Positions 1-64,000 of a stretch of DNA of 64,000 nucleotides are shown here, one piece after another (position 1 is the stretch's first letter; each line of letters begins with the position of its first letter). The stretch comes from an uncultured Desulfovibrio sp. Its GTDB lineage: Bacteria; Desulfobacterota; Desulfovibrionia; Desulfovibrionales; Desulfovibrionaceae. The stretch lies in contig CAJXYU010000001.1 in NCBI GenBank assembly GCA_913063155.1, positions 62,001 through 126,000 of the forward strand, written 5' to 3'. The notes beneath the pieces are model-generated. The model ran no database searches and was not told the origin of the DNA. It saw nothing but the letters and a program-made list of their open reading frames with translations. The position numbers and the translations under genes were made by a program.

Positions 1-1119
1 CTGGAGGAATTGGGCACGCTGGCCGGGGGAATCGCCCACGACTTCAACAACATCCTGGCTGCAATACAGGGCTACGCCGAGCTTTCCCTGCCCACGGTGG
101 AACCCGAAAGCCGCGCCCACACCAACCTGCAGCGAATCCAAAAGGTGGCCGCACGGGCCAAGGAAATGGTGCACCAGATCCTGGTCTTCTCCCGCAGGCG
201 CGAACCTCAGAAAAGCCTCATCGCCCTGCCTCCCCTGCTCAAGGAGGTGGTCAATTTCCTGCACACCTCCCTGCCCTCCACCATCGAGATCCGCCTGGAA
301 CCGGGTACGGAGGACGCCGTCGTCCTGGGCGATCCCGGCCAGATGCACCAGGTCATCACCAACCTGGGCACCAACGCGGCCTACGCCATGCAGACAGACG
401 GCGGCGTACTGACCATTTCCCTGGAACGGGTGGAGTTGGGCGAAAAGGACCTGCCGCCCACGAACACGCTGACGCCGGGAACCTACTTCAGGCTGCGCGT
501 GGCCGACACCGGCGAGGGCATCCCCGAGGAGGTCATGGGACGCATCTTCGACCCGTTCTTCACCACCAAACCCCAGGGCAAGGGCACGGGAATGGGGTTG
601 TCCATGGTCCACGGCATCGTGGGCACCATGCACGGCGAAATCACCGTGGCCAGTGATCCGGGCCGGGGCACGACCTTCGACATCTTCCTGCCGAAGGCGC
701 AGGGCGCCCCGCATGAGACGGTGAAACGCAGGGACGAGGTGGTCCCGGGCCGGGGCCGCATCCTGTTCGTGGACGACGAGGCGGACATGGTCAACGTGGG
801 CGAGCAGATGCTGGGCGACCTGGGCTACACGGTCACGGGCGTCAACGACAGCCTGGACGCGGTGGACGTGTTCCGGCGCGCGCCCGCGGACTTCGACCTG
901 ATCATCACGGACCAGACCATGCCCTACCTGACCGGCGACCGCCTGGCCAAGACCGTGCACGCCATCCGGCCGGACATTCCCATCATACTGTGCACCGGTT
1001 ATTCCGTTTCCCTGGAAAACATCCGGGAAGGGGAGCACGGCATCCGGGCCATCCTCATGAAACCCTTTACCGCAGCCGAGCTTTCCAAGGCCGTGGACCG
1101 GGCATTGCGGGACCCCTGA
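1..1119 (+). CDS. Hybrid sensor histidine kinase with C-terminal receiver, 5'-truncated
   Basis: The reading frame is already open at base 1, so only the C-terminal part is present. In order it has a HisKA dimerisation helix with the H-box GGIAHDFNN (phospho-acceptor His), a HATPase_c domain with N-box NLGTNAAYAM, G1 DTGEGIPEE, F-box FDPFFTTK and G2 GTGMGLSM, then a linker and a receiver domain with acidic pair DDE, phospho-acceptor Asp in ITDQTMP and the conserved Lys in LMKPF. This is the usual hybrid kinase plan with a terminal REC that may act as a phosphate sink. The sensory domain lies outside the window, so the stimulus is unknown. It converges on cutC. Confidence 0.93.
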   Translation: MEELGTLAGGIAHDFNNILAAIQGYAELSLPTVEPESRAHTNLQRIQKVAARAKEMVHQILVFSRRREPQKSLIALPPLLKEVVNFLHTSLPSTIEIRLEPGTEDAVVLGDPGQMHQVITNLGTNAAYAMQTDGGVLTISLERVELGEKDLPPTNTLTPGTYFRLRVADTGEGIPEEVMGRIFDPFFTTKPQGKGTGMGLSMVHGIVGTMHGEITVASDPGRGTTFDIFLPKAQGAPHETVKRRDEVVPGRGRILFVDDEADMVNVGEQMLGDLGYTVTGVNDSLDAVDVFRRAPADFDLIITDQTMPYLTGDRLAKTVHAIRPDIPIILCTGYSVSLENIREGEHGIRAILMKPFTAAELSKAVDRALRDP

Positions 1120-1170
1120 ACGACTCGCCGGGGCCAATCACGTAAGCGCCATGGCTTTTCAGGACATGGC

Positions 1171-1905
1171 CTATTTCCCAAATCGCCTCATGATCTCCTT
1201 CAGCTTTTCCTTGTCCGTGGCCTGATACTCCAGGTCGCCTGATGCACCGCCCAGGGAGAGCCTGGCGTCGGCAAAGCGGTTCACCCTGCCGGACGCCGAG
1301 CAATGGACGTCCCGAACGCCGGTGCGTTCCACCAATTCGACAACATTGTCCGGGGAGACGCCCGCACCGGCCATGACGGCGATACGCTCGCCGAAACGGG
1401 CCACGGCATGGGCAATGCGCTCCGCTCCCTGGGGAGCCGTGTCGGCCTGCCCCGATGTCAGGATGCGGTCCACGCCCAGTGCGATGAGGGTCTCGATGGC
1501 CGCGTCGTAGTCCCGGGCAAAATCCACGGCCCGATGAAAGGTCACCTGCAACGCCCTTGCCTTCGCCGCATCGCACAGCTGCGCCGTGGCCCGTTCGTTG
1601 ACCCGGAAATCCTCTTCCAGCACGCCGATGACCACTCCGTGCGCGCCAAGGTCCGCATAGTAGCCGACCTCTTCGACCATGGCCGCAACCTCGTCCTCGT
1701 CGAAGCAGAAGTCCCCAGGCCTGGGGCGGATCATGGGATGCAATTCCACATCGGCATGCCCACGAGCGAAACGCACCAGCGAAGGAGCCGGCGACAGCCC
1801 GCCCAGGGCCAAAGCACTGCACAATTCAAGGCGGTCCACACCGCCCGATTCGGCCACGGTGCGGACCGATTCGATATTATCCAAACACACTTCAATTCCG
1901 ATCAT
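1171..1905 (-). CDS. cutC: CutC-family copper homeostasis protein
   Basis: This 244-residue TIM-barrel protein has the CutC signature: N-terminal IGIEVCLDNIESV, then GGVDRLELCSALALGGLSP, the MIRPRPGDF loop, VIGVLEEDF, TFHRAVDFARD and LTSGQ near the C-terminus. CutC proteins are cytosolic and were linked to copper tolerance, but the biochemical role is unsettled. An ATG 23 codons further upstream is open in frame. The chosen start matches where the family begins and has GAGG five bases before it. The neighbouring kinase is convergent. Confidence 0.88.
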   Translation of the reverse strand: MIGIEVCLDNIESVRTVAESGGVDRLELCSALALGGLSPAPSLVRFARGHADVELHPMIRPRPGDFCFDEDEVAAMVEEVGYYADLGAHGVVIGVLEEDFRVNERATAQLCDAAKARALQVTFHRAVDFARDYDAAIETLIALGVDRILTSGQADTAPQGAERIAHAVARFGERIAVMAGAGVSPDNVVELVERTGVRDVHCSASGRVNRFADARLSLGGASGDLEYQATDKEKLKEIMRRFGK

Positions 1906-2224
1906 GTCGACCTCGTTTCCTGTTGTTTGCCAATCTCCTTCCGGCAATAGCAAACCATACCGCCGGAGAGACAATACTTTTTTTTAATTCGGCCAATTGA
2001 ATAACTCACCGTTTCCATGATAACAGGGCGGAAAACCCGAAACACATTTCCAAAAGAAAAAGGCGTCGACAACTTTCGGAAATTGCTCGGGAACTGTGAC
2101 AGGAACGACAGGTTTCAAAATACTCGGCCCGGAATCGGAACGGTGGTTTGCTGTCGGCGATGTGAAGACGAACACGGCGTGACCGGGCTGCGCCCCCGAA
2201 GAGCTGCCGGACTTTTCTGCCGGC
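1906..2224. other. Intergenic region between cutC and the GNAT gene
   Basis: About 320 bases lie between the divergently oriented cutC and acetyltransferase genes. It has an AT-rich stretch with a run of T at 1977-1985. A short open frame from 2017 has no ribosome site or recognisable motif and is not called. Promoters for both genes should lie here, but no convincing -35/-10 pair was found. Confidence 0.4.
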
Positions 2225-2710
2225 ATGAACCCACAAAACCAAGAAACAGGCATGAACGACGTACGTATCCGAAGCATGTTCGCAGGTGAGGAAGAGCAGG
2301 TCTGCGAACTGGTGCTCGATGTTTTCATGAAGGATGTGGCCCCCTGCTTTTCCGGCGACGGCATCGCCGAATTCCGCAAATACGCCAGCCCGGTCGCCCT
2401 GACCGAACGGGCCGAGGACGGCCATGTCGTTCTCGTGGCCGAAATGGACTACGAGCCCGTGGGCATGATCGAGGTCCGCCAGGAAGAGCACATCTGCTTC
2501 TTCTTCGTGGACAGGGCGCACCAGGGCAAGGGCATCGGGACCAAACTGCTGCACGAGGCCATTGATCTCTGCGGCAAGCCCCCGTTCCTGACCGTGAACT
2601 CCTCGCCCAACTCGGTGCAGGTGTACGAGCAGCTCGGTTTCACCGCCACGGACGAGGAGCAGATAAAGAACGGCATCCGCTTCACGCCCATGAAGCTGGA
2701 CCTCGTCTGA
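2225..2710 (+). CDS. GNAT-family N-acetyltransferase
   Basis: A single GNAT domain with the acetyl-CoA binding motif A visible as VDRAHQGKGIGTKLL (Q-x-x-G-x-G pyrophosphate loop) and motif B-like NSSPNSVQVYEQLGFTA, where the Tyr/Gly-Phe pair is typical. The substrate cannot be told from sequence. Two in-frame ATGs are possible, at 2225 and 2252. Neither has a strong Shine-Dalgarno, and the domain starts just after the second one, so the protein is 161 or 152 residues. A hairpin follows at 2853-2884. Confidence 0.85.
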   Translation: MNPQNQETGMNDVRIRSMFAGEEEQVCELVLDVFMKDVAPCFSGDGIAEFRKYASPVALTERAEDGHVVLVAEMDYEPVGMIEVRQEEHICFFFVDRAHQGKGIGTKLLHEAIDLCGKPPFLTVNSSPNSVQVYEQLGFTATDEEQIKNGIRFTPMKLDLV

Positions 2711-2824
2711 CCCTGCGCGGTCCCCTTTCCTGCCGGATATTCGGTAATCCCGGATGCAGCGTTTGAAACGCAATTCCCGGTTCGCGGAGATTGCGGTTTC
2801 CGCGGCGGTGTTTCCGATCCTTTC

Positions 2825-2852
2825 TTGATTCTTTTTCCTGCGCATGCATAAT
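2825..2852 (+). promoter_or_regulatory. Candidate sigma70 promoter of the thioredoxin reductase fusion gene
   Basis: TTGATT at 2825-2830 and CATAAT at 2847-2852 are 16 bases apart, about 80 bases upstream of the start codon at 2930. The predicted transcript would start inside the following inverted repeat. Confidence 0.4.
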
Positions 2853-2886
2853 AAGGACAGGTAGAGTTTCCTCCGCCTGTCCTTTT
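2853..2886 (+). terminator. Hairpin between the GNAT and thioredoxin reductase genes
   Basis: A 9-bp perfect stem AAGGACAGG/CCTGTCCTT with a 14-base loop is followed by two further T. It can end the upstream transcript, or form in the leader of the downstream gene given the overlapping promoter candidate. Confidence 0.5.
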
Positions 2887-2929
2887 GCATGATCACACCT
2901 GCTCATCCACATACACCAAGGAGCCCCCC

Positions 2930-4594
2930 ATGAGCCCGCTTTTTGAAAAGAAAAACAATGAAGGGAACGACTGGTTCCTGCCCGAGGAATCGCGCAAGCA
3001 GCTCCAGGAACATTTCGCCAACCTCAAGGACACGGTCACCATGGCCATCTTCACCCAGGAGGGCGAGAACGACCCGTTCAACGAATATGTGGAAAAATTC
3101 ACGGGCGACATGGCCCGGCTGAGCGACAAGATCGAGCTTGAACACTACGCCCTGGACAGTGAGGAAGCCGAAAAGCACGGCGTGGACTCCTCGCCCACCA
3201 TCCTGTTCAACCCGGGCACCTACGACATCCGCTTCCGGGGCGCGCCGCTGGGTGAGGAAGGCCGGTCCTTCATCAATACCCTGTTCCTGGTTTCCCTGGG
3301 CCAGAGCGGCATGTCCGAGACCTCGCGCAAACTGCTGGCCGAACTGGACGAAACCCGAACCATACAGGTGTTCGTCAACCCCACCTGCCCTTACTGCCCG
3401 GGGCAGGTCGTCAATGCGGTGCGTTCGGCCATCGAACGGCCCATGCTCGTGCGCGCCGAATGTGTGGAGACCAACGAGAACCCGGAATTGGCCATGATGT
3501 TCAACGTGGGTTCCGTACCGCACACCGAGATCTTCGGCCCGGAGGACGAGCGTCACACCATTCTCGGCTATGTGCCCGAGGAACGATTCGTCGTCGAGAT
3601 GGCCACCCTCAAGGACGCGGAGGAACTGGCCCACGAGATGGGCGTACACCCCGGGCACGGGCATGAGGCGGCCGTGGAGGTCGACCTGATCATCATAGGA
3701 GCCGGACCCGCAGGGCTCACCGCAGGCATCTACGCCGAGCGCGCAGGCCTGCGTACGGTCGTTTTGGAAAAAGGCCTCATCGGCGGCCAAGTGACCCTGA
3801 CGCCCGTGGTGGAAAACTATCCCGGCTTCCCCACCGTACCCGGCAAACAGCTCATGGACATCATGAGCCAGCATGCGCGAGAGTACGTGAACATCCTGGA
3901 AGGCGAGGACGTTTCCGAAATCAAGATCGGCCGCAACGTGGAGGTCTACACCAACCGGGGGACCTACATCGCGCGGGGCCTGATCCTGGCTACCGGAGCC
4001 ACCTGGAGCAAGCTCGGGGCGCCCGGCGAGGACCGCTTCTTCGGCAAGGGCGTCAACTACTGTGCAACCTGCGACGGCTACCTGTTCAGAAAGAAAAAGG
4101 TGGTCATCATCGGTGGCGGCAACACGGCCCTGACCGATGCCCTGCATCTCAAAAACCTGGGCGTGGACGTGACCCTCGTTCACCGGCGCGATTCGTTCCG
4201 AGGCCAAAAACGATTGCAGGAATCCGTGGAGCGCGACGACATCCCGGTGGTCTGGAACACCGTGGTCGAGGAGATCGTGGGCGACGACGGGCATGTCACG
4301 GCAGTGAAGCTGCGCAACGTCAAGGACGACTCCATCACCGAACTGCCCGTGGACGGCGTGTTCATCGCCATAGGCCAACGGGCCAACACCGACCTGGCCA
4401 AAATGGTGGGCCTGACCCTGACGAACCAGGGATATGTCCAGGTGGATTCGGCCATGCGCACCAACATACCGCGCATTTACGCGGCGGGCGACATCACCGG
4501 CGGCGTACAGCAGATCGTCACCGCCATCGGCGAAGGGTCCGTGGCCGCCATGTCCGCCTTTGAAGACCTCAGCCATCCTTATTGGAAAGAATAA
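2930..4594 (+). CDS. Thioredoxin-reductase fused to an N-terminal PDO/glutaredoxin-like module (AhpF-like)
   Basis: 554 residues. Residues 1-240 form a tandem thioredoxin-fold module. The first fold has lost its cysteine pair; the second has C153-P-Y-C156. Residues 250-554 are a low-molecular-weight thioredoxin reductase: FAD motif GAGPAG (257-262), redox centre CATC (378-381), NAD(P) motif GGGNTA (about 395) and C-terminal FAD loop AAGDITGG. The order matches AhpF, where NAD(P)H electrons pass via FAD and the CATC disulfide to the N-terminal CxxC. Its partner peroxiredoxin or disulfide substrate is not nearby. AAGGAG at 2918-2923 fixes the start. Likely role: thiol redox balance or oxidative stress in an anaerobe (inference). 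Confidence 0.9.
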   Translation: MSPLFEKKNNEGNDWFLPEESRKQLQEHFANLKDTVTMAIFTQEGENDPFNEYVEKFTGDMARLSDKIELEHYALDSEEAEKHGVDSSPTILFNPGTYDIRFRGAPLGEEGRSFINTLFLVSLGQSGMSETSRKLLAELDETRTIQVFVNPTCPYCPGQVVNAVRSAIERPMLVRAECVETNENPELAMMFNVGSVPHTEIFGPEDERHTILGYVPEERFVVEMATLKDAEELAHEMGVHPGHGHEAAVEVDLIIIGAGPAGLTAGIYAERAGLRTVVLEKGLIGGQVTLTPVVENYPGFPTVPGKQLMDIMSQHAREYVNILEGEDVSEIKIGRNVEVYTNRGTYIARGLILATGATWSKLGAPGEDRFFGKGVNYCATCDGYLFRKKKVVIIGGGNTALTDALHLKNLGVDVTLVHRRDSFRGQKRLQESVERDDIPVVWNTVVEEIVGDDGHVTAVKLRNVKDDSITELPVDGVFIAIGQRANTDLAKMVGLTLTNQGYVQVDSAMRTNIPRIYAAGDITGGVQQIVTAIGEGSVAAMSAFEDLSHPYWKE

Positions 4595-4602
4595 GAAGAA
4601 TC

Positions 4603-4653
4603 GGGGAAAGGGAAGGAAAAGCCTTTTGAAAAGGCTTTTCCTTCCCTTTCCCC
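4603..4653 (+). terminator. 51-base near-perfect palindrome, terminator-like
   Basis: Two 25-base arms (4603-4627 and 4629-4653) are exact reverse complements around a single G. The core is CCTTTTGAAAAGG. It sits nine bases after the thioredoxin reductase stop codon. The arm is purine-rich on one side. See also 51562-51599, which shares the CCTTTTGNAAAAGG core. Confidence 0.75.
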
Positions 4654-4684
4654 GTACCCCCATCCCATCCTTTTCCAAAACTTT

Positions 4685-4727
4685 TCATAAAAAATGCCCG
4701 GCGTCTCCGCGAGTCGCCGGGCATTTT
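4685..4727 (-). terminator. Rho-independent terminator of znuA
   Basis: A 13-bp stem (4691-4703 with 4715-4727) and 11-base loop. On the minus strand it is followed by TTATG after the T-rich stem end, about 55 bases beyond the znuA stop codon. Confidence 0.75.
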
Positions 4728-4782
4728 GAACTTCGGTATGATCTTGAAAATATGTCCTGTCCGCAGGACAGCGTGCCTCTCG

Positions 4783-5727
4783 TTACTTGGCGAGGGCATC
4801 CCTGAAGGCCAGCCCCACCCGCCGAAGGTTGGCATACCAGTTGTAAGCCAACGGATCGATCTTGACGACCTCGCCATGGATGGCCTTGGCGATGGTCCGG
4901 GCGGAGCGCTCGGAGAACTGCGGCTGCACGAAGACGACCTTTATGTCGTGCTCCTTGGCATGCTCGATGAGCTCCGCCAACTGCCTCGGCCCGGGCGCCT
5001 TGCCCTCCAGCTCCACCGGCACCTGGACCAGGTGGAATTCACGGGCGAAATAGCCCCAGGACGGATGGTAGACCATGAACATCGCATTTCTGGGGACACC
5101 CGACAGGGTGTCGTGCAGTTCGTCGATAAGGGCGTCCACCTTCGCGATGAACAGCTTGTGGTTGGCGTGATAGGCTGCCTCGTGATCCGGGTCCACCTTG
5201 ACCAATGCGATGAGGATATTGTCCGCGATGCGCTTCACCAGTTCCGGGGAGGTCCAGATGTGCGGGTCCATGCCTCCATGGTGATGATGACCGTGCTCGT
5301 GCCCCTCCTCGCCGTGATGTTCACCGTTCTCGTGATGTTCCTCTGCGTGTTCTTCATGATGTTCGCCGTCATGATGATGCCCGTGAGCCACCATGGGAAT
5401 CTTCTTGATGCCCCGGTCCAGGCGGAATACGCGCAGATCCTTGTTGGCGCTCTTGAAACGGGAAATCCAGTTCCGCTCGAACTCGGTGCCGATGGTCAGG
5501 AACATATCCGCCCCGGCCACGGCCCGCATCTGGCTCGGTTTGGGCTCGTAGGTATGCGGATCGGCTCCGGGTTCAACCAGGGCGGTCACCTGCACCTGCT
5601 TGCCCCCGATCTGTTCCACAAAATACTGCACCGGCAGGATACCGGTCACCACTGAAATTCTGTCCGCCAGGGCCGGAGTGGCCGAGAGCATCATCGCCAG
5701 TACGAAAAATATAGTCAGCTTTCGCAT
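4783..5727 (-). CDS. znuA: Zinc ABC transporter substrate-binding protein
   Basis: 314 residues with a signal peptide (about 1-21, cleavage near ALA-D). It is a cluster A-I metal-binding protein. Candidate zinc ligands are H58 (GADPHTYEP), H156 (MDPHIWTSP) and the HPSWGYFA segment. A loop of alternating His/Glu/Gly at about 115-150 is typical of ZnuA and is thought to capture Zn(II). The protein should bind zinc in the periplasm for an ABC importer, but no znuB or znuC is in this window. GGAGG upstream supports the start. It diverges from a permease/YcgQ-like pair also seen near zinc genes, so a shared zinc-responsive control region is plausible. Confidence 0.92.
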   Translation of the reverse strand: MRKLTIFFVLAMMLSATPALADRISVVTGILPVQYFVEQIGGKQVQVTALVEPGADPHTYEPKPSQMRAVAGADMFLTIGTEFERNWISRFKSANKDLRVFRLDRGIKKIPMVAHGHHHDGEHHEEHAEEHHENGEHHGEEGHEHGHHHHGGMDPHIWTSPELVKRIADNILIALVKVDPDHEAAYHANHKLFIAKVDALIDELHDTLSGVPRNAMFMVYHPSWGYFAREFHLVQVPVELEGKAPGPRQLAELIEHAKEHDIKVVFVQPQFSERSARTIAKAIHGEVVKIDPLAYNWYANLRRVGLAFRDALAK

Positions 5728-5738
5728 GATTCCTCCTT

Positions 5739-5756
5739 GAAATCTATTATCATTCC
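5739..5756. promoter_or_regulatory. Possible Zur/Fur-type operator upstream of znuA
   Basis: GAAATCTATTATCATTCC is AT-rich and its outer bases are imperfectly palindromic, reminiscent of Zur/Fur boxes. It lies between the znuA promoter and start codon. The match is weak. Confidence 0.3.
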
Positions 5757-5760
5757 TGAA

Positions 5761-5789
5761 TATAAATACCCCTCACCCGGCAATGTCAA
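5761..5789 (-). promoter_or_regulatory. znuA promoter
   Basis: On the minus strand TTGACA (5784-5789) and TTTATA (5761-5766) are separated by 17 bases, about 35 bases upstream of the znuA start. Confidence 0.6.
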
Positions 5790-5812
5790 CTTGAAAAGAG
5801 CAATACATCTTT

Positions 5813-6763
5813 ATGGAAAGCTTCAACCTCTTCGCCTCCCTGGCCTCGGCAATCGTGCTGGAGGCGGCCCCCTTCCTCCTCCTCGGATCTTTTGTGGGAG
5901 CCCTGTTCGAGGTCCTTGTCCCGGACAGTTTCATCGAACGCATGATCCCGAAAACCGTTCCGGGCCAGCTCGGCTTCGGCCTGTTCGCGGGCATGGTGCT
6001 GCCCACCTGCGAATGCGGCGTGGTCCCCGTGGTGCGCAAGCTGCTCGCACGCGGCGTGCCTCCGGCAACGGCCATAACCTATCTCTTTGCCGCGCCGGTC
6101 ATCAACCCGGTGGTACTTTTGTCCACCTATTTCGCGTTCCAGTCCGACCTGACCATGGTCTTCTGGCGTTGCGTTCTGGTGGGCATCCCGGCCCTGGTGC
6201 TGGGCGGTGTGCTCGGCAAGGGTACGGCCGCCGACATCCTGAACCTGCCCAAGCCCGTGCTGCGGCAGATGGACGACATCAGGAACGAAAACCACGGGCA
6301 TGATCACGGCCACGAGTGCGGCTGTGCGGCCTGCGGCGAAACCCACGACGAATCCTCGCGCATCCGGGCGGTGCTCGTCCATACGGGAATCGAATTCCTG
6401 AGCATGTCCAAATTTCTCATTTTCGGGGCCTGCGCCGCCGCCCTGTTCAAGACCTTCACGCCTTCCTCGGTGCTGGATCTCATGCAGGGCAACAACTTCA
6501 TATCCGTGGGTTCCATGATGCTCTTCGCCGTGCTCTCCTCGGTCTGTTCCGAGGCGGACGCCTTTGTGGCGGCCGGTTTCTCCATGCTGCCCAAGGCCGC
6601 CATGCTCTCCTTCGTGGCCATCGGCCCCATGGTGGACCTCAAGCTCATCCCCATGTTCCTGAGCACCTTCAAACGCCGCGTGGCCCTGGCTCTCATCGTG
6701 GTTCCGGTGGTCACCATATTCTATCTCTGCGTGCTTCTGGCGTACCTGGAGGGAGGCGTATGA
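5813..6763 (+). CDS. UPF0718/DUF318-family membrane permease with metal-binding loop
   Basis: 316 residues with about eight membrane helices in two repeats, each with a helix-breaking motif (LPTCECGVVPV in the first, SSVCSEADAFV in the second), as in the DUF318 permeases. Between the repeats a cytosolic or periplasmic loop at about 160-185 is rich in His and Cys (GHDHGHECGCAACGE), suggesting metal binding. The stop overlaps the start of the next gene, so the two are translationally coupled. Relatives (B. subtilis YcgR type) pair with a YcgQ-type protein. Sitting opposite znuA points to zinc or another transition metal as cargo or signal (inference). Confidence 0.85.
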   Translation: MESFNLFASLASAIVLEAAPFLLLGSFVGALFEVLVPDSFIERMIPKTVPGQLGFGLFAGMVLPTCECGVVPVVRKLLARGVPPATAITYLFAAPVINPVVLLSTYFAFQSDLTMVFWRCVLVGIPALVLGGVLGKGTAADILNLPKPVLRQMDDIRNENHGHDHGHECGCAACGETHDESSRIRAVLVHTGIEFLSMSKFLIFGACAAALFKTFTPSSVLDLMQGNNFISVGSMMLFAVLSSVCSEADAFVAAGFSMLPKAAMLSFVAIGPMVDLKLIPMFLSTFKRRVALALIVVPVVTIFYLCVLLAYLEGGV

Positions 6764-7551
6764 TCATGGACCGCCTGCACACCATCCTCGAAGGCCTGAC
6801 CACGGCCCTGCTGGGCGCGTTCATGTACGCCTTCTCCATTTCCGATTCCTACTGGATGCTTCTCAGCCCCAAGTTCCAGCCGCTCACGGCCACGGCTGGA
6901 TTCCTGCTTTTTGTGACGGGCGCGGCCATGACCACCCGCAAGCCGCCACGCAATGTGCGCCGCTGGGGAGCCTTGTGCGCAATGCTCGCCTTCCTGGCTC
7001 TGGCCTGTTGGGCCGTACTCGGGCCGGAGTCGGCCTTTGCGCCCGATCCCCCGAAAAAGCATACGCCCATGAGCCTCGAGCTTCCCGAGCCCGGAGAAGG
7101 CTTCGAGCCCCGGCTGACCCTGAACGACAAGGAATACGTCAGGATATCCACCCCCGAACTCTTCGCGCTCATTGAAGGCACGAACAAGGAGTATCCCAGG
7201 GAAATCGCCATGCGCGGCATGGTGGCCCGCAGCCCGGATCTGGACAAACGCGGCATGATCGCCGTGTTCCGGGTCAACGTCTTCTGCTGCCTGGCCGACG
7301 CCGTGGCCCCGGGTTTCCTGGTCTCGGTGGACGACCCGGACAAATATCCGCAAGGTTCCTGGGTACGCGTGGCCGGAGAAGTGGTGGAATCGGCCGAGTC
7401 CCACGCCAACGGGGAAATATCCCTGCCCGGTATGCTCATGTCCTTCGTAAGCCTCAATCACGAGATCAGGGGGCACGACGTCCGGATCATTGATCCGCCG
7501 GACATGCCCTTCACCTTCGAGGTGCGGGACAAGGAGCCCTTTGCCTACTAG
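6760..7551 (+). CDS. TIGR03943/DUF1980 (YcgQ-like) membrane protein
   Basis: 263 residues. Helices at about 10-30, 40-58 and 68-88 are followed by a soluble domain of about 170 residues with RGMVARSPDLDKRGMIAVFR, the FCCLADA cysteine pair and GSWVRVAGEV. That is the layout of YcgQ-type proteins that accompany UPF0718 permeases. The ATG overlaps the permease stop (ATGA) and has GGAGG in the upstream coding sequence, giving translational coupling. A second ATG two codons later is possible. Function is unknown; partner and neighbour suggest metal handling at the envelope. Confidence 0.85.
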   Translation: MIMDRLHTILEGLTTALLGAFMYAFSISDSYWMLLSPKFQPLTATAGFLLFVTGAAMTTRKPPRNVRRWGALCAMLAFLALACWAVLGPESAFAPDPPKKHTPMSLELPEPGEGFEPRLTLNDKEYVRISTPELFALIEGTNKEYPREIAMRGMVARSPDLDKRGMIAVFRVNVFCCLADAVAPGFLVSVDDPDKYPQGSWVRVAGEVVESAESHANGEISLPGMLMSFVSLNHEIRGHDVRIIDPPDMPFTFEVRDKEPFAY

Positions 7552-7571
7552 CTGACGAAATCGACAAGAAA

Positions 7572-7602
7572 AAAGCACTCGTCCGACTCGGACGAGTGCT
7601 TT
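7572..7602 (+). terminator. Terminator of the permease/YcgQ-like operon
   Basis: Two exact 15-base arms around a single C form a GC-rich stem ending in CTTT, followed by a T-rich stretch. It lies 20 bases after the stop codon. Confidence 0.75.
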
Positions 7603-7696
7603 CAACTTTTTCAATGAAAAGCTTTTCGGAATGGCTTGAGCGCCGGGGTGCCCTTCTTCGGGGCGACGAAGCAAACGGACCGTTGTGGACGGCCGC

Positions 7697-9058
7697 CTAA
7701 CCGACCACAGTGGTCTTCACATTCACGAATTCGCGGATACCCCAGGCGGACAGTTCGCGGCCGTAACCCGAAGCCTTGATGCCGCCGAAAGGCAGCTCCG
7801 GGGTGCTGCTCACCAACGCGTTCACGAACACGCTGCCCGTCCTGATACGTGCGGCCAGTTCCAGGCCTTTGTTCCCGTCGCCGGCCCAGACAGATCCGCC
7901 CAGGCCGTAGGGAGTGGCGTTAGCCAGTTCCACGGCCTCCTGCTCGCTCCCGACCTTGAAGACCAGGGCCACGGGACCGAACAATTCCTCCTGGACCACT
8001 GCGGCGTCGGCAGACACGTTCGTGATGATGGTGGGCGGATAGAAAGCTCCCGGCCCGTCGGGGACGCTCCCTCCGAGCACCAGGATTCCCCCCGCTTCCA
8101 TGCAGCGGTCCACCTGATGCTGCAGCTCGGCGCGCAGGACTTCGGTGGCCATGGGGCCCAAATACGTTTCCGGGTCCATGGGATCGCCCATTTTCAAGGC
8201 CGTCATGCCGTCTTTCATACGCGCGACGAATTCGTCGTACACATCTTCCATGACAATGAAACGCTTGGCCGCGATGCAGGCTTGGCCCGTGTTCTTGCAG
8301 CGCGAGCACACGGCCACTTGTACGGCCTTGTCCAGATCCGCGTCGGCCAGGACCACGAACGGATCGCTGCCGCCCAGTTCCATGACCGAGCGTTTCAGAT
8401 TCCTGCCCGCAACCGCCGCCACGCTGCGGCCCGCCGCATCGCTGCCGGTCAGGCAGACACCAGCCACGGAGTCGTGGGCCAGCACGTTCTCCACCTGGCC
8501 CGCACCGATCATCAGGGTGCGGAAGACGTTTTCCGGCAACCCGGCCTGGTCGAGCACTTTCTCGATGGCCTGGGCGCACATGGGAACGTTGGAGGCATGC
8601 TTGAGCACCATGGCGTTGCCCGCCATGAGGGTGGGCGCGGCAATGCGGAAAACCTGCCAGAACGGGAAATTCCAGGGCATGACCGCCAACACCGTTCCGA
8701 GCGGCTCGTAGGAGACGAAGGCCTTGCTGCCGACGCCTTCAACCGGCTCGGGCGCAAGATGCCTTTCGGCGTTTTCCGCGTAGTACTCGCAGACCAGGGC
8801 GGACTTGTCGATCTCCAACCGGCCCTGGGTGACGGGCTTGCCCATTTCCATGGCCATGAGGTCGGCCAGTTCGATGCGGTTGTCCCTGAGAATCCGGGCG
8901 GCCTTGCGCAGGATGGCGGCACGCTCGGACAATGCGGTCTCGCTCCACGGTTCCCAGGCGGCCGCAACTCCGTCCAGGGTCTCGCGGGTCGTGTCCGCAG
9001 ACCATTCTTCAAAAGTTTGCACCACCTGCCCGGTGGCGGGGTTCACACTGCGTATCAT
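7697..9058 (-). CDS. NAD(P)-dependent aldehyde dehydrogenase, Sad/YneI-like (succinate-semialdehyde dehydrogenase)
   Basis: 453 residues covering a full ALDH fold. PWNFPFWQ and LKHAS lie in the cofactor site, the general base Glu is in MELGGSDP, the catalytic Cys is in NTGQACIAAKRF, and EELFGPV is in the C-terminal region. Sequence and length resemble E. coli Sad (YneI), which oxidises succinate semialdehyde; other short aldehydes are possible. It lies 139 bases downstream of the dehydratase gene on the same strand. The gap has no clear terminator, so read-through from the peptide operon cannot be excluded. No strong Shine-Dalgarno is seen. Confidence 0.88.
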   Translation of the reverse strand: MIRSVNPATGQVVQTFEEWSADTTRETLDGVAAAWEPWSETALSERAAILRKAARILRDNRIELADLMAMEMGKPVTQGRLEIDKSALVCEYYAENAERHLAPEPVEGVGSKAFVSYEPLGTVLAVMPWNFPFWQVFRIAAPTLMAGNAMVLKHASNVPMCAQAIEKVLDQAGLPENVFRTLMIGAGQVENVLAHDSVAGVCLTGSDAAGRSVAAVAGRNLKRSVMELGGSDPFVVLADADLDKAVQVAVCSRCKNTGQACIAAKRFIVMEDVYDEFVARMKDGMTALKMGDPMDPETYLGPMATEVLRAELQHQVDRCMEAGGILVLGGSVPDGPGAFYPPTIITNVSADAAVVQEELFGPVALVFKVGSEQEAVELANATPYGLGGSVWAGDGNKGLELAARIRTGSVFVNALVSSTPELPFGGIKASGYGRELSAWGIREFVNVKTTVVG

Positions 9059-9197
9059 GGGGAATCTCAGACCCTGCGGTCCCGTCGTTCTGTATAGGTT
9101 GTCTCTCCCGGCGCGCCCGAAGGGAACGCACCGCGCTGGTGTCGTGTCCGGCGGTATGGCGAGGGACGTAACGCGTTTTCCGGGGGAAGTCTATGCC

Positions 9198-10709
9198 TTA
9201 TGGGCACAGCGCCGAGATCAGGGAACGGCAAAGCCTGTCGTTGCAGGTGGGCGCCTCGCGAACGCGTTGGCGAAGTTGGGTGATGGTGGCCTGCGGGAAA
9301 AACCCGGGCTCCCTGACGGACCCGTACCAGAGGTCGCAGGAATCGGCCCGGGTGCGGCAGGTGGGGATGTAGCCTTCCTCGATGACCGACGCCTCATGCT
9401 CAAGCAGGCCGGCGGGTGTCTGCGGACCAAGAGCACAGAGCCGGGCTTCGATGAAATGCCTGCGATCCTCCATGCTTTCCAGGTTGTCCGGGTGAAGCGA
9501 CGCGGTCAGAATCCCGTGATAGACCTGCGTGGGCCGATGGATATAGCGGATGGGCATCTCAACCACGGTGTCGACAAGGTCCCGGTTGGCGCTGAACGCC
9601 CGACCGAGATCCTGCAACGTGCGGGAAAAGGCGTCGACAACCTCCTGCTCGAAACCCTGCACGGAGACGCGGCGCCCCGCCAGTTGAGGAAGGCAGTACG
9701 GGCCGTTGCAGGGGACCTCGCCCGCCTTCATGTGCAGGGTGTCCCTGCCCCAGTCGCACCAGACAAACCCGTGCACTCGTTTTGCAGGGTCCGGCGCACA
9801 GCCCAGCGCCGAATAATCGTACTCCCGCCCGTGAACCGGAACCATGCCCGACCGCTCCAGCAAATGCGTGCCGTCACGTACGGGCTGCATCACTGTTTCC
9901 AGATCCACAAAAATCGGAAAATCGGCGCAGGCGATCATGTTCTCGGCATGGAAATCCACACCGCCCAGCAGATACAGGAGCGCGAGATTGGCTCCCTGCC
10001 TCCGGAAAAAGAGCTTCACGGCCTCCTCGTCGCGACACGGGTCCTCGGCGATGCACTCCTGCCAGCCGTACGCCCCCATGTCCATGGTGGCCGGGGCCAG
10101 ATAGGCTTCCCAGCCGAGTTCGGCGTTGAGCAAAGACACCAGCCTGGAAAAAAGTACGTCAGGGGCCATGGATCTCGGTTTATAGACCAGCCGCTCGCCT
10201 CCCCGGAATTCCAGGATACAGACTCCGGCCCCGCTCTCGTGCAGGTCCGCGCAGTCCGCCGCAATGTCCTTGAGCTCGTCCAGATCACAGGAAACGCCCA
10301 GGCACTTGGCAATGTCCTCCCCGTCCGTCTTGAGCCGCCGCAGCATGGCGTCGAACTCAAAGGTCCAGTCCGAAACCAGAGTCCATGGCAGCTCGCTCAG
10401 GCCCTCGTACTTGTCCAGCAGAAGATCCTGGAGCCGCTGCCGGGCCAACAGTTCGTCGAATTGGCGATAACGGCCTTCCGGGGTGGCGGCCTTGAAACGG
10501 CCTATTGCACGGGCCTCGGCCTGCTCCGCGGCCAGGGCCAGGTTCAGGACACGGGAAAGACGCCCGGCAATGATCCGGGCCAACATGTTCTGGCAGCCGT
10601 TTTCCCAGAGCAGGGGCCATTGAGCGCACAGCCCCATGACGCACCCCGTGGCCAGGGAGTCGATCGTTTGGGGGAAAAGGAAGTCGTCCTTGTCTATCAG
10701 CATGGGCAT
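9198..10709 (-). CDS. Stand-alone LanM-type dehydratase domain (DUF4135), no LanC cyclase
   Basis: 503 residues matching the N-terminal lanthionine-synthetase dehydratase fold, a lipid-kinase-like enzyme that phosphorylates Ser/Thr and eliminates phosphate. Visible active-site motifs are D155-L-H157 then LEFRGGERLVYKPRS (ATP-contact Lys at 177), the catalytic loop D252-F-H254-A-E-N257 and the metal motif D269-L-E271-T. The segment IRYIHRPTQVY then TASLHPDNL (388-410) corresponds to the elimination Arg/Thr region. The protein stops where a full LanM would continue into its LanC domain, and none is encoded nearby. A repeat-peptide gene lies just upstream behind a hairpin. ATG at 10709 was chosen; an in-frame TTG lies at 10715. 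It is cysteine-rich. Confidence 0.82.
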   Translation of the reverse strand: MPMLIDKDDFLFPQTIDSLATGCVMGLCAQWPLLWENGCQNMLARIIAGRLSRVLNLALAAEQAEARAIGRFKAATPEGRYRQFDELLARQRLQDLLLDKYEGLSELPWTLVSDWTFEFDAMLRRLKTDGEDIAKCLGVSCDLDELKDIAADCADLHESGAGVCILEFRGGERLVYKPRSMAPDVLFSRLVSLLNAELGWEAYLAPATMDMGAYGWQECIAEDPCRDEEAVKLFFRRQGANLALLYLLGGVDFHAENMIACADFPIFVDLETVMQPVRDGTHLLERSGMVPVHGREYDYSALGCAPDPAKRVHGFVWCDWGRDTLHMKAGEVPCNGPYCLPQLAGRRVSVQGFEQEVVDAFSRTLQDLGRAFSANRDLVDTVVEMPIRYIHRPTQVYHGILTASLHPDNLESMEDRRHFIEARLCALGPQTPAGLLEHEASVIEEGYIPTCRTRADSCDLWYGSVREPGFFPQATITQLRQRVREAPTCNDRLCRSLISALCP

Positions 10710-10713
10710 GAAC

Positions 10714-10733
10714 AAAAGGCGCTGCCGCCCTTT
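10714..10733 (-). terminator. Attenuator-like hairpin between peptide and dehydratase genes
   Basis: On the minus strand an 8-bp stem (one G-U pair) with loop GCAG is followed by the T-rich bases of its own arm, in the 41-base gap between the peptide stop and the enzyme start. A partial terminator here would make peptide mRNA more abundant than enzyme mRNA. Confidence 0.5.
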
Positions 10734-10750
10734 GTGCGTATGGCGTCCGT

Positions 10751-10915
10751 TCAGGAGCTTCCGGGAATACGGGTATCAGGAACGAAAGTGTCGGGGACGC
10801 GGGTATCCGGAATCCGGGTGTCCGGTATGCGGGTATCGGGGACAAAGGTGTCCGGCACAGTGACGATGCAGGCCAGAAGTTCTTCAACACCGGGAATCAC
10901 GTTGCGCTTTGCCAT
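10751..10915 (-). CDS. 54-residue tandem-pentapeptide precursor-like peptide
   Basis: Too short for usual gene calling, but well supported. GAGGAGG lies seven bases before the ATG, a strong promoter lies upstream, and the product is highly patterned. Residues 1-19 (MAKRNVIPGVEELLACIVT) could be a leader with one Cys. From residue 20 come seven five-residue units: six fit [VI]PDT[FR] (endings F, R, R, R, F, R) and the last is IPGSS, then stop. Each full unit has one Thr, the residue type a LanM dehydratase modifies. The synonymous codons vary between units, which argues for selection on the protein. The dehydratase gene follows 41 bases later. RiPP precursor status is inference; a structural or scaffold peptide is the alternative. 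Confidence 0.75.
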   Translation of the reverse strand: MAKRNVIPGVEELLACIVTVPDTFVPDTRIPDTRIPDTRVPDTFVPDTRIPGSS

Positions 10916-10953
10916 ACAGGCCTCCTCATGAAATTATTACGATCATGTACATA

Positions 10954-10981
10954 ATTATTGAATTCGCAATATAGATGTCAA
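10954..10981 (-). promoter_or_regulatory. Strong sigma70-type promoter of the repeat-peptide operon
   Basis: On the minus strand a consensus TTGACA (10976-10981) is 16 bases from AATAAT (10954-10959), in an AT-rich stretch about 39 bases upstream of the peptide ATG. Confidence 0.7.
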
Positions 10982-11078
10982 TCTTTAATCATATTTACAC
11001 AACGGCAGGCGCAAATGCCCGGAAAATACGACCCCGCCCCTTGCCAAAATCCGAAACAGGATTAGCTTGTGCATTGAC

Positions 11079-11624
11079 ATGAAGACATGGACCATAGCCG
11101 ACCGCGGGCTCGTCCTCATGCAGGGCGACCTGACCACCATGCGGGTGGACGCCATCGTCAACGCCGCCAACTCGCGCCTTGCGGGCGGAGGCGGTGTGGA
11201 CGGCGCCATTCACGCCGCGGCGGGGCATGACCTGCTCCAGGCCGCCTGTCGGGAGATCGTGGCGGACATCGGCTCGCTGCCCGCGGGCCAGGCCGTGATC
11301 ACCCCGGGCTTCAACCTGCCAGCCGAACACATCATCCATACCGTGGGCCCCATCTGGCGCGGCGGCTCGGAGAACGAGCCCGGGAAACTGCGCAACGCCT
11401 ACCTGAACAGCCTCAAGCTGGCCCATGCACACAACCTGAAGACCATCGCCTTCCCGGCCATCAGCTGCGGCGTCTACGGCTATCCCGTGGAACAGGCCGC
11501 GCAGATCGCGCTGACCGCATTGCGGGAAGGCCTCGAACAAGGACTGGTGGAGGAAGCCTCCATGGTCCTGCACGGCGACGCCGCTTATGAAACGTGGCTG
11601 AAAATCGCCGATACCATCCTGTAG
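11079..11624 (+). CDS. Macrodomain protein (O-acetyl-ADP-ribose deacetylase-like, YmdB type)
   Basis: A single macrodomain of 181 residues. VNAANSRLAGGGGVDGAIH is the ADP-ribose-binding loop with the catalytic-type Asn and Asp, and FPAISCGVYGYP is the second phosphate-binding loop. Such enzymes remove acetyl from O-acetyl-ADP-ribose or mono-ADP-ribose from proteins. The first ATG in the frame (11079) was chosen; a TTG four codons earlier is possible and no clear ribosome site favours either. It lies 21 bases upstream of hslV on the same strand and is probably cotranscribed with it. Confidence 0.88.
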   Translation: MKTWTIADRGLVLMQGDLTTMRVDAIVNAANSRLAGGGGVDGAIHAAAGHDLLQAACREIVADIGSLPAGQAVITPGFNLPAEHIIHTVGPIWRGGSENEPGKLRNAYLNSLKLAHAHNLKTIAFPAISCGVYGYPVEQAAQIALTALREGLEQGLVEEASMVLHGDAAYETWLKIADTIL

Positions 11625-11645
11625 CCACATCGCAAGAGAGGAAAC

Positions 11646-12185
11646 ATGCAACTCAGAGGAACCACCATTCTCGCCATGAAGGACGAGACCGGAACGGCCA
11701 TGGCCGGTGACGGCCAAGTCACCCTGGGCCAGGCCATCGCCATGAAACATACGGCCCGCAAGGTGCGCAAGATCTACAAGGACAAGGTCACCGTGGGCTT
11801 CGCCGGGGCCACGGCCGACGCCTTCACCCTTTCCGAGCGCTTCGAGAAGAAGCTGGAGACCTATTCCGGCAACCTGCTGCGCGCCGCCGTCGAACTGGCC
11901 AAGGACTGGCGCACGGACAAGTACCTGCGCAGGCTCGAGGCCATGCTCCTGGCCGCGGACGGCGAGCACCTGCTGATCATTTCCGGCACCGGCGACGTCA
12001 TCGAGCCCGACGACGGCCTGGCCGCCATCGGCTCCGGCGGGGCATACGCCCTGGCCGCGGCCCGCGCCCTCGAGCAGAACACGGACATGCCGGCCCGCGA
12101 CATCGTGGAAAAGGCCATGAACATCGCCGCGGACCTCTGCGTCTACACCAACGGAAACCTGACCATCGAAACACAGGAAAAATAA
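11646..12185 (+). CDS. hslV: ATP-dependent protease peptidase subunit HslV (ClpQ)
   Basis: 179 residues. The proteasome-type Ntn-hydrolase begins MQLRG-TTI, so the catalytic N-terminal Thr (T6) is exposed after removal of five residues. Further family motifs are [34 protein letters not shown] and [16 protein letters not shown]. HslV forms the double hexamer that degrades proteins fed by HslU in the cytosol. AGAGAGG precedes the ATG. Its stop codon overlaps the hslU start by one base (TAATG), a tight coupling that suits the fixed subunit ratio. Confidence 0.97.
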
Positions 12186-13555
12186 TGAGCAATCTGACAC
12201 CCCGGGAAATCGTCTCGGAACTGGACCGCTACATAATCGGCCAGCACGACGCCAAGCGCATGGTGGCCGTCGCCATGCGCAACCGCTGGCGCAGGCAGCA
12301 GCTTGATCCCGAGCTGCGCGACGAAATCGCTCCCAAGAACATCATTCTCATGGGCCCCACGGGCGTGGGCAAAACCGAGATCGCCCGTCGATTGGCCCGC
12401 CTCACGGGCTGCCCCTTCTTCAAGGTGGAGGCCACCAAGTTCACCGAGGTGGGCTATGTGGGCCGCGACGTGGAATCCATGATCCGCGACCTCATGGAGA
12501 TAGGCATCAACCTGGTGCGCAAGGAAGAGACCGAAAAGGTGCACATCAAGGCCGAGCGCAACGCCGAGGAGCGCATCCTGGACCTGCTGCTGCCCGGCAA
12601 CAAGCCCCAGACCCAGGGGGCGGGATTCCTCATGTCCAGCCCCGACAAGGAAAAGGAGCCGGAAAAGCCCAGGGATGAAAGCACCCGCGAAAAATTCCGC
12701 CAGATGTTCCGCCAGGGGCAGCTGGACGAACGCGAGATCGAGGTGGAGATTTCCGTCACCGGCGGGCCGCAGATGGAGATCATGGCCATGCCCGGCATGG
12801 AGGACATGGGCATGCAGATGTCCGACATGCTCGGCCGCATGTTCCCCAAGAAGAAAAAGACCCGCAAGATGAAGATCCGCGACGCCTACGAAGTGCTCAT
12901 CGAAGAAGAGGCCGGCAAGCTCATCGACATGGACAAGGTCACGGACATGGCCCGCGAGCGGGTGGAACAAACCGGCATCATCTTCGTGGACGAGTTGGAC
13001 AAGATCGCCGCGCGCCAGGATCACGGCGGCACGGACGTTTCCCGCGAGGGCGTGCAGCGCGACCTGCTGCCCATCGTGGAAGGGTCAGTGGTCAACACCA
13101 AGTACGGCATGATCAAGACCGACCACATCCTGTTCATCGCCGCGGGCGCGTTCCATTTCGCCAAGCCCTCCGACCTCATCCCCGAACTGCAGGGGCGCTT
13201 CCCTCTGCGCGAGGAATTGCAGGCCCTGGGCAAGGACGAGTTCTACAGGATTCTCACCGAGCCCAAGAACGCCCTCACCGTGCAGTACAAAGCCCTGCTG
13301 GAGACCGAGGGCATCAGCGTGGACTTCACCCGGGAGGCCCTGGAAGAGGTTTCCGAGTTCGCCCAGAAGGTCAACGAGGAGACCGAGAACATCGGTGCGC
13401 GCAGGCTCTACACCATCATGGAAAAGATCCTGGCCGACCTCTCCTTCGAGGCCCCGGACAAGTCCGGCCAGAGCGTCAGCGTGGACAGGGATTACGTCCG
13501 CGCCAAGCTGGAGGACGTCAGCGAGGATCAGGATTTGTCCCGGTATATCCTGTAA
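12185..13555 (+). CDS. hslU: ATP-dependent protease ATPase subunit HslU (ClpY)
   Basis: 456 residues of AAA+ unfoldase. The Walker A is GPTGVGKTE, the pore-loop region is [14 protein letters not shown], an I-domain insertion spans roughly residues 115-235 and is Met/charge-rich ([16 protein letters not shown]), and the Walker B is [11 protein letters not shown]. It has the Arg-rich sensor segment [11 protein letters not shown] and the C-terminal LSRYIL tail that docks into HslV and activates it. It unfolds substrates for HslV. It ends the macrodomain-hslV-hslU run, and a terminator follows. Confidence 0.97.
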
Positions 13556-13579
13556 TAACCGCCACATACATCAAAACAA

Positions 13580-13606
13580 AAAGGCCGCCCTCCGGGGCGG
13601 TCTTTT
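13580..13606 (+). terminator. Terminator of the hslVU operon
   Basis: An 11-bp GC-rich stem with loop TCCG, one G-U pair, followed by CTTTTT, 25 bases after the hslU stop. Confidence 0.8.
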
Positions 13607-13649
13607 TCATTCCTGAAACGGAGAATAACACTCTTTTACACTCTTTAAA

Positions 13650-13671
13650 TTGACACACCTGTCCATTAAAA
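13650..13671 (+). promoter_or_regulatory. Promoter with dyad for secreted paralog 1
   Basis: TTGACA-N4-TGTCCA (13650-13665) is both a -35 box and an imperfect dyad. An AT-rich -10 (ATAAAT) follows after 17 bases. The same CTTTAAAT plus dyad arrangement recurs before the paralog at 15721 (15656-15671), and a related TTTTACACTCTTT tract occurs before both this gene and the third paralog. Confidence 0.5.
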
Positions 13672-13712
13672 AATAAATACGTGATCATGAGTCTACAACC
13701 GAGGAGCATCTC

Positions 13713-14438
13713 ATGACCACGATTCGATTAATGTTTGTGTTCGCAGCCATGTTCCCGGCGCTGCTCGTCCTCATTCCTCAGCAGGCCATGGCCGCCGAAA
13801 CCGACAGGAAGGTCACCCTTTCCTACAAGTTCACGTCCGAAGGCTACGAGTTCGGCGCCATGCAGGTGACCCGCTCCCCAGCCGAGCGCGGGGGAAAAAA
13901 GGTCATCAGACAGTTCAAGGACTCGACCATGACCCTTGAAGCCAACCAACAGGTGAAGGTTTCCGAATCGGCCGTATTCTCCCGCGACGGACAAATCTGG
14001 GAATATGCCGGCCACCTGAAGGGAAAGGACACGTATGACATCCGTCTGCAGCGCGACAAGGACACCCTCGCCCTCGAGCTTCGGGAAAACGGCAAGGCCA
14101 TCCACAACGAGAAGGTGCCGGCAGCCGATGTGGACTACACAAGCCAGTATCTGCCCATGGACAGCCTCGATCCGGCGTCCCGGCCCTCGTATCGCCTGCT
14201 CAATCTGGACGAACTGAATGTGGTCGGTACAGTCTTGCACAAGGTCGGACGCGAACGTCTCACGGTATCGGGCGACACATTCGACTGCACTGTCATTTCC
14301 CTGGATGCGGGTCCGGCCAAGGCCAGAAAATGGATGGCCAGGGACGCCAACGGCTACTGGTTCGCGGTCAAGGAGGAAATACACTCCAGTGACGGAGACT
14401 TTGAAATGGTTCTGACGAAATACCGAGTCTCCCGATAA
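13713..14438 (+). CDS. Secreted protein of unknown function, paralog 1 of 3
   Basis: 241 residues. The signal peptide is 1-26 (cleavage near AMA-AE). The mature protein is beta-strand-rich with motifs shared by all three copies: a G-x-E-F/P-x-G-x-M-x-V-T-R motif near the start, DTYxIR, VDYTSQYLPMD, DCTVIS and KWMARDANGYWFAVKEE near the C-terminus. It is distantly like DUF3108-type periplasmic proteins in length and strand pattern, but I cannot name a family. GAGGAG before the ATG fixes the start. It is closest to the copy at 15721. No terminator was identified. Confidence 0.8.
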   Translation: MTTIRLMFVFAAMFPALLVLIPQQAMAAETDRKVTLSYKFTSEGYEFGAMQVTRSPAERGGKKVIRQFKDSTMTLEANQQVKVSESAVFSRDGQIWEYAGHLKGKDTYDIRLQRDKDTLALELRENGKAIHNEKVPAADVDYTSQYLPMDSLDPASRPSYRLLNLDELNVVGTVLHKVGRERLTVSGDTFDCTVISLDAGPAKARKWMARDANGYWFAVKEEIHSSDGDFEMVLTKYRVSR

Positions 14439-14478
14439 CCATGCCCTGACCAAAGGCCGGCCTCCGGGGCGGCCTTTG

Positions 14479-15561
14479 TTACGGCCCCTGGGGCAGCAAT
14501 TCCCTGCCCTCGGCCCGAAGCCTCCGTATCCGGGCCGCGACCCTGCGAATGGCTTCGTAGCGCTCCCCCGCATCCCAGGGACCGTCGCCCTCAAGGCGTA
14601 AATCGGCCTGTTCGCTGGCCAGCCTGCCCCAGAGGATATGCGCACGGCTCACATCATATCCGGCCCGGGCAGCCATGAACAAACCAAGGACATCGGCCTC
14701 GATTTCCTGGGCCAAGGGAAACGGGTCGTCATACTCTTCCATCTCGCCCCCCACGCTGAATCCCAAAAGCATACCCAGCGCCCCGTTCATCGCCTCCATG
14801 CCCGCATTGCGCCTCTCACGCATTTCCCCATGCCTGAGCACCACGTGGGCCATCTCCTGCCCAAGGAGTACGGCCAGTTCCCAGTCGGCCCGGCATAAAC
14901 GCATAAGCCCTCCACAGACGTACACAAAATCATCCTCACTGAACTTCGAACCCGAAAGGATGTTGAGCGGCGCCGCCTGCACGGAGCACATGCGTTCCGG
15001 GGATACCTTCAGCTCAAGAAGTTCGCCGCCTCTCCTGATTTCAAGGACGACGGATTTCCCCTTTTCCGCAGCCATGCCCAAAGCGCTCATGACATTGGAT
15101 GTTTCAGAACTGTCCGGGAAAAACGATCTGCCATTGACGGCGACAATCTCATCACCGGCCCGCACTCCCGCACGCTCGGCCTGTGTTCCGGTCCCTACGA
15201 AGCGAACCCGCGCCGCACTTCCCCCGTCCAGGCTGCGAAGAACAGGACCGTAGTGAGGGTGCTGATACTGCGCATCCTCAGTAACGATCCCAAGGGAAAA
15301 ATGCGTCTTCTGGCCGCACAATCCGGCATTGTGCAAGAGCAGAGGGTACAGTACTGTATTCAGGCGGTCCTGCCGCGAACGGTACAGCAGCGCTGCATCC
15401 CGTACATGGGCTCCGGGTTTCACGTCGTTGACGACCCTGCGCCCATGGGTGCAGGCAGGCAACAGGAAAACCGAAACGCCCAAGACGAAAACAAGGCGCA
15501 AAACACTGAGCTTGTCATGATGACCCCCCCGCCCTTTCAGCCGCGTGACAGAGATGCCCAT
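14479..15561 (-). CDS. PDZ-M48-like lipoprotein with degenerate zinc site (QEMAH)
   Basis: 360 residues. The N-terminal signal ends in lipobox LLPAC (C37), so this is a lipoprotein. A PDZ domain spans about 120-190 (GVRAGDEIVAVNG). The C-terminal domain resembles M48 metallopeptidases: LLGQEMAHVVLRHGE (235-246) and EIEADVLGLFMAARAGYD. The family zinc motif is HExxH; here the first His is Gln (codon CAG), leaving Q235-E-M-A-H239 with the third ligand Glu in EAD kept. It may be an inactive pseudoprotease or chaperone-like factor, or may coordinate metal differently. It lies between secreted paralogs 1 and 2 on the opposite strand. Confidence 0.78.
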   Translation of the reverse strand: MGISVTRLKGRGGHHDKLSVLRLVFVLGVSVFLLPACTHGRRVVNDVKPGAHVRDAALLYRSRQDRLNTVLYPLLLHNAGLCGQKTHFSLGIVTEDAQYQHPHYGPVLRSLDGGSAARVRFVGTGTQAERAGVRAGDEIVAVNGRSFFPDSSETSNVMSALGMAAEKGKSVVLEIRRGGELLELKVSPERMCSVQAAPLNILSGSKFSEDDFVYVCGGLMRLCRADWELAVLLGQEMAHVVLRHGEMRERRNAGMEAMNGALGMLLGFSVGGEMEEYDDPFPLAQEIEADVLGLFMAARAGYDVSRAHILWGRLASEQADLRLEGDGPWDAGERYEAIRRVAARIRRLRAEGRELLPQGP

Positions 15562-15655
15562 ATTTCCGTCCGTTGAGAATATGATGGAAAATCAATTCAG
15601 CTTCGAATTTCATGCCGGTGAAACGCAATCCAATAAATACACCATATTCTTTAAA

Positions 15656-15671
15656 TCGACACACATGTCAA
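15656..15671 (+). promoter_or_regulatory. Dyad upstream of secreted paralog 2
   Basis: TCGACA-N4-TGTCAA, preceded by CTTTAAA, matches the element at 13650-13665 in spacing and flanks, 50 bases upstream of the ATG. Confidence 0.5.
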
Positions 15672-15720
15672 TAAAACAGGGTGATCCGCTTCTCATCCCA
15701 ACCCGCCCAAGGAGACAGCC

Positions 15721-16446
15721 ATGACCTGCCTGCGATCACTGATCCTGTTCGCAACCATGCTCCCGACCCTGCTCATGATCACGCCCCTGCCGGTCCAGGC
15801 TTCCGATGCCGCCAAAACGGTCACGATCTCCTACGAGCTCACGGCCAAAGGACGCGAGTTCGGCGCCATGCAGGTGACCCGGACTCCCGGCATGCACGGG
15901 GAAGAGGAAATACTGAGGCAACTCAAGGCCACGGCCATGACCCTGGAAAACGGACAACGGCTGCAGGTTTCCGAATCCGCCCTTTTCTCCCGCGACGGTC
16001 AGCTCTGGGAATACTCCGCCCGGCTGAAAGGAGCGGACACCTATGAAATCAGGCTGCTGCGCGACAAGGAAACTCTCGACATCAAGCTCATGGTCAACGG
16101 CAACGCCACCTCCTGCGAAAACGTGCAGACCGGCGACGTCGACTACACCAGCCAATATCTGCCCATGGACAAACTCGGACCAGAGCAGTCGGCCTCGTAC
16201 CGTCTGCTCAGCCTGGACGAATTGAGCGTTGTCGGCGCGGAAGTACGCAAGGGCGGGCGCGAACGACTCGAAATTTCCGACAGGACGTTCGACTGCACGG
16301 TCGTTTCCCAGAGCACGGGCTCGACCAAAACCAAAAAATGGATGGCAAAAGACGCCAACGGCTACTGGTTCGCCGTCAAGGAGGAAATCCGATCCGACAA
16401 AGGCGGCTATACCGTGACGCTGACCGGCTATCGGATCTCGCAGTAG
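15721..16446 (+). CDS. Secreted protein of unknown function, paralog 2 of 3
   Basis: 241 residues with a signal peptide to about residue 26 (VQA-SD). It is clearly homologous along its length to the product at 13713: GREFGAMQVTR, SESALFSRDGQLWEYS, VDYTSQYLPMDKL, DCTVVS and KWMAKDANGYWFAVKEE are near-identical blocks. AAGGAG precedes the ATG. Two Cys (in the SCENVQ and DCTVV blocks) could pair after export. It is probably a periplasmic beta-rich binding or chaperone-like protein, but no function can be assigned. It shares a promoter dyad with paralog 1, implying the same regulator. Confidence 0.8.
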   Translation: MTCLRSLILFATMLPTLLMITPLPVQASDAAKTVTISYELTAKGREFGAMQVTRTPGMHGEEEILRQLKATAMTLENGQRLQVSESALFSRDGQLWEYSARLKGADTYEIRLLRDKETLDIKLMVNGNATSCENVQTGDVDYTSQYLPMDKLGPEQSASYRLLSLDELSVVGAEVRKGGRERLEISDRTFDCTVVSQSTGSTKTKKWMAKDANGYWFAVKEEIRSDKGGYTVTLTGYRISQ

Positions 16447-16470
16447 ACGAGCGGCGACCTTGTCTTCATA

Positions 16471-16504
16471 TTTTTTTACACTCTTTCGTTGGACACGGTG
16501 AACG
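16471..16504 (+). promoter_or_regulatory. Upstream tract of secreted paralog 3
   Basis: TTTTTTTACACTCTTT (16471-16486) matches the tract upstream of paralog 1. A TTGGACA follows, where paralog 1 has TTGACA, but the second half-site is not conserved. Confidence 0.35.
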
Positions 16505-16525
16505 ACCGAAACTATTGCTGGCCGT

Positions 16526-17275
16526 ATGAAATACTGTACTCTCCTCCAAAAAACGACTCGAAAGCCCCTCCTCGCGAGCCTTGCGTTCCTCTTCTGCCTG
16601 TTGGCGTTCCGCCCCCTTTCCGCCGCTGCCGCCGCGACAACGGCCAGGAAGCTCTCCCTCGACTATGAAATCAGCATGAAAGGGGAGCCTATCGGCCGAA
16701 TGAAAGTGACCAGAACGCCCGTGGTGACGGACAATCGAGACGCGATCAAGGAGCTCAAAAAAACGCTCATGCACACGGGAAGCCGCTCCAGGCTGGAAAG
16801 CATGGAACAGGCAGAGTTCCGCAGGGGCGGGACCCTCCTGTCATACGACGCCGACATCAAGGAAAAGGACACCTACCGCATAAAGGCCCGTCTCAAGGAC
16901 GGCAGCGTTTCCATCAAATTCTTTGAAAACGGGGTGGAAGCCTACGCCACCAGCATCAAGACCGAGGACATTGATTTCACCTCCCTGTACCTGCCTCTGG
17001 ACGCTCTGAAGCCGGGCGCGAAGTCCTACTCCGTGCTCGACCTGGGGAACCTGGAAACGGAGAGCACCTCGGTGCGTAGGCTGGGAAAGGGAAACATCTC
17101 TGTCAAAGGCCGGAAGCTGGCCTGCACCATCGTCCTTCTCAAGGCAGGCGCCATGGAAACGCGACGTTGGCTGATCAGGGACGAAAACGGCTATTGGCTG
17201 CCGGTACGGGAAATCGTTCATACCGAAAGCGGCGACTTCACCACCGAACTGAAGGAGTATCGCATCCTGGACTAG
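16526..17275 (+). CDS. Secreted protein of unknown function, paralog 3 of 3
   Basis: 249 residues, the most divergent copy. The signal peptide runs to about residue 33 (AAAA-ATT). Shared blocks are LDYEISMKGEPIGRMKVTRTP, EKDTYRIK, EDIDFTSLYLPLD, KLACTIVLL and RRWLIRDENGYWLPVRE. In paralogs 1 and 2 the corresponding block reads DANGYWFAVKEE. The stop codon shares the palindromic CTAG with the convergent gene's stop (17272-17275). No strong Shine-Dalgarno is seen. Function unknown. Confidence 0.78.
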   Translation: MKYCTLLQKTTRKPLLASLAFLFCLLAFRPLSAAAAATTARKLSLDYEISMKGEPIGRMKVTRTPVVTDNRDAIKELKKTLMHTGSRSRLESMEQAEFRRGGTLLSYDADIKEKDTYRIKARLKDGSVSIKFFENGVEAYATSIKTEDIDFTSLYLPLDALKPGAKSYSVLDLGNLETESTSVRRLGKGNISVKGRKLACTIVLLKAGAMETRRWLIRDENGYWLPVREIVHTESGDFTTELKEYRILD

Positions 17276-18123
17276 AAGCCGACGCCCTTCCAGCCGGACA
17301 CATGCCGGAGCACGGCCTCCTGCGAGGATTCGTCCAGCCATTCCAGGTAATACTTCAGGTAGACTCCCCGGTAGCCGTTTTCCAGCAGTTCGTTGATCTG
17401 TGCGATGGCCTTGCGCCCGGTGGGACTGTCCGAACATCCCACATAGATATCGACCATCTTTTCCCCCTGGATGGGAACGCTGGTGAACCCCACGCCGACG
17501 TCTTCCAGCCGGCCGAAGTAGACGACCTCGTTCGGGTAGGCCACAAGCAGATCCAGACGCCCGGCAAGAAAAGAGCGTACGCCGGCCGTCAACGTGGTCA
17601 GCCAACGGATGTTTCCGGATCGTCCCGCGTCCGCCAGGGGCTTGTCCACATAGTCTCCATAGGCGCGCCCCCGGACAAAACCGATGGTGAGCTTGCGCGC
17701 CATGAGGAGCTTCCGCAGGTCCACGCTGCCGTCGACCATATAAGGCGCAAGCCGCTTCTTGTTCTTTTTCAGGACAAGAAGCCGGTTGGGAACGTAGGCG
17801 ACGGCCCGTTTGCTGTAATGCACGAACCGGTCACGCTCCGGACTGTAGACGAGAGACCCGTTGCAGACGTCGGGCGTTTCCGCGATCAGTTTCAGGGTCC
17901 GGGCCACCGTGCAAACCACTTCCCTGTGTTCGAACCCCTCCATGACGCCGAAAAGATCGTGGACGAACTGATCCGAGTATCCTTCGTCCTTCAGGGGGCC
18001 GGACGGGATGTTCATGGGCGGCCCGTCAAAGCGGCACCAAACCAGTTCCCCGCAGAAAGCGGTTCCTGCGGAGAACAGCCACACCCCGGCCAGCAGAGCG
18101 GAAACCAATGCGCGATGCAGCAT
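17272..18123 (-). CDS. Periplasmic solute-binding-like protein (SBP family 3-like, TIGR02285 type)
   Basis: 283 residues with a signal peptide of about 24 (ending GTAFC-GE). The rest looks like a type-2 periplasmic binding protein: an early segment with YSDQFVHDLF, a central RKLTIGFVRGRAYG hinge-like strand and the LLVAYPNEVVYFG lobe, then ELLENGYRGVYLKYY at the end, as in family-3 binding proteins and the uncharacterised TIGR02285 group. No transporter is adjacent, so it may be a sensor or orphan receptor. The start is ATG at 18123, just after GGGAGG; a GTG four codons upstream is open but overlaps that ribosome site. Confidence 0.7.
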   Translation of the reverse strand: MLHRALVSALLAGVWLFSAGTAFCGELVWCRFDGPPMNIPSGPLKDEGYSDQFVHDLFGVMEGFEHREVVCTVARTLKLIAETPDVCNGSLVYSPERDRFVHYSKRAVAYVPNRLLVLKKNKKRLAPYMVDGSVDLRKLLMARKLTIGFVRGRAYGDYVDKPLADAGRSGNIRWLTTLTAGVRSFLAGRLDLLVAYPNEVVYFGRLEDVGVGFTSVPIQGEKMVDIYVGCSDSPTGRKAIAQINELLENGYRGVYLKYYLEWLDESSQEAVLRHVSGWKGVGF

Positions 18124-18276
18124 ACATCCTCCCACCAGTTTCCCATCATCTTATCCAAAGCCCCCGGCGGCGCAATCACTGAAGGACAATTATCACATCG
18201 CGTGGGCACATCCGTACGCACGTCCTTCGCCATGAGCTCCGTTTTCTGTTAGAGAGAAAAAAACAAGGGAGCGTTT

Positions 18277-19128
18277 ATGCACATCGGATTCATCGGGCTG
18301 GGCATCATGGGGCACCCCATGTGCGCCAATCTCATCGACGCCGGACACACACTCACGGTCTACAACCGCACTCCGGGCAAGGACAAGAAGCTGGTCAAAG
18401 CAGGGGCCGAAACCACCCGGGATCCGCGCGCCCTGGCCAAGGCCTGCGACGTGGTCATCACCATGGTTCCGGGCCACGAGGCCGTGGACGCAATCCTTTT
18501 CGGAGTCAAGGGCATCGTCCGGGAGCTGAAAGGTAAGGTGTTCGTGAACATGAGCACGGTGCTGCCCGAATACTCCAAGGCCCTGGCGAAGAAGCTGAAG
18601 GCCGGGGAGGTCGACTTCGTGGACGCGCCCGTGTCCGGTTCCAGGCAGCCCGCCGAACAGGGGGAGCTGGTGATCCTGGCCGGCGGCGGGGAAAAGACCC
18701 TGAAACGCATCGACCCGCTGTTCACGGCTATGGGCAGGAAGACCATCCATTGCGGCGAAGCGGGCCAGGGATCCATGATGAAGGTGGCCGTGAACCTGCT
18801 TCTGGCCGTCATGGTCGAAGGATTGTCCGAAGCCGTGCGGTTCGGCATCGAGGGCAACCTGCGGCGCGACCTGATTTTCGAAACGATTCTTTCCGGGCCG
18901 CTTTCCTGCGCACTGTTCGAAGCGAAGAAGGACATGTTCCTGCGCGGCAAATTTCCGGCCCAGTTCCCGCTCCGACATATGGCCAAGGATCTGAACCTGG
19001 CCTCCGAAACCGCGGACAAACTGGCCACGGATTTCCCCTGCGCCACGGCGGCGGGCATCCAGTACAACCACGGCACGGCCGAAGGGCTGGGCGACGAGGA
19101 CTTCGCCGCCGTGTTCAAGCTGCTTTGA
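18277..19128 (+). CDS. NAD(P)-dependent beta-hydroxyacid dehydrogenase (HIBADH/GarR family)
   Basis: 283 residues. The N-terminal Rossmann motif is IGFIGLGIMGHPM, followed by the substrate-binding DAPVSGSRQPAEQGELVIL and the catalytic Lys in GQGSMMKVAVNLLL, with an all-helical C-terminal half. This family reduces or oxidises short beta-hydroxyacids such as tartronate semialdehyde, succinate semialdehyde or 3-hydroxyisobutyrate. The Arg that would mark true 6-phosphogluconate activity is not evident. Substrate uncertain. GGGAG precedes the ATG. A hairpin follows at 19153-19184. Confidence 0.88.
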   Translation: MHIGFIGLGIMGHPMCANLIDAGHTLTVYNRTPGKDKKLVKAGAETTRDPRALAKACDVVITMVPGHEAVDAILFGVKGIVRELKGKVFVNMSTVLPEYSKALAKKLKAGEVDFVDAPVSGSRQPAEQGELVILAGGGEKTLKRIDPLFTAMGRKTIHCGEAGQGSMMKVAVNLLLAVMVEGLSEAVRFGIEGNLRRDLIFETILSGPLSCALFEAKKDMFLRGKFPAQFPLRHMAKDLNLASETADKLATDFPCATAAGIQYNHGTAEGLGDEDFAAVFKLL

Positions 19129-19152
19129 GGCCCTATTCCCGAATTTCTTCCG

Positions 19153-19184
19153 GCCCCCTGCCGCACACAAACAACGCAGGGGGC
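19153..19184 (+). terminator. Hairpin after the dehydrogenase gene
   Basis: A 9-bp stem GCCCCCTGC/GCAGGGGGC with a 14-base loop, then CCTTTTG after three more bases. Probable terminator. Confidence 0.55.
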
Positions 19185-19275
19185 GATCCTTTTGCATTCC
19201 GCACCATTGACTCCCGGCTCCGCACGCCTTAACACTTTCTGGACACGGTTTACGCATCCACAAGGAGTTACCTGC

Positions 19276-19563
19276 ATGGCCGAATGCAAAGAAAACCCCA
19301 TGAAGGGCATGCCCCTTCCGGAAATGAATTTCACCACCTTCATCTATTCCCTGAGTTCTTCCGCCATGGTGGCGCTGGGCGAGGCCCCGGACCCGTCCAC
19401 CGGAAAAACCGACTACCAGCCGCACCTGGCCAAGCACACTATCGACGTGCTCGGCATGCTGCAGGAAAAGTTCGACAAGGGACTGGAGGAAGGCGAAAAA
19501 AAACTGCTCTGCGACCTGCTCTACAACCTGCGCATGTCGTACGTGAACAAAACCGGAAAATAG
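19276..19563 (+). CDS. DUF1844 domain protein
   Basis: 95 residues. The DUF1844 core is visible: MNFTTFIYSLSSSAMVALGEAP, then HLAKHTIDVLGMLQEKFDKGL and LLCDLLYNLRMSYV. These are small, mainly helical cytosolic proteins of unknown function. AAGGAGTTACCTGC before the ATG gives a clear ribosome site. The stop is two bases from the argC start, so translational coupling with argC is likely. Confidence 0.85.
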   Translation: MAECKENPMKGMPLPEMNFTTFIYSLSSSAMVALGEAPDPSTGKTDYQPHLAKHTIDVLGMLQEKFDKGLEEGEKKLLCDLLYNLRMSYVNKTGK

Positions 19564-19564
19564 A

Positions 19565-20620
19565 ATGAGCAGGAAAATAACCGCCGGGCTGGTGGGCGTC
19601 ACGGGATACACGGGCATGGAACTGGCCCGGCTCATGGCCCAGCACCCCGTCATGGAACTGGTTCGGGCCACCTCGCGCTCCGAGGCGGGCAAAAAACTCG
19701 CGGAAATCTATCCCTTCCTCAACGGAATCACGGTGGGCGAGCTGGAAATCACCCTGCCCGATCCCGCCGACCTGGCCACGTGCTGCGACGTGGTCTTCCT
19801 GGCCGTGCCGCACAAGACGGCCATGGAGATCGCCGACGCCCTGCTCAAGGAAGGCGTCAAGGTGGTGGACCTGTCCGCGGACTTCCGTCTCAACGACAAG
19901 GACACCTACGAACAGTGGTACGCCACCGGGCACACCCGTCCCGAACTCCTTGCCGAGGCCGTCTACGGCCTGCCGGAACTCTATGAAGAGCAAATCAGAG
20001 ACGCCCGGCTCATCGCCAACCCGGGCTGCTACCCCACCTCCTGCATCCTGGGCCTGGCCCCGGCCCTGAAAAACGGTTTCGTCGCCGCCGAAGACATTGT
20101 CATCGACTCCAAGTCCGGCACTTCCGGTGCGGGACGCGGGGCCAAGGTGGGCACCCTGTTCTGCGAGGTGCACGATTCGTTCAAGGCCTACGGCCTGCCC
20201 ACGCACCGCCACACCCCGGAAATAGAACAGGAAGTTTCCAAGCTGGCGGGCACGGACATCACCCTGTCCTTCAGCCCGCACCTGCTGCCCATCGACCGGG
20301 GAATCCTGTCCACCATCTACACCAAGCTGACCGTGGACAAGGACCTGGACGCCATCCATGCGGCCTACACCGAATTCTATGCGGACAAGCCCCACGTGCG
20401 GGTGCTGCCCAAGGGCCGGCTGCCTGAAACCCGCTTCGTGCGCGGCACCATTTTCTGCGACATCGGCCTGGTGGCGGACCCGCGCACCAACCGGCTGGTC
20501 ATCATCTCGGCCATAGACAACCTGTGCCGGGGCGCTTCCGGCCAGGCTCTGGCCAACGCCAACCTCATGTGCGGCCTGCCCTTGGCGGCCGGTTTGCCCG
20601 CCGCTCCCATGATGCCCTGA
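19565..20620 (+). CDS. argC: N-acetyl-gamma-glutamyl-phosphate reductase
   Basis: 351 residues. GVTGYTGMELARLMAQHP is the NADP-binding loop, catalytic Cys sits in ANPGCYPTS, and PTHRHTPEIEQE with GQALANANLM ends the family pattern. ArgC reduces N-acetylglutamyl phosphate to the semialdehyde in arginine synthesis. A divergent Rossmann-first layout is standard. No other arg gene is here; it is cotranscribed with the DUF1844 gene. A terminator with a long T run follows. Confidence 0.95.
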   Translation: MSRKITAGLVGVTGYTGMELARLMAQHPVMELVRATSRSEAGKKLAEIYPFLNGITVGELEITLPDPADLATCCDVVFLAVPHKTAMEIADALLKEGVKVVDLSADFRLNDKDTYEQWYATGHTRPELLAEAVYGLPELYEEQIRDARLIANPGCYPTSCILGLAPALKNGFVAAEDIVIDSKSGTSGAGRGAKVGTLFCEVHDSFKAYGLPTHRHTPEIEQEVSKLAGTDITLSFSPHLLPIDRGILSTIYTKLTVDKDLDAIHAAYTEFYADKPHVRVLPKGRLPETRFVRGTIFCDIGLVADPRTNRLVIISAIDNLCRGASGQALANANLMCGLPLAAGLPAAPMMP

Positions 20621-20650
20621 GCGCGACGCCGCTGAACGACACGAGACAAG

Positions 20651-20698
20651 AATCCCCTCACGCATGCACAGAAGTATGCGCGGGGGGATTTTTTTTAC
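20651..20698 (+). terminator. Terminator of argC
   Basis: A 15-base arm at 20651-20665 pairs with 20676-20690 (one mismatch, one G-U), followed by eight T. Confidence 0.85.
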
Positions 20699-20723
20699 GT
20701 CCTGATGCCTGTACTTCGAACGA

Positions 20724-23700
20724 TCAGCCCTCCTGCACCGCTTCGGCCCCGGCCTTGCCGAACCTGCGGCCCAGCCAGGATTGCAGTTCATCCATATAGG
20801 TGTAGAAAACCGGGGTCAGATACAGCGTGACCACCTGCGACAGGGCCAGGCCACCCACCACGGCCAGGCCGAGCGGCCGCCGGGCCTCGGCTCCCGCCCC
20901 CATACCCAACGCGATGGGCAGCGCTCCCATGATGGCCGCCAGCGAGGTCATCATGATGGGCCGGAAACGGATCAGCGCTCCGTTGAAGGCGGCCTCTTCC
21001 GGAAAAACGCCCTTCTTTTCCTCGGCAATGGCGAAGTCCACCACCATGATGGAGTTCTTTTTGACGATGCCGATGAGCATGATCAGCCCCACCATGCCGT
21101 AAAGATCCAGATCATACCCGAAGACGAACAGCGTGAGCAGCCCGCCCAGGGCCGCGGACGGCAGGCCGGACATGATGGTGAGCGGATGAATGAACGACTC
21201 GTAGAGCGAGCCGAGCAGAATGTAGATGGCCACGAGCGCGATGAGCAGCAGAAAGTAAAAGCTGTTCATGGATTCAGCGAACGCCCCCGCCGTTCCTTCG
21301 AACATGGAGTTGACCGTTTCGGGCAATGTCGTCTTGGCCATGCCCTCCACTTCCCGGGTGATTCCGCTCATGGAGGTGCCGGGCCTCCCGTTGAAGGAGA
21401 AGGTCACGGAATCGAGCTGACCGGTATGGTTGATGGTCTGGGGGCCCACGCCCTCCTCGATGGAGCACATGGCGTCCAGGCGCACGAGATCCCCGGATTC
21501 CGTGCGTACGTAAAGCATGTGCAGGGCGTCCATGTTGATCTGGAACTCGGGTTTGAGTTCCATGATGACCTTGTACTCGTCCGTGGAAGCGTAGATGGTG
21601 GATATCTTCCGCTCCCCGAACGCCGTAAACAGGGTGCTCTCGATCTCGTTGACGCTCACCCCGAGACTGGAGGCCATATCCCGATCGATGCGTATCTCCA
21701 CCTGAGGGCTGCTGATCTGCATGTCGCTGGTAACGTCCGTGAGCATGCCGTTTTCGCGCAGAGCCTTCTCGAACTCTCCGGCGCTTTTGTAGAGTTGTTC
21801 GGAACTGGCGGACAGCAGGGTGAACATATAGTCGCCCTGGGCCTGCTTGCCGCCTATGGGAATCATGGGAGGATTGACCAGGAAGCAGGACATGCCCGGC
21901 ACCGAGTTGGCCGGGCCGCGCAGGGCGTCAATGGTTTCGTCCACGGACATTTTACGCTCGCCAAGGGGCTTGAGAATGCCGATGGACATGCCCTGGTTGC
22001 TCAGGGGCACGCCTATGATCTGGATCTGCTGATCCATGGACGGCTGGGACGCGAACATGGGTGTGAGCTGCTCCTGCTTCTTCTTCAGGGCTTTATAGGA
22101 AATGCCTTGCCGCGCCTTCACAAAGCCCATGAAAAAGCCCTGGTCGTCACTGGGCAGAAATCCCTTTGGCACCACCACGAACAGGAAAACGGTGATCCCG
22201 AGCAAAGCCACGGAGCCCATCATGGTGACGAAGCGGTGCTTGATGCAGAACCTGAGCGATGTACGGTATTTGCCGAACAGCCAGTCAAACACGGCATCAG
22301 ACTCGGCCAGCCTGCTCCTGGAACGCAGCAACCGGCTGGCGAGCATGGGCGTCAGGGACAGGGACACCGCCCCGGACACGAGTATGGCCGAAGTGATGGT
22401 GACGGCGAACTCGTGCAGTATGCGGCCCATTATCCCGGCCATGAACATAATGGGCACGAAGACGATGACCAGGGACAGGGTCATGGACACGATGGTGAAG
22501 CCGATCTCCCGGGCTCCTTCGCGGGCGGCCTGCATGGGAGACTTGCCCATTTCCATGTGGCGCACGATGTTCTCGATCATGACGATGGCGTCGTCCACCA
22601 CGAACCCCACGGCCAGGGTCAGGGCCATGAGCGAAAAGGTGTCCAGGGTAAAACCCAGTTCATAGATGGCCGCAAAGGTGGCCACAATGGAAAACGGAAT
22701 GGCCACGGAAGCGATGAAAGTGCTGGGGATGTTGCGCAGGAACAGGAAGACCACCATGATGACCAGGGCGACGGCCAGGCTCAAAGTGAACTTCACGTCC
22801 TGCACGGACTCCTCGATGAACTCGCTGGCGTCGTGCACAATGTCCATCTTGATGGAGGCTGGAAGCTGGGACTGTATCCAAGGCAGCTTGGCGCGGATGT
22901 CCCGCACGATGTTCAGGGTATTGGAACCGGGCTGGCGCTTGACCGCGATGGTCAGGTTGGCCTTATCGTTGTGCCAGGAACTGAACCGCTCGTCCTCCAC
23001 CCCGTCCTCGACGACACCGAGGTCCGAGAGCCGCACGGGCTGGCCGCTCCCATAGGAAACAATGAGGCCCTTGTACTCCTCGGCATGAAAAAGCTGGCCG
23101 TCCGCATCCACGGTGAGATTCTGCCGGGCGCCTTCCAGGGAACCGAGCGGAAGGTTCTGGTTGGCGGCGGCCACGGACTGACGCACCTCGTCGATGCCCA
23201 ACCCGCGCGAGGCCAGTTCCATGGGATTGAGCCGGATGCGCACCGCGTATTTCTTTTCACCGTAGATGATCACCTGGGCCACACCGGAAATCATGGAAAT
23301 GGTCTCGGTCAGGAAGGTCTTGGCGTAATCGTTCACCGTGGACAGCGGCAGCGCGTCCGAGCGCAGGGAAATGTACAGGATGGGGCTGTCCGCCGGATTG
23401 ACCTTCTGAAAACTGGGATTCTCGTCCATCTCGGAAGGCAGGTCGCTCTCTGCCCGCGAGATGGCGGCCTGAACGTCCATGGCCGCATCGTCGATGTTGC
23501 GGTCCAGGTCGAAGATCAGGGTGATGGTGCTGCTGCCCAGCGAATTCACCGAACTCATGGACTGGAGGCCGGAAATGGACGAAAACTCGCGCTCCATGGG
23601 CGAGGCCACGCTGGAGGCCATGACCTTGGGGCTGGCACCTGAAAAGGAGGCCGTCACCTGTATGGCCGGGAATTCCACGGCGGGCAGGTAGCTCACGGGC

Positions 23701-23795
23701 ATGCGCAGGTAGGCCATGATGCCGAAAAACAGGAGTCCGAGCATAACCAGCGTGGTCATGACCGGCCGCTGGATGAAGAGTTCTGTGGCTTGCAT
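20724..23795 (-). CDS. RND efflux pump inner-membrane permease (HAE1/AcrB family)
   Basis: 1023 residues with the AcrB plan: a first TM, a large periplasmic porter domain (about 35-330), TM2-6, then a repeat with a second porter domain (about 550-840) and TM8-12. The proton-relay acidic pair is seen in VGFVVDDAIVMIENI (TM4). The start RPVMTTLVMLGLLFFGIMAY is typical of HAE1 permeases. It should export hydrophobic drugs or other amphipathic compounds with its adaptor. The adaptor gene is directly upstream and its stop overlaps this start by one base. No TolC-type channel is in the window. Confidence 0.95.
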   Translation of the reverse strand: MQATELFIQRPVMTTLVMLGLLFFGIMAYLRMPVSYLPAVEFPAIQVTASFSGASPKVMASSVASPMEREFSSISGLQSMSSVNSLGSSTITLIFDLDRNIDDAAMDVQAAISRAESDLPSEMDENPSFQKVNPADSPILYISLRSDALPLSTVNDYAKTFLTETISMISGVAQVIIYGEKKYAVRIRLNPMELASRGLGIDEVRQSVAAANQNLPLGSLEGARQNLTVDADGQLFHAEEYKGLIVSYGSGQPVRLSDLGVVEDGVEDERFSSWHNDKANLTIAVKRQPGSNTLNIVRDIRAKLPWIQSQLPASIKMDIVHDASEFIEESVQDVKFTLSLAVALVIMVVFLFLRNIPSTFIASVAIPFSIVATFAAIYELGFTLDTFSLMALTLAVGFVVDDAIVMIENIVRHMEMGKSPMQAAREGAREIGFTIVSMTLSLVIVFVPIMFMAGIMGRILHEFAVTITSAILVSGAVSLSLTPMLASRLLRSRSRLAESDAVFDWLFGKYRTSLRFCIKHRFVTMMGSVALLGITVFLFVVVPKGFLPSDDQGFFMGFVKARQGISYKALKKKQEQLTPMFASQPSMDQQIQIIGVPLSNQGMSIGILKPLGERKMSVDETIDALRGPANSVPGMSCFLVNPPMIPIGGKQAQGDYMFTLLSASSEQLYKSAGEFEKALRENGMLTDVTSDMQISSPQVEIRIDRDMASSLGVSVNEIESTLFTAFGERKISTIYASTDEYKVIMELKPEFQINMDALHMLYVRTESGDLVRLDAMCSIEEGVGPQTINHTGQLDSVTFSFNGRPGTSMSGITREVEGMAKTTLPETVNSMFEGTAGAFAESMNSFYFLLLIALVAIYILLGSLYESFIHPLTIMSGLPSAALGGLLTLFVFGYDLDLYGMVGLIMLIGIVKKNSIMVVDFAIAEEKKGVFPEEAAFNGALIRFRPIMMTSLAAIMGALPIALGMGAGAEARRPLGLAVVGGLALSQVVTLYLTPVFYTYMDELQSWLGRRFGKAGAEAVQEG

Positions 23796-24928
23796 CAGGA
23801 AGCACCTCCCGCAGAGGCGTCGGCTTTCTTCGCCTCCTGCACGCGGGTTCCCGGCGCAAGCAGGAACATGCCCTCGACGACCACCCTGTCGCCGTCGACA
23901 AGCCCTTTGGTGATGATCACATTATCGTCCTTGCGCATGTCCACTTTCACCGTCTTCATGACGGCCTTGGACTTCTCGGCCACGAATACATACGTGCCGT
24001 CCGGACCTTTCTGCACGGCCTGGGCCGGAATGCTGAAGGTTCCCGTCAGGGTGCCCAGCACCAGCGTCACCTGCACGAACTGGCCGGGCCAAAGCTGTTC
24101 GGCCGTGTTGCCGAACCGGGCCTTGAGGTCGATCATGCCCGTGGCCGTGTTGATCCAGTTGTCCACAAAGGTGAGTTCGCCGCGGGACGGCTCGCGTTCC
24201 CACTCGTTGGGCGCGGCATACACGGTCAGGCTTTCCTCCACCGCATGGCTGCGCACCAGCGGCAGATAGCGGCCCGGTATGGAGAAAAGCACATCAACCG
24301 GCTCCACGGTCTTGATGACCAGCAGATCGCTTTGCTCGGCCGTGACCAGATTGCCTTCATCCAGCTTGGTGCTTCCGGCAATGCCGTCAATGGGCGACGT
24401 GATCTTGGTCAGCTTGAGGTTGCGCCCGGCAATGCCCGCCTGGGCAAGGTCCGCCTCCATGGCCTGTTGCGCGGATTCATAGGCGGTCTTCTTCTGTTCG
24501 TACTCATCCTTGGAAACCGCGTCCTGCGCATAGAGTGCCTTGAAGCGGAGGTAGTCTTTGCGGGCCTGCTCGGCCTCGGCCCTATCACGGCCCACGTCGG
24601 CCCTGGCCCCCTGTGCGCTGAAGGCATAGCTTTCCGGGTCTATGGTGTAGAGCACCTGCCCGGCTTCCACCCGGTCGCCGTCAAGAAAGTGGATGCGCAG
24701 GATCTGTCCGGTCACCTGCGACTGGAGAGTCACGGAGTTGGACGCCTTGACCGTACCCACGGCCTTGAGCACATGCTCCGCATCCGCGGCCTTGGCCATG
24801 ACCAGCTTCACGGGGACCGGCGGAGGCTCCTGCTTCGGTTGTTCGCTGGAGCACCCCCAGAGCAGAAGAAAGAGGGCAAGCAGAATCGGACAAAAGGCAA
24901 AGAAACGGATACGGCGAGATGCGGACAT
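23795..24928 (-). CDS. RND efflux periplasmic adaptor (AcrA/MFP family) lipoprotein
   Basis: 377 residues. The N-terminal lipobox is LLLWGCSS, so it should be an inner-membrane lipoprotein. The order is: lipoyl half-motif (SVTLQSQVTGQILRIHFLDGDRVEAGQ), coiled-coil hairpin (about 90-150), second lipoyl half (IDGIAGSTKLDEGNLV), beta-barrel and membrane-proximal domain. It bridges the permease and an outer-membrane channel. The chosen ATG has GGGAGGGG upstream; an ORF extension of 23 residues lacks the signal peptide and is rejected. The overlapping TGATG with the permease start indicates coupling. Confidence 0.93.
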   Translation of the reverse strand: MSASRRIRFFAFCPILLALFLLLWGCSSEQPKQEPPPVPVKLVMAKAADAEHVLKAVGTVKASNSVTLQSQVTGQILRIHFLDGDRVEAGQVLYTIDPESYAFSAQGARADVGRDRAEAEQARKDYLRFKALYAQDAVSKDEYEQKKTAYESAQQAMEADLAQAGIAGRNLKLTKITSPIDGIAGSTKLDEGNLVTAEQSDLLVIKTVEPVDVLFSIPGRYLPLVRSHAVEESLTVYAAPNEWEREPSRGELTFVDNWINTATGMIDLKARFGNTAEQLWPGQFVQVTLVLGTLTGTFSIPAQAVQKGPDGTYVFVAEKSKAVMKTVKVDMRKDDNVIITKGLVDGDRVVVEGMFLLAPGTRVQEAKKADASAGGAS

Positions 24929-25010
24929 GGAACCCCTCCCGAACGGATCAAAGGTGACAGTTCCTTCCTTGGTATACGGCTGCCCGCCTCCGAACAATGA
25001 TTTGCTGCAA

Positions 25011-25042
25011 AAAATACGGCCCGTCCTGTATGGAACGGGCCG
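25011..25042 (-). terminator. Terminator downstream of the OlsF-like gene
   Basis: An 8-bp stem CGGCCCGT/ACGGGCCG (25017-25042) with a 10-base loop. On the minus strand it is followed by TATTTTTT. It lies 25 bases past the stop codon of the minus-strand acyltransferase gene. Confidence 0.75.
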
Positions 25043-25066
25043 CCGAGGGTATTTCGGGAGAGGGCT

Positions 25067-26893
25067 CTAGGCAGCGGGCTGCAGGGGCGCCACCTTTTGC
25101 TCCCGGCCGACAGGATGATGGGCCAGGAAGGAAACGGCTTCGTCCTTGCCCATGAACCGGCCCAGGATCTTGGGGTCGGTCCGGCGCAGGTCCACCAGAA
25201 TCAGACCGTCCATGCAGTTGCCGAACTCCGGATCAACGTTGAAGCCCAGAATCTTGCCGCCCAGCTTGAGATACTGCTTGAGCAGCACCGGGATGGACTT
25301 GCCCTTTTCCACGTCGCCCACCACGGCCCCTATGTCGTCCGGATCGCTGAAGGCCAGTTCGGGCACGGACACGTCCAGCTTCTTGAGGCTCTTGAGCTTG
25401 GGAGGCAGCTTGGGACGCACCTGGCGGGACACGCCCTCCAGGGTACAGTGGCGTTCCAGAAAGTTGACTATCAGTTCATGGGAAAGGAGCGAATAATCCC
25501 CGGACACGCTCACGCAGCCGAACAGGTTGGCATAGCGAGGGTTGCGGGTCACGAACGCGGCAATGCCCTTCCAGAGCAGGAGCAGGGGCTGGTAGCTGCG
25601 CTGATATTTTTCGGTGATGAACGAACGCCCCATCTCCAGAGCGGGTTGCACGTTCTCGATGACGCCCGGATCGAAGTCGAACAGGGAGGCCGAATAAAGC
25701 CCCCGGACCCCGTACCGCTCAATGACCTTGTCGGCCATGGCGAAACGGTACGCCCCGGCCACCTCGCGTTCTTCATGGTTCCAAAGCACCAGATGGTTGT
25801 AGTAGTCGTCATAGGCGTCGATATCCAGGGGTTTGCCCGTTCCCTCGCCCACGGCCCGGAAGGTCTGTTCGCGCAGCAGGCCGATTTCGCGCATGAGGCG
25901 CGGGATGCTGGCGGCCTGGGCCTCGAAGACCGTGAACTTTCCGGATCTCAACAGGATGTTTTCGTCGGGTAGGGCCGCCACTTCGCTGGCCAGGATGTGC
26001 CTGGGCCTGGAGTTGGCCAGAGGTTCGAGCTTGCGTTCCCTGGACTTGATGAACTTATCCCGCTTGCGGCCCTTTTCCTTGCGCAGCAAGTGCGTGCGGA
26101 AACGCAGGTAGTCGACCATGTCCCTGTCGTTGTCGAAGGCGGCCAGCTTTTCGGCCGGGATGACGCTTCCGATGGTCATGGTCACGGGGCGCTTGGAGCG
26201 TTTCAGGTTCTCGTGGGGCAGCAGCACGGTGCGCAGGCGTGGATGGACCATGCCCGCGGCCTGGAAGAGCGCGCTGTTGCGGCCCTGAAAAAAGACGGAC
26301 AGCACGGGCACGCCGGTTTTGCGGGCGATGCCCGCCACGGTGGCGCTCCACTCGGGATCGGCCACCATGCGCTTGTGCACCTTGAGGCTGGAGACCTCTC
26401 CGGCGGGAAACACGCCCAGCAGGCCGCCGCCCTTGAGCCAGCGCATGGTCTCCTTGAGACCCGCGATGTTGGCCTTGGCCGAACCCTGGGCGCCGAAGGG
26501 GTCCACGGCGATGAGGTGCTCCCGCATTTCCGGGATGGTCCCCAGCATGTAGTTGGCCATGATTTTGACGTCGGGCCGCACCTGACGGAGCAATTTGACC
26601 AGCAGCAGCCCTTCCACCGCTCCGAAGGGATGGTTGGCCACCACCATGAGCGGACCGGTTCTGGGAATGCGTTCCAGGGGTTGGCCTTCCAATACGTAAT
26701 TGATGCCGAGCCGGGCGAGGGCGCGGTCTATGAAATCGCCTTCAAGCTCGCCGGCTTCGGCGTACATCCTGTTCAAAGTCTTGAATCTGAGAATTTTGGC
26801 GAGAGGCTTGGTGACGAGGGAGAAAATGGCTTTTCGAAACGGGTCGCCATAGGGCGAATCCAATTGAAACAAAGGGGCAGGACACTGCGACAT
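25067..26893 (-). CDS. Bifunctional acyltransferase, OlsF-like (ornithine lipid synthesis)
   Basis: 608 residues in two halves. Residues 1-290 are a PlsC-type acyltransferase with a non-canonical NHPFGAVEG in place of the usual NHxxxxD, then GVFPAGEVS (the phosphate-binding region). Residues 300-590 are a GNAT/hemolysin-type N-acyltransferase resembling OlsB (RPRHILASEVAALPDENILL, YYNHLVLWNHEEREVAGAYR, FDPGVIENVQPALEMGRSF). The fusion order matches OlsF, which N-acylates ornithine and then O-acylates the lyso-lipid to make ornithine lipids. The acyl substrate and product were not tested. Lies alone as a single gene, with a dyad upstream at 26940-26962. Confidence 0.72.
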   Translation of the reverse strand: MSQCPAPLFQLDSPYGDPFRKAIFSLVTKPLAKILRFKTLNRMYAEAGELEGDFIDRALARLGINYVLEGQPLERIPRTGPLMVVANHPFGAVEGLLLVKLLRQVRPDVKIMANYMLGTIPEMREHLIAVDPFGAQGSAKANIAGLKETMRWLKGGGLLGVFPAGEVSSLKVHKRMVADPEWSATVAGIARKTGVPVLSVFFQGRNSALFQAAGMVHPRLRTVLLPHENLKRSKRPVTMTIGSVIPAEKLAAFDNDRDMVDYLRFRTHLLRKEKGRKRDKFIKSRERKLEPLANSRPRHILASEVAALPDENILLRSGKFTVFEAQAASIPRLMREIGLLREQTFRAVGEGTGKPLDIDAYDDYYNHLVLWNHEEREVAGAYRFAMADKVIERYGVRGLYSASLFDFDPGVIENVQPALEMGRSFITEKYQRSYQPLLLLWKGIAAFVTRNPRYANLFGCVSVSGDYSLLSHELIVNFLERHCTLEGVSRQVRPKLPPKLKSLKKLDVSVPELAFSDPDDIGAVVGDVEKGKSIPVLLKQYLKLGGKILGFNVDPEFGNCMDGLILVDLRRTDPKILGRFMGKDEAVSFLAHHPVGREQKVAPLQPAA

Positions 26894-26939
26894 ACATACC
26901 TCCGTGGCATTGTTGCCGGGAACTCTAACAGCCCCTTGC

Positions 26940-26962
26940 TACAATCTCGACGAAGGATTGTA
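26940..26962. repeat. Inverted repeat upstream of the OlsF-like gene
   Basis: TACAATC and GATTGTA separated by 9 bases, about 47 bases upstream of the acyltransferase start. A candidate operator or weak hairpin. Confidence 0.4.
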
Positions 26963-26994
26963 AATAAGTGTGAACGACTTGTTACAAAATGGTT

Positions 26995-27336
26995 TTACTG
27001 CACCACATGGTTGTGTTCGCGAAGCGCCCAATGGTCCCTGGGGATGGGCAGGCAGAAGCTGGTCTTGTCCAGGTCCGAACACATGACCAGACCGCCGGAA
27101 CTCTCGATCCAGTAGACGCGGTCCACGAACATGGCCACGGCCTGGTCCAGGGTCAGCTTGTCCGGGTTGCAGCCCGGCATGTAGCGGCTCAGGATTTCCC
27201 GGGCCGCATTCGCGACCATGCGCGCGCCCGTGGGAGTCAGAGCCACATCCTGGTAATCCAGGGCGTGCATCATGGTTTGGCGACCCTCGATCCGGATCGG
27301 CACCGAAACGCTTGCGTCATAGGGGAATCCACTCAT
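26995..27336 (-). CDS. Conserved-looking 113-residue protein of unknown function
   Basis: A short soluble protein without a signal peptide or membrane segment. The start has a strong GGAAAGGAGG ribosome site. The middle ([49 protein letters not shown]) looks helical. The end has CFCLPIPR-like hydrophobic pattern. No family recognised. It is divergent from groES, with about 250 bases between. Confidence 0.6.
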
Positions 27337-27441
27337 GGCGACCTCCTTTCCATATTTTCCTACCTTTTTGCTTGCAATTTACGCGCCGAGCACTCTGCCC
27401 AGGCGAGGGAAAACAGGATTAAAAAAAATTTCAATCCTCCT

Positions 27442-27469
27442 GTTGACAGCTGAAATACTGTGTTTATGT
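27442..27469 (+). promoter_or_regulatory. Candidate groESL promoter
   Basis: TTGACA (27442-27447) and TATGTT (27464-27469) with 16 bases between. The transcript would have a 5' leader of about 115 bases. No CIRCE dyad or sigma32-type box is seen. Confidence 0.5.
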
Positions 27470-27483
27470 TCTGACGAGCTTTC

Positions 27484-27538
27484 CGGCGGTGCCCGGAAAA
27501 TCGGGTTTCCACCGCCCACGGTCCGCGCGGCGGACAGT
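27484..27538 (+). ncRNA. GC-rich structured leader of groESL
   Basis: The leader can form a stem GGCGGTG/CACCGCC with an inner CCCG/CGGG, and a second TCCGC/GCGGA hairpin. No T run follows, so it is not a terminator. It could influence groES translation or stability. Confidence 0.35.
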
Positions 27539-27592
27539 CGGAACAGTGGACAGAACCTACAAAAATTAGATTCACTCTGGAGGTATAGAGGA

Positions 27593-27880
27593 ATGAAACT
27601 GAAACCGCTCAATGACCGCGTACTGGTGAAACGTCTCGAGGTTGAAGAAATGACCGCTGGCGGCATCATCATCCCCGACTCCGCAAAGGAAAAGCCCATG
27701 AAGGGCGAAGTCGTGGCAGCCGGTCCCGGCAAACTGGACGAAAACGGAAAGCGCGTCGACATGACCGTTAAAGAAGGTGACACTGTCCTGTTCGCCAAAT
27801 ACGCAGGAACCGAAATCAAGATCGACGGTGTCGAACACCTCGTCATGCGCGAAGACGACATCCTGGCCGTTGTCGAATAG
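27593..27880 (+). CDS. groES: GroES (Hsp10) co-chaperonin
   Basis: 95 residues. [16 protein letters not shown], the mobile loop [22 protein letters not shown] and the ILAVVE end are classical GroES. It caps GroEL for protein folding in the cytosol. A GGAGG six or more bases upstream is followed by AGAGGAA near the ATG. GroEL follows after 58 bases, in the usual operon order. Confidence 0.97.
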
Positions 27881-27926
27881 ACAACGTTCCGTTCCATACT
27901 GAATTCGAATTTCACTCAACCAATAA

Positions 27927-29585
<1,659 letters not shown>

Positions 29586-29613
29586 GCCATTCACGCTTAC
29601 CAAGCGAATTAAT

Positions 29614-29646
29614 AAAGCCCCGGCCAGCAATGGTCGGGGCTTTTTA
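29614..29646 (+). terminator. Terminator of groESL
   Basis: A 13-bp stem (AAAGCCCCGGCCA with TGGTCGGGGCTTT, one G-U), loop GCAA, then TT. Confidence 0.85.
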
Positions 29647-29739
29647 ATTAACAAGTCCAAGTCTCAAAAGGACGAAGCCTGCTGGCGCCCCATGCTATAA
29701 GAGTAGTGATGCCGGCACTTCCCCCAAAAAAGATCCCCG

Positions 29740-30108
29740 TTACGCCAACATCCGCCGAATCTCGGCGACAATGGTCTCGGAGTCGGAAAGCGGCTTCAGA
29801 AAAATTGTGCCCGAGACATTGGGGAGCGAACTCAGGTCTGTGGCGATTCGGAATTCCGGCGACCCGGTGTAGACGATGAACCGCATGTCGTCCCATCGCT
29901 TCATGGCCGCCTTGATGAAGTCGGGACCGTTCATGCCGGGCAGGCGCAGGTCCACGATGGCGAGGTCTGCCCACGCCTCCTCCAGAAGACGCAACGCATC
30001 TTCCGCGCTCCCGGCCTGGAGCACGATGAAGTCCTCGTCCTCGAGATTCATGGCCAGACTCTCCCGGACATGCCGGTCATCGTCGAGAACCAGAATGGTC
30101 AGAGGCAT
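29740..30108 (-). CDS. Single-domain response regulator
   Basis: 122 residues made only of a receiver domain: acidic cluster LDDD at the start, phospho-acceptor Asp in IVDLRLPGMNG, Thr in VYTGSPE, Lys in FLKPL. With no output domain it would act by binding a partner or relaying phosphate. Its ATG lies two bases from the stop of the PocR-type kinase, with GGAGG inside the kinase end, so the two form an operon. The kinase is the likely phosphodonor. Confidence 0.9.
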   Translation of the reverse strand: MPLTILVLDDDRHVRESLAMNLEDEDFIVLQAGSAEDALRLLEEAWADLAIVDLRLPGMNGPDFIKAAMKRWDDMRFIVYTGSPEFRIATDLSSLPNVSGTIFLKPLSDSETIVAEIRRMLA

Positions 30109-30110
30109 GG

Positions 30111-31871
30111 TCAGGCCTCCTCGTCCGTTATGGGCAGCATGACGGTAAAACGGGTCCACTGGCCCATCTCGGAGTGCACTTCCATGCGCCCCTTATGCTG
30201 ATCGGCGACAATGAAATAGGACACGGACAACCCGAGGCCGATCCCCTTATCCACCTCCTTGGTGGTGAAAAAAGGTTCGAACACGCGCTTGCGGGTGTAC
30301 TCGTCAAGGCCCGGACCGTTGTCTTCCACTTCCACCACAGCCAAACCGCCACGCCGCTTCAAGCTCAGGCGCAGGCGCGGCCCTTCGTCGCCGTAGTCCT
30401 TGTTCGCCATGGCTTCGGCCCCGTTCTTGAACAGGTTCAAAAAGACCTGCTGGATCTCGTTGCCCTCGCAGTGCACCTTGGGCATATCCGGCTCATAATC
30501 GCGGACGATCTCGATCTTTCGGAAATCATACTGCTTCTTGAGGCTGTAGTCGTTGGCGGCCAGCTCCAGCGTCTTGTCGAGCAACTCGGCCAAATCATAT
30601 TTGCCCATGTGTTTTTCGCTCTTGCGACTGAAACGAAGCATGTTGCTGACGATGTTCGAGGCCCGCTCGCCGGATTCGAGAATGCCCTCAAGCATCATGG
30701 GAATCTCCCGCCGCTTCAGATATTCGCGGACGCCCTCCAGGGAAACGCCACACGCCTCGGCCACCTTGACGTTCCTGGTCAGACTGCCGAAAATCCGTTT
30801 CTTGACGTTGTGCCCATACCCCATGATGGCGGCCAGCGGGTTGTTGATTTCGTGGGCCATGCCCGCGGCCAGGCCGCCGACGGACATCATCTTCTCTGAC
30901 TGGACCATCATCTGTTCGAGATTCACCCGGCTGGTCACGTCATCGATACGAACCACGGCCCCTTCCACTCCGTTGATGACCAGGGGGTAGATGGTGATGT
31001 CCTCATAGCGCGTGCTTCCGCCGATGCGGGAACGTCGTTTGGGGTCCACCATTTCCCGCCGGCTCTCGACGGCCTCCCTGACGCGGTCCATGTCTTCGGC
31101 CAGCCGGGGCATCACCTCGGAAAGGGAACGTCCCACAGCCTCCGCACTCGAAAGACCGCTCTCCTTTTCCGCCATGATGTTCCACTGGGTGACGAGACCT
31201 TCCGTGTCGACGCCGATAAGGATGGACGGCATGGAATCGATGATGTTGCTCAGATAGTTACGCAGGTGGCGGAGTTCGTCCTCGATCTGCTCGCGCTGAA
31301 CAATCTCCTGCTGATACTTGTAATTCTGGGTCGCCATGTCGGAAAGAAAGGCGGAAAGGGCCACGTTGTGCTTGAGGATTTCCTCCACCTTTTCCCGGCT
31401 GAACCGGGGCACCTTGCGCAGGGCTTCCAGATAGGCCTGCTGATCAAAGCCGTACTTTTCGGCCTGCCGGATGAAAAACTTTTCGTCCACGAATTCGTCT
31501 TCGTAGTAGAACTGACCCAGAAAGCTGGTGGCGACATGATGTCCGGCGCAATATATGGGAACGCCGATGTCCCAGAGACCGTTGGCGCACCTGTACCCGT
31601 GGGGCTTGCCGTCCTTGATCTTGTTGACGATGGCGGTGTCGTTCTCGATGCAAAGGGCATTGGTCGTGGGGTGCGCACGGTGGAACTTCACGCATATGTC
31701 CTGCCAGCCCGCCCCGGCGTAGACCTCGCCGGTGACCGCGTCGATGATCCCCGAAGGCATGCCCGTGGCGGCATAGTTCACCTCGAGCATGTTCTGCAAC
31801 TGGTCGACATTGACCAACCCCCGAAACGAGAAACGGGGAAGAGGGGCTTCCTTGTTATTCTCAGACGACAC
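30111..31871 (-). CDS. PocR- and PAS-domain sensor histidine kinase
   Basis: 586 residues. Residues about 10-175 match the PocR ligand domain (LLxxYxxxTG with Cys-rich CVKFHRAHPTTNALC and CANGLWDIGVPI); it likely binds small-molecule ligands. A PAS domain follows, then HisKA with GGLAAGMAHEINNPL, and HATPase_c with N-box FKNGAEAM, DNGPGLDE, FEPFFTTKEVDKGIGLGLS. No membrane helix, so it is cytosolic. The only in-frame starts near the domain are GTG at 31871 (AGGAAAGG six bases upstream) and TTG at 31898; GTG is preferred. It is cotranscribed with the receiver protein. Confidence 0.87.
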   Translation of the reverse strand: MSSENNKEAPLPRFSFRGLVNVDQLQNMLEVNYAATGMPSGIIDAVTGEVYAGAGWQDICVKFHRAHPTTNALCIENDTAIVNKIKDGKPHGYRCANGLWDIGVPIYCAGHHVATSFLGQFYYEDEFVDEKFFIRQAEKYGFDQQAYLEALRKVPRFSREKVEEILKHNVALSAFLSDMATQNYKYQQEIVQREQIEDELRHLRNYLSNIIDSMPSILIGVDTEGLVTQWNIMAEKESGLSSAEAVGRSLSEVMPRLAEDMDRVREAVESRREMVDPKRRSRIGGSTRYEDITIYPLVINGVEGAVVRIDDVTSRVNLEQMMVQSEKMMSVGGLAAGMAHEINNPLAAIMGYGHNVKKRIFGSLTRNVKVAEACGVSLEGVREYLKRREIPMMLEGILESGERASNIVSNMLRFSRKSEKHMGKYDLAELLDKTLELAANDYSLKKQYDFRKIEIVRDYEPDMPKVHCEGNEIQQVFLNLFKNGAEAMANKDYGDEGPRLRLSLKRRGGLAVVEVEDNGPGLDEYTRKRVFEPFFTTKEVDKGIGLGLSVSYFIVADQHKGRMEVHSEMGQWTRFTVMLPITDEEA

Positions 31872-32026
31872 CCGTGCACCTTTCCTGCCATGGTCCAAAA
31901 AGGAATTCTCAATTATGAAACAATGCCACGAAGCCTTGGTACAAACAATGATAAATCAATAGGCATTAAAAGCATCGATGAAAAGAATAGATGCTTGGCA
32001 ACCATCCCCGAGGAGGAGCGTTCACC

Positions 32027-32053
32027 AAAAAGGCGGCCCTTCCGAGCCGCCTT
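32027..32053 (-). terminator. Terminator of LysR gene 1
   Basis: An 8-bp stem AAGGCGGC/GCCGCCTT with an 8-base loop, followed on the minus strand by TTTGG. 37 bases past the stop. Confidence 0.75.
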
Positions 32054-32089
32054 CATATCAAAGCTGGTAAGCACCCGCGAACCCACAGG

Positions 32090-32998
32090 CTACAACCCGC
32101 AACGATCTCCGCTTGTGGCGAAACGACGCATGACCTCCAGGAACAACGCCAATGCCACGGAGTCGTCACCTCGCCGCCAGACAAGCAGCAACTCGCTCAT
32201 GGGCGGGTGCTGCGGCCACCGAAACTGCATGAGCTTCACGCTGCGTGGGCAGGCCTGCTCCATGCGCGCAGGCACGAAGCTCACGCCCATGCCCGCCGCA
32301 ACCAGGGCCAGGCGGGTCTGGTGCTGATCCACCTCCTGAACGATGCGCGGCGAAAGCCCCCGCTCCTCGAACATGTTCATGATCGCCCCGTAGGTGGCCG
32401 GATAATACTCGCGCGGCGGCATGATCAGGGTTTCGTTGTGCAGCGTCTTGAACCCCACACGAACGCACCGGGCCAACCGATGATCCTGACGCATGGCCAG
32501 CACGTACGGGTCCATGAGATAGGCCATGCTCTCCAAGGCCTTGTCGTCCACCCCGCCCTGAATGAGAGCGGCGTCGAGCTCCTCGGCCTTGAGCTTTTCC
32601 ATGGCCTCGGGGGTGTGGGTGTCCTGGATGTCAAGGGCGATGCTGGGATGGTCCCTCCGGAACGCGGCGACCGCGTCCGGGAAGTTGGACTGGGCCGCGG
32701 AGTTGATGAACCCCACACGCACCCTGCCGACCTCGCCCCTGGCCATCATGCGCAGTTGCTCCGCCCCGGTGTTCAGGGTGTCCAGGGTGTTGCGCGCCAC
32801 GGCCAGAAACCGGCTCCCTTCACGGGTGAGCTTCACGCTCCGCTTGGTGCGGTTGAAAAGCATGACTCCCAGATCCTCTTCCAGCTTCTTGATCTGCTGG
32901 CTGAGCGGAGGCTGGGCCATATGCAGCCGTTCGGCGGCCCTGCCGAAATGTTTTTCTTCGGCTACGGCGATGAAATAACGAAGTTGTCTGAGTTCCAT
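32090..32998 (-). CDS. LysR-family regulator 1 of 5
   Basis: 302 residues. The N-terminal winged helix reads MELRQLRYFIAVAEEKHFGRAAERL followed by AQPPLSQQIKKLEEDLG, then a LysR substrate-binding domain (about 90-290). The ligand is unknown. It is divergent from the small membrane-protein gene at 33113. The shared intergenic region holds the 36-bp element at 33006. It is closest to LysR 2, 3 and 5 in the window, suggesting local duplication. A terminator follows. Confidence 0.93.
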   Translation of the reverse strand: MELRQLRYFIAVAEEKHFGRAAERLHMAQPPLSQQIKKLEEDLGVMLFNRTKRSVKLTREGSRFLAVARNTLDTLNTGAEQLRMMARGEVGRVRVGFINSAAQSNFPDAVAAFRRDHPSIALDIQDTHTPEAMEKLKAEELDAALIQGGVDDKALESMAYLMDPYVLAMRQDHRLARCVRVGFKTLHNETLIMPPREYYPATYGAIMNMFEERGLSPRIVQEVDQHQTRLALVAAGMGVSFVPARMEQACPRSVKLMQFRWPQHPPMSELLLVWRRGDDSVALALFLEVMRRFATSGDRCGL

Positions 32999-33005
32999 AA
33001 TATTC

Positions 33006-33064
33006 TTTTCGTCTTAGTCCGGAACAAAATCCATATTGGACAATATATATTCCATGTCAATAAT
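33006..33064 (+). promoter_or_regulatory. LysR1/small-protein-1 control element and promoter
   Basis: TTTTCGTCTT-N6-GAACAAAA-N-CCATATTGGAC (33006-33041). The final TTGGAC acts as -35; AATAAT at 33059-33064 is a near-consensus -10 after 17 bases. The same element, with identical spacing, recurs at 33363-33398. TGGA...TCCA bases in the spacer form a LysR-like dyad. Confidence 0.7.
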
Positions 33065-33112
33065 GGAGGAAACGGTTCGCAAAACGTTCACCACAGACAT
33101 ACGGAGGTCCCT

Positions 33113-33283
33113 ATGCACCATACATGGTATGATGTCGAGCAGGAAATGCGTTGGAGAATGCAGGACAGCACACGGTTTTCCGCGGCGGAACGCCCCGGGC
33201 GGGGGATGGATCTTCCCAGCTTCGCGGCCATGATCGCAATGTTGACCTTGCTTCTGGCCGTGGCCCTCCCGGCCCTCATTTAA
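33113..33283 (+). CDS. Small single-TM protein 1 (LysR-associated)
   Basis: 56 residues. The N-terminal half is charged (WYDVEQEMRWRMQD), then a single C-terminal membrane segment (about 34-56). CGGAGG precedes the ATG. The [LW]Y[DE][MV][EQ] start followed by a charged helix with an R-rich stretch recurs in the two other small proteins here (33465, 35897). It is opposite LysR 1 and probably controlled by it. No function is assigned. Confidence 0.65.
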   Translation: MHHTWYDVEQEMRWRMQDSTRFSAAERPGRGMDLPSFAAMIAMLTLLLAVALPALI

Positions 33284-33362
33284 ACGACAGCAACTTTCAG
33301 GCTATGGATTAAGGAATGAAAAATTTTCAAAAGATTTTTTTCTAAAAACGCAATTAATATCT

Positions 33363-33420
33363 TTTTCGTCTTGAAATCGAACAAAAACCATATTGGACTC
33401 TTCTGCTGACCAAGCATAGA
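33363..33420 (+). promoter_or_regulatory. Second copy of the LysR-linked 36-bp element with promoter
   Basis: TTTTCGTCTT-N6-GAACAAAA-N-CCATATTGGAC at 33363-33398: all non-N positions match the copy at 33006. CATAGA at 33415-33420 serves as -10 after 16 bases. It lies between small-protein genes 1 and 2, so gene 2 has its own promoter. Confidence 0.7.
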
Positions 33421-33464
33421 CGGAATGCAGACAAGACGCCGAACGGCAAACGAGGGAAATGGCC

Positions 33465-33638
33465 ATGCAATACAGCCTCTATGAAATGCAAGCCGGCATT
33501 GAACGTGAAATCAGGGAAAACGCTTCCACCCGTTTTTACAGCCAGGAAGCCACCCGGGCCAAAACCGTGGTTTTCGGGATGCGCATCCTCACCCTTGTCG
33601 TTCTTGCCTTGTTCATGCTGCCGTTAAGTTTTTCGTAA
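33465..33638 (+). CDS. Small single-TM protein 2 (LysR-associated)
   Basis: 57 residues. LYEMQAGIEREIRENASTRFY is the charged N-terminal part, homologous to copies 1 and 3; the C-terminal 25 residues are one membrane helix (GMRILTLVVLALFMLPL). GAGGGA is seven bases before the ATG at 33465; an ATG six bases earlier lacks spacing. Own promoter and a terminator right at the stop make it a monocistronic gene. Too short for standard calling. Confidence 0.68.
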   Translation: MQYSLYEMQAGIEREIRENASTRFYSQEATRAKTVVFGMRILTLVVLALFMLPLSFS

Positions 33639-33661
33639 AAGTCCTCTCCAACGGACTTTTT
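33637..33661 (+). terminator. Terminator of small protein 2
   Basis: An 8-bp stem AAAAGTCC/GGACTTTT with an 8-base loop ending in five T; the arm begins inside the TAA stop codon. Confidence 0.75.
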
Positions 33662-33674
33662 CAAACATGCGCCG

Positions 33675-33704
33675 AAAAGGCCCGGTCCTAGGACCGGGCC
33701 TTTT
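33675..33704. terminator. 30-base perfect palindrome spanning the LysR 2 stop codon
   Basis: Two exact 15-base arms meet at CCTAGG with no loop. The LysR 2 stop codon (complement of 33688-33690) lies at the dyad centre, so the final LysR 2 codons form one arm. Ends in TTTT on each strand: bidirectional terminator. Confidence 0.8.
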
Positions 33705-34668
33705 CATCTATCGGGCGCAATGTCGAGGTCAACCGACGTATGGAGCTGCAACAGTCTCCCGAACCGGGAAATATCCGGCTGTGCTGGCTGAACTGTTCCA
33801 CAACCTTGAGAAAACAGGCCAACTCCGGGGTCTCTTTCGAAAGATTCCAGGCCACCCGCAGTTCACTCATAAGCGGATCGCCTTTCCATTCAAAGGGAAT
33901 CATTTTCACCTCCGGCGGGCATACGGTCTTCATGCGCCGGGGCACAAAACCGACTCCCAGCCCCGAGGCCACGAGGGCCAGCTTGGTCTGGAGCGTGGCC
34001 GCTTCCTGAACGACATTGGGCTCGATGCCGAGCTGCTTGCAACGGGAGAGAACAGCACCGTCGGCTGTTGAGCAGGTATGCGGGTAAACCACAATGTTTT
34101 CCCGATGCAGGCTTCTGATGTCCGCGGAACAAGCCTTGGCCAGCGGATGTTCCAGCCGGACAGCAAGCAGGTAGGGCTCCTTGACGAAGGAATGAAACTC
34201 CAGGTCGCTGATCTCGCCCTGAAAATATTGGAGCACTCCGGCATCCAGGTCGCCCTTTTGGAGCTTGCGGCGTTGCTCCATGGTGTGCATTTCGCGCAGG
34301 TCCAGCACGATGTCCGGATGTTTCCTGCGGAACGCGGCCACGACCTTGGGAAAATCAGAATGGGCCACCGAGGCGCTGAACCCTACGCGCAGCCGGGCCT
34401 TTTCACCTCGGGACATCATGCGGACCGCTTCCAATCCCTGCTCCATGTTGGCCAGGGTCTTTCGCACCACGCACTGGAACGCACGCCCCTCCTTGGTCAG
34501 CTCCACCCTGCGGGACGTGCGCCGCAAGAGCGTAACCCCGATCTCCTCCTCCAGCCGCTTGATCTGCTGGCTCAGTGGAGGCTGGGCCATCCCCAGTTTT
34601 TCCGCGGCACGCCCGAAGTGCTCCTCGTCGGCCACGGCTATGAAATAACGAAGCTGCCTGAGTTCCAT
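33688..34668 (-). CDS. LysR-family regulator 2 of 5
   Basis: 326 residues. The winged helix matches copy 1 (MELRQLRYFIAVADEEHFGRAAEKL, AQPPLSQQIKRLEEEIG). The effector domain is followed by a C-terminal extension of about 25 residues with a SGDCC pair, which runs into the palindromic terminator. A degenerate copy of the 36-bp element lies upstream at 34743. It has no obvious divergent small gene of its own. Ligand unknown. Confidence 0.92.
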   Translation of the reverse strand: MELRQLRYFIAVADEEHFGRAAEKLGMAQPPLSQQIKRLEEEIGVTLLRRTSRRVELTKEGRAFQCVVRKTLANMEQGLEAVRMMSRGEKARLRVGFSASVAHSDFPKVVAAFRRKHPDIVLDLREMHTMEQRRKLQKGDLDAGVLQYFQGEISDLEFHSFVKEPYLLAVRLEHPLAKACSADIRSLHRENIVVYPHTCSTADGAVLSRCKQLGIEPNVVQEAATLQTKLALVASGLGVGFVPRRMKTVCPPEVKMIPFEWKGDPLMSELRVAWNLSKETPELACFLKVVEQFSQHSRIFPGSGDCCSSIRRLTSTLRPIDEKARS

Positions 34669-34742
34669 ATCTTCATGAAAGGGTTTGGATGTTGGAAGTA
34701 TTCCGGTTCATACCCCACAACCCGTTTCAAAGCATAATATTA

Positions 34743-34778
34743 TCTTCGTCTTGGTGTTGAAGCCCGTGCATATCATAC
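34743..34778. promoter_or_regulatory. Degenerate third copy of the 36-bp element, upstream of LysR 2
   Basis: TCTTCGTCTT-N6-GAAGCCCG-N-GCATATCATAC keeps the spacing of the copies at 33006 and 33363 but loses the TTGGAC. Confidence 0.5.
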
Positions 34779-34786
34779 CCACGCCC

Positions 34787-35704
34787 TCAGCAGCAGATGT
34801 TGCAGGTCTTCCCCCCCTGGCAATGTTCCTTCATGGTGTCGATGAAACAGGCCAGCGCCGACGGCACTTCTCCTTCCTTCCAGATAAGCTTGAGTTCGCT
34901 GATGCCTTTTTGCTCACCCCATTCATAGTGAATGAGTTTCACGCTGGGCGGGCAGGCCCGCTCCATGCGCGCGGGCACGAACCCCATGCCCATGCCCGCT
35001 GAGACCAGGGCCAGCTTTGTCTGGTGCGTGCCCGCCTCCTGCACGATGTTGGGCACAATGCCCCTGTTATGAAAACGGGCGATGGTCTTGTCGTAGGAAA
35101 CCGGGGAGTATTCCCGCGGAAACATGATCAGGTCTTCGCCATGCAGGTCTTCGTCGCAGGAGATGTCCTGACGCGCGATGGGATGGTCCTCATGTACGGC
35201 CAGCACATACTCTTCGCTCAGGAAGGTCAGCCAATCCAGTCCACGCATTTCAACGCAGCAACAATGCACCAGCCCGGCGTCCATCTCACCGGCGGCGACG
35301 GCATCGCGCTGCACGTGGGAATACATTTCCCGGATGTCCAGAGTGATGCCGGGATGATGCTTGCGAAACTCGGCAACCACGTTGGGAAATCTCGACTGGG
35401 CCGCCGTGTTCACAAATCCCACCTGCAGCCTGCCTATCTCGCCCCGGGCCATGCGCTTCACTTTCTCCACGCCGCAATCAAGACTTTCCAGAGTGCTCCG
35501 CGCCACACACAGGAACTTGCGCCCCTCGGGCGTCAGCCGCACCCTGCGGTTGGAGCGGTCGAAAAGCAGCACGCCCATCTCCTCCTCCAGCTTCTTGATC
35601 TGCTGACTGAGCGGCGGCTGGGCAATGAAGAGCCTGGCGGCGGCGCGCCCGAAATGCAATTCCTCGGCCACGGCTATGAAATATCTGAGTTGCCTCAGTT
35701 CCAT
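34787..35704 (-). CDS. LysR-family regulator 3 of 5
   Basis: 305 residues with the same N-terminal helix-turn-helix (MELRQLRYFIAVAEELHFGRAAARL, AQPPLSQQIKKLEEEMG) and a LysR effector domain. It ends in a Cys-rich TCNICC, which is unusual for this family and could sense metal or redox state (inference). It is divergent from small protein 3 at 35897, with a 192-base intergenic region holding the TATTGGAC-type promoter. It lies directly upstream of LysR 2 on the same strand. Confidence 0.92.
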   Translation of the reverse strand: MELRQLRYFIAVAEELHFGRAAARLFIAQPPLSQQIKKLEEEMGVLLFDRSNRRVRLTPEGRKFLCVARSTLESLDCGVEKVKRMARGEIGRLQVGFVNTAAQSRFPNVVAEFRKHHPGITLDIREMYSHVQRDAVAAGEMDAGLVHCCCVEMRGLDWLTFLSEEYVLAVHEDHPIARQDISCDEDLHGEDLIMFPREYSPVSYDKTIARFHNRGIVPNIVQEAGTHQTKLALVSAGMGMGFVPARMERACPPSVKLIHYEWGEQKGISELKLIWKEGEVPSALACFIDTMKEHCQGGKTCNICC

Positions 35705-35803
35705 GCGCCCTCCTTTCCGCCCTGAAAAAGTTGCCTGGCCCGCAATTTATTGAGTTTCATGCCTCCCTCCTCTCGATATGAAAAAGATATCAAGACTGGC
35801 ATT

Positions 35804-35840
35804 CATATGTATTGGACATATCATTTTTCCCGGTCATACT
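35804..35840 (+). promoter_or_regulatory. LysR 3/small-protein-3 promoter
   Basis: CATATGTATTGGACATATCAT at 35804-35824 contains the TTGGAC -35 (35812-35817); CATACT at 35835-35840 follows after 17 bases. Confidence 0.6.
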
Positions 35841-35896
35841 AGCAGGAAAACTGGATTGCAAGACTTCCCGCAATAACAAACCGAACGGAGCAAACC

Positions 35897-36124
35897 ATGA
35901 TGAACGGCGACTTGTATGACATGGAAAGACACGCCTATGAAGAGATACGCAGAAATTCCGGCGCCGCCCGCCATGACAATGCCGGACACGACGTGACCAA
36001 CACGCTGCGCGCCGTGGTGGTCTTGGTGTCCATTTGCGTGGCCCTGCTGGGGATGTGCACGCTCACGACCATCGCCACGGAGGAAACGCCCCGGATAACA
36101 GCGGCTGCCCCCTACAAGCGCTGA
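35897..36124 (+). CDS. Small single-TM protein 3 (LysR-associated)
   Basis: 75 residues. LYDMERHAYEEIRRNSG is homologous to copies 1 and 2; one membrane segment at about 38-58 (LRAVVVLVSICVALLGMC) is followed by a short polar tail of about 17 residues not present in the others. GGAGC lies before the tandem ATG ATG. Its 3' end overlaps the 3' end of LysR 4 by 13 bases, convergent. Confidence 0.65.
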   Translation: MMNGDLYDMERHAYEEIRRNSGAARHDNAGHDVTNTLRAVVVLVSICVALLGMCTLTTIATEETPRITAAAPYKR

Positions 36125-37002
36125 GCCTGTTTTTTGATCTCCTCAATGAAGTTCGCCACCAATTTTGAACAGTCCTTCTTCCAGATAAGGGAGATACGGA
36201 CCTCCAGAAGATTGTCTGCAGGGTCGATGGGCACGAACGAGACATCCAGCGGACAGAGCCTACTGCTCATGGCCGGGACAAGTGCAAAGCCCACCCCTGC
36301 CGCAACCAGGGCCAAAGTGGTTTGTTTGGTTCCGGCGCACTGCACGATGTCGGGGGCGGCTCCCAGACGGTTGAAGGTTCCCAAAACCGCGTCATATATG
36401 ACCGGGCCATCCTTGCGCTCGAAAAAAATCATGGCCTGTCCATCCAACTCCCCAAGGCTGAGCATCTCCTTCCCGGCCAAAGGGTGGCCCGATGGAAACG
36501 CGAGCACATAGGGTTCGCGCAGGAACGGCAAGGACTCAAACTCCTGATCCGGCCCCTGGCTGCGTACAAGGCCGACGTCGAGCACCCCTCTGCGAACCAA
36601 CTCCCGCATCCTGACGCTACGGTGCTCATGGAGGTCAATGGAAACATCGGGGTGTCTTTCCTTGAACCGTTTGATGACATGAGGGAAACGCCCCAGGGAG
36701 GCTGCCGGAATGAACCCGACGGACAATTGCCCGTAGCGTCCGGAGCGCATCTCCTCCAACCGGGTCCGGGCGGATTCCAATTGCGACAGGACGCTTTCGG
36801 CGACTTCCTTCAGATATTCGCCCTCCCCGGTAAGCCGCACGCCGTGCCTTTCCCGTTCGAAGAGCCTGGTTTCCAGCTCCTCCTCAAGGTTCTTGATCTG
36901 ACGACTCAGGGGCGGCTGGGCAATGTGCACCCGCTCGGCAGCCTTGGTAAAGCTCGACTCCTCGGCCACCGCCAAAAAATATTTCAACTGCCTCAGTTCC
37001 AT
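36112..37002 (-). CDS. LysR-family regulator 4 of 5
   Basis: 296 residues. The most divergent of the five: MELRQLKYFLAVAEESSFTKAAERV, AQPPLSRQIKNLEEELETRLFERE. A full effector domain follows. It is divergent from the AhpD-like gene at 37113 and overlaps small protein 3 at its 3' end. Ligand unknown. Confidence 0.92.
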   Translation of the reverse strand: MELRQLKYFLAVAEESSFTKAAERVHIAQPPLSRQIKNLEEELETRLFERERHGVRLTGEGEYLKEVAESVLSQLESARTRLEEMRSGRYGQLSVGFIPAASLGRFPHVIKRFKERHPDVSIDLHEHRSVRMRELVRRGVLDVGLVRSQGPDQEFESLPFLREPYVLAFPSGHPLAGKEMLSLGELDGQAMIFFERKDGPVIYDAVLGTFNRLGAAPDIVQCAGTKQTTLALVAAGVGFALVPAMSSRLCPLDVSFVPIDPADNLLEVRISLIWKKDCSKLVANFIEEIKKQAQRL

Positions 37003-37042
37003 GCTTCCTCCAAGCCATACCTGAAAAGTATCCAGTCATGCC

Positions 37043-37082
37043 TTAATATATATTAGACGCATACCTGTGTCAGGAATACAGT
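37043..37082 (+). promoter_or_regulatory. LysR 4/AhpD-like promoter
   Basis: TTAATATATATTAGACGCAT carries a TTAGAC -35 (37053-37058), with TACAGT at 37077-37082 as a possible -10. Confidence 0.45.
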
Positions 37083-37112
37083 TTCCCCATCACACTTAGC
37101 AAGGAGAAAAAC

Positions 37113-37505
37113 ATGACGAACGAACGCTATGAGCGGGGACTGGAAAACCTGAATAAAGTGGACGGCCATGCTGCAGAGGCAGTCATGGAAGCGCTCAAGG
37201 ATGTGGCCCCGGACCTGGGCGCCTACATCATCGAATACGGCTTCGGCGACATCTACAACCGGCCGGGGCTGACTTTCAAGGAGCGGGAAATCGCCACGGT
37301 GGCGGCCCTCACCGCACTGGGGCATGCTGCTCCACAGCTCAAGGTGCATGTGCATGCGGCCCTGAATGTGGGCTGCACCATGCAGGAGATCGTGGAAATC
37401 ATCATCCAGATGTCGGCCTATGCCGGCTTTCCGGCTTCCCTCAACGGCATGTTCGCAGCCAAGGAGGTCTTCGTCGAGCGCGGCCTGATCGACAAAAGGG
37501 ACTAA
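37113..37505 (+). CDS. Carboxymuconolactone decarboxylase/AhpD-like protein
   Basis: 130 residues of CMD fold: LTFKEREIATVAALTALGHAAPQLKVHVHAALNVGCTMQEIVEIIIQMSAYAGFPASLNGM. AhpD relatives use a CxxC pair for peroxidase activity; here only one Cys is present in the core (GCTMQE), so the protein is more like the plain gamma-CMD class. AAGGAG precedes the ATG. Divergent from LysR 4, and its stop overlaps the LysR 5 stop by four bases. It may be the LysR 4 target. Confidence 0.85.
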   Translation: MTNERYERGLENLNKVDGHAAEAVMEALKDVAPDLGAYIIEYGFGDIYNRPGLTFKEREIATVAALTALGHAAPQLKVHVHAALNVGCTMQEIVEIIIQMSAYAGFPASLNGMFAAKEVFVERGLIDKRD

Positions 37506-38389
37506 ACCAAGCGGTAGCGCTCGATGACCTCAAAGAAACGGTCGAGGATGGCGCCTTCGCTGCCCGGCTGCCAAACCATGGTGATCTCCCAATAGGGGAG
37601 GTCGCCCATGATGGACAGAAACTGAACGCCGTCGCGGTGGTTCTTGCGTGACGAACTGGGCACCAGGGCGCTGCCGAGCCCGGCGGCCACCAGTGCGATG
37701 GTGCTCTGTTCCGTGTTGGATTCCTGTACGATGTCCGGACTGAATCCGGCTTTCTGAAAACTGGCGATGGTGGCGTCGAACAACTGAGGCTGCAAATGAC
37801 GCGGGTAGAAGATCATGGGTTCGCCCTTGAGGTCGGCCATGTGGATCTTGTCCATGCCCACGAAACGGTGCCCGTCGGGCACGGCCAACATGTACGGCTC
37901 GCAAAGAAAAAGGCGGGTGTTGAAATCGCGGGTGTCGTGGCCGAACAAACGCATGAAGGCCACATCGATACGCCCGGAACGCAACATGCGGAACTGATCG
38001 CGCGTGGACGCGGCGGTCAGGTCGAGCCGGATGCCGGGATTCTCGGCCCGAAACTCCCGGATCGCTTCAGGCAGCCGGCTCAGGGAGCCGGGCCCCACAA
38101 AGGCGACGGCCAGACTGCCCTCTTCGCCCTGGGCCATGCCCTGCACGCGTTCCACGGCCCGGTCCAATCCGGCAAGGATTTTGCGGGCCTCGTCCAGGAA
38201 GAGTTCCCCCTCGGGCGTCAGGCCCACCTTGCGGCTGGTGCGTTCCAGCAACCGGGCGCCCAGTTCTTCCTCAAGCTGGCGGATCTGCTGGCTCAGCGGG
38301 GGCTGGGCAATGTGCAACCGCTTGGCGGCGCGCCCGAAATGCAGTTCCTCGGCCACGGTAATAAAGTACTTCAGGTGCCTCAATTCCAT
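37502..38389 (-). CDS. LysR-family regulator 5 of 5
   Basis: 295 residues. MELRHLKYFITVAEELHFGRAAKRL, AQPPLSQQIRQLEEELGARLLERT mark the winged helix; the effector domain follows. It converges with the AhpD-like gene. Upstream lies a TATTGGAC element and, on the other strand, a 25-codon peptide gene rather than a normal target gene. Ligand unknown. Confidence 0.92.
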   Translation of the reverse strand: MELRHLKYFITVAEELHFGRAAKRLHIAQPPLSQQIRQLEEELGARLLERTSRKVGLTPEGELFLDEARKILAGLDRAVERVQGMAQGEEGSLAVAFVGPGSLSRLPEAIREFRAENPGIRLDLTAASTRDQFRMLRSGRIDVAFMRLFGHDTRDFNTRLFLCEPYMLAVPDGHRFVGMDKIHMADLKGEPMIFYPRHLQPQLFDATIASFQKAGFSPDIVQESNTEQSTIALVAAGLGSALVPSSSRKNHRDGVQFLSIMGDLPYWEITMVWQPGSEGAILDRFFEVIERYRLV

Positions 38390-38420
38390 TATTGATATCT
38401 AGGACATATTGATCGCCGTG

Positions 38421-38460
38421 TAAATATATATTGGACATCTGGGTCCATATGGGAGAAATA
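38421..38460 (+). promoter_or_regulatory. LysR 5 upstream element and promoter candidate
   Basis: TAAATATATATTGGACATCT (38421-38440) has the same TATTGGAC -35 core as the other elements; TGGAC...GTCCA makes a dyad with 6-base spacing. The -10 is weak (AGAAAT near 38454). Confidence 0.45.
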
Positions 38461-38547
38461 TCGAGTCAGCCAAAGGGGTGAAGACACGAATCCCGAGGCG
38501 ACAAGAGACCAAAATTTTTTCGGCCGGCTTCCTGAAAAGGAAGAAAA

Positions 38548-38625
38548 ATGAAGCCGGGGTGGTCCCGGCGCATTGTCTGGTGGTGTTGCGACCCGGCCGG
38601 AAAAAAGGCCCGCCGTCACAAGTGA
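38548..38625 (+). CDS. 25-residue Trp/Cys-rich peptide, leader-peptide-like
   Basis: An ATG with AGGAAG upstream opens a 25-residue frame: MKPGWSRRIV, then consecutive Trp-Trp-Cys-Cys codons (TGGTGGTGTTGC), then a basic tail ending within the terminator stem at 38604. The upstream bases CTTCC and GGAAG can pair to hide the ribosome site, and GCCGGCTTC-type bases can pair across the ATG. This is the layout of an amino-acid leader-peptide attenuator, but the only downstream gene on this strand is more than 1.8 kb away. It is divergent from LysR 5. Tentative. Confidence 0.4.
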   Translation: MKPGWSRRIVWWCCDPAGKKARRHK

Positions 38626-38637
38626 CGGCGGGCCTTT
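38604..38637. terminator. Strong hairpin after the TPR gene and the 25-codon peptide
   Basis: A perfect 16-bp stem (38604-38619 with 38622-38637) and a 2-base loop, so probably a 14-bp stem with a small loop. On the minus strand it is followed by TTT, 56 bases past the TPR stop; on the plus strand by CTACTTTT. Confidence 0.8.
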
Positions 38638-38692
38638 CTACTTTTCGACTGTCCATGAGCGCACCATTACGGCGGTGCTGCAAAAAGGGTAT

Positions 38693-39544
38693 CTAAAAGT
38701 CCAGCTTGATGGGGCCGCTTTTTCCGCTCTTACGGCCCGAGGTGCCGAAGATGCGGGGCTCCACCTGCTTGACGATCTTCTCGGCGTCCGCGTTCAGCGG
38801 ATTGCGCTCCAACACGGCCTTGGCGTTGTTGTATGCCTCGCTCCAATCACGGCGCTCCACACTGACCTTGGCCAGCTTGAGCATGAGAGTCTCGGAGCCG
38901 CCCAGGCGCCGCATGGCGTCCTTGATGGCCTCTGCGGCCTTCTCCATCTCACCAAGGGCCTCGTAGGCCGTTATGATCCCGTTGTGCGCCCGCTGGTCGG
39001 AAGCGTACTTGTCCAGGGCCTTCTTGAAATATTCCACAGCCTCGGCAGGCAGACCGCCTATGAGCAGACGATTGCCGATATCCGAGTCCAACCCGTCAAT
39101 GTCGGTATAATACTCGGAAGCCTTGCGGAATATCTTGCGTCCTTCCAGCTGTTCACCCTTCTTGATCAACTCCTGGGCCTTGATCAGATTCTCGTCCAGC
39201 ACGGCCAACCGCTTGCGCTGGCGGGCCAGCTTGGATTTCTCCATGGCCTCCTCCAGCTTGTCGTGCAGCCGCTTCAGGGTGACGAAAGCGGCCTTTTCCT
39301 TGCCGCGTGTATACGTAATGCCCTTGGGAAAAAGCTTCTGGATCATCTGCATTCCATTGAGATCCTTGAAAGCTTCCTCCAACAATGCCTGTACTTCGAA
39401 TTTTTCGCGTCCGAAAACCTGGCTGCCATTGAGCGCATGGATGGCCCTGGCCAAAGCCGCGAGGGTCTTCAGGTAGTTGTTCTTGCCCGCATAGGCACGG
39501 GCCCGTGCTATATCTTCACGGATTGTCTTTGCGCTTATACTCAT
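38693..39544 (-). CDS. TPR-repeat protein
   Basis: 283 residues. No signal peptide. The N-terminus is helical (TIREDIARARAYAGKNNYLKTLAALARAIHALNG), and two to three TPR units lie at about 175-260 (KALDKYASDQRAHNGIITAYEALGEMEKAAEAIKDAMRRLGG, AYNNAKAVLERNPLNADAEKIV). It is probably a scaffold or adaptor. ATG 39544 has GGAGAAGGA upstream; a 19-codon extension is rejected. Function unknown. Confidence 0.78.
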   Translation of the reverse strand: MSISAKTIREDIARARAYAGKNNYLKTLAALARAIHALNGSQVFGREKFEVQALLEEAFKDLNGMQMIQKLFPKGITYTRGKEKAAFVTLKRLHDKLEEAMEKSKLARQRKRLAVLDENLIKAQELIKKGEQLEGRKIFRKASEYYTDIDGLDSDIGNRLLIGGLPAEAVEYFKKALDKYASDQRAHNGIITAYEALGEMEKAAEAIKDAMRRLGGSETLMLKLAKVSVERRDWSEAYNNAKAVLERNPLNADAEKIVKQVEPRIFGTSGRKSGKSGPIKLDF

Positions 39545-39637
39545 TCCTTCTCCAAATCCCTTCTGGGGGATGAGGCTAATACAGTAAAATCGTTTAATCA
39601 AGGAGACAATGATAAATCGCCACGTATACCAATGACT

Positions 39638-40420
39638 TCAGCCTATTTTGACCCCTATCGCCTCCAACCGTTCCCTCAGGCGTGCATGGTGCGATCCCCT
39701 CCAATAGAGCCGGTTGCACGCTTTGCACAACCTGAACTCATTGAAATATTTTCTGGTTTTCGGCTCCAGGCGATGCAGAACTTCCTGCTTGGCCACGGGA
39801 GTGGTGGGCACGTTGCAGCGCAGGCAGCGGACAAAGGGGGCCGGCGCCCTGGTGATCCCCAGGAGACGCACGGTTTCGGCCAACTGGCCGTCCGGGTCCT
39901 GGCTCTGAAGCAGCCTCCCCCACATGATTCGGGTACGTTTGAGAAGCGCCCGGTCCCGGCTGAGCACGAACCGATGCTCCCGCTCGGCCAGGTCGGCGAT
40001 GGTCTCGTCATCCCAGGTGCGATGGTAGGCCGCGTCGAATCCCAGAGCGCGCAGCAGAAGGACAACCCCGGCCACGTTTTCGTCCACCAGAAACCGCAGT
40101 TCCGACAGAGGAGCAGGGCGCAACCGGGTGGGCACGGTGACGTCCACCGGCGGGACAGCAGGAAAAAGCATCACCCGATCACCGGGACAAAGCAGACGGC
40201 CCAGATCCGAATCCCGACTGTTCACCGTCACCCCGTAGACCTCGGTGTGGGGCACGCCCAAGGCCTCCACCACGTCCTTTATTGACGCCCTGCGCCGCAC
40301 CGGATAGCGTATCAATCCGCCACAATCGGCAAACAGGGCGCGCCCGGACCGGCGGACCAGGGATGAGAGTTCTCCCGAAAACCGCAGTTCCGCCACCCGC
40401 GCATCCGACTCAAAGGACAT
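39638..40420 (-). CDS. Mut7-C RNase-domain protein with N-terminal ubiquitin-like domain
   Basis: 260 residues. Residues about 5-100 match the Mut7-C ubiquitin-like fold; about 105-250 match the Mut7-C PIN-like RNase domain (FLVDENVAGVVLLLRALGFDAAY, DDETIADLAEREHRFVLSRDRALLKR) with a zinc-ribbon CxxC...CxxC (CLRCN, CKACN). It is predicted to act on RNA. ATG at 40420 is used; the next start (40435) overlaps the divergent gene. Starts five bases from the GTG start of the Ste24-like gene, so the two share a promoter region. Confidence 0.85.
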   Translation of the reverse strand: MSFESDARVAELRFSGELSSLVRRSGRALFADCGGLIRYPVRRRASIKDVVEALGVPHTEVYGVTVNSRDSDLGRLLCPGDRVMLFPAVPPVDVTVPTRLRPAPLSELRFLVDENVAGVVLLLRALGFDAAYHRTWDDETIADLAEREHRFVLSRDRALLKRTRIMWGRLLQSQDPDGQLAETVRLLGITRAPAPFVRCLRCNVPTTPVAKQEVLHRLEPKTRKYFNEFRLCKACNRLYWRGSHHARLRERLEAIGVKIG

Positions 40421-40425
40421 AACAC

Positions 40426-41658
40426 GTGAACGCATATCTGATCATCATTCTGGCTTCGCTCATCGGCGCATACCTCCTCCATTTCACGTCCCGCAGGCTC
40501 AATGCCAATGCCCTGGACCCGAACCTGCCCGAAGAATTCGCAGACTCGCTGGATGCCGATCGCTACGCACGTTCCCAGGAATACGCTCGGGCCAACATGG
40601 GATTCGACGACGTGAACGAAACCGTGAACCTGCTGATCATCCTGGCCTTCATCCTGCTGGGCGGCTTCAACGTGCTGGACACTGCGGTCCGCTCCCTGGG
40701 CCTGGGCTCCATCCTCACCGGGCTGGCCTACTTCGCGGGCCTGGGGCTGCTCAGCGGCGCCATCGGCCTTCCCTTTGACATATACCATACATTCGTTCTG
40801 GAAAACCGTTTCGGGTTCAACACCACCACCTGGGGCACTTTTCTGGCCGACAAGATCAAAGGTCTGCTCCTGGGTGCAGTCATCGGCGGCCTGCTGCTCT
40901 CGGCCATCCTCTGGTTCTTCCAGGCCGCAGGCTCACTGGCCTGGGTCTGGTGCTGGGGGTTCGCCGTGGCCTTCACCCTGTTGCTCACCTATGTGGCCCC
41001 GCAATGGATCCTGCCCCTGTTCAACAAGTTCACCCCACTGGAAGACGGCGAGCTCAGGAACAGAATCAAAGACTATGCGGGCCAGGAGGGCTACCGCCTC
41101 TCCGGCATCTTCGTCATGGACGGCTCCAAGCGCTCCACCAAGGCCAATGCGTTCTTCACGGGCTTCGGCAAGACCAAGCGCATCGCCCTGTTCGACACCC
41201 TCGTCGACAGCCTCGCCACGGACGAACTGCTGGGTGTCCTGGCCCACGAAGTGGGCCACGGAAAGCTGGGACACATCAAAAAACGCCTTGTGACCATGGT
41301 CTTCAAAACCGGCGCTGTGTTTTTCCTCATGAGCCTGTTCCTGAACAACCGGGGCCTGTTCGACGCCTTCAACATGGAGCATATGAGCATCCATGCGGGG
41401 CTGGTCTTTTTCGGCCTGCTGTACACGCCGGTATCCATGATCCTTTCCGTGGTATCCAGCGCGGTGAGCCGCAAGCATGAATTCGAGGCTGACGCTTTTG
41501 CCGCCAAAACAACGGGCGCCCCCGAAAAACTCGCGGACGCCCTGAAGAAGCTCTCCATAGACAGCCTGTCGAATCTGACGCCCCACCCGTTCACGGTCTG
41601 GCTGGACTACAGCCACCCGCCCGTGCTTCAGCGCATCAGGGCTCTCAGACGCGGCTAA
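40426..41658 (+). CDS. M48 zinc metalloprotease, Ste24/CAAX-protease-like
   Basis: 410 residues with about six to seven membrane helices. The zinc site is [10 protein letters not shown] (HExxH) with a distal EFEADAFA Glu. [24 protein letters not shown] is the family motif before it. It is predicted to cleave membrane or misfolded proteins at the inner membrane. It starts at GTG with AAAGGA seven bases upstream. Its stop overlaps the convergent chemoreceptor stop by four bases. Confidence 0.88.
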
Positions 41659-43586
41659 TACGTTTCAAACTCGCTGTCGTCGGTCTCGCCTGCGGCCAAC
41701 TGCTTCGGTCTGGCCTGCGACACGTATACATGCCGCGCATCGCCGTTGCCGTTGCCGTTACCATATCCGTTCCCCCCCATAACCTGGTCCACCGAGAAGA
41801 AGGACATGGTGCTCACAAGTTCCTCGGCCTGGCCGGAAAGTTCCTGAGCCGTGGAAGCGAGTTCCTCCGAGGCGGAGGCGTTCTGCTGCACCACGGATTC
41901 CAGTTGCGCGGTGGACGCCGCGATGTTCTCGGCCTCATGGACCTGCTCGCGACTGCTGGCGGCCACTTCATGGACCTTTTCGGCATTTTCCTGGATTTCA
42001 GTAACGATACTCTTGAACAGTACTCCTGCCTTTTCCGACAGGGTCAGGCTGGAGGCGGACAATGCGCCGATTTCCGCTGCTGCGGCACCGCTGTGCTCCG
42101 CCAATTTGCGGACTTCCGCCGCCACCACGGCGAATCCCTTGCCGTGTTCCCCGGCTCGAGCCGCCTCGATGGCCGCGTTCAGGGCCAGCAGGTTGGTCTG
42201 CCGGGCGATTTCCTCGATGACGGCGATCTTCTCGGCAATGTTGCGCATGGCTCCGACGGCCTCGTTCACAGCCTCTCCGCCTTCCACCACGTCATTGGCG
42301 GTCTTGCTGACCATGGCGTGGGTCTCTTCGGCGACACGCATGTTCGTACGGATATTCTGGGTCATCTGATCCATGGAGGCGGAAATTTCCTCCACTGCCG
42401 AGGCCTGCTCGGTCGCGCCCTGTGAGATACGCTCCGCCGCGGCATTGAGCTGTTCGCTGCCTGCGGCCACATTTTCAGAGGCTCCGAGCACGCCCATGAC
42501 GATGCTGCGCAGTTTGGCCACCATGCCGTTCAAAGCCATCACAAGCATGCCGAACTCGTTGCGGCTGATATCGGACATCTCCTTGGTCAGGTCGCCCGAG
42601 GCCATTCCCTTGGCAAAGCCGACCCCTTCGTTGACAGGCCGCAGAACGAGCCTGCGGACCACGAAGAAGATGAGGCCGATGGCGATCACGGCGATGAGCG
42701 CTCCCACTCCCAGCAGCACGTTGCGCTGGGAGATCGCAGCGGAGGCCAGGTCGCTCTCGTACGCGCTCATGCACACGACCCACCCGGTGCGGGGCTCGGT
42801 ATTGAAGGCCATGACCCGATTTTCCCCCTTCCAGTCGTAAAGTATCCGCCCGTTACCGCGGTTCAAAGTATCACGAATAAAGTCGTACCGGCTGAGATCC
42901 TGCAAAATCAGACCGGCATCCTTGGGGTGATGTATTATTCTGCCTTGGGCATCCAGCACAAAGCCATAGCCCTTCTTCCCGATGGTAAAGGGATCGATGA
43001 ACTTGGAGGTGAAGACGCTCCACTTGGGAAAAATGGCGATGCCGCCCAGGATATCTCCCTGGGGGCTGCGGACGCCGGTGGCCACGCCGAATACCAGATC
43101 GCCGCTGCCGTCCTTCGGTTGGAGGACCGTCTTGGCCACATAGGGCCTGCCGTTGCCGAGCACGGCTTGGGCATAGTCCCGGTCGCCCACGTTCACCTTC
43201 GCAATCCGCCGTCCGTCGGACTTGAGACCGGCAAGGGTATTTCCGTTCCTGTCGAAGATGATCATGCCCCACAGCTCATCGGAGCCTTTGACCACCTTAC
43301 CCATGAGCTCCTGTACGCCACGGGTGTCTCCACCGAGAGCATCGAGGACGCTCTGGTCGTCGGCCAGCAGGCTCACGTTGTCCTCAAGGCTCGACAAATA
43401 GAGCGCAAGGGAATCGGTCACAGACCGCGAAAGGCTTGTGGCGGCCCTGGTCTCGCTTTCCAGAACCATTTTATAAGAGGAATCTGAAACATAAATGACA
43501 AGGATCCCCACCCCAAGCATGATGGTGAGCACCACAGGGACGATGACCATCACCGCAAGACTTCTTTTGAACACATTGAAAATCAT
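41655..43586 (-). CDS. Methyl-accepting chemotaxis protein with dCache sensor
   Basis: 643 residues. TM1 (8-31), a periplasmic double-Cache domain (about 35-290), TM2, a HAMP domain ([17 protein letters not shown]) and the cytosolic coiled-coil signalling domain with tip motif [32 protein letters not shown]. The sensor should bind small ligands such as organic or amino acids. ATG 43586 follows GGAG; an 18-codon extension is rejected. Ends in a Gly/Asn-rich repetitive linker near the C-terminus ([10 protein letters not shown]). Confidence 0.94.
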
Positions 43587-43685
43587 GACAACTCCGCACG
43601 GCCGAAAACAATCTCCTCTTGAAGTTGATTGATCGACCAATCAGTTTCATGGACCGTACGTTCGCCCCCGGACGCCGATGCCACG

Positions 43686-43723
43686 CCGCTTTGCAGACAA
43701 TCATTCGCAAAGCGGGAATTATA
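43686..43723 (-). promoter_or_regulatory. Promoter and leader hairpin of the dCache chemoreceptor
   Basis: A consensus TATAAT (43718-43723) on the minus strand would start transcription near 43711. The first transcribed bases include a 9-bp inverted repeat CCGCTTTGC/GCAAAGCGG with a 12-base spacer (43686-43715). No clear -35. Confidence 0.4.
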
Positions 43724-43878
43724 TGAACGCGTTAGATTTATCCTTGAATCATTGACCTGTAAAGAAACAGATGGGCACCATTCAGCACGCTCCGCCTTGC
43801 TGACGATGTATATTTCGGACATAATATTCAAATGATTCCACGAGTTGGAAATATGAGACACCCGCAACGGAGGACACC

Positions 43879-45528
43879 ATGCCGCTTCATGAACTGGCCG
43901 GGCGCCCAGCGCCCCAACATCTGCTGACCAACATCCCCAGGCTGGTTTCCGCCTATTATCTGAACAAGCCGGACCCGGACGATCCGTCCCAAGGCATTTC
44001 CTTCGGCACCTCCGGGCACCGGGGCTGCTCCGAGGACAACACCTTCAACGAGCATCACATCCTGGCCGTCTGCCAGGCCATCTGCGAATACCGAGCCCAA
44101 AACAAGATCGACGGGCCGCTGTTCATGGGCATGGATACTCACGCCCTGTCCGAACCGGCCCTGGCCACGGCCCTGGAGGTCTTCGCGGCCAACGGCATAG
44201 CCGTTCACATTCAGGAAGGGCTGGGCTACACCCCCACGCCGGTGATCTCCCACGCCATCCTGAGTTGGAACCGCGACAACGGCTCCACGGCAGACGGAGT
44301 GGTCATCACGCCCTCCCACAACCCGCCCCGCGACGGGGGCTTCAAGTACAACCCGCCCCAGGGCGGCCCGGCCGACACCTCCATCACCGGCGCCATACAG
44401 ACCCGGGCCAACAATATCCTGAAAAACGGAGTGGAAGGCATCCGCCGCATGCCTTACGAAAGCGCACTCAAGGCGGATAACGTCACCCATCACGACTTTG
44501 TCATGCCCTATGTGCTGGACCTGAGGAATATCCTGGACATGGACGCAATCCGGGCGGAAGATCTCAAAATAGGGGTGGACCCCATGGGGGGCTCGGGCAT
44601 TGCCTTCTGGGAGCCCATTGCCGAAACCTACGGACTGGATCTGGAAGTTACCAACAAACTCATCGACCCGACCTTCTCCTTCATGACCGTGGACAAGGAC
44701 GGCAAAATCCGCATGGACTGCTCATCCAGATACGCCATGGCATCACTCATCCGGCACAAGGACGAGTACGACATAGCCTTCGGCAACGACCCGGACTACG
44801 ACCGCCACGGCATTGTCACCAAAAGCTCCGGACTGCTCAACCCAAACCACTACCTGGCCGTGGCCGTGAACTACCTCTTCCGCACCCGCAGGGGGTGGAA
44901 ACCAGAAGCGGCCATCGGCAAGACCCTGGTCTCCAGCTCCATGATCGACCGGGTGGCCGGGGAACTAGGCCGCAAGCTGTATGAAGTGCCCGTGGGCTTC
45001 AAATGGTTCGTGGACGGCCTGCTGGCCGGTTCCTGCGCCTTCGGCGGCGAGGAATCAGCCGGGGCGAGCTTCGCACGCCGCAACGGCAGCGTCTGGACCA
45101 CGGACAAGGACGGCATCATCATGGACCTGCTGGCAGCCGAGATCACGGCCCAGACCGGCAGGGATCCCGGCGAACTGTACAGAAAACTGGAAGAACGCCA
45201 CGGCTCGCCCGTGTACGAGCGCATGGACGTCCCGGCCACCAGCGGGCAAAAGGCCGCGTTCAAGGACCTCACCCCGGACATGATCACCGCCGACGCCCTG
45301 GCTGGTGAGTCCATCCAGGCGGTTCTGACCAACGCGCCGGGGAACAACGCGCCCATCGGCGGCCTCAAGGTGACCACGGAAAACGGCTGGTTCGCGGCCC
45401 GTCCCTCGGGCACCGAGGACATCTACAAGATCTACGGTGAAAGCTTCAAAGGCCAAAGCCATCTCAGGGAACTCCAGGCCGAAGCCCAGGAAATCGTCAA
45501 TACGGCTTTCAAGGCCTCGGGCTGCTGA
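43879..45528 (+). CDS. pgm: Phosphoglucomutase (alpha-D-glucose phosphate-specific)
   Basis: 549 residues. TSGHRG at the start, the catalytic phosphoserine loop [20 protein letters not shown] (Ser146), the metal-binding [11 protein letters not shown], the sugar-binding [10 protein letters not shown] and the phosphate-binding [12 protein letters not shown]. Interconverts glucose 1- and 6-phosphate, for glycogen or surface-sugar synthesis. CAACGGAGG precedes the ATG. It is divergent from the dCache chemoreceptor. Confidence 0.96.
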
Positions 45529-45549
45529 CCAGATCAATGCGAAACGCAA

Positions 45550-45586
45550 ATGGGGTGTCGCTCGATGCGGCACCCCATCCTTTTTA
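45550..45586 (+). terminator. Terminator of pgm
   Basis: ATGGGGTG/CACCCCAT stem (45550-45557 and 45571-45578) followed by CCTTTTT. Confidence 0.8.
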
Positions 45587-45710
45587 AGAATCTCACGGAC
45601 TTCTTAACGAAGAAAATTTTATTTCTAATTTCTCCAGCTCCACTTTTGTGCCAACATTTTTCCCGTATGATCTCCGGCCCAAACCGGAGACATTCCCAAG
45701 GGAGGCAGCC

Positions 45711-47081
45711 ATGAAGGCGGGAAACAAAGTCAGAGTACTCGGTTCAGGCGGGGCGGTCATCATCGTGGCCGGTCTTGTGGGCATACTTTACTGGAAGGCG
45801 GGCCAGCTCACCCCGATCCTGCAGCAGGCCGGCCAGGACCCGGCCGCCTCGGCCCTGGCCGTTCAGGTGGGAGACACACTCTCCTCCCTCAAGGCATGGA
45901 CCCTGGGGCTGGGCATAGGCTTGGCGCTACTCGTCACCGGCCTGAGCTTCTACCTGGCCGACTACCTGACCCGGGCCATAGGCCGGGTGGCCGAGGTGCT
46001 CAAACAGTTCAATCTGGGCAACCTCAACGTGGACTACATTCCCATGGGCAAAGCCGTGGACTGCGGCCAGATGGCCGGATGCAACAACCCGGACTGCCGC
46101 TCCTACGGCAAGGAGTCCTATTGCTGGGTGGAAGCCGGTTCCTTCAATGCCGACCCGCACTGTCCCAAGGCCCAACGGGGCGAGGACTGCCGCGACTGCA
46201 AGATTTACAAGCATGCCGTGCATGACGAATTCGAGGAACTGGGCTCGGTGCTCAACACCATGGGCGACAGGCTCCGGGAGGTTATCGGCCACATCAAAAC
46301 GGCCGCTCTCAACGTCTCCTCGGGCAGCCAGGCACTGTCGGAATCATCCCAGTCCATGGCTCAGGGGACCACGGAACAGGCCGCGTCCGTGGAGGAAACC
46401 AATGCCTCCATGGAGCAAATGTCCGCCAACATCCTAGGCACCGCCGATACGGCCAAACGCACCGCGGACATCGCCGTCCGCGCGGCAACGGAAGCCAAAC
46501 GGGGCGGCAAGGCCGTTGCCGAAACGGTCGAGGCCATGACCATCATTGCCGAAAAGATTTCCATCATCGAAGAAATAGCCCGACAGACCAACCTCCTGGC
46601 TCTGAACGCCGCCATCGAGGCGGCCCGCGCCGGCGAGCACGGCAAGGGCTTTGCGGTGGTGGCCGCCGAGGTCCGCAAGCTGGCCGAACGTTCGGGCTCG
46701 GCCGCCGTGGAGATCGGCGAACTTTCCGCAAGAAGCATGGATGTAGCCAGAGAAGCCGGGAGCGTGCTGGAGAAAATGGTGCCCGAGATCACCCAAACCG
46801 CGGATCTGCTCCAGGAGATATCCGCCTCCAGCGATGAGCAACGCAGCGGAACCGACATCATTTCCCAGGCTGTCAGCCAGATGGACAGTGTGGTGCAGCA
46901 GAACGCCTCGGCAGCCGAGGAACTGGCTTCCACCGCAGAGGAGCTTTCCTCCCAGGCGGGAATGCTGGAACAGGAAATCGGCTACTTCAGCGTCGACGGC
47001 CACGAACGCAGCCAGCCGCACATCCACGCCGCGACAGAAACACAGGCCCTGCCGGCCGGGGAGGATTTCGCAAGGTTCTAG
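45711..47081 (+). CDS. Methyl-accepting chemotaxis protein with cytosolic Cys-rich module
   Basis: 456 residues. Two TM segments (about 12-30, 62-84) enclose only about 30 periplasmic residues, so sensing is likely internal. After TM2 comes a module with seven Cys (118, 124, 129, 138, 151, 160, 163; [27 protein letters not shown]), a motif I have seen described near HAMP regions in delta-proteobacterial sensors; it may bind a metal or iron-sulfur centre. The signalling tip matches the other receptor. ATG 45711 follows AAGGGAGG. Stop overlaps the convergent bioC stop. Confidence 0.9.
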
Positions 47082-47857
47082 AGTTTGCCGCCCCAGAGAT
47101 GCAGCACCTGCGAAGTGGCCCTGATCCCGCCGGGTACGCTGAAACGGGACTCGTAGTAACGGATGAAATCCCGGTACGCCTTGGGGCGTGCCGGGCTCTT
47201 TTGTGCGCTTGCCGTGGCCCCGGTGGCCTGGTGCGCACGCAAAAAGGAATGCACGTCAGGAAACACGACCACATGCTCGCAGACTTCCCATTGAAAGCGA
47301 ATGTCCGGCATGGACTCCATGAGTTGCACGTAGAATTCCGGGCCCCACATCCGCAGCATGGAGCCGAATCCGGTTGCCGCACTCGCCTCGGCCAGTTCGT
47401 ACAGGGAACCGCGCACGAAAGCAGACAGGGAAAATGAACCGCCAGCCCGCAGCAGCCCGAGATTTTCCGGGATGGACCGGGTCGGGTCAGCGTACCACTG
47501 CATGGTCGAGGAACTGAGCAGCAGGTCGAAAGTCCCCGGGTCGAAACCGAGCTCCTCACCGTCGGCCACCAGCAGCTCGGGCGCGGTGAGCAGGCCGGTG
47601 TCGATGCCTTCCAGCATGCGCGGGGCAATGTCCACGGCCACATAGCGTTCATGGCTGAAACGCCGGGCCGCCGAATGCGTGAGCACGCCGCACCCCGCGC
47701 CGATCTCCAGGATGGAGGGATAGTGCCCCGGCTCCACCTTGGCCGCGCAGGCGCGCGCCGCCTCGGCCTGCACCGAGGCGAACCGGGCATAGGTGGCGTG
47801 GGCCCGGTCGAAACTACGGCCGACGCGGGCCTTATGCGAGTAGGTCGAGGAGCTCAT
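47078..47857 (-). CDS. bioC: Malonyl-ACP O-methyltransferase BioC
   Basis: 259 residues of class-I SAM methyltransferase: N-terminal [25 protein letters not shown] motif [26 protein letters not shown] and [11 protein letters not shown], which are typical of BioC. It methylates malonyl-ACP to disguise it as a fatty acid primer, so pimeloyl-ACP methyl ester is built by fatty acid synthesis. Its start overlaps the stop of the esterase-like gene by 26 bases. Confidence 0.92.
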
Positions 47858-48425
47858 GTTCGGGAATCCAGTGCCCGCACGGCAGGGCCATGTATTGCGC
47901 GCCGTCCAGGTATTGCAAAATGTCTTCCGAGGCTTCGGGGAAGACGATGCGATCCTGCTCGCCGTGCACCAGCACCACCTTGTAGCCGCCGGTGAAGGCA
48001 GGATGGGCCTTCGACTGCATCAGATAGCGCAAGCCTTCGGCCAGCGGTCCGGCATGCTCCGGGACAAAGGAGACCGGCCGCGCGCAGCCACACTTTTTCA
48101 GGAACTCCCGGAGCACGGCTTCGGGCTGTTTGCCGAACTGGCGAAGCATGAGTCTGACCACCCGTTCGGGAGTGAATGAAGTAAAATCGTAGAACGGCGC
48201 AGCCAGGATGATGCGCTCATAGTGCGGCTCGATGACCCGCCAGTATTTAAGCACCATATGTGCGCCCGAGGACCAGGCGGCAAGCGTGCCCCGCCCCTGT
48301 TGCAGACGCCGCACCAGAGTGCGTTCGTCCATGTCAACGAAGGGCTGCAGAAATTCGCCGCGCTCTACCAGCCGGGGATAGATTTCAGGATATCCGGCCC
48401 ATCCGGAAACAAAAGTCAGAGGCAT
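47832..48425 (-). CDS. Pimeloyl-ACP methyl ester esterase-like (BioG/BioH-type) alpha/beta hydrolase
   Basis: 197 residues, compact. LTFVSGWAG starts the fold, the nucleophile sits in AAWSSGAH (GxSxG variant), the Asp in HGEQDRIVF and the His in [10 protein letters not shown], so the full triad is present. BioG-type esterases of about 200-220 residues replace BioH and remove the methyl ester once pimeloyl-ACP is made. It lies between bioF and bioC, overlapping both. Family assignment (BioG/DUF452 versus another small hydrolase) is tentative. Confidence 0.75.
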   Translation of the reverse strand: MPLTFVSGWAGYPEIYPRLVERGEFLQPFVDMDERTLVRRLQQGRGTLAAWSSGAHMVLKYWRVIEPHYERIILAAPFYDFTSFTPERVVRLMLRQFGKQPEAVLREFLKKCGCARPVSFVPEHAGPLAEGLRYLMQSKAHPAFTGGYKVVLVHGEQDRIVFPEASEDILQYLDGAQYMALPCGHWIPEHELLDLLA

Positions 48426-49609
48426 GGCGTTTCCCTCTCCAGACCCGCCGCCAAGTGTGTCAAGGCCGACTCCAGCAAAATCATGTCATCGTCGGTCAAA
48501 TCCGCACGCAGACACAGCCGCAGGCGCGAGCTGCCCCCGGGCACAGTTGGCGGACGCACGGCGCCGGCCCAGACGCCCTTCTCACGCAGCAATTCCTGGC
48601 CGTGCAGAGCTCGCTCGTTGGTACCCAGAATCACCGGCACGATCTGGGTGACCGAGCCGCCGGTGTCCAGGCCCAGTGCACGGCAGACCCTCCTGACGCG
48701 TTCAGCCATGGCCAGTACCCTGCCGCCAAATTCCGGTCGATCCTTGATCAATTGAACAGCGGCCAGCGACGCGCCCACGGTGGCGGGCGGCAAAGCCGTG
48801 GAAAAAATAAACGGCCGAGCCGCGTTGCGCAACCAATCGATAAGCGTCCGGTCGCCGGCCACGTAGGCGCCGTGGGAACCAAAGGCCTTGCCCAGGGTGC
48901 CCATGTGCACGTCGATATATCCGGCCACCCCCAGTTCATACGCCAGGCCGCGCCCGCGGCCGAAAACTCCCGCGCCATGGGCCTCGTCCACAGCCACGGC
49001 CACATCGTGCCGGGCGCACAGTTCCACGATGCGTTCCAACTCGGCCACATCCCCGTCCATACTGAAGACGCTGTCCGTGACCAACACCTTGCGCGGCGCA
49101 TCGGCATGCCGTTTCAGGCAGGCGGCCAGATGGTCCATGTCGTTGTGGCGGTAGCGTACCTGCTTTGCGCCGGAAAGTTTGATGCCGTCCACGATGCTGG
49201 CATGGTTGAGCCGGTCGGAGAAGACCACGGTATGCCGGTCCGCCAGGGAGGAAAGAATGGCCAGATTGGCCGCATAGCCCGAGCCGAGCACCAAGGCGTC
49301 TTCGCACTCCTTGAATTCGGCCAGTTCGGCCTCAAGCTCTCCGAAAAGAAAATATGTGCCGGTGATAAGCCTGGACGCGCCACTGGATGCACCGTATTCT
49401 TCCGCAGCGTTCACGGCGGCCCGCCTCACCGAGTCATGCCCGGCCAGGCCAAGGTAGTTGTTGGACGCCAGGTTGAGGTAACGCCTGCCCCCATGCACGA
49501 GCAAGCGGTCCGCACCGCGGTCAAGATCCGGGATTTGACGAAACCGTGCCTCTTCCCTAAGGTTTTCGAGTCCGACCCCAATTCGTCTTTTCAACCAAAG
49601 TGCTTTCAT
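48416..49609 (-). CDS. bioF: 8-amino-7-oxononanoate synthase BioF
   Basis: 397 residues of alpha-oxoamine synthase: NNYLGLAGH, GSGYAANLAILS, the SVFSMDGDVAEL segment, AVAVDEAHGAGVFG, and PLP Lys in GTLGKAFGSHGAY. It condenses pimeloyl-ACP with alanine. Overlaps the esterase-like gene by ten bases, in a bioF-esterase-bioC operon. The start is 28 bases from the divergent bioA start. Confidence 0.95.
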   Translation of the reverse strand: MKALWLKRRIGVGLENLREEARFRQIPDLDRGADRLLVHGGRRYLNLASNNYLGLAGHDSVRRAAVNAAEEYGASSGASRLITGTYFLFGELEAELAEFKECEDALVLGSGYAANLAILSSLADRHTVVFSDRLNHASIVDGIKLSGAKQVRYRHNDMDHLAACLKRHADAPRKVLVTDSVFSMDGDVAELERIVELCARHDVAVAVDEAHGAGVFGRGRGLAYELGVAGYIDVHMGTLGKAFGSHGAYVAGDRTLIDWLRNAARPFIFSTALPPATVGASLAAVQLIKDRPEFGGRVLAMAERVRRVCRALGLDTGGSVTQIVPVILGTNERALHGQELLREKGVWAGAVRPPTVPGGSSRLRLCLRADLTDDDMILLESALTHLAAGLERETPCL

Positions 49610-49637
49610 AACAACTACTTATCTATAAGGAAATTCA

Positions 49638-50963
49638 ATGAATAGGCACACCGTCTGGCATCCGTGCACCCAAATGAAGGACGTGGAGGATCACCCTCTC
49701 ATAAACGTTCAGAAGGCAAAAGGCATATATCTTTTCGACCCGGAGGGCAATTCGTACATTGATGCGGTTTCATCCTGGTGGGTCAATCTGTTCGGCCATT
49801 GCAACCCGCGTCTCATGAACGCGCTCAAGCGTCAGGCCGACACCCTGGACCACGTCATTTTCGCAGGGACCACCCACTCCCCGGCCGAAAAATTGGCCGA
49901 AAGGCTCATGGAGCTGACCCCGCCCGAGCTGACGCACATCTTTTTTGCGGACAACGGTTCGGCGGCAGTGGAAGCGGCCATGAAAATGAGCTACGGCTAT
50001 TGGCACAACACGGGCAAACCCGGGAAAACCAAATTCATCGCCCTGGACAACGGCTACCACGGCGAAACCCTGGGCGCGCTCTCCCTGTGCGGCGAGGAGT
50101 TGTACACCAACCTGTACGGCCCCATCATGCCGCAGAACATCCGCGTGCAGGGGCCGGACTGTTACCGCTGCCCCTACGGCGAACACCGCGCCACCTGCGA
50201 CGCACCCTGTTTCGAGCATATGGAACGGGCCGTGGCCGAAAACGCCGACTCCCTCTCGGCGGTCATGGTGGAGCCGCTGGTGCAGTTCGCAGGGGGCTTC
50301 AAAATGTACCCGCCCGTCTATCTCAAAAAGCTCCGTTCCTGCACCGAAGCGCACGGCGTGCACCTCATCTTCGACGAGATCGCCACGGGATTCGGCCGCA
50401 CCGGCACCATGTTTGCCGCCGAGCAGGCCGGTGTTTGCGCGGATTTCGTCTGCCTGTCCAAGGGCATCACCTCGGGCGTGCTGCCCCTCTCGGTGGTGCT
50501 GACCAACGACACGGTCTACGAGGCGTATTACGCGGACTACACCGAGCTCAAGGCCTTCATGCACAGCCACAGCTACACAGGCAACCCGCTGGCCTGCGCA
50601 GTTGGCTGCGAAACCATGGACATCTTCCGCGACGACGACGTCATCAACGCCAACCGGCCCAAGTACGAACACCTGCGTTCCTGCGTTGAGGACCGGTTCG
50701 CCGAACACAGGCATGTGGGAGAAATCCGGTCCACCGGATTCATCTGTGCCGTGGAGTTGGTGGCCGACCCTACAGCCAAGGCCCCGTTCGACTGGAAGCG
50801 ACGCATCGGATTCCGGATATACCGAGAGGCGGTCAAACGCGGCGCACTGCTCAGAAACCTGGGCGACACCATCTATTTCCTGCCGCCCTACGTCATCACT
50901 AAAAACGAAATCGAGACTTTGGTGGACATTGCCCGCGAGTCCGTCAGCGTCGTACTGGATTGA
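49638..50963 (+). CDS. bioA: Adenosylmethionine-8-amino-7-oxononanoate aminotransferase BioA
   Basis: 441 residues of class-III aminotransferase: WHPCTQM, SSWWVNLFGHCNPR, GYHGETLGALSL, the catalytic-site region LSKGITSG with PLP Lys, FMHSHSYTGNPLACA. A short Cys-rich insertion (CYRCPYGEHRATCDAPC) in the middle is also seen in some BioA/BioK proteins. It transfers the amino group to make DAPA. AAGGAA precedes the ATG. bioD follows directly. Confidence 0.94.
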   Translation: MNRHTVWHPCTQMKDVEDHPLINVQKAKGIYLFDPEGNSYIDAVSSWWVNLFGHCNPRLMNALKRQADTLDHVIFAGTTHSPAEKLAERLMELTPPELTHIFFADNGSAAVEAAMKMSYGYWHNTGKPGKTKFIALDNGYHGETLGALSLCGEELYTNLYGPIMPQNIRVQGPDCYRCPYGEHRATCDAPCFEHMERAVAENADSLSAVMVEPLVQFAGGFKMYPPVYLKKLRSCTEAHGVHLIFDEIATGFGRTGTMFAAEQAGVCADFVCLSKGITSGVLPLSVVLTNDTVYEAYYADYTELKAFMHSHSYTGNPLACAVGCETMDIFRDDDVINANRPKYEHLRSCVEDRFAEHRHVGEIRSTGFICAVELVADPTAKAPFDWKRRIGFRIYREAVKRGALLRNLGDTIYFLPPYVITKNEIETLVDIARESVSVVLD

Positions 50964-50965
50964 TC

Positions 50966-51553
50966 ATGGAAAAACTCTACATATCCGGAACAGGAACCGA
51001 AATAGGCAAGACCCACTTCAGCGCCTGGCTGACCCGCGAACTGAAAAGCCAGGGCAAACGCGTCAAATACGTCAAACCCGTACAGACCGGCTATCCGGCC
51101 GACGACGACGCGGCTTTCGTACGCAATTACGCGGGATTGTCCGAAAAAGACGCCGTGGTGCTCTTCACCGGCGACGAGCCGGTGTCGCCCTGCTTCCTCT
51201 GGGAAACCTTCCCCTTCGACGAGGTCGTCTCCGCCATCACCAAGGTCAAGGACTGCGACGTACTTCTGGTGGAAGGAGCGGGCGGCCTCCTCGTGCCCCT
51301 GGACAAGCAGCGCAAGAACTACGAAATCGCCGAGTACTGCGGGCTGGAGACGGTAGTGGTGGTGCCCAATGAACTGGGCTGCCTGAGCAACGCGCAACTC
51401 AATGGTCACTTCCTGGCCAGCAACGGCATTCCGTTCAAGGGCTTCGCGCTCAACAACCACTTTGCAGGCGACGAAATCAACCGCGAACGCAACCATTCCA
51501 TGCTCGCCCACCTCATGCCCGGCTCCATCCGCTGGGTGTTCGGGGACATTTAA
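50966..51553 (+). CDS. bioD: Dethiobiotin synthetase BioD
   Basis: 195 residues of P-loop ligase: ISGTGTEIGKTHFSAWL (P-loop), VKPVQTGYP, the LLVEGAGGLLVPLD strand. It forms the ureido ring of dethiobiotin from DAPA and CO2. Starts at the ATG three bases after the bioA stop (an upstream TTG overlaps the stop). Ends the biotin module; bioB is not in the window. Confidence 0.93.
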   Translation: MEKLYISGTGTEIGKTHFSAWLTRELKSQGKRVKYVKPVQTGYPADDDAAFVRNYAGLSEKDAVVLFTGDEPVSPCFLWETFPFDEVVSAITKVKDCDVLLVEGAGGLLVPLDKQRKNYEIAEYCGLETVVVVPNELGCLSNAQLNGHFLASNGIPFKGFALNNHFAGDEINRERNHSMLAHLMPGSIRWVFGDI

Positions 51554-51561
51554 CGAATTTA

Positions 51562-51599
51562 GGGAGCAGGAAACCTTTTGCAAAAGGTTTCCTGCTCCC
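51562..51599 (+). terminator. 38-base perfect palindrome after bioD
   Basis: Two exact 19-base arms meet without a loop; the core is CCTTTTGCAAAAGG, as in the palindrome at 4603-4653. Confidence 0.75.
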
Positions 51600-51749
51600 C
51601 ATTCCTTCCGGAACTCTTCGACGATCGCTTAACGGTGTTTTGCCTCCCGTCATAAAAGGTATCGGATCGTACTTCCCAACCAAACAAGATTCATTGCGAA
51701 TGCATTCCTCAACCGGTTGCGGGAGCCGAAGTTTGACGGGGCAGAAACA

Positions 51750-53132
51750 TCACACCCCATGGTCCGGCACAAAAGCGGCGGAACCAGCAAGCCCATCCAG
51801 GGATCTCTTCAATGGAATGAACAGCAAGGACGCAAGCGCAAAGGACAATGCCTCGGCCACGGGCTGAGCATAGACCACGCCGTCCATTCCAAAGATTCCG
51901 GGCAAAATCAGAATTGCCGGGATAAAAAAGATCCCTTGTCTGCTCAGATTCAAGACCATCCCTTCCCCGGCCTTTCCCAAAGCCAGGAAAAGCGTTGAAT
52001 AGACCATGAAAAATCCAAACAATATGAAGACAGCCCCGTTGTACAGGAGGACGCTTCCGCCTATCTCCACGATGCTCAAATCGCCGTGGCTGAACAGCTC
52101 CATAATTTCACGGTTGAAAAGGCAAAGCAACAAAGCCACGACGGCACAATACCCCCCTGTCCATTTCAACGTGGCTGTTGTGGCGTCCTTGAGGCGTCCG
52201 TAATCGCCGGCGCCGTAACTATATCCCGCGAGAGGCTGGAACCCTTTGACAAATCCAAAAATCACAAAAGACACCAAGGCCAATATTCTCAATGCGATCC
52301 CAATGCCGGCCACCGCCGCGTCACCGTATTCGCTGATCGCCGTATTCGTCATTCCCATGGAAAGACCAGACAGCAGTTGAAAGGCGAACATCGGAAGACC
52401 GAGCTTGAGCACAGCGAGGTATATGTTTTTTTCAAAAGCGATATGACTTGGCGCTATTTCAACATTTGCCTTGGACCCGACAAAATACCAGATAAAGATC
52501 GCAAGCATGACAACCTGGGCGATGACGGTTGCAACAGCGGCGCCATAGACTCCCAATTTGAACGTGAAAATGAAAACAGGATCCAAGAGTATGTTCAAAA
52601 CTCCGCCCAACAACATGACAAGCATCGACATCCTTGCAGCGCCCTCAGAGATGACAACATTGTTTATTGCTATATAGCATACGGTGACCGTGGAAAACAG
52701 CATGTAAACGGTAAAATAGCTTTCAGCATACGGCAGGATTGTTTCCGAAGCACCCAAGTATACAAGTATCTGCTCTGAAAAAAACAAAGAGACGCCTGTT
52801 ATGACAACCCCGGCAACAATACTGGAAAAAAGGGCGGAAGAAGCGGTTTTATTGGCGGCAGGCATGTTGCCGTCTCCCATATAGCGGGAGATGCACGATG
52901 CGGCTCCTGTTCCAAATGTCAGCCCCAGACCGATAACCACCTGCACGACCGGAAAAACAATGGAAACCGCCGCCATCTGGCTGGGACCGAGCCAACTGAT
53001 GAAGTACGCGTCCACCACGTTGTACAGAGCCGAAACCAACATGCCTATGATGGCCGGAAGCCCTAATTTCAAGAGGGCTGTCGAAACTTTTTCATCACTG
53101 AGCACCTGAATTCTTTTGTCTTTTTCGATCAT
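51750..53132 (-). CDS. MATE-family multidrug efflux transporter
   Basis: 460 residues with twelve predicted helices in two repeats: AIIGMLVSALYNVVDAYFISWLGP, FGTGAASCISRYMG in the first, GLPMFAFQLLSGLSMGM and GFQPLAGYSYGAGDY in the second. It should export cationic drugs or other compounds by sodium or proton antiport. Its base composition seems more AT-rich than the neighbours. It is controlled by the adjacent MarR via the dyad at 53161-53185. No other genes are in the transcript. Confidence 0.92.
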   Translation of the reverse strand: MIEKDKRIQVLSDEKVSTALLKLGLPAIIGMLVSALYNVVDAYFISWLGPSQMAAVSIVFPVVQVVIGLGLTFGTGAASCISRYMGDGNMPAANKTASSALFSSIVAGVVITGVSLFFSEQILVYLGASETILPYAESYFTVYMLFSTVTVCYIAINNVVISEGAARMSMLVMLLGGVLNILLDPVFIFTFKLGVYGAAVATVIAQVVMLAIFIWYFVGSKANVEIAPSHIAFEKNIYLAVLKLGLPMFAFQLLSGLSMGMTNTAISEYGDAAVAGIGIALRILALVSFVIFGFVKGFQPLAGYSYGAGDYGRLKDATTATLKWTGGYCAVVALLLCLFNREIMELFSHGDLSIVEIGGSVLLYNGAVFILFGFFMVYSTLFLALGKAGEGMVLNLSRQGIFFIPAILILPGIFGMDGVVYAQPVAEALSFALASLLFIPLKRSLDGLAGSAAFVPDHGV

Positions 53133-53160
53133 GAAATTCTTCCTGTTTGCCTGTTGGATC

Positions 53161-53185
53161 CAAGCGTATAGCAGCTATACGCTTG
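53161..53185. promoter_or_regulatory. MarR operator before the MATE gene
   Basis: A perfect 12-bp inverted repeat with one central base (GCGTATAGC-A-GCTATACGC core) lies in the 64-base gap between marR and MATE. Confidence 0.75.
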
Positions 53186-53196
53186 AGGTAAAAAAA

Positions 53197-53658
53197 TTAT
53201 TCTTCGTGGGCCTCGATCTCCTGCGCCATGGTGCGCAGAAAGTGCTTGAGAAAGCGGACGTGCTCTTCCGATTCCTCCTCCAACAACCGGGTGACCTTTT
53301 CATCAAACTCGCGGTGAAACCGCGCATGCGTCGCATAAGCGGTTTGCCCTTTCGAGGTCAGACTCAACAGGACCTTCGATTGGTTGTCAGGGTCGTTTTG
53401 CTTGGTCACCATTCCCTTTTTCTCCAATTTCTGGACAAGCTGGGAAACAGCCCCCTTGGTAACGCCGAATTTCTGCGCCAAGGCCGCCACATGAAATCCC
53501 GGATTCTCCTGGATCGCAACAATCAGATGAATCTCGGCTTCGAACAAACGTTTGTCAGTCCCATAAAAATGGGTCTTCTTGTCATAATCAAAAAGCAGCC
53601 ACGCCACGCGCAACAGCTGATAGCTGACACCGGATTCTTCCTTACTGCGAACCAACAT
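53197..53658 (-). CDS. MarR-family repressor of the MATE pump
   Basis: 153 residues. Winged helix: NPGFHVAALAQKFGVTKGAVSQLVQKLEKKGMVTKQNDPDNQSKVLLSLTSKG, with helical dimerisation ends. MarR proteins repress efflux genes until a ligand binds. Paired with the MATE gene and matching dyads on both sides of marR (53161 and 53667), so self- and pump control are likely. Confidence 0.9.
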   Translation of the reverse strand: MLVRSKEESGVSYQLLRVAWLLFDYDKKTHFYGTDKRLFEAEIHLIVAIQENPGFHVAALAQKFGVTKGAVSQLVQKLEKKGMVTKQNDPDNQSKVLLSLTSKGQTAYATHARFHREFDEKVTRLLEEESEEHVRFLKHFLRTMAQEIEAHEE

Positions 53659-53666
53659 GCAGAAAC

Positions 53667-53683
53667 CGTATAGCCACTATACG
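53667..53683. promoter_or_regulatory. Second MarR operator, upstream of marR
   Basis: CGTATAG-CCA-CTATACG shares the GTATAGC/CTATAC half-sites with 53161, just upstream of the marR start. Confidence 0.7.
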
Positions 53684-53792
53684 CTCCTGTCAAGCTCCTT
53701 TGTCGGCCCAACGTCCATCCGGATTCAACATCGAACCATATCATGAGAATTCCGGTAAAAGTTTTCAGCCCCAGGGCGAATCGGATAAAAAA

Positions 53793-53824
53793 AGCCCTCA
53801 CGCATGAACGCATACGCGAGGGCT
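53793..53824 (-). terminator. Terminator of the DUF4198 pair
   Basis: AGCCCTCAC.../...GCGAGGGCT stem of about 14 bp with two G-U pairs; on the minus strand followed by TTTTTTT. Confidence 0.75.
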
Positions 53825-53868
53825 CATTTCTTTCAGCGGCGCCGCGGGTGCAACGACATGGACAGCCG

Positions 53869-54195
53869 CTACTCCACGATATCAGAACTTTTAATTTCAA
53901 CCTGATGGCCCGGTCCGGCATCGAAGATGACCAGATAGGGCCCCTGTGGTTTGTTGAAGGTGAATTCGCTGTCCTCGTTCATTTTGCCCCGAGCCACGGT
54001 CTTGTCGTTCGCATCGCGAACAAACATGCGCACCCCTTTGGCGGAGGAGCCGTCTGAGAACCCACCCTCGCAGGTGATGGTTCCGTCTCCGTTGTCCAGG
54101 CAGGAACACAAGGCGGAATGCGCCGAGGCCGAGACAGGGACGCACAGGCAGGCAAAAAGGGCCAACACGGGAAACAGCTTCATGGTCTTGGTCAT
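53869..54195 (-). CDS. Small periplasmic protein of the DUF4198 operon
   Basis: 108 residues. Signal peptide about 1-25 (SASA-HSAL), so the mature protein starts with His, as does its partner. CSCLDNGDGTITCEGGFSDGSSAKGVRMFVRD has three Cys; the end is a short strand-rich domain (QGPYLVIFDAGPGHQVEIKSSDIVE). It may bind metal. ATG 54195 is preferred; an ATG 12 bases further down is possible. Follows the DUF4198 gene on the same strand. Confidence 0.7.
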   Translation of the reverse strand: MTKTMKLFPVLALFACLCVPVSASAHSALCSCLDNGDGTITCEGGFSDGSSAKGVRMFVRDANDKTVARGKMNEDSEFTFNKPQGPYLVIFDAGPGHQVEIKSSDIVE

Positions 54196-54271
54196 TTGAG
54201 ATAGCTCCGTATGTATGATCGGCAAGGCACCGGTAACCCGCCGAAACGGATTCCGGTGCCCTGAACAGTCG

Positions 54272-54997
54272 TTACTTGGTGGTGGTGAAACTCAGGGAAA
54301 ATGCGTACCAGACCCGCCGGGTGTCATCCAGCCGGTGCTCATACTTGCCGATGATGAGCTGGCGACCGGCCGGACCGACCTTGACATTGAACGGCTTGCC
54401 GCCCTTCAGGTCGGCCATGTCCGGATGCTCGATGCCCGAGTCCGAGGTTTTGGAAACGCGCGCGCCTTCAGTTGGCATGGGCTTGCCCTCGTAATAGAGC
54501 ACCACGGGCAACAGATCGCCCTTTTTCAGCCTGGTGGGATCTTTGAGAGGCACGATCTCTACGCGTTGGCCCACGGGCTTGGCCATGAAAGGCTGCCAGG
54601 TCGGAATTTCCTTGGCCAGCTTGTAGGAACGTCCTTCGTCGACGATGGTTCCGCGCACTTCCTGCGGACCGGGGAAATTGCGCCAGCCGTCCTCTTCGGT
54701 GTTATACCAATACTTGTTGTCGAACTCGACGGTCAGCATGACGAACTCGTCGTTGAGCCAGGCATAGGCTTCTCCCTTGTGCTCTACCGGCTCCAGGGCG
54801 ACGCGCCAGTCATTGGCGGTGATCCCCGTCATGGCGGTGATGCGGGACACGGGATACGGGTCGGTGTTGCCCGGGTGTCCGTAAAGCAGGTGAACCTTGT
54901 CCCCCCGTTTTTCCAGCCACATATCATGAGCCTGCGCAGCTGTCGCGGCAAACAGGATCAGCAGCAGAGAGCAGATGAAGACATGTCGTTTCAGCAT
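54272..54997 (-). CDS. DUF4198 periplasmic protein (nickel/cobalt- or iron-linked type)
   Basis: 241 residues with a signal peptide ending AQA-HD, so the mature N-terminus is His-Asp-Met-Trp, a metal-binding arrangement. The DUF4198 core (MWLEKRGDKVHLLYGHPG, EVRGTIVDEG, YYEGKPMPTEGARV) is seen in proteins near nickel or iron uptake systems. Metal not proved. AAGGAG precedes the ATG; the Fur-like box at 55029 lies 32 bases upstream. Confidence 0.78.
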   Translation of the reverse strand: MLKRHVFICSLLLILFAATAAQAHDMWLEKRGDKVHLLYGHPGNTDPYPVSRITAMTGITANDWRVALEPVEHKGEAYAWLNDEFVMLTVEFDNKYWYNTEEDGWRNFPGPQEVRGTIVDEGRSYKLAKEIPTWQPFMAKPVGQRVEIVPLKDPTRLKKGDLLPVVLYYEGKPMPTEGARVSKTSDSGIEHPDMADLKGGKPFNVKVGPAGRQLIIGKYEHRLDDTRRVWYAFSLSFTTTK

Positions 54998-55028
54998 CGT
55001 AGGGTTACTCCTTTTCTTTGATGATATA

Positions 55029-55041
55029 GAAAATCATTTTC
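55029..55041. promoter_or_regulatory. Fur-like box upstream of the DUF4198 gene
   Basis: GAAAAT-C-ATTTTC, a perfect 6-1-6 palindrome within ATAGAAAATCATTTTCAAAT, close to the Fur/Zur consensus in related bacteria. Metal-dependent repression is likely. Confidence 0.6.
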
Positions 55042-55190
55042 AAATTCACTAGCCGCATGTAATACGGATGTCACATTTGTGTGTCAAGAAAAACCGTACG
55101 AATCCGGCGCAATTCAAATGGACGACTTGATAAAAAACCGAAGGAATGTTTTCAAAAGGCGATGATCAAAATGATTTAAGTGCGAAACTC

Positions 55191-55223
55191 AAAAAAAGCC
55201 CTCGCGATCAACTCGCAAGGACT
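55191..55223 (-). terminator. Terminator of the GGDEF-TPR gene
   Basis: An 11-bp stem (55197-55207 with 55213-55223) with 5-base loop and G-U pairs; on the minus strand followed by TTTTTTT. Confidence 0.75.
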
Positions 55224-55271
55224 TTTTCTTTCAGCAGCGGAGCTACACGCAAGCCATAAAAAACCACTTCA

Positions 55272-57698
55272 TCAGCCGGCCCTACCGCGCACCTTGCGGG
55301 CCTCTTCATCCTTGCCCTGTTCCAGTAACGAGCGAACAAGCGTCTCCCAATATTCGTCCCTGTCCGGCCGAAGGGCAGCGCACTGGCGGGACAGCACTTC
55401 CGCGATCTGCGGGTCCTCACCCATGTCCAGATACATGGAGGCCAGCATGTGCATGGCCTGGTCGTCGTTATGGTTGGCGTTGAGGGCCAGATGCAGATAT
55501 TCGCGGCTCTGGTCGTTGTCGCCCCGGGTCATGTGCACCCGCGCCAGCGACAGCAGCACCAACCGTTCGCCGTTGGGCAACTCCCCGGCCTTGGAATACC
55601 ACTTCTCGGCGGCGTCCAGCTCCTTGTCCCGCTCGGCCAAGTTGCCCAGCCGGATCATGCTGAACACATGGCCGGGATCATGCTCCAGGCACTTTTCATA
55701 GGCCGCGCGTGCATCCTTGAACTTGCCCAGCCGATGGTTGGCCCAGCCGAGGTTGTACAGGGCCATGGCATCCGCCGGGTCGTGCCCCAACACGGTTTCA
55801 AACTCCTTACGGGCCTCCTTGAGGCGGCCCAATTGTGCGTAGCAGATGCCCAGCGAGTTCCTTGAAAGCAGGTTGGATTCATCCGCCAGCAGGGAAAGCT
55901 TGTACTCCTCCACCGCGCCGTAGATGTCGCCGTCCGTGAAACTGCGGTCCGCCGAAAGGTTCATGGAGACGGAATCGAACACGACCACGCGGGGCTCGGG
56001 CAGCAGAAGGGCGTGCTCCAGTGCCTTGCGGCAGTTGTCCATCATGTCGGTCCGCCGAAAATTGAGGTACGGGAAGGCCGACGCGCCCACGGCGATTTCC
56101 GTGTCCAGCTGCCTGGAAGCCAGCTTCTCCAGTTCCAGGGCCTTGGCCCGCAACTCTTCCTCGCCCAAGCCGGGCTGGTAGAAGATCATGCCGCCCAGGC
56201 CATAGCGTCCAACTACGGTATCTTCCCCGAACACCTCTCGGGCCAGGCCCGTGATCTTGCGAGCCATGGAGTCCATGAAGCTCTGAAAACTGCCGGGCTG
56301 ATCTCCCAGCTCGTCCAGCATGCGCACCAGAGTCAGGCCGAAAACGTCCTGGGACTGACGATCCTTTTCCACATGGGCCACAAAATCCCGGTAGGCGTAA
56401 AGCCCGGTATCCTGCTCCTTAATGGGCATATCCGCCGCGTCGGCGGGTTCGAAAATACTCTCGTGCTCGGCCACCAGCCTGAGCCTGTCCCCGGCAACCA
56501 CCGCCAGGGACGGGTCCGTGGCGTGCAGCAACTCGGCGAAGGCCATCTCCTCCTGTACCTCGATGAGTACAGCCTCCCCCTTATATACGGTAGGATACTG
56601 GGCGGAGAGGCGTTCGTCCTCGGTGATCTTGGCCGTGGTCAACCTGCCGGACTTGGGCGCGCTGATCAAAAAGCGCTGCCCCACCCGGGCGCCCACATTG
56701 GCCCCCAGGCTCACGACCATGCGCTCCATGGGCAGGATATCCACCACTTTGCCGCCCTTCTGCAGGATGTCGGCATAGGCGAACACGCGGTCGCGACCCA
56801 GGTCCTTGGCCGTGGATACGGCACGGCGGGCCTTCTGCAACAGGACGCGGGCCTGTTCGGCGGGCTCCTTGCGGAACTGAGGACCGTCCATGGCCTGCGG
56901 GTAATTCACATATCCCACGCTGGCGGAGATTCTGATGATGTCCTCGGTGATGTCATCCACAAACGACAACTTGCCGATACCGGCCCGGATGACCTCGGCC
57001 AGCTGGAAACAAGCTTTGGGCTTGGCGTCGGGCAACAGCACCGCGAACTTGTCGTTGGCGAAACGCGAGGCAGTCACGTGCTTGGGGCAAACCATGCCCA
57101 GCAGATGCCCCACCTCGGCCACAATATCGTCGCCGGTGAGGTAGCCGTACTTCTCACAAACCCAGCGAAAACTGTCCAAGTCAATGAAGATAACGCCGAA
57201 CGTGCCGGTAAAGGACGGCAGTTCCATGTTCAGGGGCTTGGTGGAGCAGGCCCCCGTGTGCAGACAATCCTGCACCTGATCGATGGCACGGGTCAGTTCG
57301 CTCAGAAAGAACTCGCGGTTGAACAACCCGGTGAGCGGGTCGGTGATGACGCGCTTCTGAAGCACGATGCGCTCCAATGCAGCCGAAGCCAATCCCTTGA
57401 TGTACTTCGGGGCCACCCTGGGAGCCGCAAGCCGCACGCCGCGAGCCACGAAATACCCCAACAGCGAGCCGCTCAGCACCAACGGCAGGAAGAGTTCGCC
57501 GTCCTCCTTGCGGAATTCCGGTTCCGCCCTGCTCGCCGCTTCCCGGGGATCCTCATCGGTGCGCGGGAAAAAGAGACTGTAGGAAGAAAAGGGCAGGAAA
57601 TCCGAAATCGCATCCTTGAGCGCATGCTCGTTGTCGATGAGTTCCTGCCGAGTAAGTGCCATGCAGCCGTCCACGAAAACCTGTTGATTCGACTTCAT
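55272..57698 (-). CDS. Degenerate GGDEF protein with TPR repeats
   Basis: 808 residues. A short N-terminal domain (1-115) is followed by a GGDEF fold (about 115-300: VITDPLTGLFNREFF, FGVIFIDLDSFRWVCEKYGYLTGDDIV) in which the signature is RFANDKF (ANDKF at 214-218), so cyclase activity is unlikely. A second, weaker GGDEF-like region lies at about 440-570 (FGLTLVRMLDEL, VVGRYGLGGMIFY). Then TPR repeats fill about 600-780 (SRNSLGICYAQLGRLKEARKEFETVLGHDP, ALYNLGWANHRLGKFKDARAAYEKCLEHDP). It may be a c-di-GMP receptor or scaffold. No strong ribosome site. Confidence 0.82.
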   Translation of the reverse strand: MKSNQQVFVDGCMALTRQELIDNEHALKDAISDFLPFSSYSLFFPRTDEDPREAASRAEPEFRKEDGELFLPLVLSGSLLGYFVARGVRLAAPRVAPKYIKGLASAALERIVLQKRVITDPLTGLFNREFFLSELTRAIDQVQDCLHTGACSTKPLNMELPSFTGTFGVIFIDLDSFRWVCEKYGYLTGDDIVAEVGHLLGMVCPKHVTASRFANDKFAVLLPDAKPKACFQLAEVIRAGIGKLSFVDDITEDIIRISASVGYVNYPQAMDGPQFRKEPAEQARVLLQKARRAVSTAKDLGRDRVFAYADILQKGGKVVDILPMERMVVSLGANVGARVGQRFLISAPKSGRLTTAKITEDERLSAQYPTVYKGEAVLIEVQEEMAFAELLHATDPSLAVVAGDRLRLVAEHESIFEPADAADMPIKEQDTGLYAYRDFVAHVEKDRQSQDVFGLTLVRMLDELGDQPGSFQSFMDSMARKITGLAREVFGEDTVVGRYGLGGMIFYQPGLGEEELRAKALELEKLASRQLDTEIAVGASAFPYLNFRRTDMMDNCRKALEHALLLPEPRVVVFDSVSMNLSADRSFTDGDIYGAVEEYKLSLLADESNLLSRNSLGICYAQLGRLKEARKEFETVLGHDPADAMALYNLGWANHRLGKFKDARAAYEKCLEHDPGHVFSMIRLGNLAERDKELDAAEKWYSKAGELPNGERLVLLSLARVHMTRGDNDQSREYLHLALNANHNDDQAMHMLASMYLDMGEDPQIAEVLSRQCAALRPDRDEYWETLVRSLLEQGKDEEARKVRGRAG

Positions 57699-57851
57699 AT
57701 CGGGAGTTTACAGGCAGAGCCCGCTTTTCTCAAACGAAAAGTTGGCGGATACGCAGTCGAATCCGGAACGAACCTCTCCCCCACACCCCCGGGCCTTTCA
57801 GCGCCTCCTCGAGCCATAACATATATATAAGCATAGCCGACGCCAGTTCGA

Positions 57852-57894
57852 CTATATCAAGACATAAAGATATAGACATCTTTTCCGATATATC
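57852..57894. promoter_or_regulatory. GATATA repeats upstream of panC
   Basis: CTATATC-N10-GATATAG (57852-57875) and a further GATATATC (57887-57894) lie 42-84 bases upstream of the panC start. Candidate operator. Confidence 0.35.
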
Positions 57895-57935
57895 ATAGCA
57901 AGGAATTCCTGCGTGGCGTTAAACAGGAACGCGAA

Positions 57936-58784
57936 ATGCGAAAAATCACCGACCCGAAAGAATTACAGGAACTCTGCCTCGAGTGGCGACGACAAGGTAT
58001 GAGCATCGGCTTGGTTCCGACCATGGGCTTTTTCCATGCCGGACACCTCTCGCTCATGGATCATGTGCATCCCCTGTGCGACCGTATGGTGGTCACCCTG
58101 TTCGTGAACCCCACCCAGTTCGGCCCAAGCGAGGACCTGAACTCCTACCCACATGACCTTGAAAATGACGCAAGACTTGCCGAAAAGCACGGAGCGGACA
58201 TCCTCTTCGCGCCCGAAGCCGATGCCATGTACAACCCAGACCACGCCACCTGGGTCCAAGTACCCGAACTGGCTCGGGGACTTTGCGGCCGCACCAGACC
58301 CGACCATTTCCAAGGCGTATGCACCGTGGTCACCAAGCTGTTCATGCTCACCCAGCCCACCCTGGCCGCCTTCGGCCAAAAGGACTGGCAGCAACTGGCC
58401 ATCATCCGCCGCATGGTGCAGGACTTGAATATTCCGGTGGAAATCCATGGCAGACCTATCGTGCGCGAGGCCGATGGCCTGGCCATGAGTTCACGGAACG
58501 CCTACCTCACCGAGGAGGAGCGCGCCTGCGCACCCGGCATACACGCGGCCTTGAAGGCTGCGGAAAAACTGGTGCTGGAAGGCGAGTGCAACGCCGAGAC
58601 TGTGAAGAATTTCATCCGCACCCGCATCACGGAAAGCGTTCCCATGGGGCGTGCGGACTACATTGAATTGGTGACGCCGGACGGCATCAAGCCCGTGGAG
58701 TCCATCAGCGGCCCGGTTTTGGCGGCAGTGGCGGTCTACATGGGCAAGGCCCGGCTCATCGACAACCAATACATAGAGGTATGA
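57936..58784 (+). CDS. panC: Pantoate--beta-alanine ligase
   Basis: 282 residues. HIGH-type motif in MGFFHAGHLSLMDHV, VTLFVNPTQFGPSEDL, VVTKLFMLTQPTLAAFGQKDWQQL, the KMSKS-like MSSRNAYL. It joins pantoate and beta-alanine with ATP to make pantothenate. AGGAACG precedes the ATG. The panD start is four bases after its stop, so the two are cotranscribed. Confidence 0.96.
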   Translation: MRKITDPKELQELCLEWRRQGMSIGLVPTMGFFHAGHLSLMDHVHPLCDRMVVTLFVNPTQFGPSEDLNSYPHDLENDARLAEKHGADILFAPEADAMYNPDHATWVQVPELARGLCGRTRPDHFQGVCTVVTKLFMLTQPTLAAFGQKDWQQLAIIRRMVQDLNIPVEIHGRPIVREADGLAMSSRNAYLTEEERACAPGIHAALKAAEKLVLEGECNAETVKNFIRTRITESVPMGRADYIELVTPDGIKPVESISGPVLAAVAVYMGKARLIDNQYIEV

Positions 58785-58788
58785 CGAC

Positions 58789-59166
58789 GTGGCACGGAGA
58801 TGTTTCCTGAGCGCCAAGATTCACGGCGCCACCATAACCAGCGCCAAGCTGGAGTATCACGGCAGCCTGTCCATCGACACCGAACTGCTCAAGGCGGCAG
58901 GGATCCTGCCCTTCGAGCAGGTGGACGTGTACAACCTCGACAACGGAGAACGCCTGACCACCTACGCCATTCCGGGCGGTCCCGGTGAAATCTGCCTGAA
59001 CGGGGCGGCCGCTCACAAGGGCGAGGCGGGCCAGCGCATCATCATCGCCACCTACCAGTGGGTGGAAGAAAACGAAGCCACAACCCGAGAGCCCCATGTT
59101 GTCATCACCGACGCGGACAACAAGGTGGCCGAAGTCATAGACTACAAAATCAGCCTGGGTCTCTAG
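58789..59166 (+). CDS. panD: Aspartate 1-decarboxylase proenzyme
   Basis: 125 residues. The self-cleavage Gly25-Ser26 site is in LEYHGSLSID, and the pyruvoyl group forms from the Ser. It makes the beta-alanine that PanC uses. The start is GTG with AGAGGT about eight bases upstream. The operon order panC-panD is standard. Confidence 0.95.
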   Translation: MARRCFLSAKIHGATITSAKLEYHGSLSIDTELLKAAGILPFEQVDVYNLDNGERLTTYAIPGGPGEICLNGAAAHKGEAGQRIIIATYQWVEENEATTREPHVVITDADNKVAEVIDYKISLGL

Positions 59167-59205
59167 GCCGGATTGAAAACAAAAGGTTCACAGGAGGAAT
59201 CGAGA

Positions 59206-60378
59206 ATGCAGTTTCCCAAAGGAAAGTACCTGTTTACTTCGGAGTCCGTAACCGAAGGACACCCCGACAAAGTCGCCGACCAGATTTCCGACGCTATCCT
59301 TGACGCCATCATCGCTCAGGACCCGGACTGCCGCGTGGCCTGCGAAACCTTGGTAACCACCGGCATGGCCTTCATCGCCGGCGAAATCTCCACCACCGCT
59401 TACGCCGAATTCCCGGAAATCGTCCGCGAAACCATCAAGGACATCGGCTACAACAGCTCCGACACCATGGGCTTCGACTGGCAGACCTGCGCAGTCATCT
59501 CTTCCATCGACAAACAGTCCGCCGACATCGCACAGGGCGTCGACCGCACCAAGCCCGAAGAACAGGGCGCGGGCGACCAGGGCATGATGTTCGGTTACGC
59601 CACCAACGAGACCCCGACCCTGATGCCCACTCCCATCTATTACGCCCACAAGCTTTCCCGCCGCCTGACCTACGTGCGCAAGGAAGGGGTCCTCGACTTT
59701 CTTCGCCCGGACGGCAAGACCCAGGTCTGCGTGGAATTCGAAGACGGCAAACCAAAACGCATCGACAACGTGGTCGTCTCCACCCAGCACGATGACCACA
59801 TTGCCCAGTCCGACCTGCAGGAAGCCATCATGAAGGAAGTGATCCTGAAGACCCTGCCCGAGGAACTGGTCAACGGCCAGCTCAAAACCTACATCAACCC
59901 CACCGGCCGCTTCGTGGTCGGCGGCCCGGTAGGCGACTGCGGCCTGACCGGACGCAAGATCATCAACGACACCTACGGCGGCGCGGGCGCACATGGCGGC
60001 GGCGCCTTTTCGGGCAAGGACCCGTCCAAGGTCGACCGCTCCGGAGCCTACATGGCCCGCTACGTCGCCAAGAACGTGGTCGCTTCCGGACTGGCCGATG
60101 AGTGCGAAGTGCAGATCGCCTACGCCATCGGCGTTGCCGAGCCCGTCTCCGTGGTCGTCAGCTCCCGCGGCACCGGCCAGATTCCCGACGATGTGCTGAC
60201 CAAGGCCGTCACCGAAGTCTTCGACCTGCGACCCTACTACATCATTGATCGCCTGAAGCTGAAGCAGCCCATCTACCGCAAGAGCACCAACTACGGGCAC
60301 TTCGGCCGCGAACTCCCAGAATTCCAGTGGGAAAAGACCGACGCGGTCGACGACCTGCGCACCGCCTGCAAGATCTAG
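59206..60378 (+). CDS. metK: S-adenosylmethionine synthetase
   Basis: 390 residues. [23 protein letters not shown], the ATP loop [12 protein letters not shown], the conserved [22 protein letters not shown]. Makes SAM from Met and ATP in the cytosol, feeding methyltransferases such as BioC. CAGGAGG precedes the ATG at 59206; an upstream ATG 11 codons earlier lacks it. It is 39 bases after panD on the same strand. No SAM riboswitch seen. Confidence 0.98.
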
Positions 60379-60407
60379 CACGGCGAAACGTCACACGCAT
60401 ACAAAAG

Positions 60408-60434
60408 GCGGAAGCTTCATGCTTCCGCTTTTTT
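60408..60434 (+). terminator. Terminator of metK
   Basis: GCGGAAGC/GCTTCCGC stem, loop TTCAT, then six T. Confidence 0.9.
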
Positions 60435-60435
60435 G

Positions 60436-60464
60436 TTGACGGATGTGTTTAGCATCTATACACA
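60436..60464 (+). promoter_or_regulatory. Promoter and operator of the second marR gene
   Basis: TTGACG (60436-60441) and TACACA (60459-60464) with 17 bases between. TGTGTTTAG-CAT-CTATACACA (60444-60464), one mismatch from perfect, covers the spacer and -10 and resembles the half-sites at 53161. The predicted transcript start coincides with the ATG at 60471. Confidence 0.6.
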
Positions 60465-60470
60465 TTAAAC

Positions 60471-60929
60471 ATGCGAAGCCTTGAAGCAATGAAAAACGAA
60501 TTTGAGCACCTGAGCGCAGTACTGGCTAAATTCAACAGAATCAGCAAGTTGCCACTTGATTTCGGTGTTGGCATCCTCATCAATCCGTCCGAAATCCACG
60601 CCGTGGCCAAGCTCTGCGATCACGGCCCCATGAGCCTGACCGAGCTGGCCGACATGGCCTTTGTCACCAAGGGGGCCATGTCCCAACTGGTGTCAAGATT
60701 GGAGAAAAAAGGACTTGTCTACCGCGAAGTGGCTGAGAACAACCAGTCCAAACAGATACTCCACCCCACGAAGCTGGGGGAAAGGGCCCAGAGGGGGCAC
60801 ATGAAATTTCATGAAGAGCACGACAGGGAGTTCTTCTCCTATGTGGCCTCCATGCCGGACGCTGAATACAACGTCTTCAAAGAAGTCTGTAGACGGATGG
60901 ACCGTTGGATGGACAACTACCTGAAGTAA
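60471..60929 (+). CDS. MarR-family regulator 2, possibly leaderless
   Basis: 152 residues with a MarR winged helix: GPMSLTELADMAFVTKGAMSQLVSRLEKKGLVYREVAENNQSKQILHPTKLGERA. No Shine-Dalgarno lies before the ATG at 60471, which coincides with the predicted start of transcription. An ATG at 60489 is an alternative. Followed by a methyltransferase gene with its own dyad upstream, the probable target. Confidence 0.85.
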   Translation: MRSLEAMKNEFEHLSAVLAKFNRISKLPLDFGVGILINPSEIHAVAKLCDHGPMSLTELADMAFVTKGAMSQLVSRLEKKGLVYREVAENNQSKQILHPTKLGERAQRGHMKFHEEHDREFFSYVASMPDAEYNVFKEVCRRMDRWMDNYLK

Positions 60930-60943
60930 TTTTTTTACCAAAA

Positions 60944-60962
60944 GAGTTAAGATGCTTAACTC
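60944..60962. promoter_or_regulatory. Dyad upstream of the methyltransferase gene
   Basis: GAGTTAAG-ATG-CTTAACTC, perfect 8-bp half-sites with a 3-base spacer like the operator at 60444. Confidence 0.55.
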
Positions 60963-60976
60963 CATAGGAGGCACCC

Positions 60977-61990
60977 ATGCCCTTCCCAACCCCCAAGACA
61001 TCTCTGGCCCCGGTCGAGCATGTGCTCATGGAATCCATCAGCGCCCAGGCGATCATCGACGCCGTACGCATGAACCTGTTCGACCATTTGAGCGGAAAAC
61101 CCATGTCCGCGGCAACACTTGCCGAGACCATGGAACTGAAGGCCGAACCACTGGAAGCCATGCTGGATGTACTGGTGGACCGCCGGCTGCTCACCATAGA
61201 CGGACGCACCTATGCCAACACGGAAATGGCCGAGGAATACCTGGTGAGTTCATCACCGCTCTATCAGGGCAAGGCGTTGGATTTGCAACACAGCCACAAC
61301 GAGCTGCTCCGCAGAAGCCTGCCCACCCTGCTCAAGGGCGGCGAAATGGAACGCCAGAAAACAGATGAAGCCTGGGCAGAGGGAGACACCATGGACGGAA
61401 CGCTCCAGCATGCACTCAACGGGCAGCTCCAGGGAGCGGTCGCCTACCTGAAGAATCTGCCGGAATTCGCATCCTTCCGCACCATGGCCGACATCGGCGG
61501 CAACCACGGCCACTATTCCATGGAACTGCTGGAACAGAACTCCGACCTGACCAGCACCATACTGGATCTGCCCCACGTGACCGGACCGGCCATGCAGCGT
61601 TGCTCAAGGCTGGGATATGCCGACCGTATCTCCTGCAAACCGTTCGACCTGCGTAACGACGAACTTCCCGCAGAAGCCTACGACTTCGTATTCGCCTCGC
61701 ATATCCTCTACGCTTGCGTGAACGATTTCGAAAAGACATTCGGAAATATTCATCGCTCCATCAAGCCCGGCGGCTGCTTCGCCTCGCACCACCTCTCCCC
61801 TGAAGGCGGCGCAAGCCCTCTCTACCGGACCAATGTGGAGCTGATCACCCGGCTCATGGGCTATGAAACCCATTTCCTTTCCAGACAGGACCTGGAAAAA
61901 TCGCTCACTGCTGCAGGGTTCGGCGGCTTCACCCACATCTTCACCGGCTGCGACGGTCAGACCCTGCTGCTGGTGGCCCGCAAACAATGA
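60977..61990 (+). CDS. SAM-dependent methyltransferase (O-methyltransferase type)
   Basis: 337 residues. An N-terminal dimerisation winged-helix domain (about 1-100, with FDHLSGKPMSAATLAETMELKAEPLEAMLDVLVDRRLL) and a C-terminal SAM domain: MADIGGNHGHYSMELL, DLPHV, FDLRNDELPAEAYDFVFASHILYAC. This is the Methyltransf_2 layout, which methylates small-molecule oxygens or nitrogens. Substrate unknown. GGAGG precedes the ATG. Confidence 0.85.
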   Translation: MPFPTPKTSLAPVEHVLMESISAQAIIDAVRMNLFDHLSGKPMSAATLAETMELKAEPLEAMLDVLVDRRLLTIDGRTYANTEMAEEYLVSSSPLYQGKALDLQHSHNELLRRSLPTLLKGGEMERQKTDEAWAEGDTMDGTLQHALNGQLQGAVAYLKNLPEFASFRTMADIGGNHGHYSMELLEQNSDLTSTILDLPHVTGPAMQRCSRLGYADRISCKPFDLRNDELPAEAYDFVFASHILYACVNDFEKTFGNIHRSIKPGGCFASHHLSPEGGASPLYRTNVELITRLMGYETHFLSRQDLEKSLTAAGFGGFTHIFTGCDGQTLLLVARKQ

Positions 61991-62105
61991 AAGGCAGGGC
62001 GGGAACCTCAAGCTTCCGTCCTGCCGTTGACAAAGAAGTAAAACCGCCGGACCAAGCTCCTCTCCAAGAAACTCCGGGCAGGAACATGGATTGAAAGCAA
62101 AGGCG

Positions 62106-63371
62106 CTACGCCTCGGCCATGCAGCACGTTTCATCCTGAATGTCGCTGATGTCCGCGCAGAGAATCATGTCCTTGTTCAACTTCCGGTGATGAAAGACGT
62201 GAGCGATAGTGATACACCGATTGCCCGATGCCAGGGAGATGTAGGGGGCGGTGGTGAACTTTTCCAACCCGGCCCGCAACGGCAGATAGTATTCCTTGAG
62301 GGAGTGATCGGTCCCCTGGTTGGCGGGTTCGTAAAGCAGGCGCTTGCTGCGCTTGAGTTTGTCCGGGTTGCAGACGGTGCTGGAAACCTGAACGCCGCGC
62401 ATATCCAGGACGTAGAGGCATTCGATCATCGGGTGGGCGTCCACGAAACGAGCCAATTCCCGGTCCATATTTTTGCCTGTGTCCGCATCCACCGCGGCGA
62501 TCTCCATGCCCAGAGTAAGCATGAGGGCATCGTACTGATTCAGGCGGTACTTGTTCTCGCTGACGCGGCGGGTGACCAAAGTCTCGTAGGATGAAGCCAG
62601 GGAATCCACGGCCTCGCGCAGGCCGGAATAGCCGGATGTCGGGTTGCCGGGCCTGGCGAAATGAAAACCCTGAAACACATCCACGCCGTTTTCCAGCAGA
62701 CAGAGCGCTTCTTCCTGACACTCCACACCTTCGGCCACCACCAATGCCCCGATACGCCCGGCCATCTGCACGAAGCTCTTGACCACCTCCACCTTATGGA
62801 ACTGCTCATGAATACCGGAAATAAGCGACCGGTCCATCTTGAGCACGTCCGGCTTGATGAGCGGAATGCGGTCCAGGTTGGAATATCCCGCGCCCACATC
62901 GTCCAGGGCAATAAGAAAATCCCTGCTGCGGTAGAACTCCACGAAGTCCAGCAATACGTCAGTGTTGTCGGCTCTGGATTCAATTATCTCTATGATGATG
63001 TTGCTGGGAGAGACGCCGTATTTGCGGACCGCCTTGAGCAGGTTTCGTGTTCCCCTGGCGCTCACCCCGAGACAGGAGACATCCATGTTTACGGAGAGCA
63101 TGAGACTGCGGTCGGCCCATTGCAGGTGGGAAAAGGACTCCAGAGCCTTTTCCCGGCAGGCCCGGTCCAGTGCCAGGCGGGTCCGCCGCTCCGTGGCCAG
63201 GGCAAAGAGAAAGGAGGGGGGAATGGTTTCGCCCGTTGCCGGGTCGATGCCGCGAGTCAAAGCTTCCAAGGCAAAGACCGATTTACGCTTCAAGGAAACC
63301 AGGGGTTGAAAAACCGTCTTGAGATGCCCCTGTTCGATGATTTCGAGAACGGTCCTGTCCGGATGTTGCAT
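62106..63371 (-). CDS. EAL-domain c-di-GMP phosphodiesterase
   Basis: 421 residues. Residues 1-240 are the EAL domain: signature ALEALTR, NMDVSCLG, IEIIES, the metal-binding ALDDVGAGYSNL, LKMDRSLIS, VVAEGVECQEE. All main catalytic residues are kept, so it should hydrolyse c-di-GMP. The C-terminal part (about 250-410) is a Cache-like sensor (YLPLRAGLEKFTTAPYISLASGNRCITIAH), without a membrane helix. GGAGCCTCC precedes the ATG. Confidence 0.9.
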   Translation of the reverse strand: MQHPDRTVLEIIEQGHLKTVFQPLVSLKRKSVFALEALTRGIDPATGETIPPSFLFALATERRTRLALDRACREKALESFSHLQWADRSLMLSVNMDVSCLGVSARGTRNLLKAVRKYGVSPSNIIIEIIESRADNTDVLLDFVEFYRSRDFLIALDDVGAGYSNLDRIPLIKPDVLKMDRSLISGIHEQFHKVEVVKSFVQMAGRIGALVVAEGVECQEEALCLLENGVDVFQGFHFARPGNPTSGYSGLREAVDSLASSYETLVTRRVSENKYRLNQYDALMLTLGMEIAAVDADTGKNMDRELARFVDAHPMIECLYVLDMRGVQVSSTVCNPDKLKRSKRLLYEPANQGTDHSLKEYYLPLRAGLEKFTTAPYISLASGNRCITIAHVFHHRKLNKDMILCADISDIQDETCCMAEA

Positions 63372-63404
63372 GGAGGCTCCGCTGGGTGGCTTTGTTCGCG
63401 CGTC

Positions 63405-63431
63405 CGCCGGGGAGGCCGATCCTCCCCGGCG
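63405..63431. other. Stem-loop between glnB/glnK and the EAL gene
   Basis: An 11-bp stem CGCCGGGGAGG/CCTCCCCGGCG with a 5-base loop but no T run, in the 90-base gap. It may protect the 3' end of the glnK transcript. Confidence 0.5.
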
Positions 63432-63461
63432 TGTCGGGTGGAGTGTATGTGATCGCGTTCC

Positions 63462-63794
63462 TTAGAGGATTCCGTCTTCACCTGTTCTGATGCGCATGGC
63501 CTTGGCCAGATCCATCACGAAGATGACGCCGTCACCTTCGTTGCCGGTCTTGGCTGCGGATTCAACGGCTTTGATGGTCGGCTCCAGGAAATTGTCGTTG
63601 ACGCCGATCTCCAGGCGGACCTTCTTGAGCAGGTTCACTTCGATTTCCACGCCGCGATAGGTTTCGGTGAACCCTTTCTGACGGCCGGAACCGAGTACGT
63701 TGGTCACGGACAGGGAGTAGACCTCCTTGGCGTACAATGCCTGCTTAACATCGTTGAGTTTTTCGGGTCTGATGTATGCTATGACGAGCTTCAT
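63462..63794 (-). CDS. P-II nitrogen regulatory protein (GlnK/GlnB type)
   Basis: 110 residues of the P-II fold: [20 protein letters not shown], the T-loop [19 protein letters not shown] and the [22 protein letters not shown] end. T-loop Tyr46 is kept, but the uridylylated Tyr51 is Ile. AAGGAG precedes the ATG. It follows amtB, as GlnK genes do, so it probably gates the ammonium channel. Confidence 0.93.
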
Positions 63795-63827
63795 GGCTTT
63801 TCTCCTTATATAATGATTATGGATGCC

Positions 63828-64000
63828 CTATTCCGTGGTGAAGAGCTGGAAGCCATTGTAGGACTCGGAACCATGCTCGGCCACGTCCAGACCTTTGAGT
63901 TCCTCTTCCTTGGTGACGCGAAGTCCCAGAAGAGCCTTGATGACGGCAAACATGATGTATCCACCGCCGAACGCCCACAGGAAGAAAGCACCCACACCCA
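63828..64000 (-). CDS. amtB: Ammonium transporter AmtB, C-terminal fragment
   Basis: Only the last 56 residues are in the window: the final membrane helix (FFLWAFGGGYIMFAVIKALLGL) and the cytosolic tail RVTKEEELKGLDVAEHGSESYNGF, which docks P-II. The rest lies beyond the edge. Followed by the P-II gene after 33 bases. Confidence 0.92.
   Translation of the reverse strand, partial: GVGAFFLWAFGGGYIMFAVIKALLGLRVTKEEELKGLDVAEHGSESYNGFQLFTTE

Follow-up and report, generated by a model that had tools for sequence, protein, structure and literature searches.

The stretch of DNA that we analyzed, hereafter the window, comprises 64,000 nucleotides from an uncultured Desulfovibrio sp. (assembly GCA_913063155.1, contig CAJXYU010000001.1, positions 62,001 to 126,000), and it carries on its minus strand a gene for a repeat peptide and, 35 bases further on, the ORF of a stand-alone LanM-type dehydratase (Table 1). 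The 54-amino-acid peptide, read from 10915 to 10751, is MAKRNVIPGVEELLACIVT-VPDTF-VPDTR-IPDTR-IPDTR-VPDTF-VPDTR-IPGSS. The enzyme is 505 amino acids long if translated from the TTG at 10715, the start to which the 35-base gap is counted, or 503 from the ATG at 10709; residue numbers below follow the 505-residue form, and those of an earlier sequence-only reading, which used 503 residues, are lower by two. That reading had described a leader-like stretch followed by six [VI]PDT[FR] units without Cys and a final IPGSS, a promoter and ribosome site in front of the peptide gene, and a 503-residue DUF4135 protein with the LanM catalytic residues, and all of these elements are present.

Table 1. Features of the peptide and enzyme locus, in window coordinates.
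Feature	Coordinates	Strand	Evidence
Stand-alone LanM-type dehydratase (DUF4135)	9198..10715	(-)	PF13575, phmmer, nine catalytic residues
Intergenic hairpin, possible attenuator, weakly supported	10712..10735	(-)	Fold, 10-bp stem
Putative precursor peptide gene, 54 aa	10751..10915	(-)	ORF; relative in G023 at E 1.5e-16
Terminal unit IPGSS and stop	10751..10768	(-)	VPGRL in G023
Six tandem pentapeptide units VPDTF VPDTR IPDTR IPDTR VPDTF VPDTR	10769..10858	(-)	
Leader-like region, residues 1-19, MAKRNVIPGVEELLACIVT	10859..10915	(-)	Translations; leader role inferred
Ribosome-binding site GAGGAGG ahead of ATG	10921..10927	(-)	Read from sequence; identical in G023
Sigma-70-like promoter TTGACA-16-AATAAT of the peptide gene	10954..10981	(-)	Consensus scan, 11/12 matches

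The promoter of the peptide gene is one of three promoter-like sites between 9000 and 11200, compared with a mean of 0.3 in shuffled sequences. In G023, the one other genome of the genus with the two genes, the TTGACA hexamer is identical, with an 18-base identical block (GATTGACATCTATATTGC), whereas the second hexamer is AATAAG rather than the AATAAT of the window and is a poorer match. The region from 10930 to 10985 is AT-rich, with a GC content of 41% over 10916-11066 vs 59.4% for the window, and with the 18-base block kept in G023, a regulator site may lie there in addition to the promoter. The hairpin that had been noted after the peptide gene does exist, but it carries little weight, as it is not unusual for its composition (z -1.36, with 22 of 200 shuffles as good) and a terminator scan found none at this position. 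The intergenic hairpin of G023 scored a z of -3.16, with 1 of 200 shuffles as good.

By sequence comparison, the enzyme is homologous to the dehydratase domain of LanM synthetases. DUF4135 (PF13575) was its only Pfam match (E 8.7e-71, 239.5 bits against a cut-off of 29), aligning residues 107-452 to positions 5-374 of the 378 in the profile, and the NCBIfam LanM model matched over 32-502 of its 932 positions with 274.2 bits, under its cut-off of 304. In phmmer searches, both LicM2 (6st5, E 9.6e-39) and CylM (5dzt, E 1.6e-15) matched in their dehydratase halves. The available text of PMC4550811 assigns D252, H254, R506 and T512 of CylM to phosphate elimination and K274, D347, H349, N352 and D364 to the kinase step. 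In our alignment, the elimination residues correspond to D157, H159, R390 and T396 of the enzyme and the kinase residues to K179, D254, H256, N259 and D271. The stretch of CylM in which R506 and T512 sit is weak when taken alone (3.6 bits); the single alignment with LicM2 extends to residue 421 and has the same RPT motif. All nine residues are invariant in the G023 enzyme, and the complete set (DHKDHNDRT) occurs in 37 of the 45 rows of a MAFFT alignment, the window and G023 included. These rows comprise the window enzyme, its relative and the frames of the survey described below, taken as the longest frame with YKP per locus; some are clipped at locus ends, and two pairs are duplicate genes (L213/L219 and L210/L211). 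Residue 452 aligns to CylM 566, and by extrapolation, the C-terminus of the enzyme should fall near CylM 619, close to Pro624, which the same text gives as the end of the kinase-like part of CylM (PMC4550811). A single-sequence AlphaFold model was set aside, as its pLDDT was 34.6.

The peptide matched no family of Pfam or NCBIfam at E <= 1. A Nif11-type leader was absent from the same searches and a Gly-Gly site was not found by reading, nor was a nitrile-hydratase-like leader found, the 19-residue leader region having no family match in Pfam or NCBIfam. Of 200,000 shuffled versions of the peptide, none had three or more copies of PDT at a period of five, and Tandem Repeats Finder detected the array at periods of 7, 15 and 30, with its longest row spanning 10770-10855 (period 30, 73% matches). 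The G023 peptide, MEMRKVIPSVEELMTAIAN, has seven PDT units and then VPGRL, and it shares with the window peptide the motif VIPxVEEL within the leader-like region. The statement that the repeats hold no Cys is true of the window peptide, which has one Cys in its leader; the G023 peptide also has a single Cys, but it lies inside a unit (CPDTF), at a position not shared with the window.

Both the enzyme and the peptide were found in 2 of the 36 genomes of the genus, the window's own (G000) and G023, and at E <= 1e-3, neither was found in the other 34, the set including a few incomplete genomes. The next-best match of the peptide had an E of 0.0016 and lies in a 921-amino-acid frame of G031. In G023, the peptide gene stands directly before the enzyme gene, the enzyme is 66-67% identical to that of the window, and the pair sits, as in the window, between the macrodomain and aldehyde dehydrogenase genes. 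The pairing of a stand-alone LanM dehydratase domain with a repeat peptide, proposed from the window only, thus gains support from a second species in which both are conserved, and the co-occurrence in related genomes on which that proposal was to stand or fall was found, although in one relative. Across the order, the enzyme was present in 2 of 247 genomes, and among 395 genomes of the phylum, any DUF4135 was found in just one, again the window's own. The macrodomain gene itself occurs in 35 of the 36 genus genomes. All 30 loci returned around it have hslV beside it, and two of the 30, those of the window and G023, have the enzyme and peptide. In G014 (L151), the aldehyde dehydrogenase and macrodomain genes are neighbors about 190 bases apart, a spacing that looks like an empty site, and at the remaining 27 loci, no aldehyde dehydrogenase was seen in the 1.5 kb examined. 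G000 and G023 are 81% identical in the macrodomain protein and 95.5% in HslV, whereas the values for the other 28 loci do not exceed 73% and 90%; they are the closest kin among these loci, suggesting that the pair was probably gained once. Since just two close species have the pair, their co-occurrence is worth about one evolutionary event.

Between the window and G023, dN/dS (NG86) was 0.30 (0.247/0.835) in the enzyme gene and 0.31 (0.225/0.729) in the peptide gene, compared with 0.33 in the neighboring macrodomain gene. When the PDT codons of the 13 units of both species were compared in all pairs, none of 468 base comparisons differed at positions 1 and 2, whereas 110 of 234 differed at third positions, indicating that the DNA has drifted but the PDT amino acids have been retained. 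The Thr after Asp is invariant in all 13 units, although the number of units differs (6 vs 7). Worked by hand, the third codon positions of an antisense frame with a V-S-G repeat coincide with those of the sense frame, and so the codon test alone cannot choose the strand; the sense strand is instead fixed by the start codon and its ribosome site, together with the TTGACA block and the order of the genes, all of which are kept in both species.

We searched more widely for stand-alone enzymes and repeat peptides. The enzyme query found no relative in genome contigs and the two-enzyme alignment no match in viral contigs; as both searches rest on short exact peptide patterns, neither result proves absence. 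Genome contigs scanned for three PDTxx codon units gave at least 117 stretches, and tblastn of 117 of them revealed no enzyme relative, the best match outside the window and G023 loci having an E of 0.42. One such stretch, on a Xanthomonas floridensis contig (L016, near 458-495, plus strand), lies in a 101-amino-acid frame in which five LPDTF units follow one another, and no enzyme relative was found within the DNA examined around it. Among phages, one record matched, an unannotated Enterococcus phage (OR846606.1) with a LanM-like stretch at 31500-32534 (23.6% identity, E 1e-13). Plasmids gave 184 records, all below 60% identity, of which 8 cover at least 80% of the query.

In 1,133 genomes of three other phyla, none of them Firmicute, the two-enzyme alignment matched at 52 places (28 of 339 genomes at E <= 1e-10, and 8 of 398 and 4 of 396 at E <= 1e-8). 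The open frames there were 844-1178 amino acids long at 50 places and under 700 at two. One of the short frames, in G1230 (496 amino acids), is missing the last three of the nine catalytic sites and has a recombinase-like gene nearby, as judged by eye. At this locus (L218, 6073-7942, plus strand), a Cys-containing 109-amino-acid peptide ORF stands beside the incomplete LanM frame, and the whole looks like a disrupted lanthipeptide locus. The other, in G1560, is an intact, stand-alone frame of 525 amino acids, or 516 from its ATG, with the nine catalytic residues complete. This DUF4135-like protein of another phylum (L219, 5519-7069, plus strand) adjoins ORFs that by eye resemble a regulator and an acetyltransferase, and neither a repeat peptide nor an evident precursor was found beside it. 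Among 117 short ORFs near survey genes that were tested for tandem peptide repeats alongside a ribosome-site-like motif, repeats were found at the window and G023 loci only, one of the matches being an antisense reading of the window's own array. In a midpoint-rooted FastTree phylogeny of 42 dehydratase domains, with long branches and thin sampling, the window and G023 enzymes group with that of G1560 (0.91) and these with L203 (0.91), a 1058-amino-acid frame with LanC-like motifs by eye, which weakly hints that the window enzyme may descend from a cyclase-bearing LanM.

No LanC domain (PF05147) was found in the whole genomes of G000 or G023 at E <= 1e-3, extending genome-wide the earlier observation that none is adjacent; a control search with PF05147 matched in 1 of 14 named genomes, confirming that the search works. 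As no cyclase was found, and the repeats hold no Cys in the window and only one, not shared, in G023, a lanthionine product is unlikely. The neighboring genes encode an aldehyde dehydrogenase, a macrodomain protein and a proteasome-family protein, named hslV here. Among the ten neighboring window proteins scanned, there was no ABC peptide transporter and no YcaO, the enzyme itself being single-domain, and nothing beside the pair was recognized as a dedicated transporter, protease or immunity gene. Two of the ten scanned proteins are peptidases, HslV and a PDZ-M48 protein about 3.6 kb off. The PDZ and M48 peptidase matches lie at 14479-15561 (-), past the peptide gene, and are unlinked to the pair. 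Three plus-strand proteins (13713-14438, 15721-16446 and 16526-17275) look alike, with paralogy and signal-like starts seen by eye; two of them have no Pfam match, and the third matches DUF6134 below the threshold. PADLOC reported nothing at E <= 0.1, and no Rfam family reached its gathering score in the window.

We favor, with modest confidence, the interpretation of the locus as a two-gene RiPP system in which a cyclase-less LanM enzyme dehydrates a repeat precursor into a ring-less Asp-dehydrobutyrine array. The 54-amino-acid precursor would be transcribed from its own promoter, and the DUF4135 enzyme would bind the short VIPxVEEL leader region and use ATP to phosphorylate the Thr in each [V/I/T/C]-P-D-T-[F/R/K] unit. 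The phosphate would then be eliminated, as the conserved residues suggest, leaving Asp-dehydrobutyrine units without thioether rings, and general proteases might, more speculatively, cut the array after the F, R or K that ends each unit. We infer from the genes that the peptide is the substrate of the enzyme and its first 19 residues the leader, as we do the leader binding, processing and product. The sequence-only reading had left the product as dehydrobutyrine or phosphothreonine rather than a lanthipeptide. Because all nine phosphorylation and elimination residues are kept, the four for elimination among them, arrayed Asp-dehydrobutyrine appears the likelier product, with phosphothreonine as its main rival. 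To our knowledge, Asp before Thr is not a favored context for lanthipeptide dehydratases, and this counts against the proposal.

The enzyme could instead stop at phosphothreonine and produce linear, multiply phosphorylated Pro-Asp-pThr repeats. The precedent is EmbM of Ca. Eudoremicrobium malaspinii, a cyclase-less LanM relative that is reported to phosphorylate two Thr of the Cys-free precursor EmbA, yielding phospeptin (PMC9505594; PMC9259500), a pairing of precursor and enzyme similar to ours in its Cys-free core and Thr target, a likeness qualified by the Cys that lies inside one G023 unit. However, EmbM is described in the available text as lacking the elimination residues and halting at the phosphate (PMC9505594), whereas D157, H159, R390 and T396 are kept here in both species, and we regard a phospeptin-like kinase as unlikely, if worth keeping in mind. 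A lanthipeptide-like outcome, with thiols from the peptide's own Cys or an enzyme encoded elsewhere attacking the dehydrated units, could draw on the CPDTF unit of the G023 peptide and the leader Cys of the window peptide, but these positions are unshared, and neither G000 nor G023 has a LanC-like gene at E <= 1e-3, which makes this outcome very improbable.

About as improbable is that the enzyme acts on another substrate and the repeat peptide has a separate role, as a regulatory leader peptide, in metal binding or as a structural element. The peptide has no match among known leader families, but the genes are adjacent on the same strand and co-inherited in two species, and Thr is fixed in each PDT unit, as a substrate of a LanM enzyme would be expected to show. 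The pair might also be a decaying, non-functional remnant in which a LanM has lost its cyclase and the peptide is left over, given how rare it is (2 of 247 genomes of the order) and the existence in G1230 of a truncated LanM from which some catalytic sites are missing. With intact frames in two species whose enzymes are 66-67% identical, a dN/dS of 0.30 and nine catalytic residues kept, we give this the smallest chance of all.

Compared with described systems, the earlier claim that no family of this form is known was too strong, as PoyF and EmbM are published cyclase-less LanM dehydratases (PMC9505594; PMC9259500). PoyF, described in the accessible part of PMC9505594 as a LanM dehydratase without a cyclase in polytheonamide biosynthesis, resembles the window enzyme as a lone LanM dehydratase domain that dehydrates a Thr, but its target is a single N-terminal Thr in a proteusin precursor with a nitrile-hydratase-like leader, and its cluster encodes many enzymes. 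EmbA has, according to the sources available, a Nif11-type leader and a Gly-Gly site, both absent from the window peptide; a tandem pentapeptide array is not described for phospeptin in the sources compared, and its cluster has further genes. CylM and LicM2 are similar in that their dehydratase domain is homologous to the window enzyme, where all nine catalytic residues known from CylM are present, but the window enzyme has no LanC and falls under the LanM cut-off, and its precursor has no conserved Cys. CcaM and LanMbC, of the dehydrazoles, are likewise reported to involve a DUF4135 dehydratase that forms dehydro residues but no lanthionine (PMC10676384). In the open-licence PubMed Central literature, covered mostly at abstract level, we found no account of a DUF4135 enzyme paired with a tandem-pentapeptide precursor. 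The type of enzyme is thus known, but its combination with a tandem-pentapeptide precursor looks new, as do the kept elimination residues and the small size of the locus. More tentatively, with the chances slightly against it, the locus may represent a minimal ring-less RiPP class in which one elimination-competent enzyme converts every Pro-Asp-Thr of one precursor into Pro-Asp-dehydrobutyrine, giving a poly-dehydro peptide or releasable dehydro-pentapeptides.

If the proposal is true, the locus would be a two-gene system in which a cyclase-less LanM dehydratase acts on many near-identical consecutive sites, and it would offer a clean model of what the dehydratase half of LanM needs in leader and core, as well as a compact way to obtain peptides with multiple dehydrobutyrines. 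The locus would further show that repeat-type precursors occur with LanM enzymes, with the number of units varying between species.
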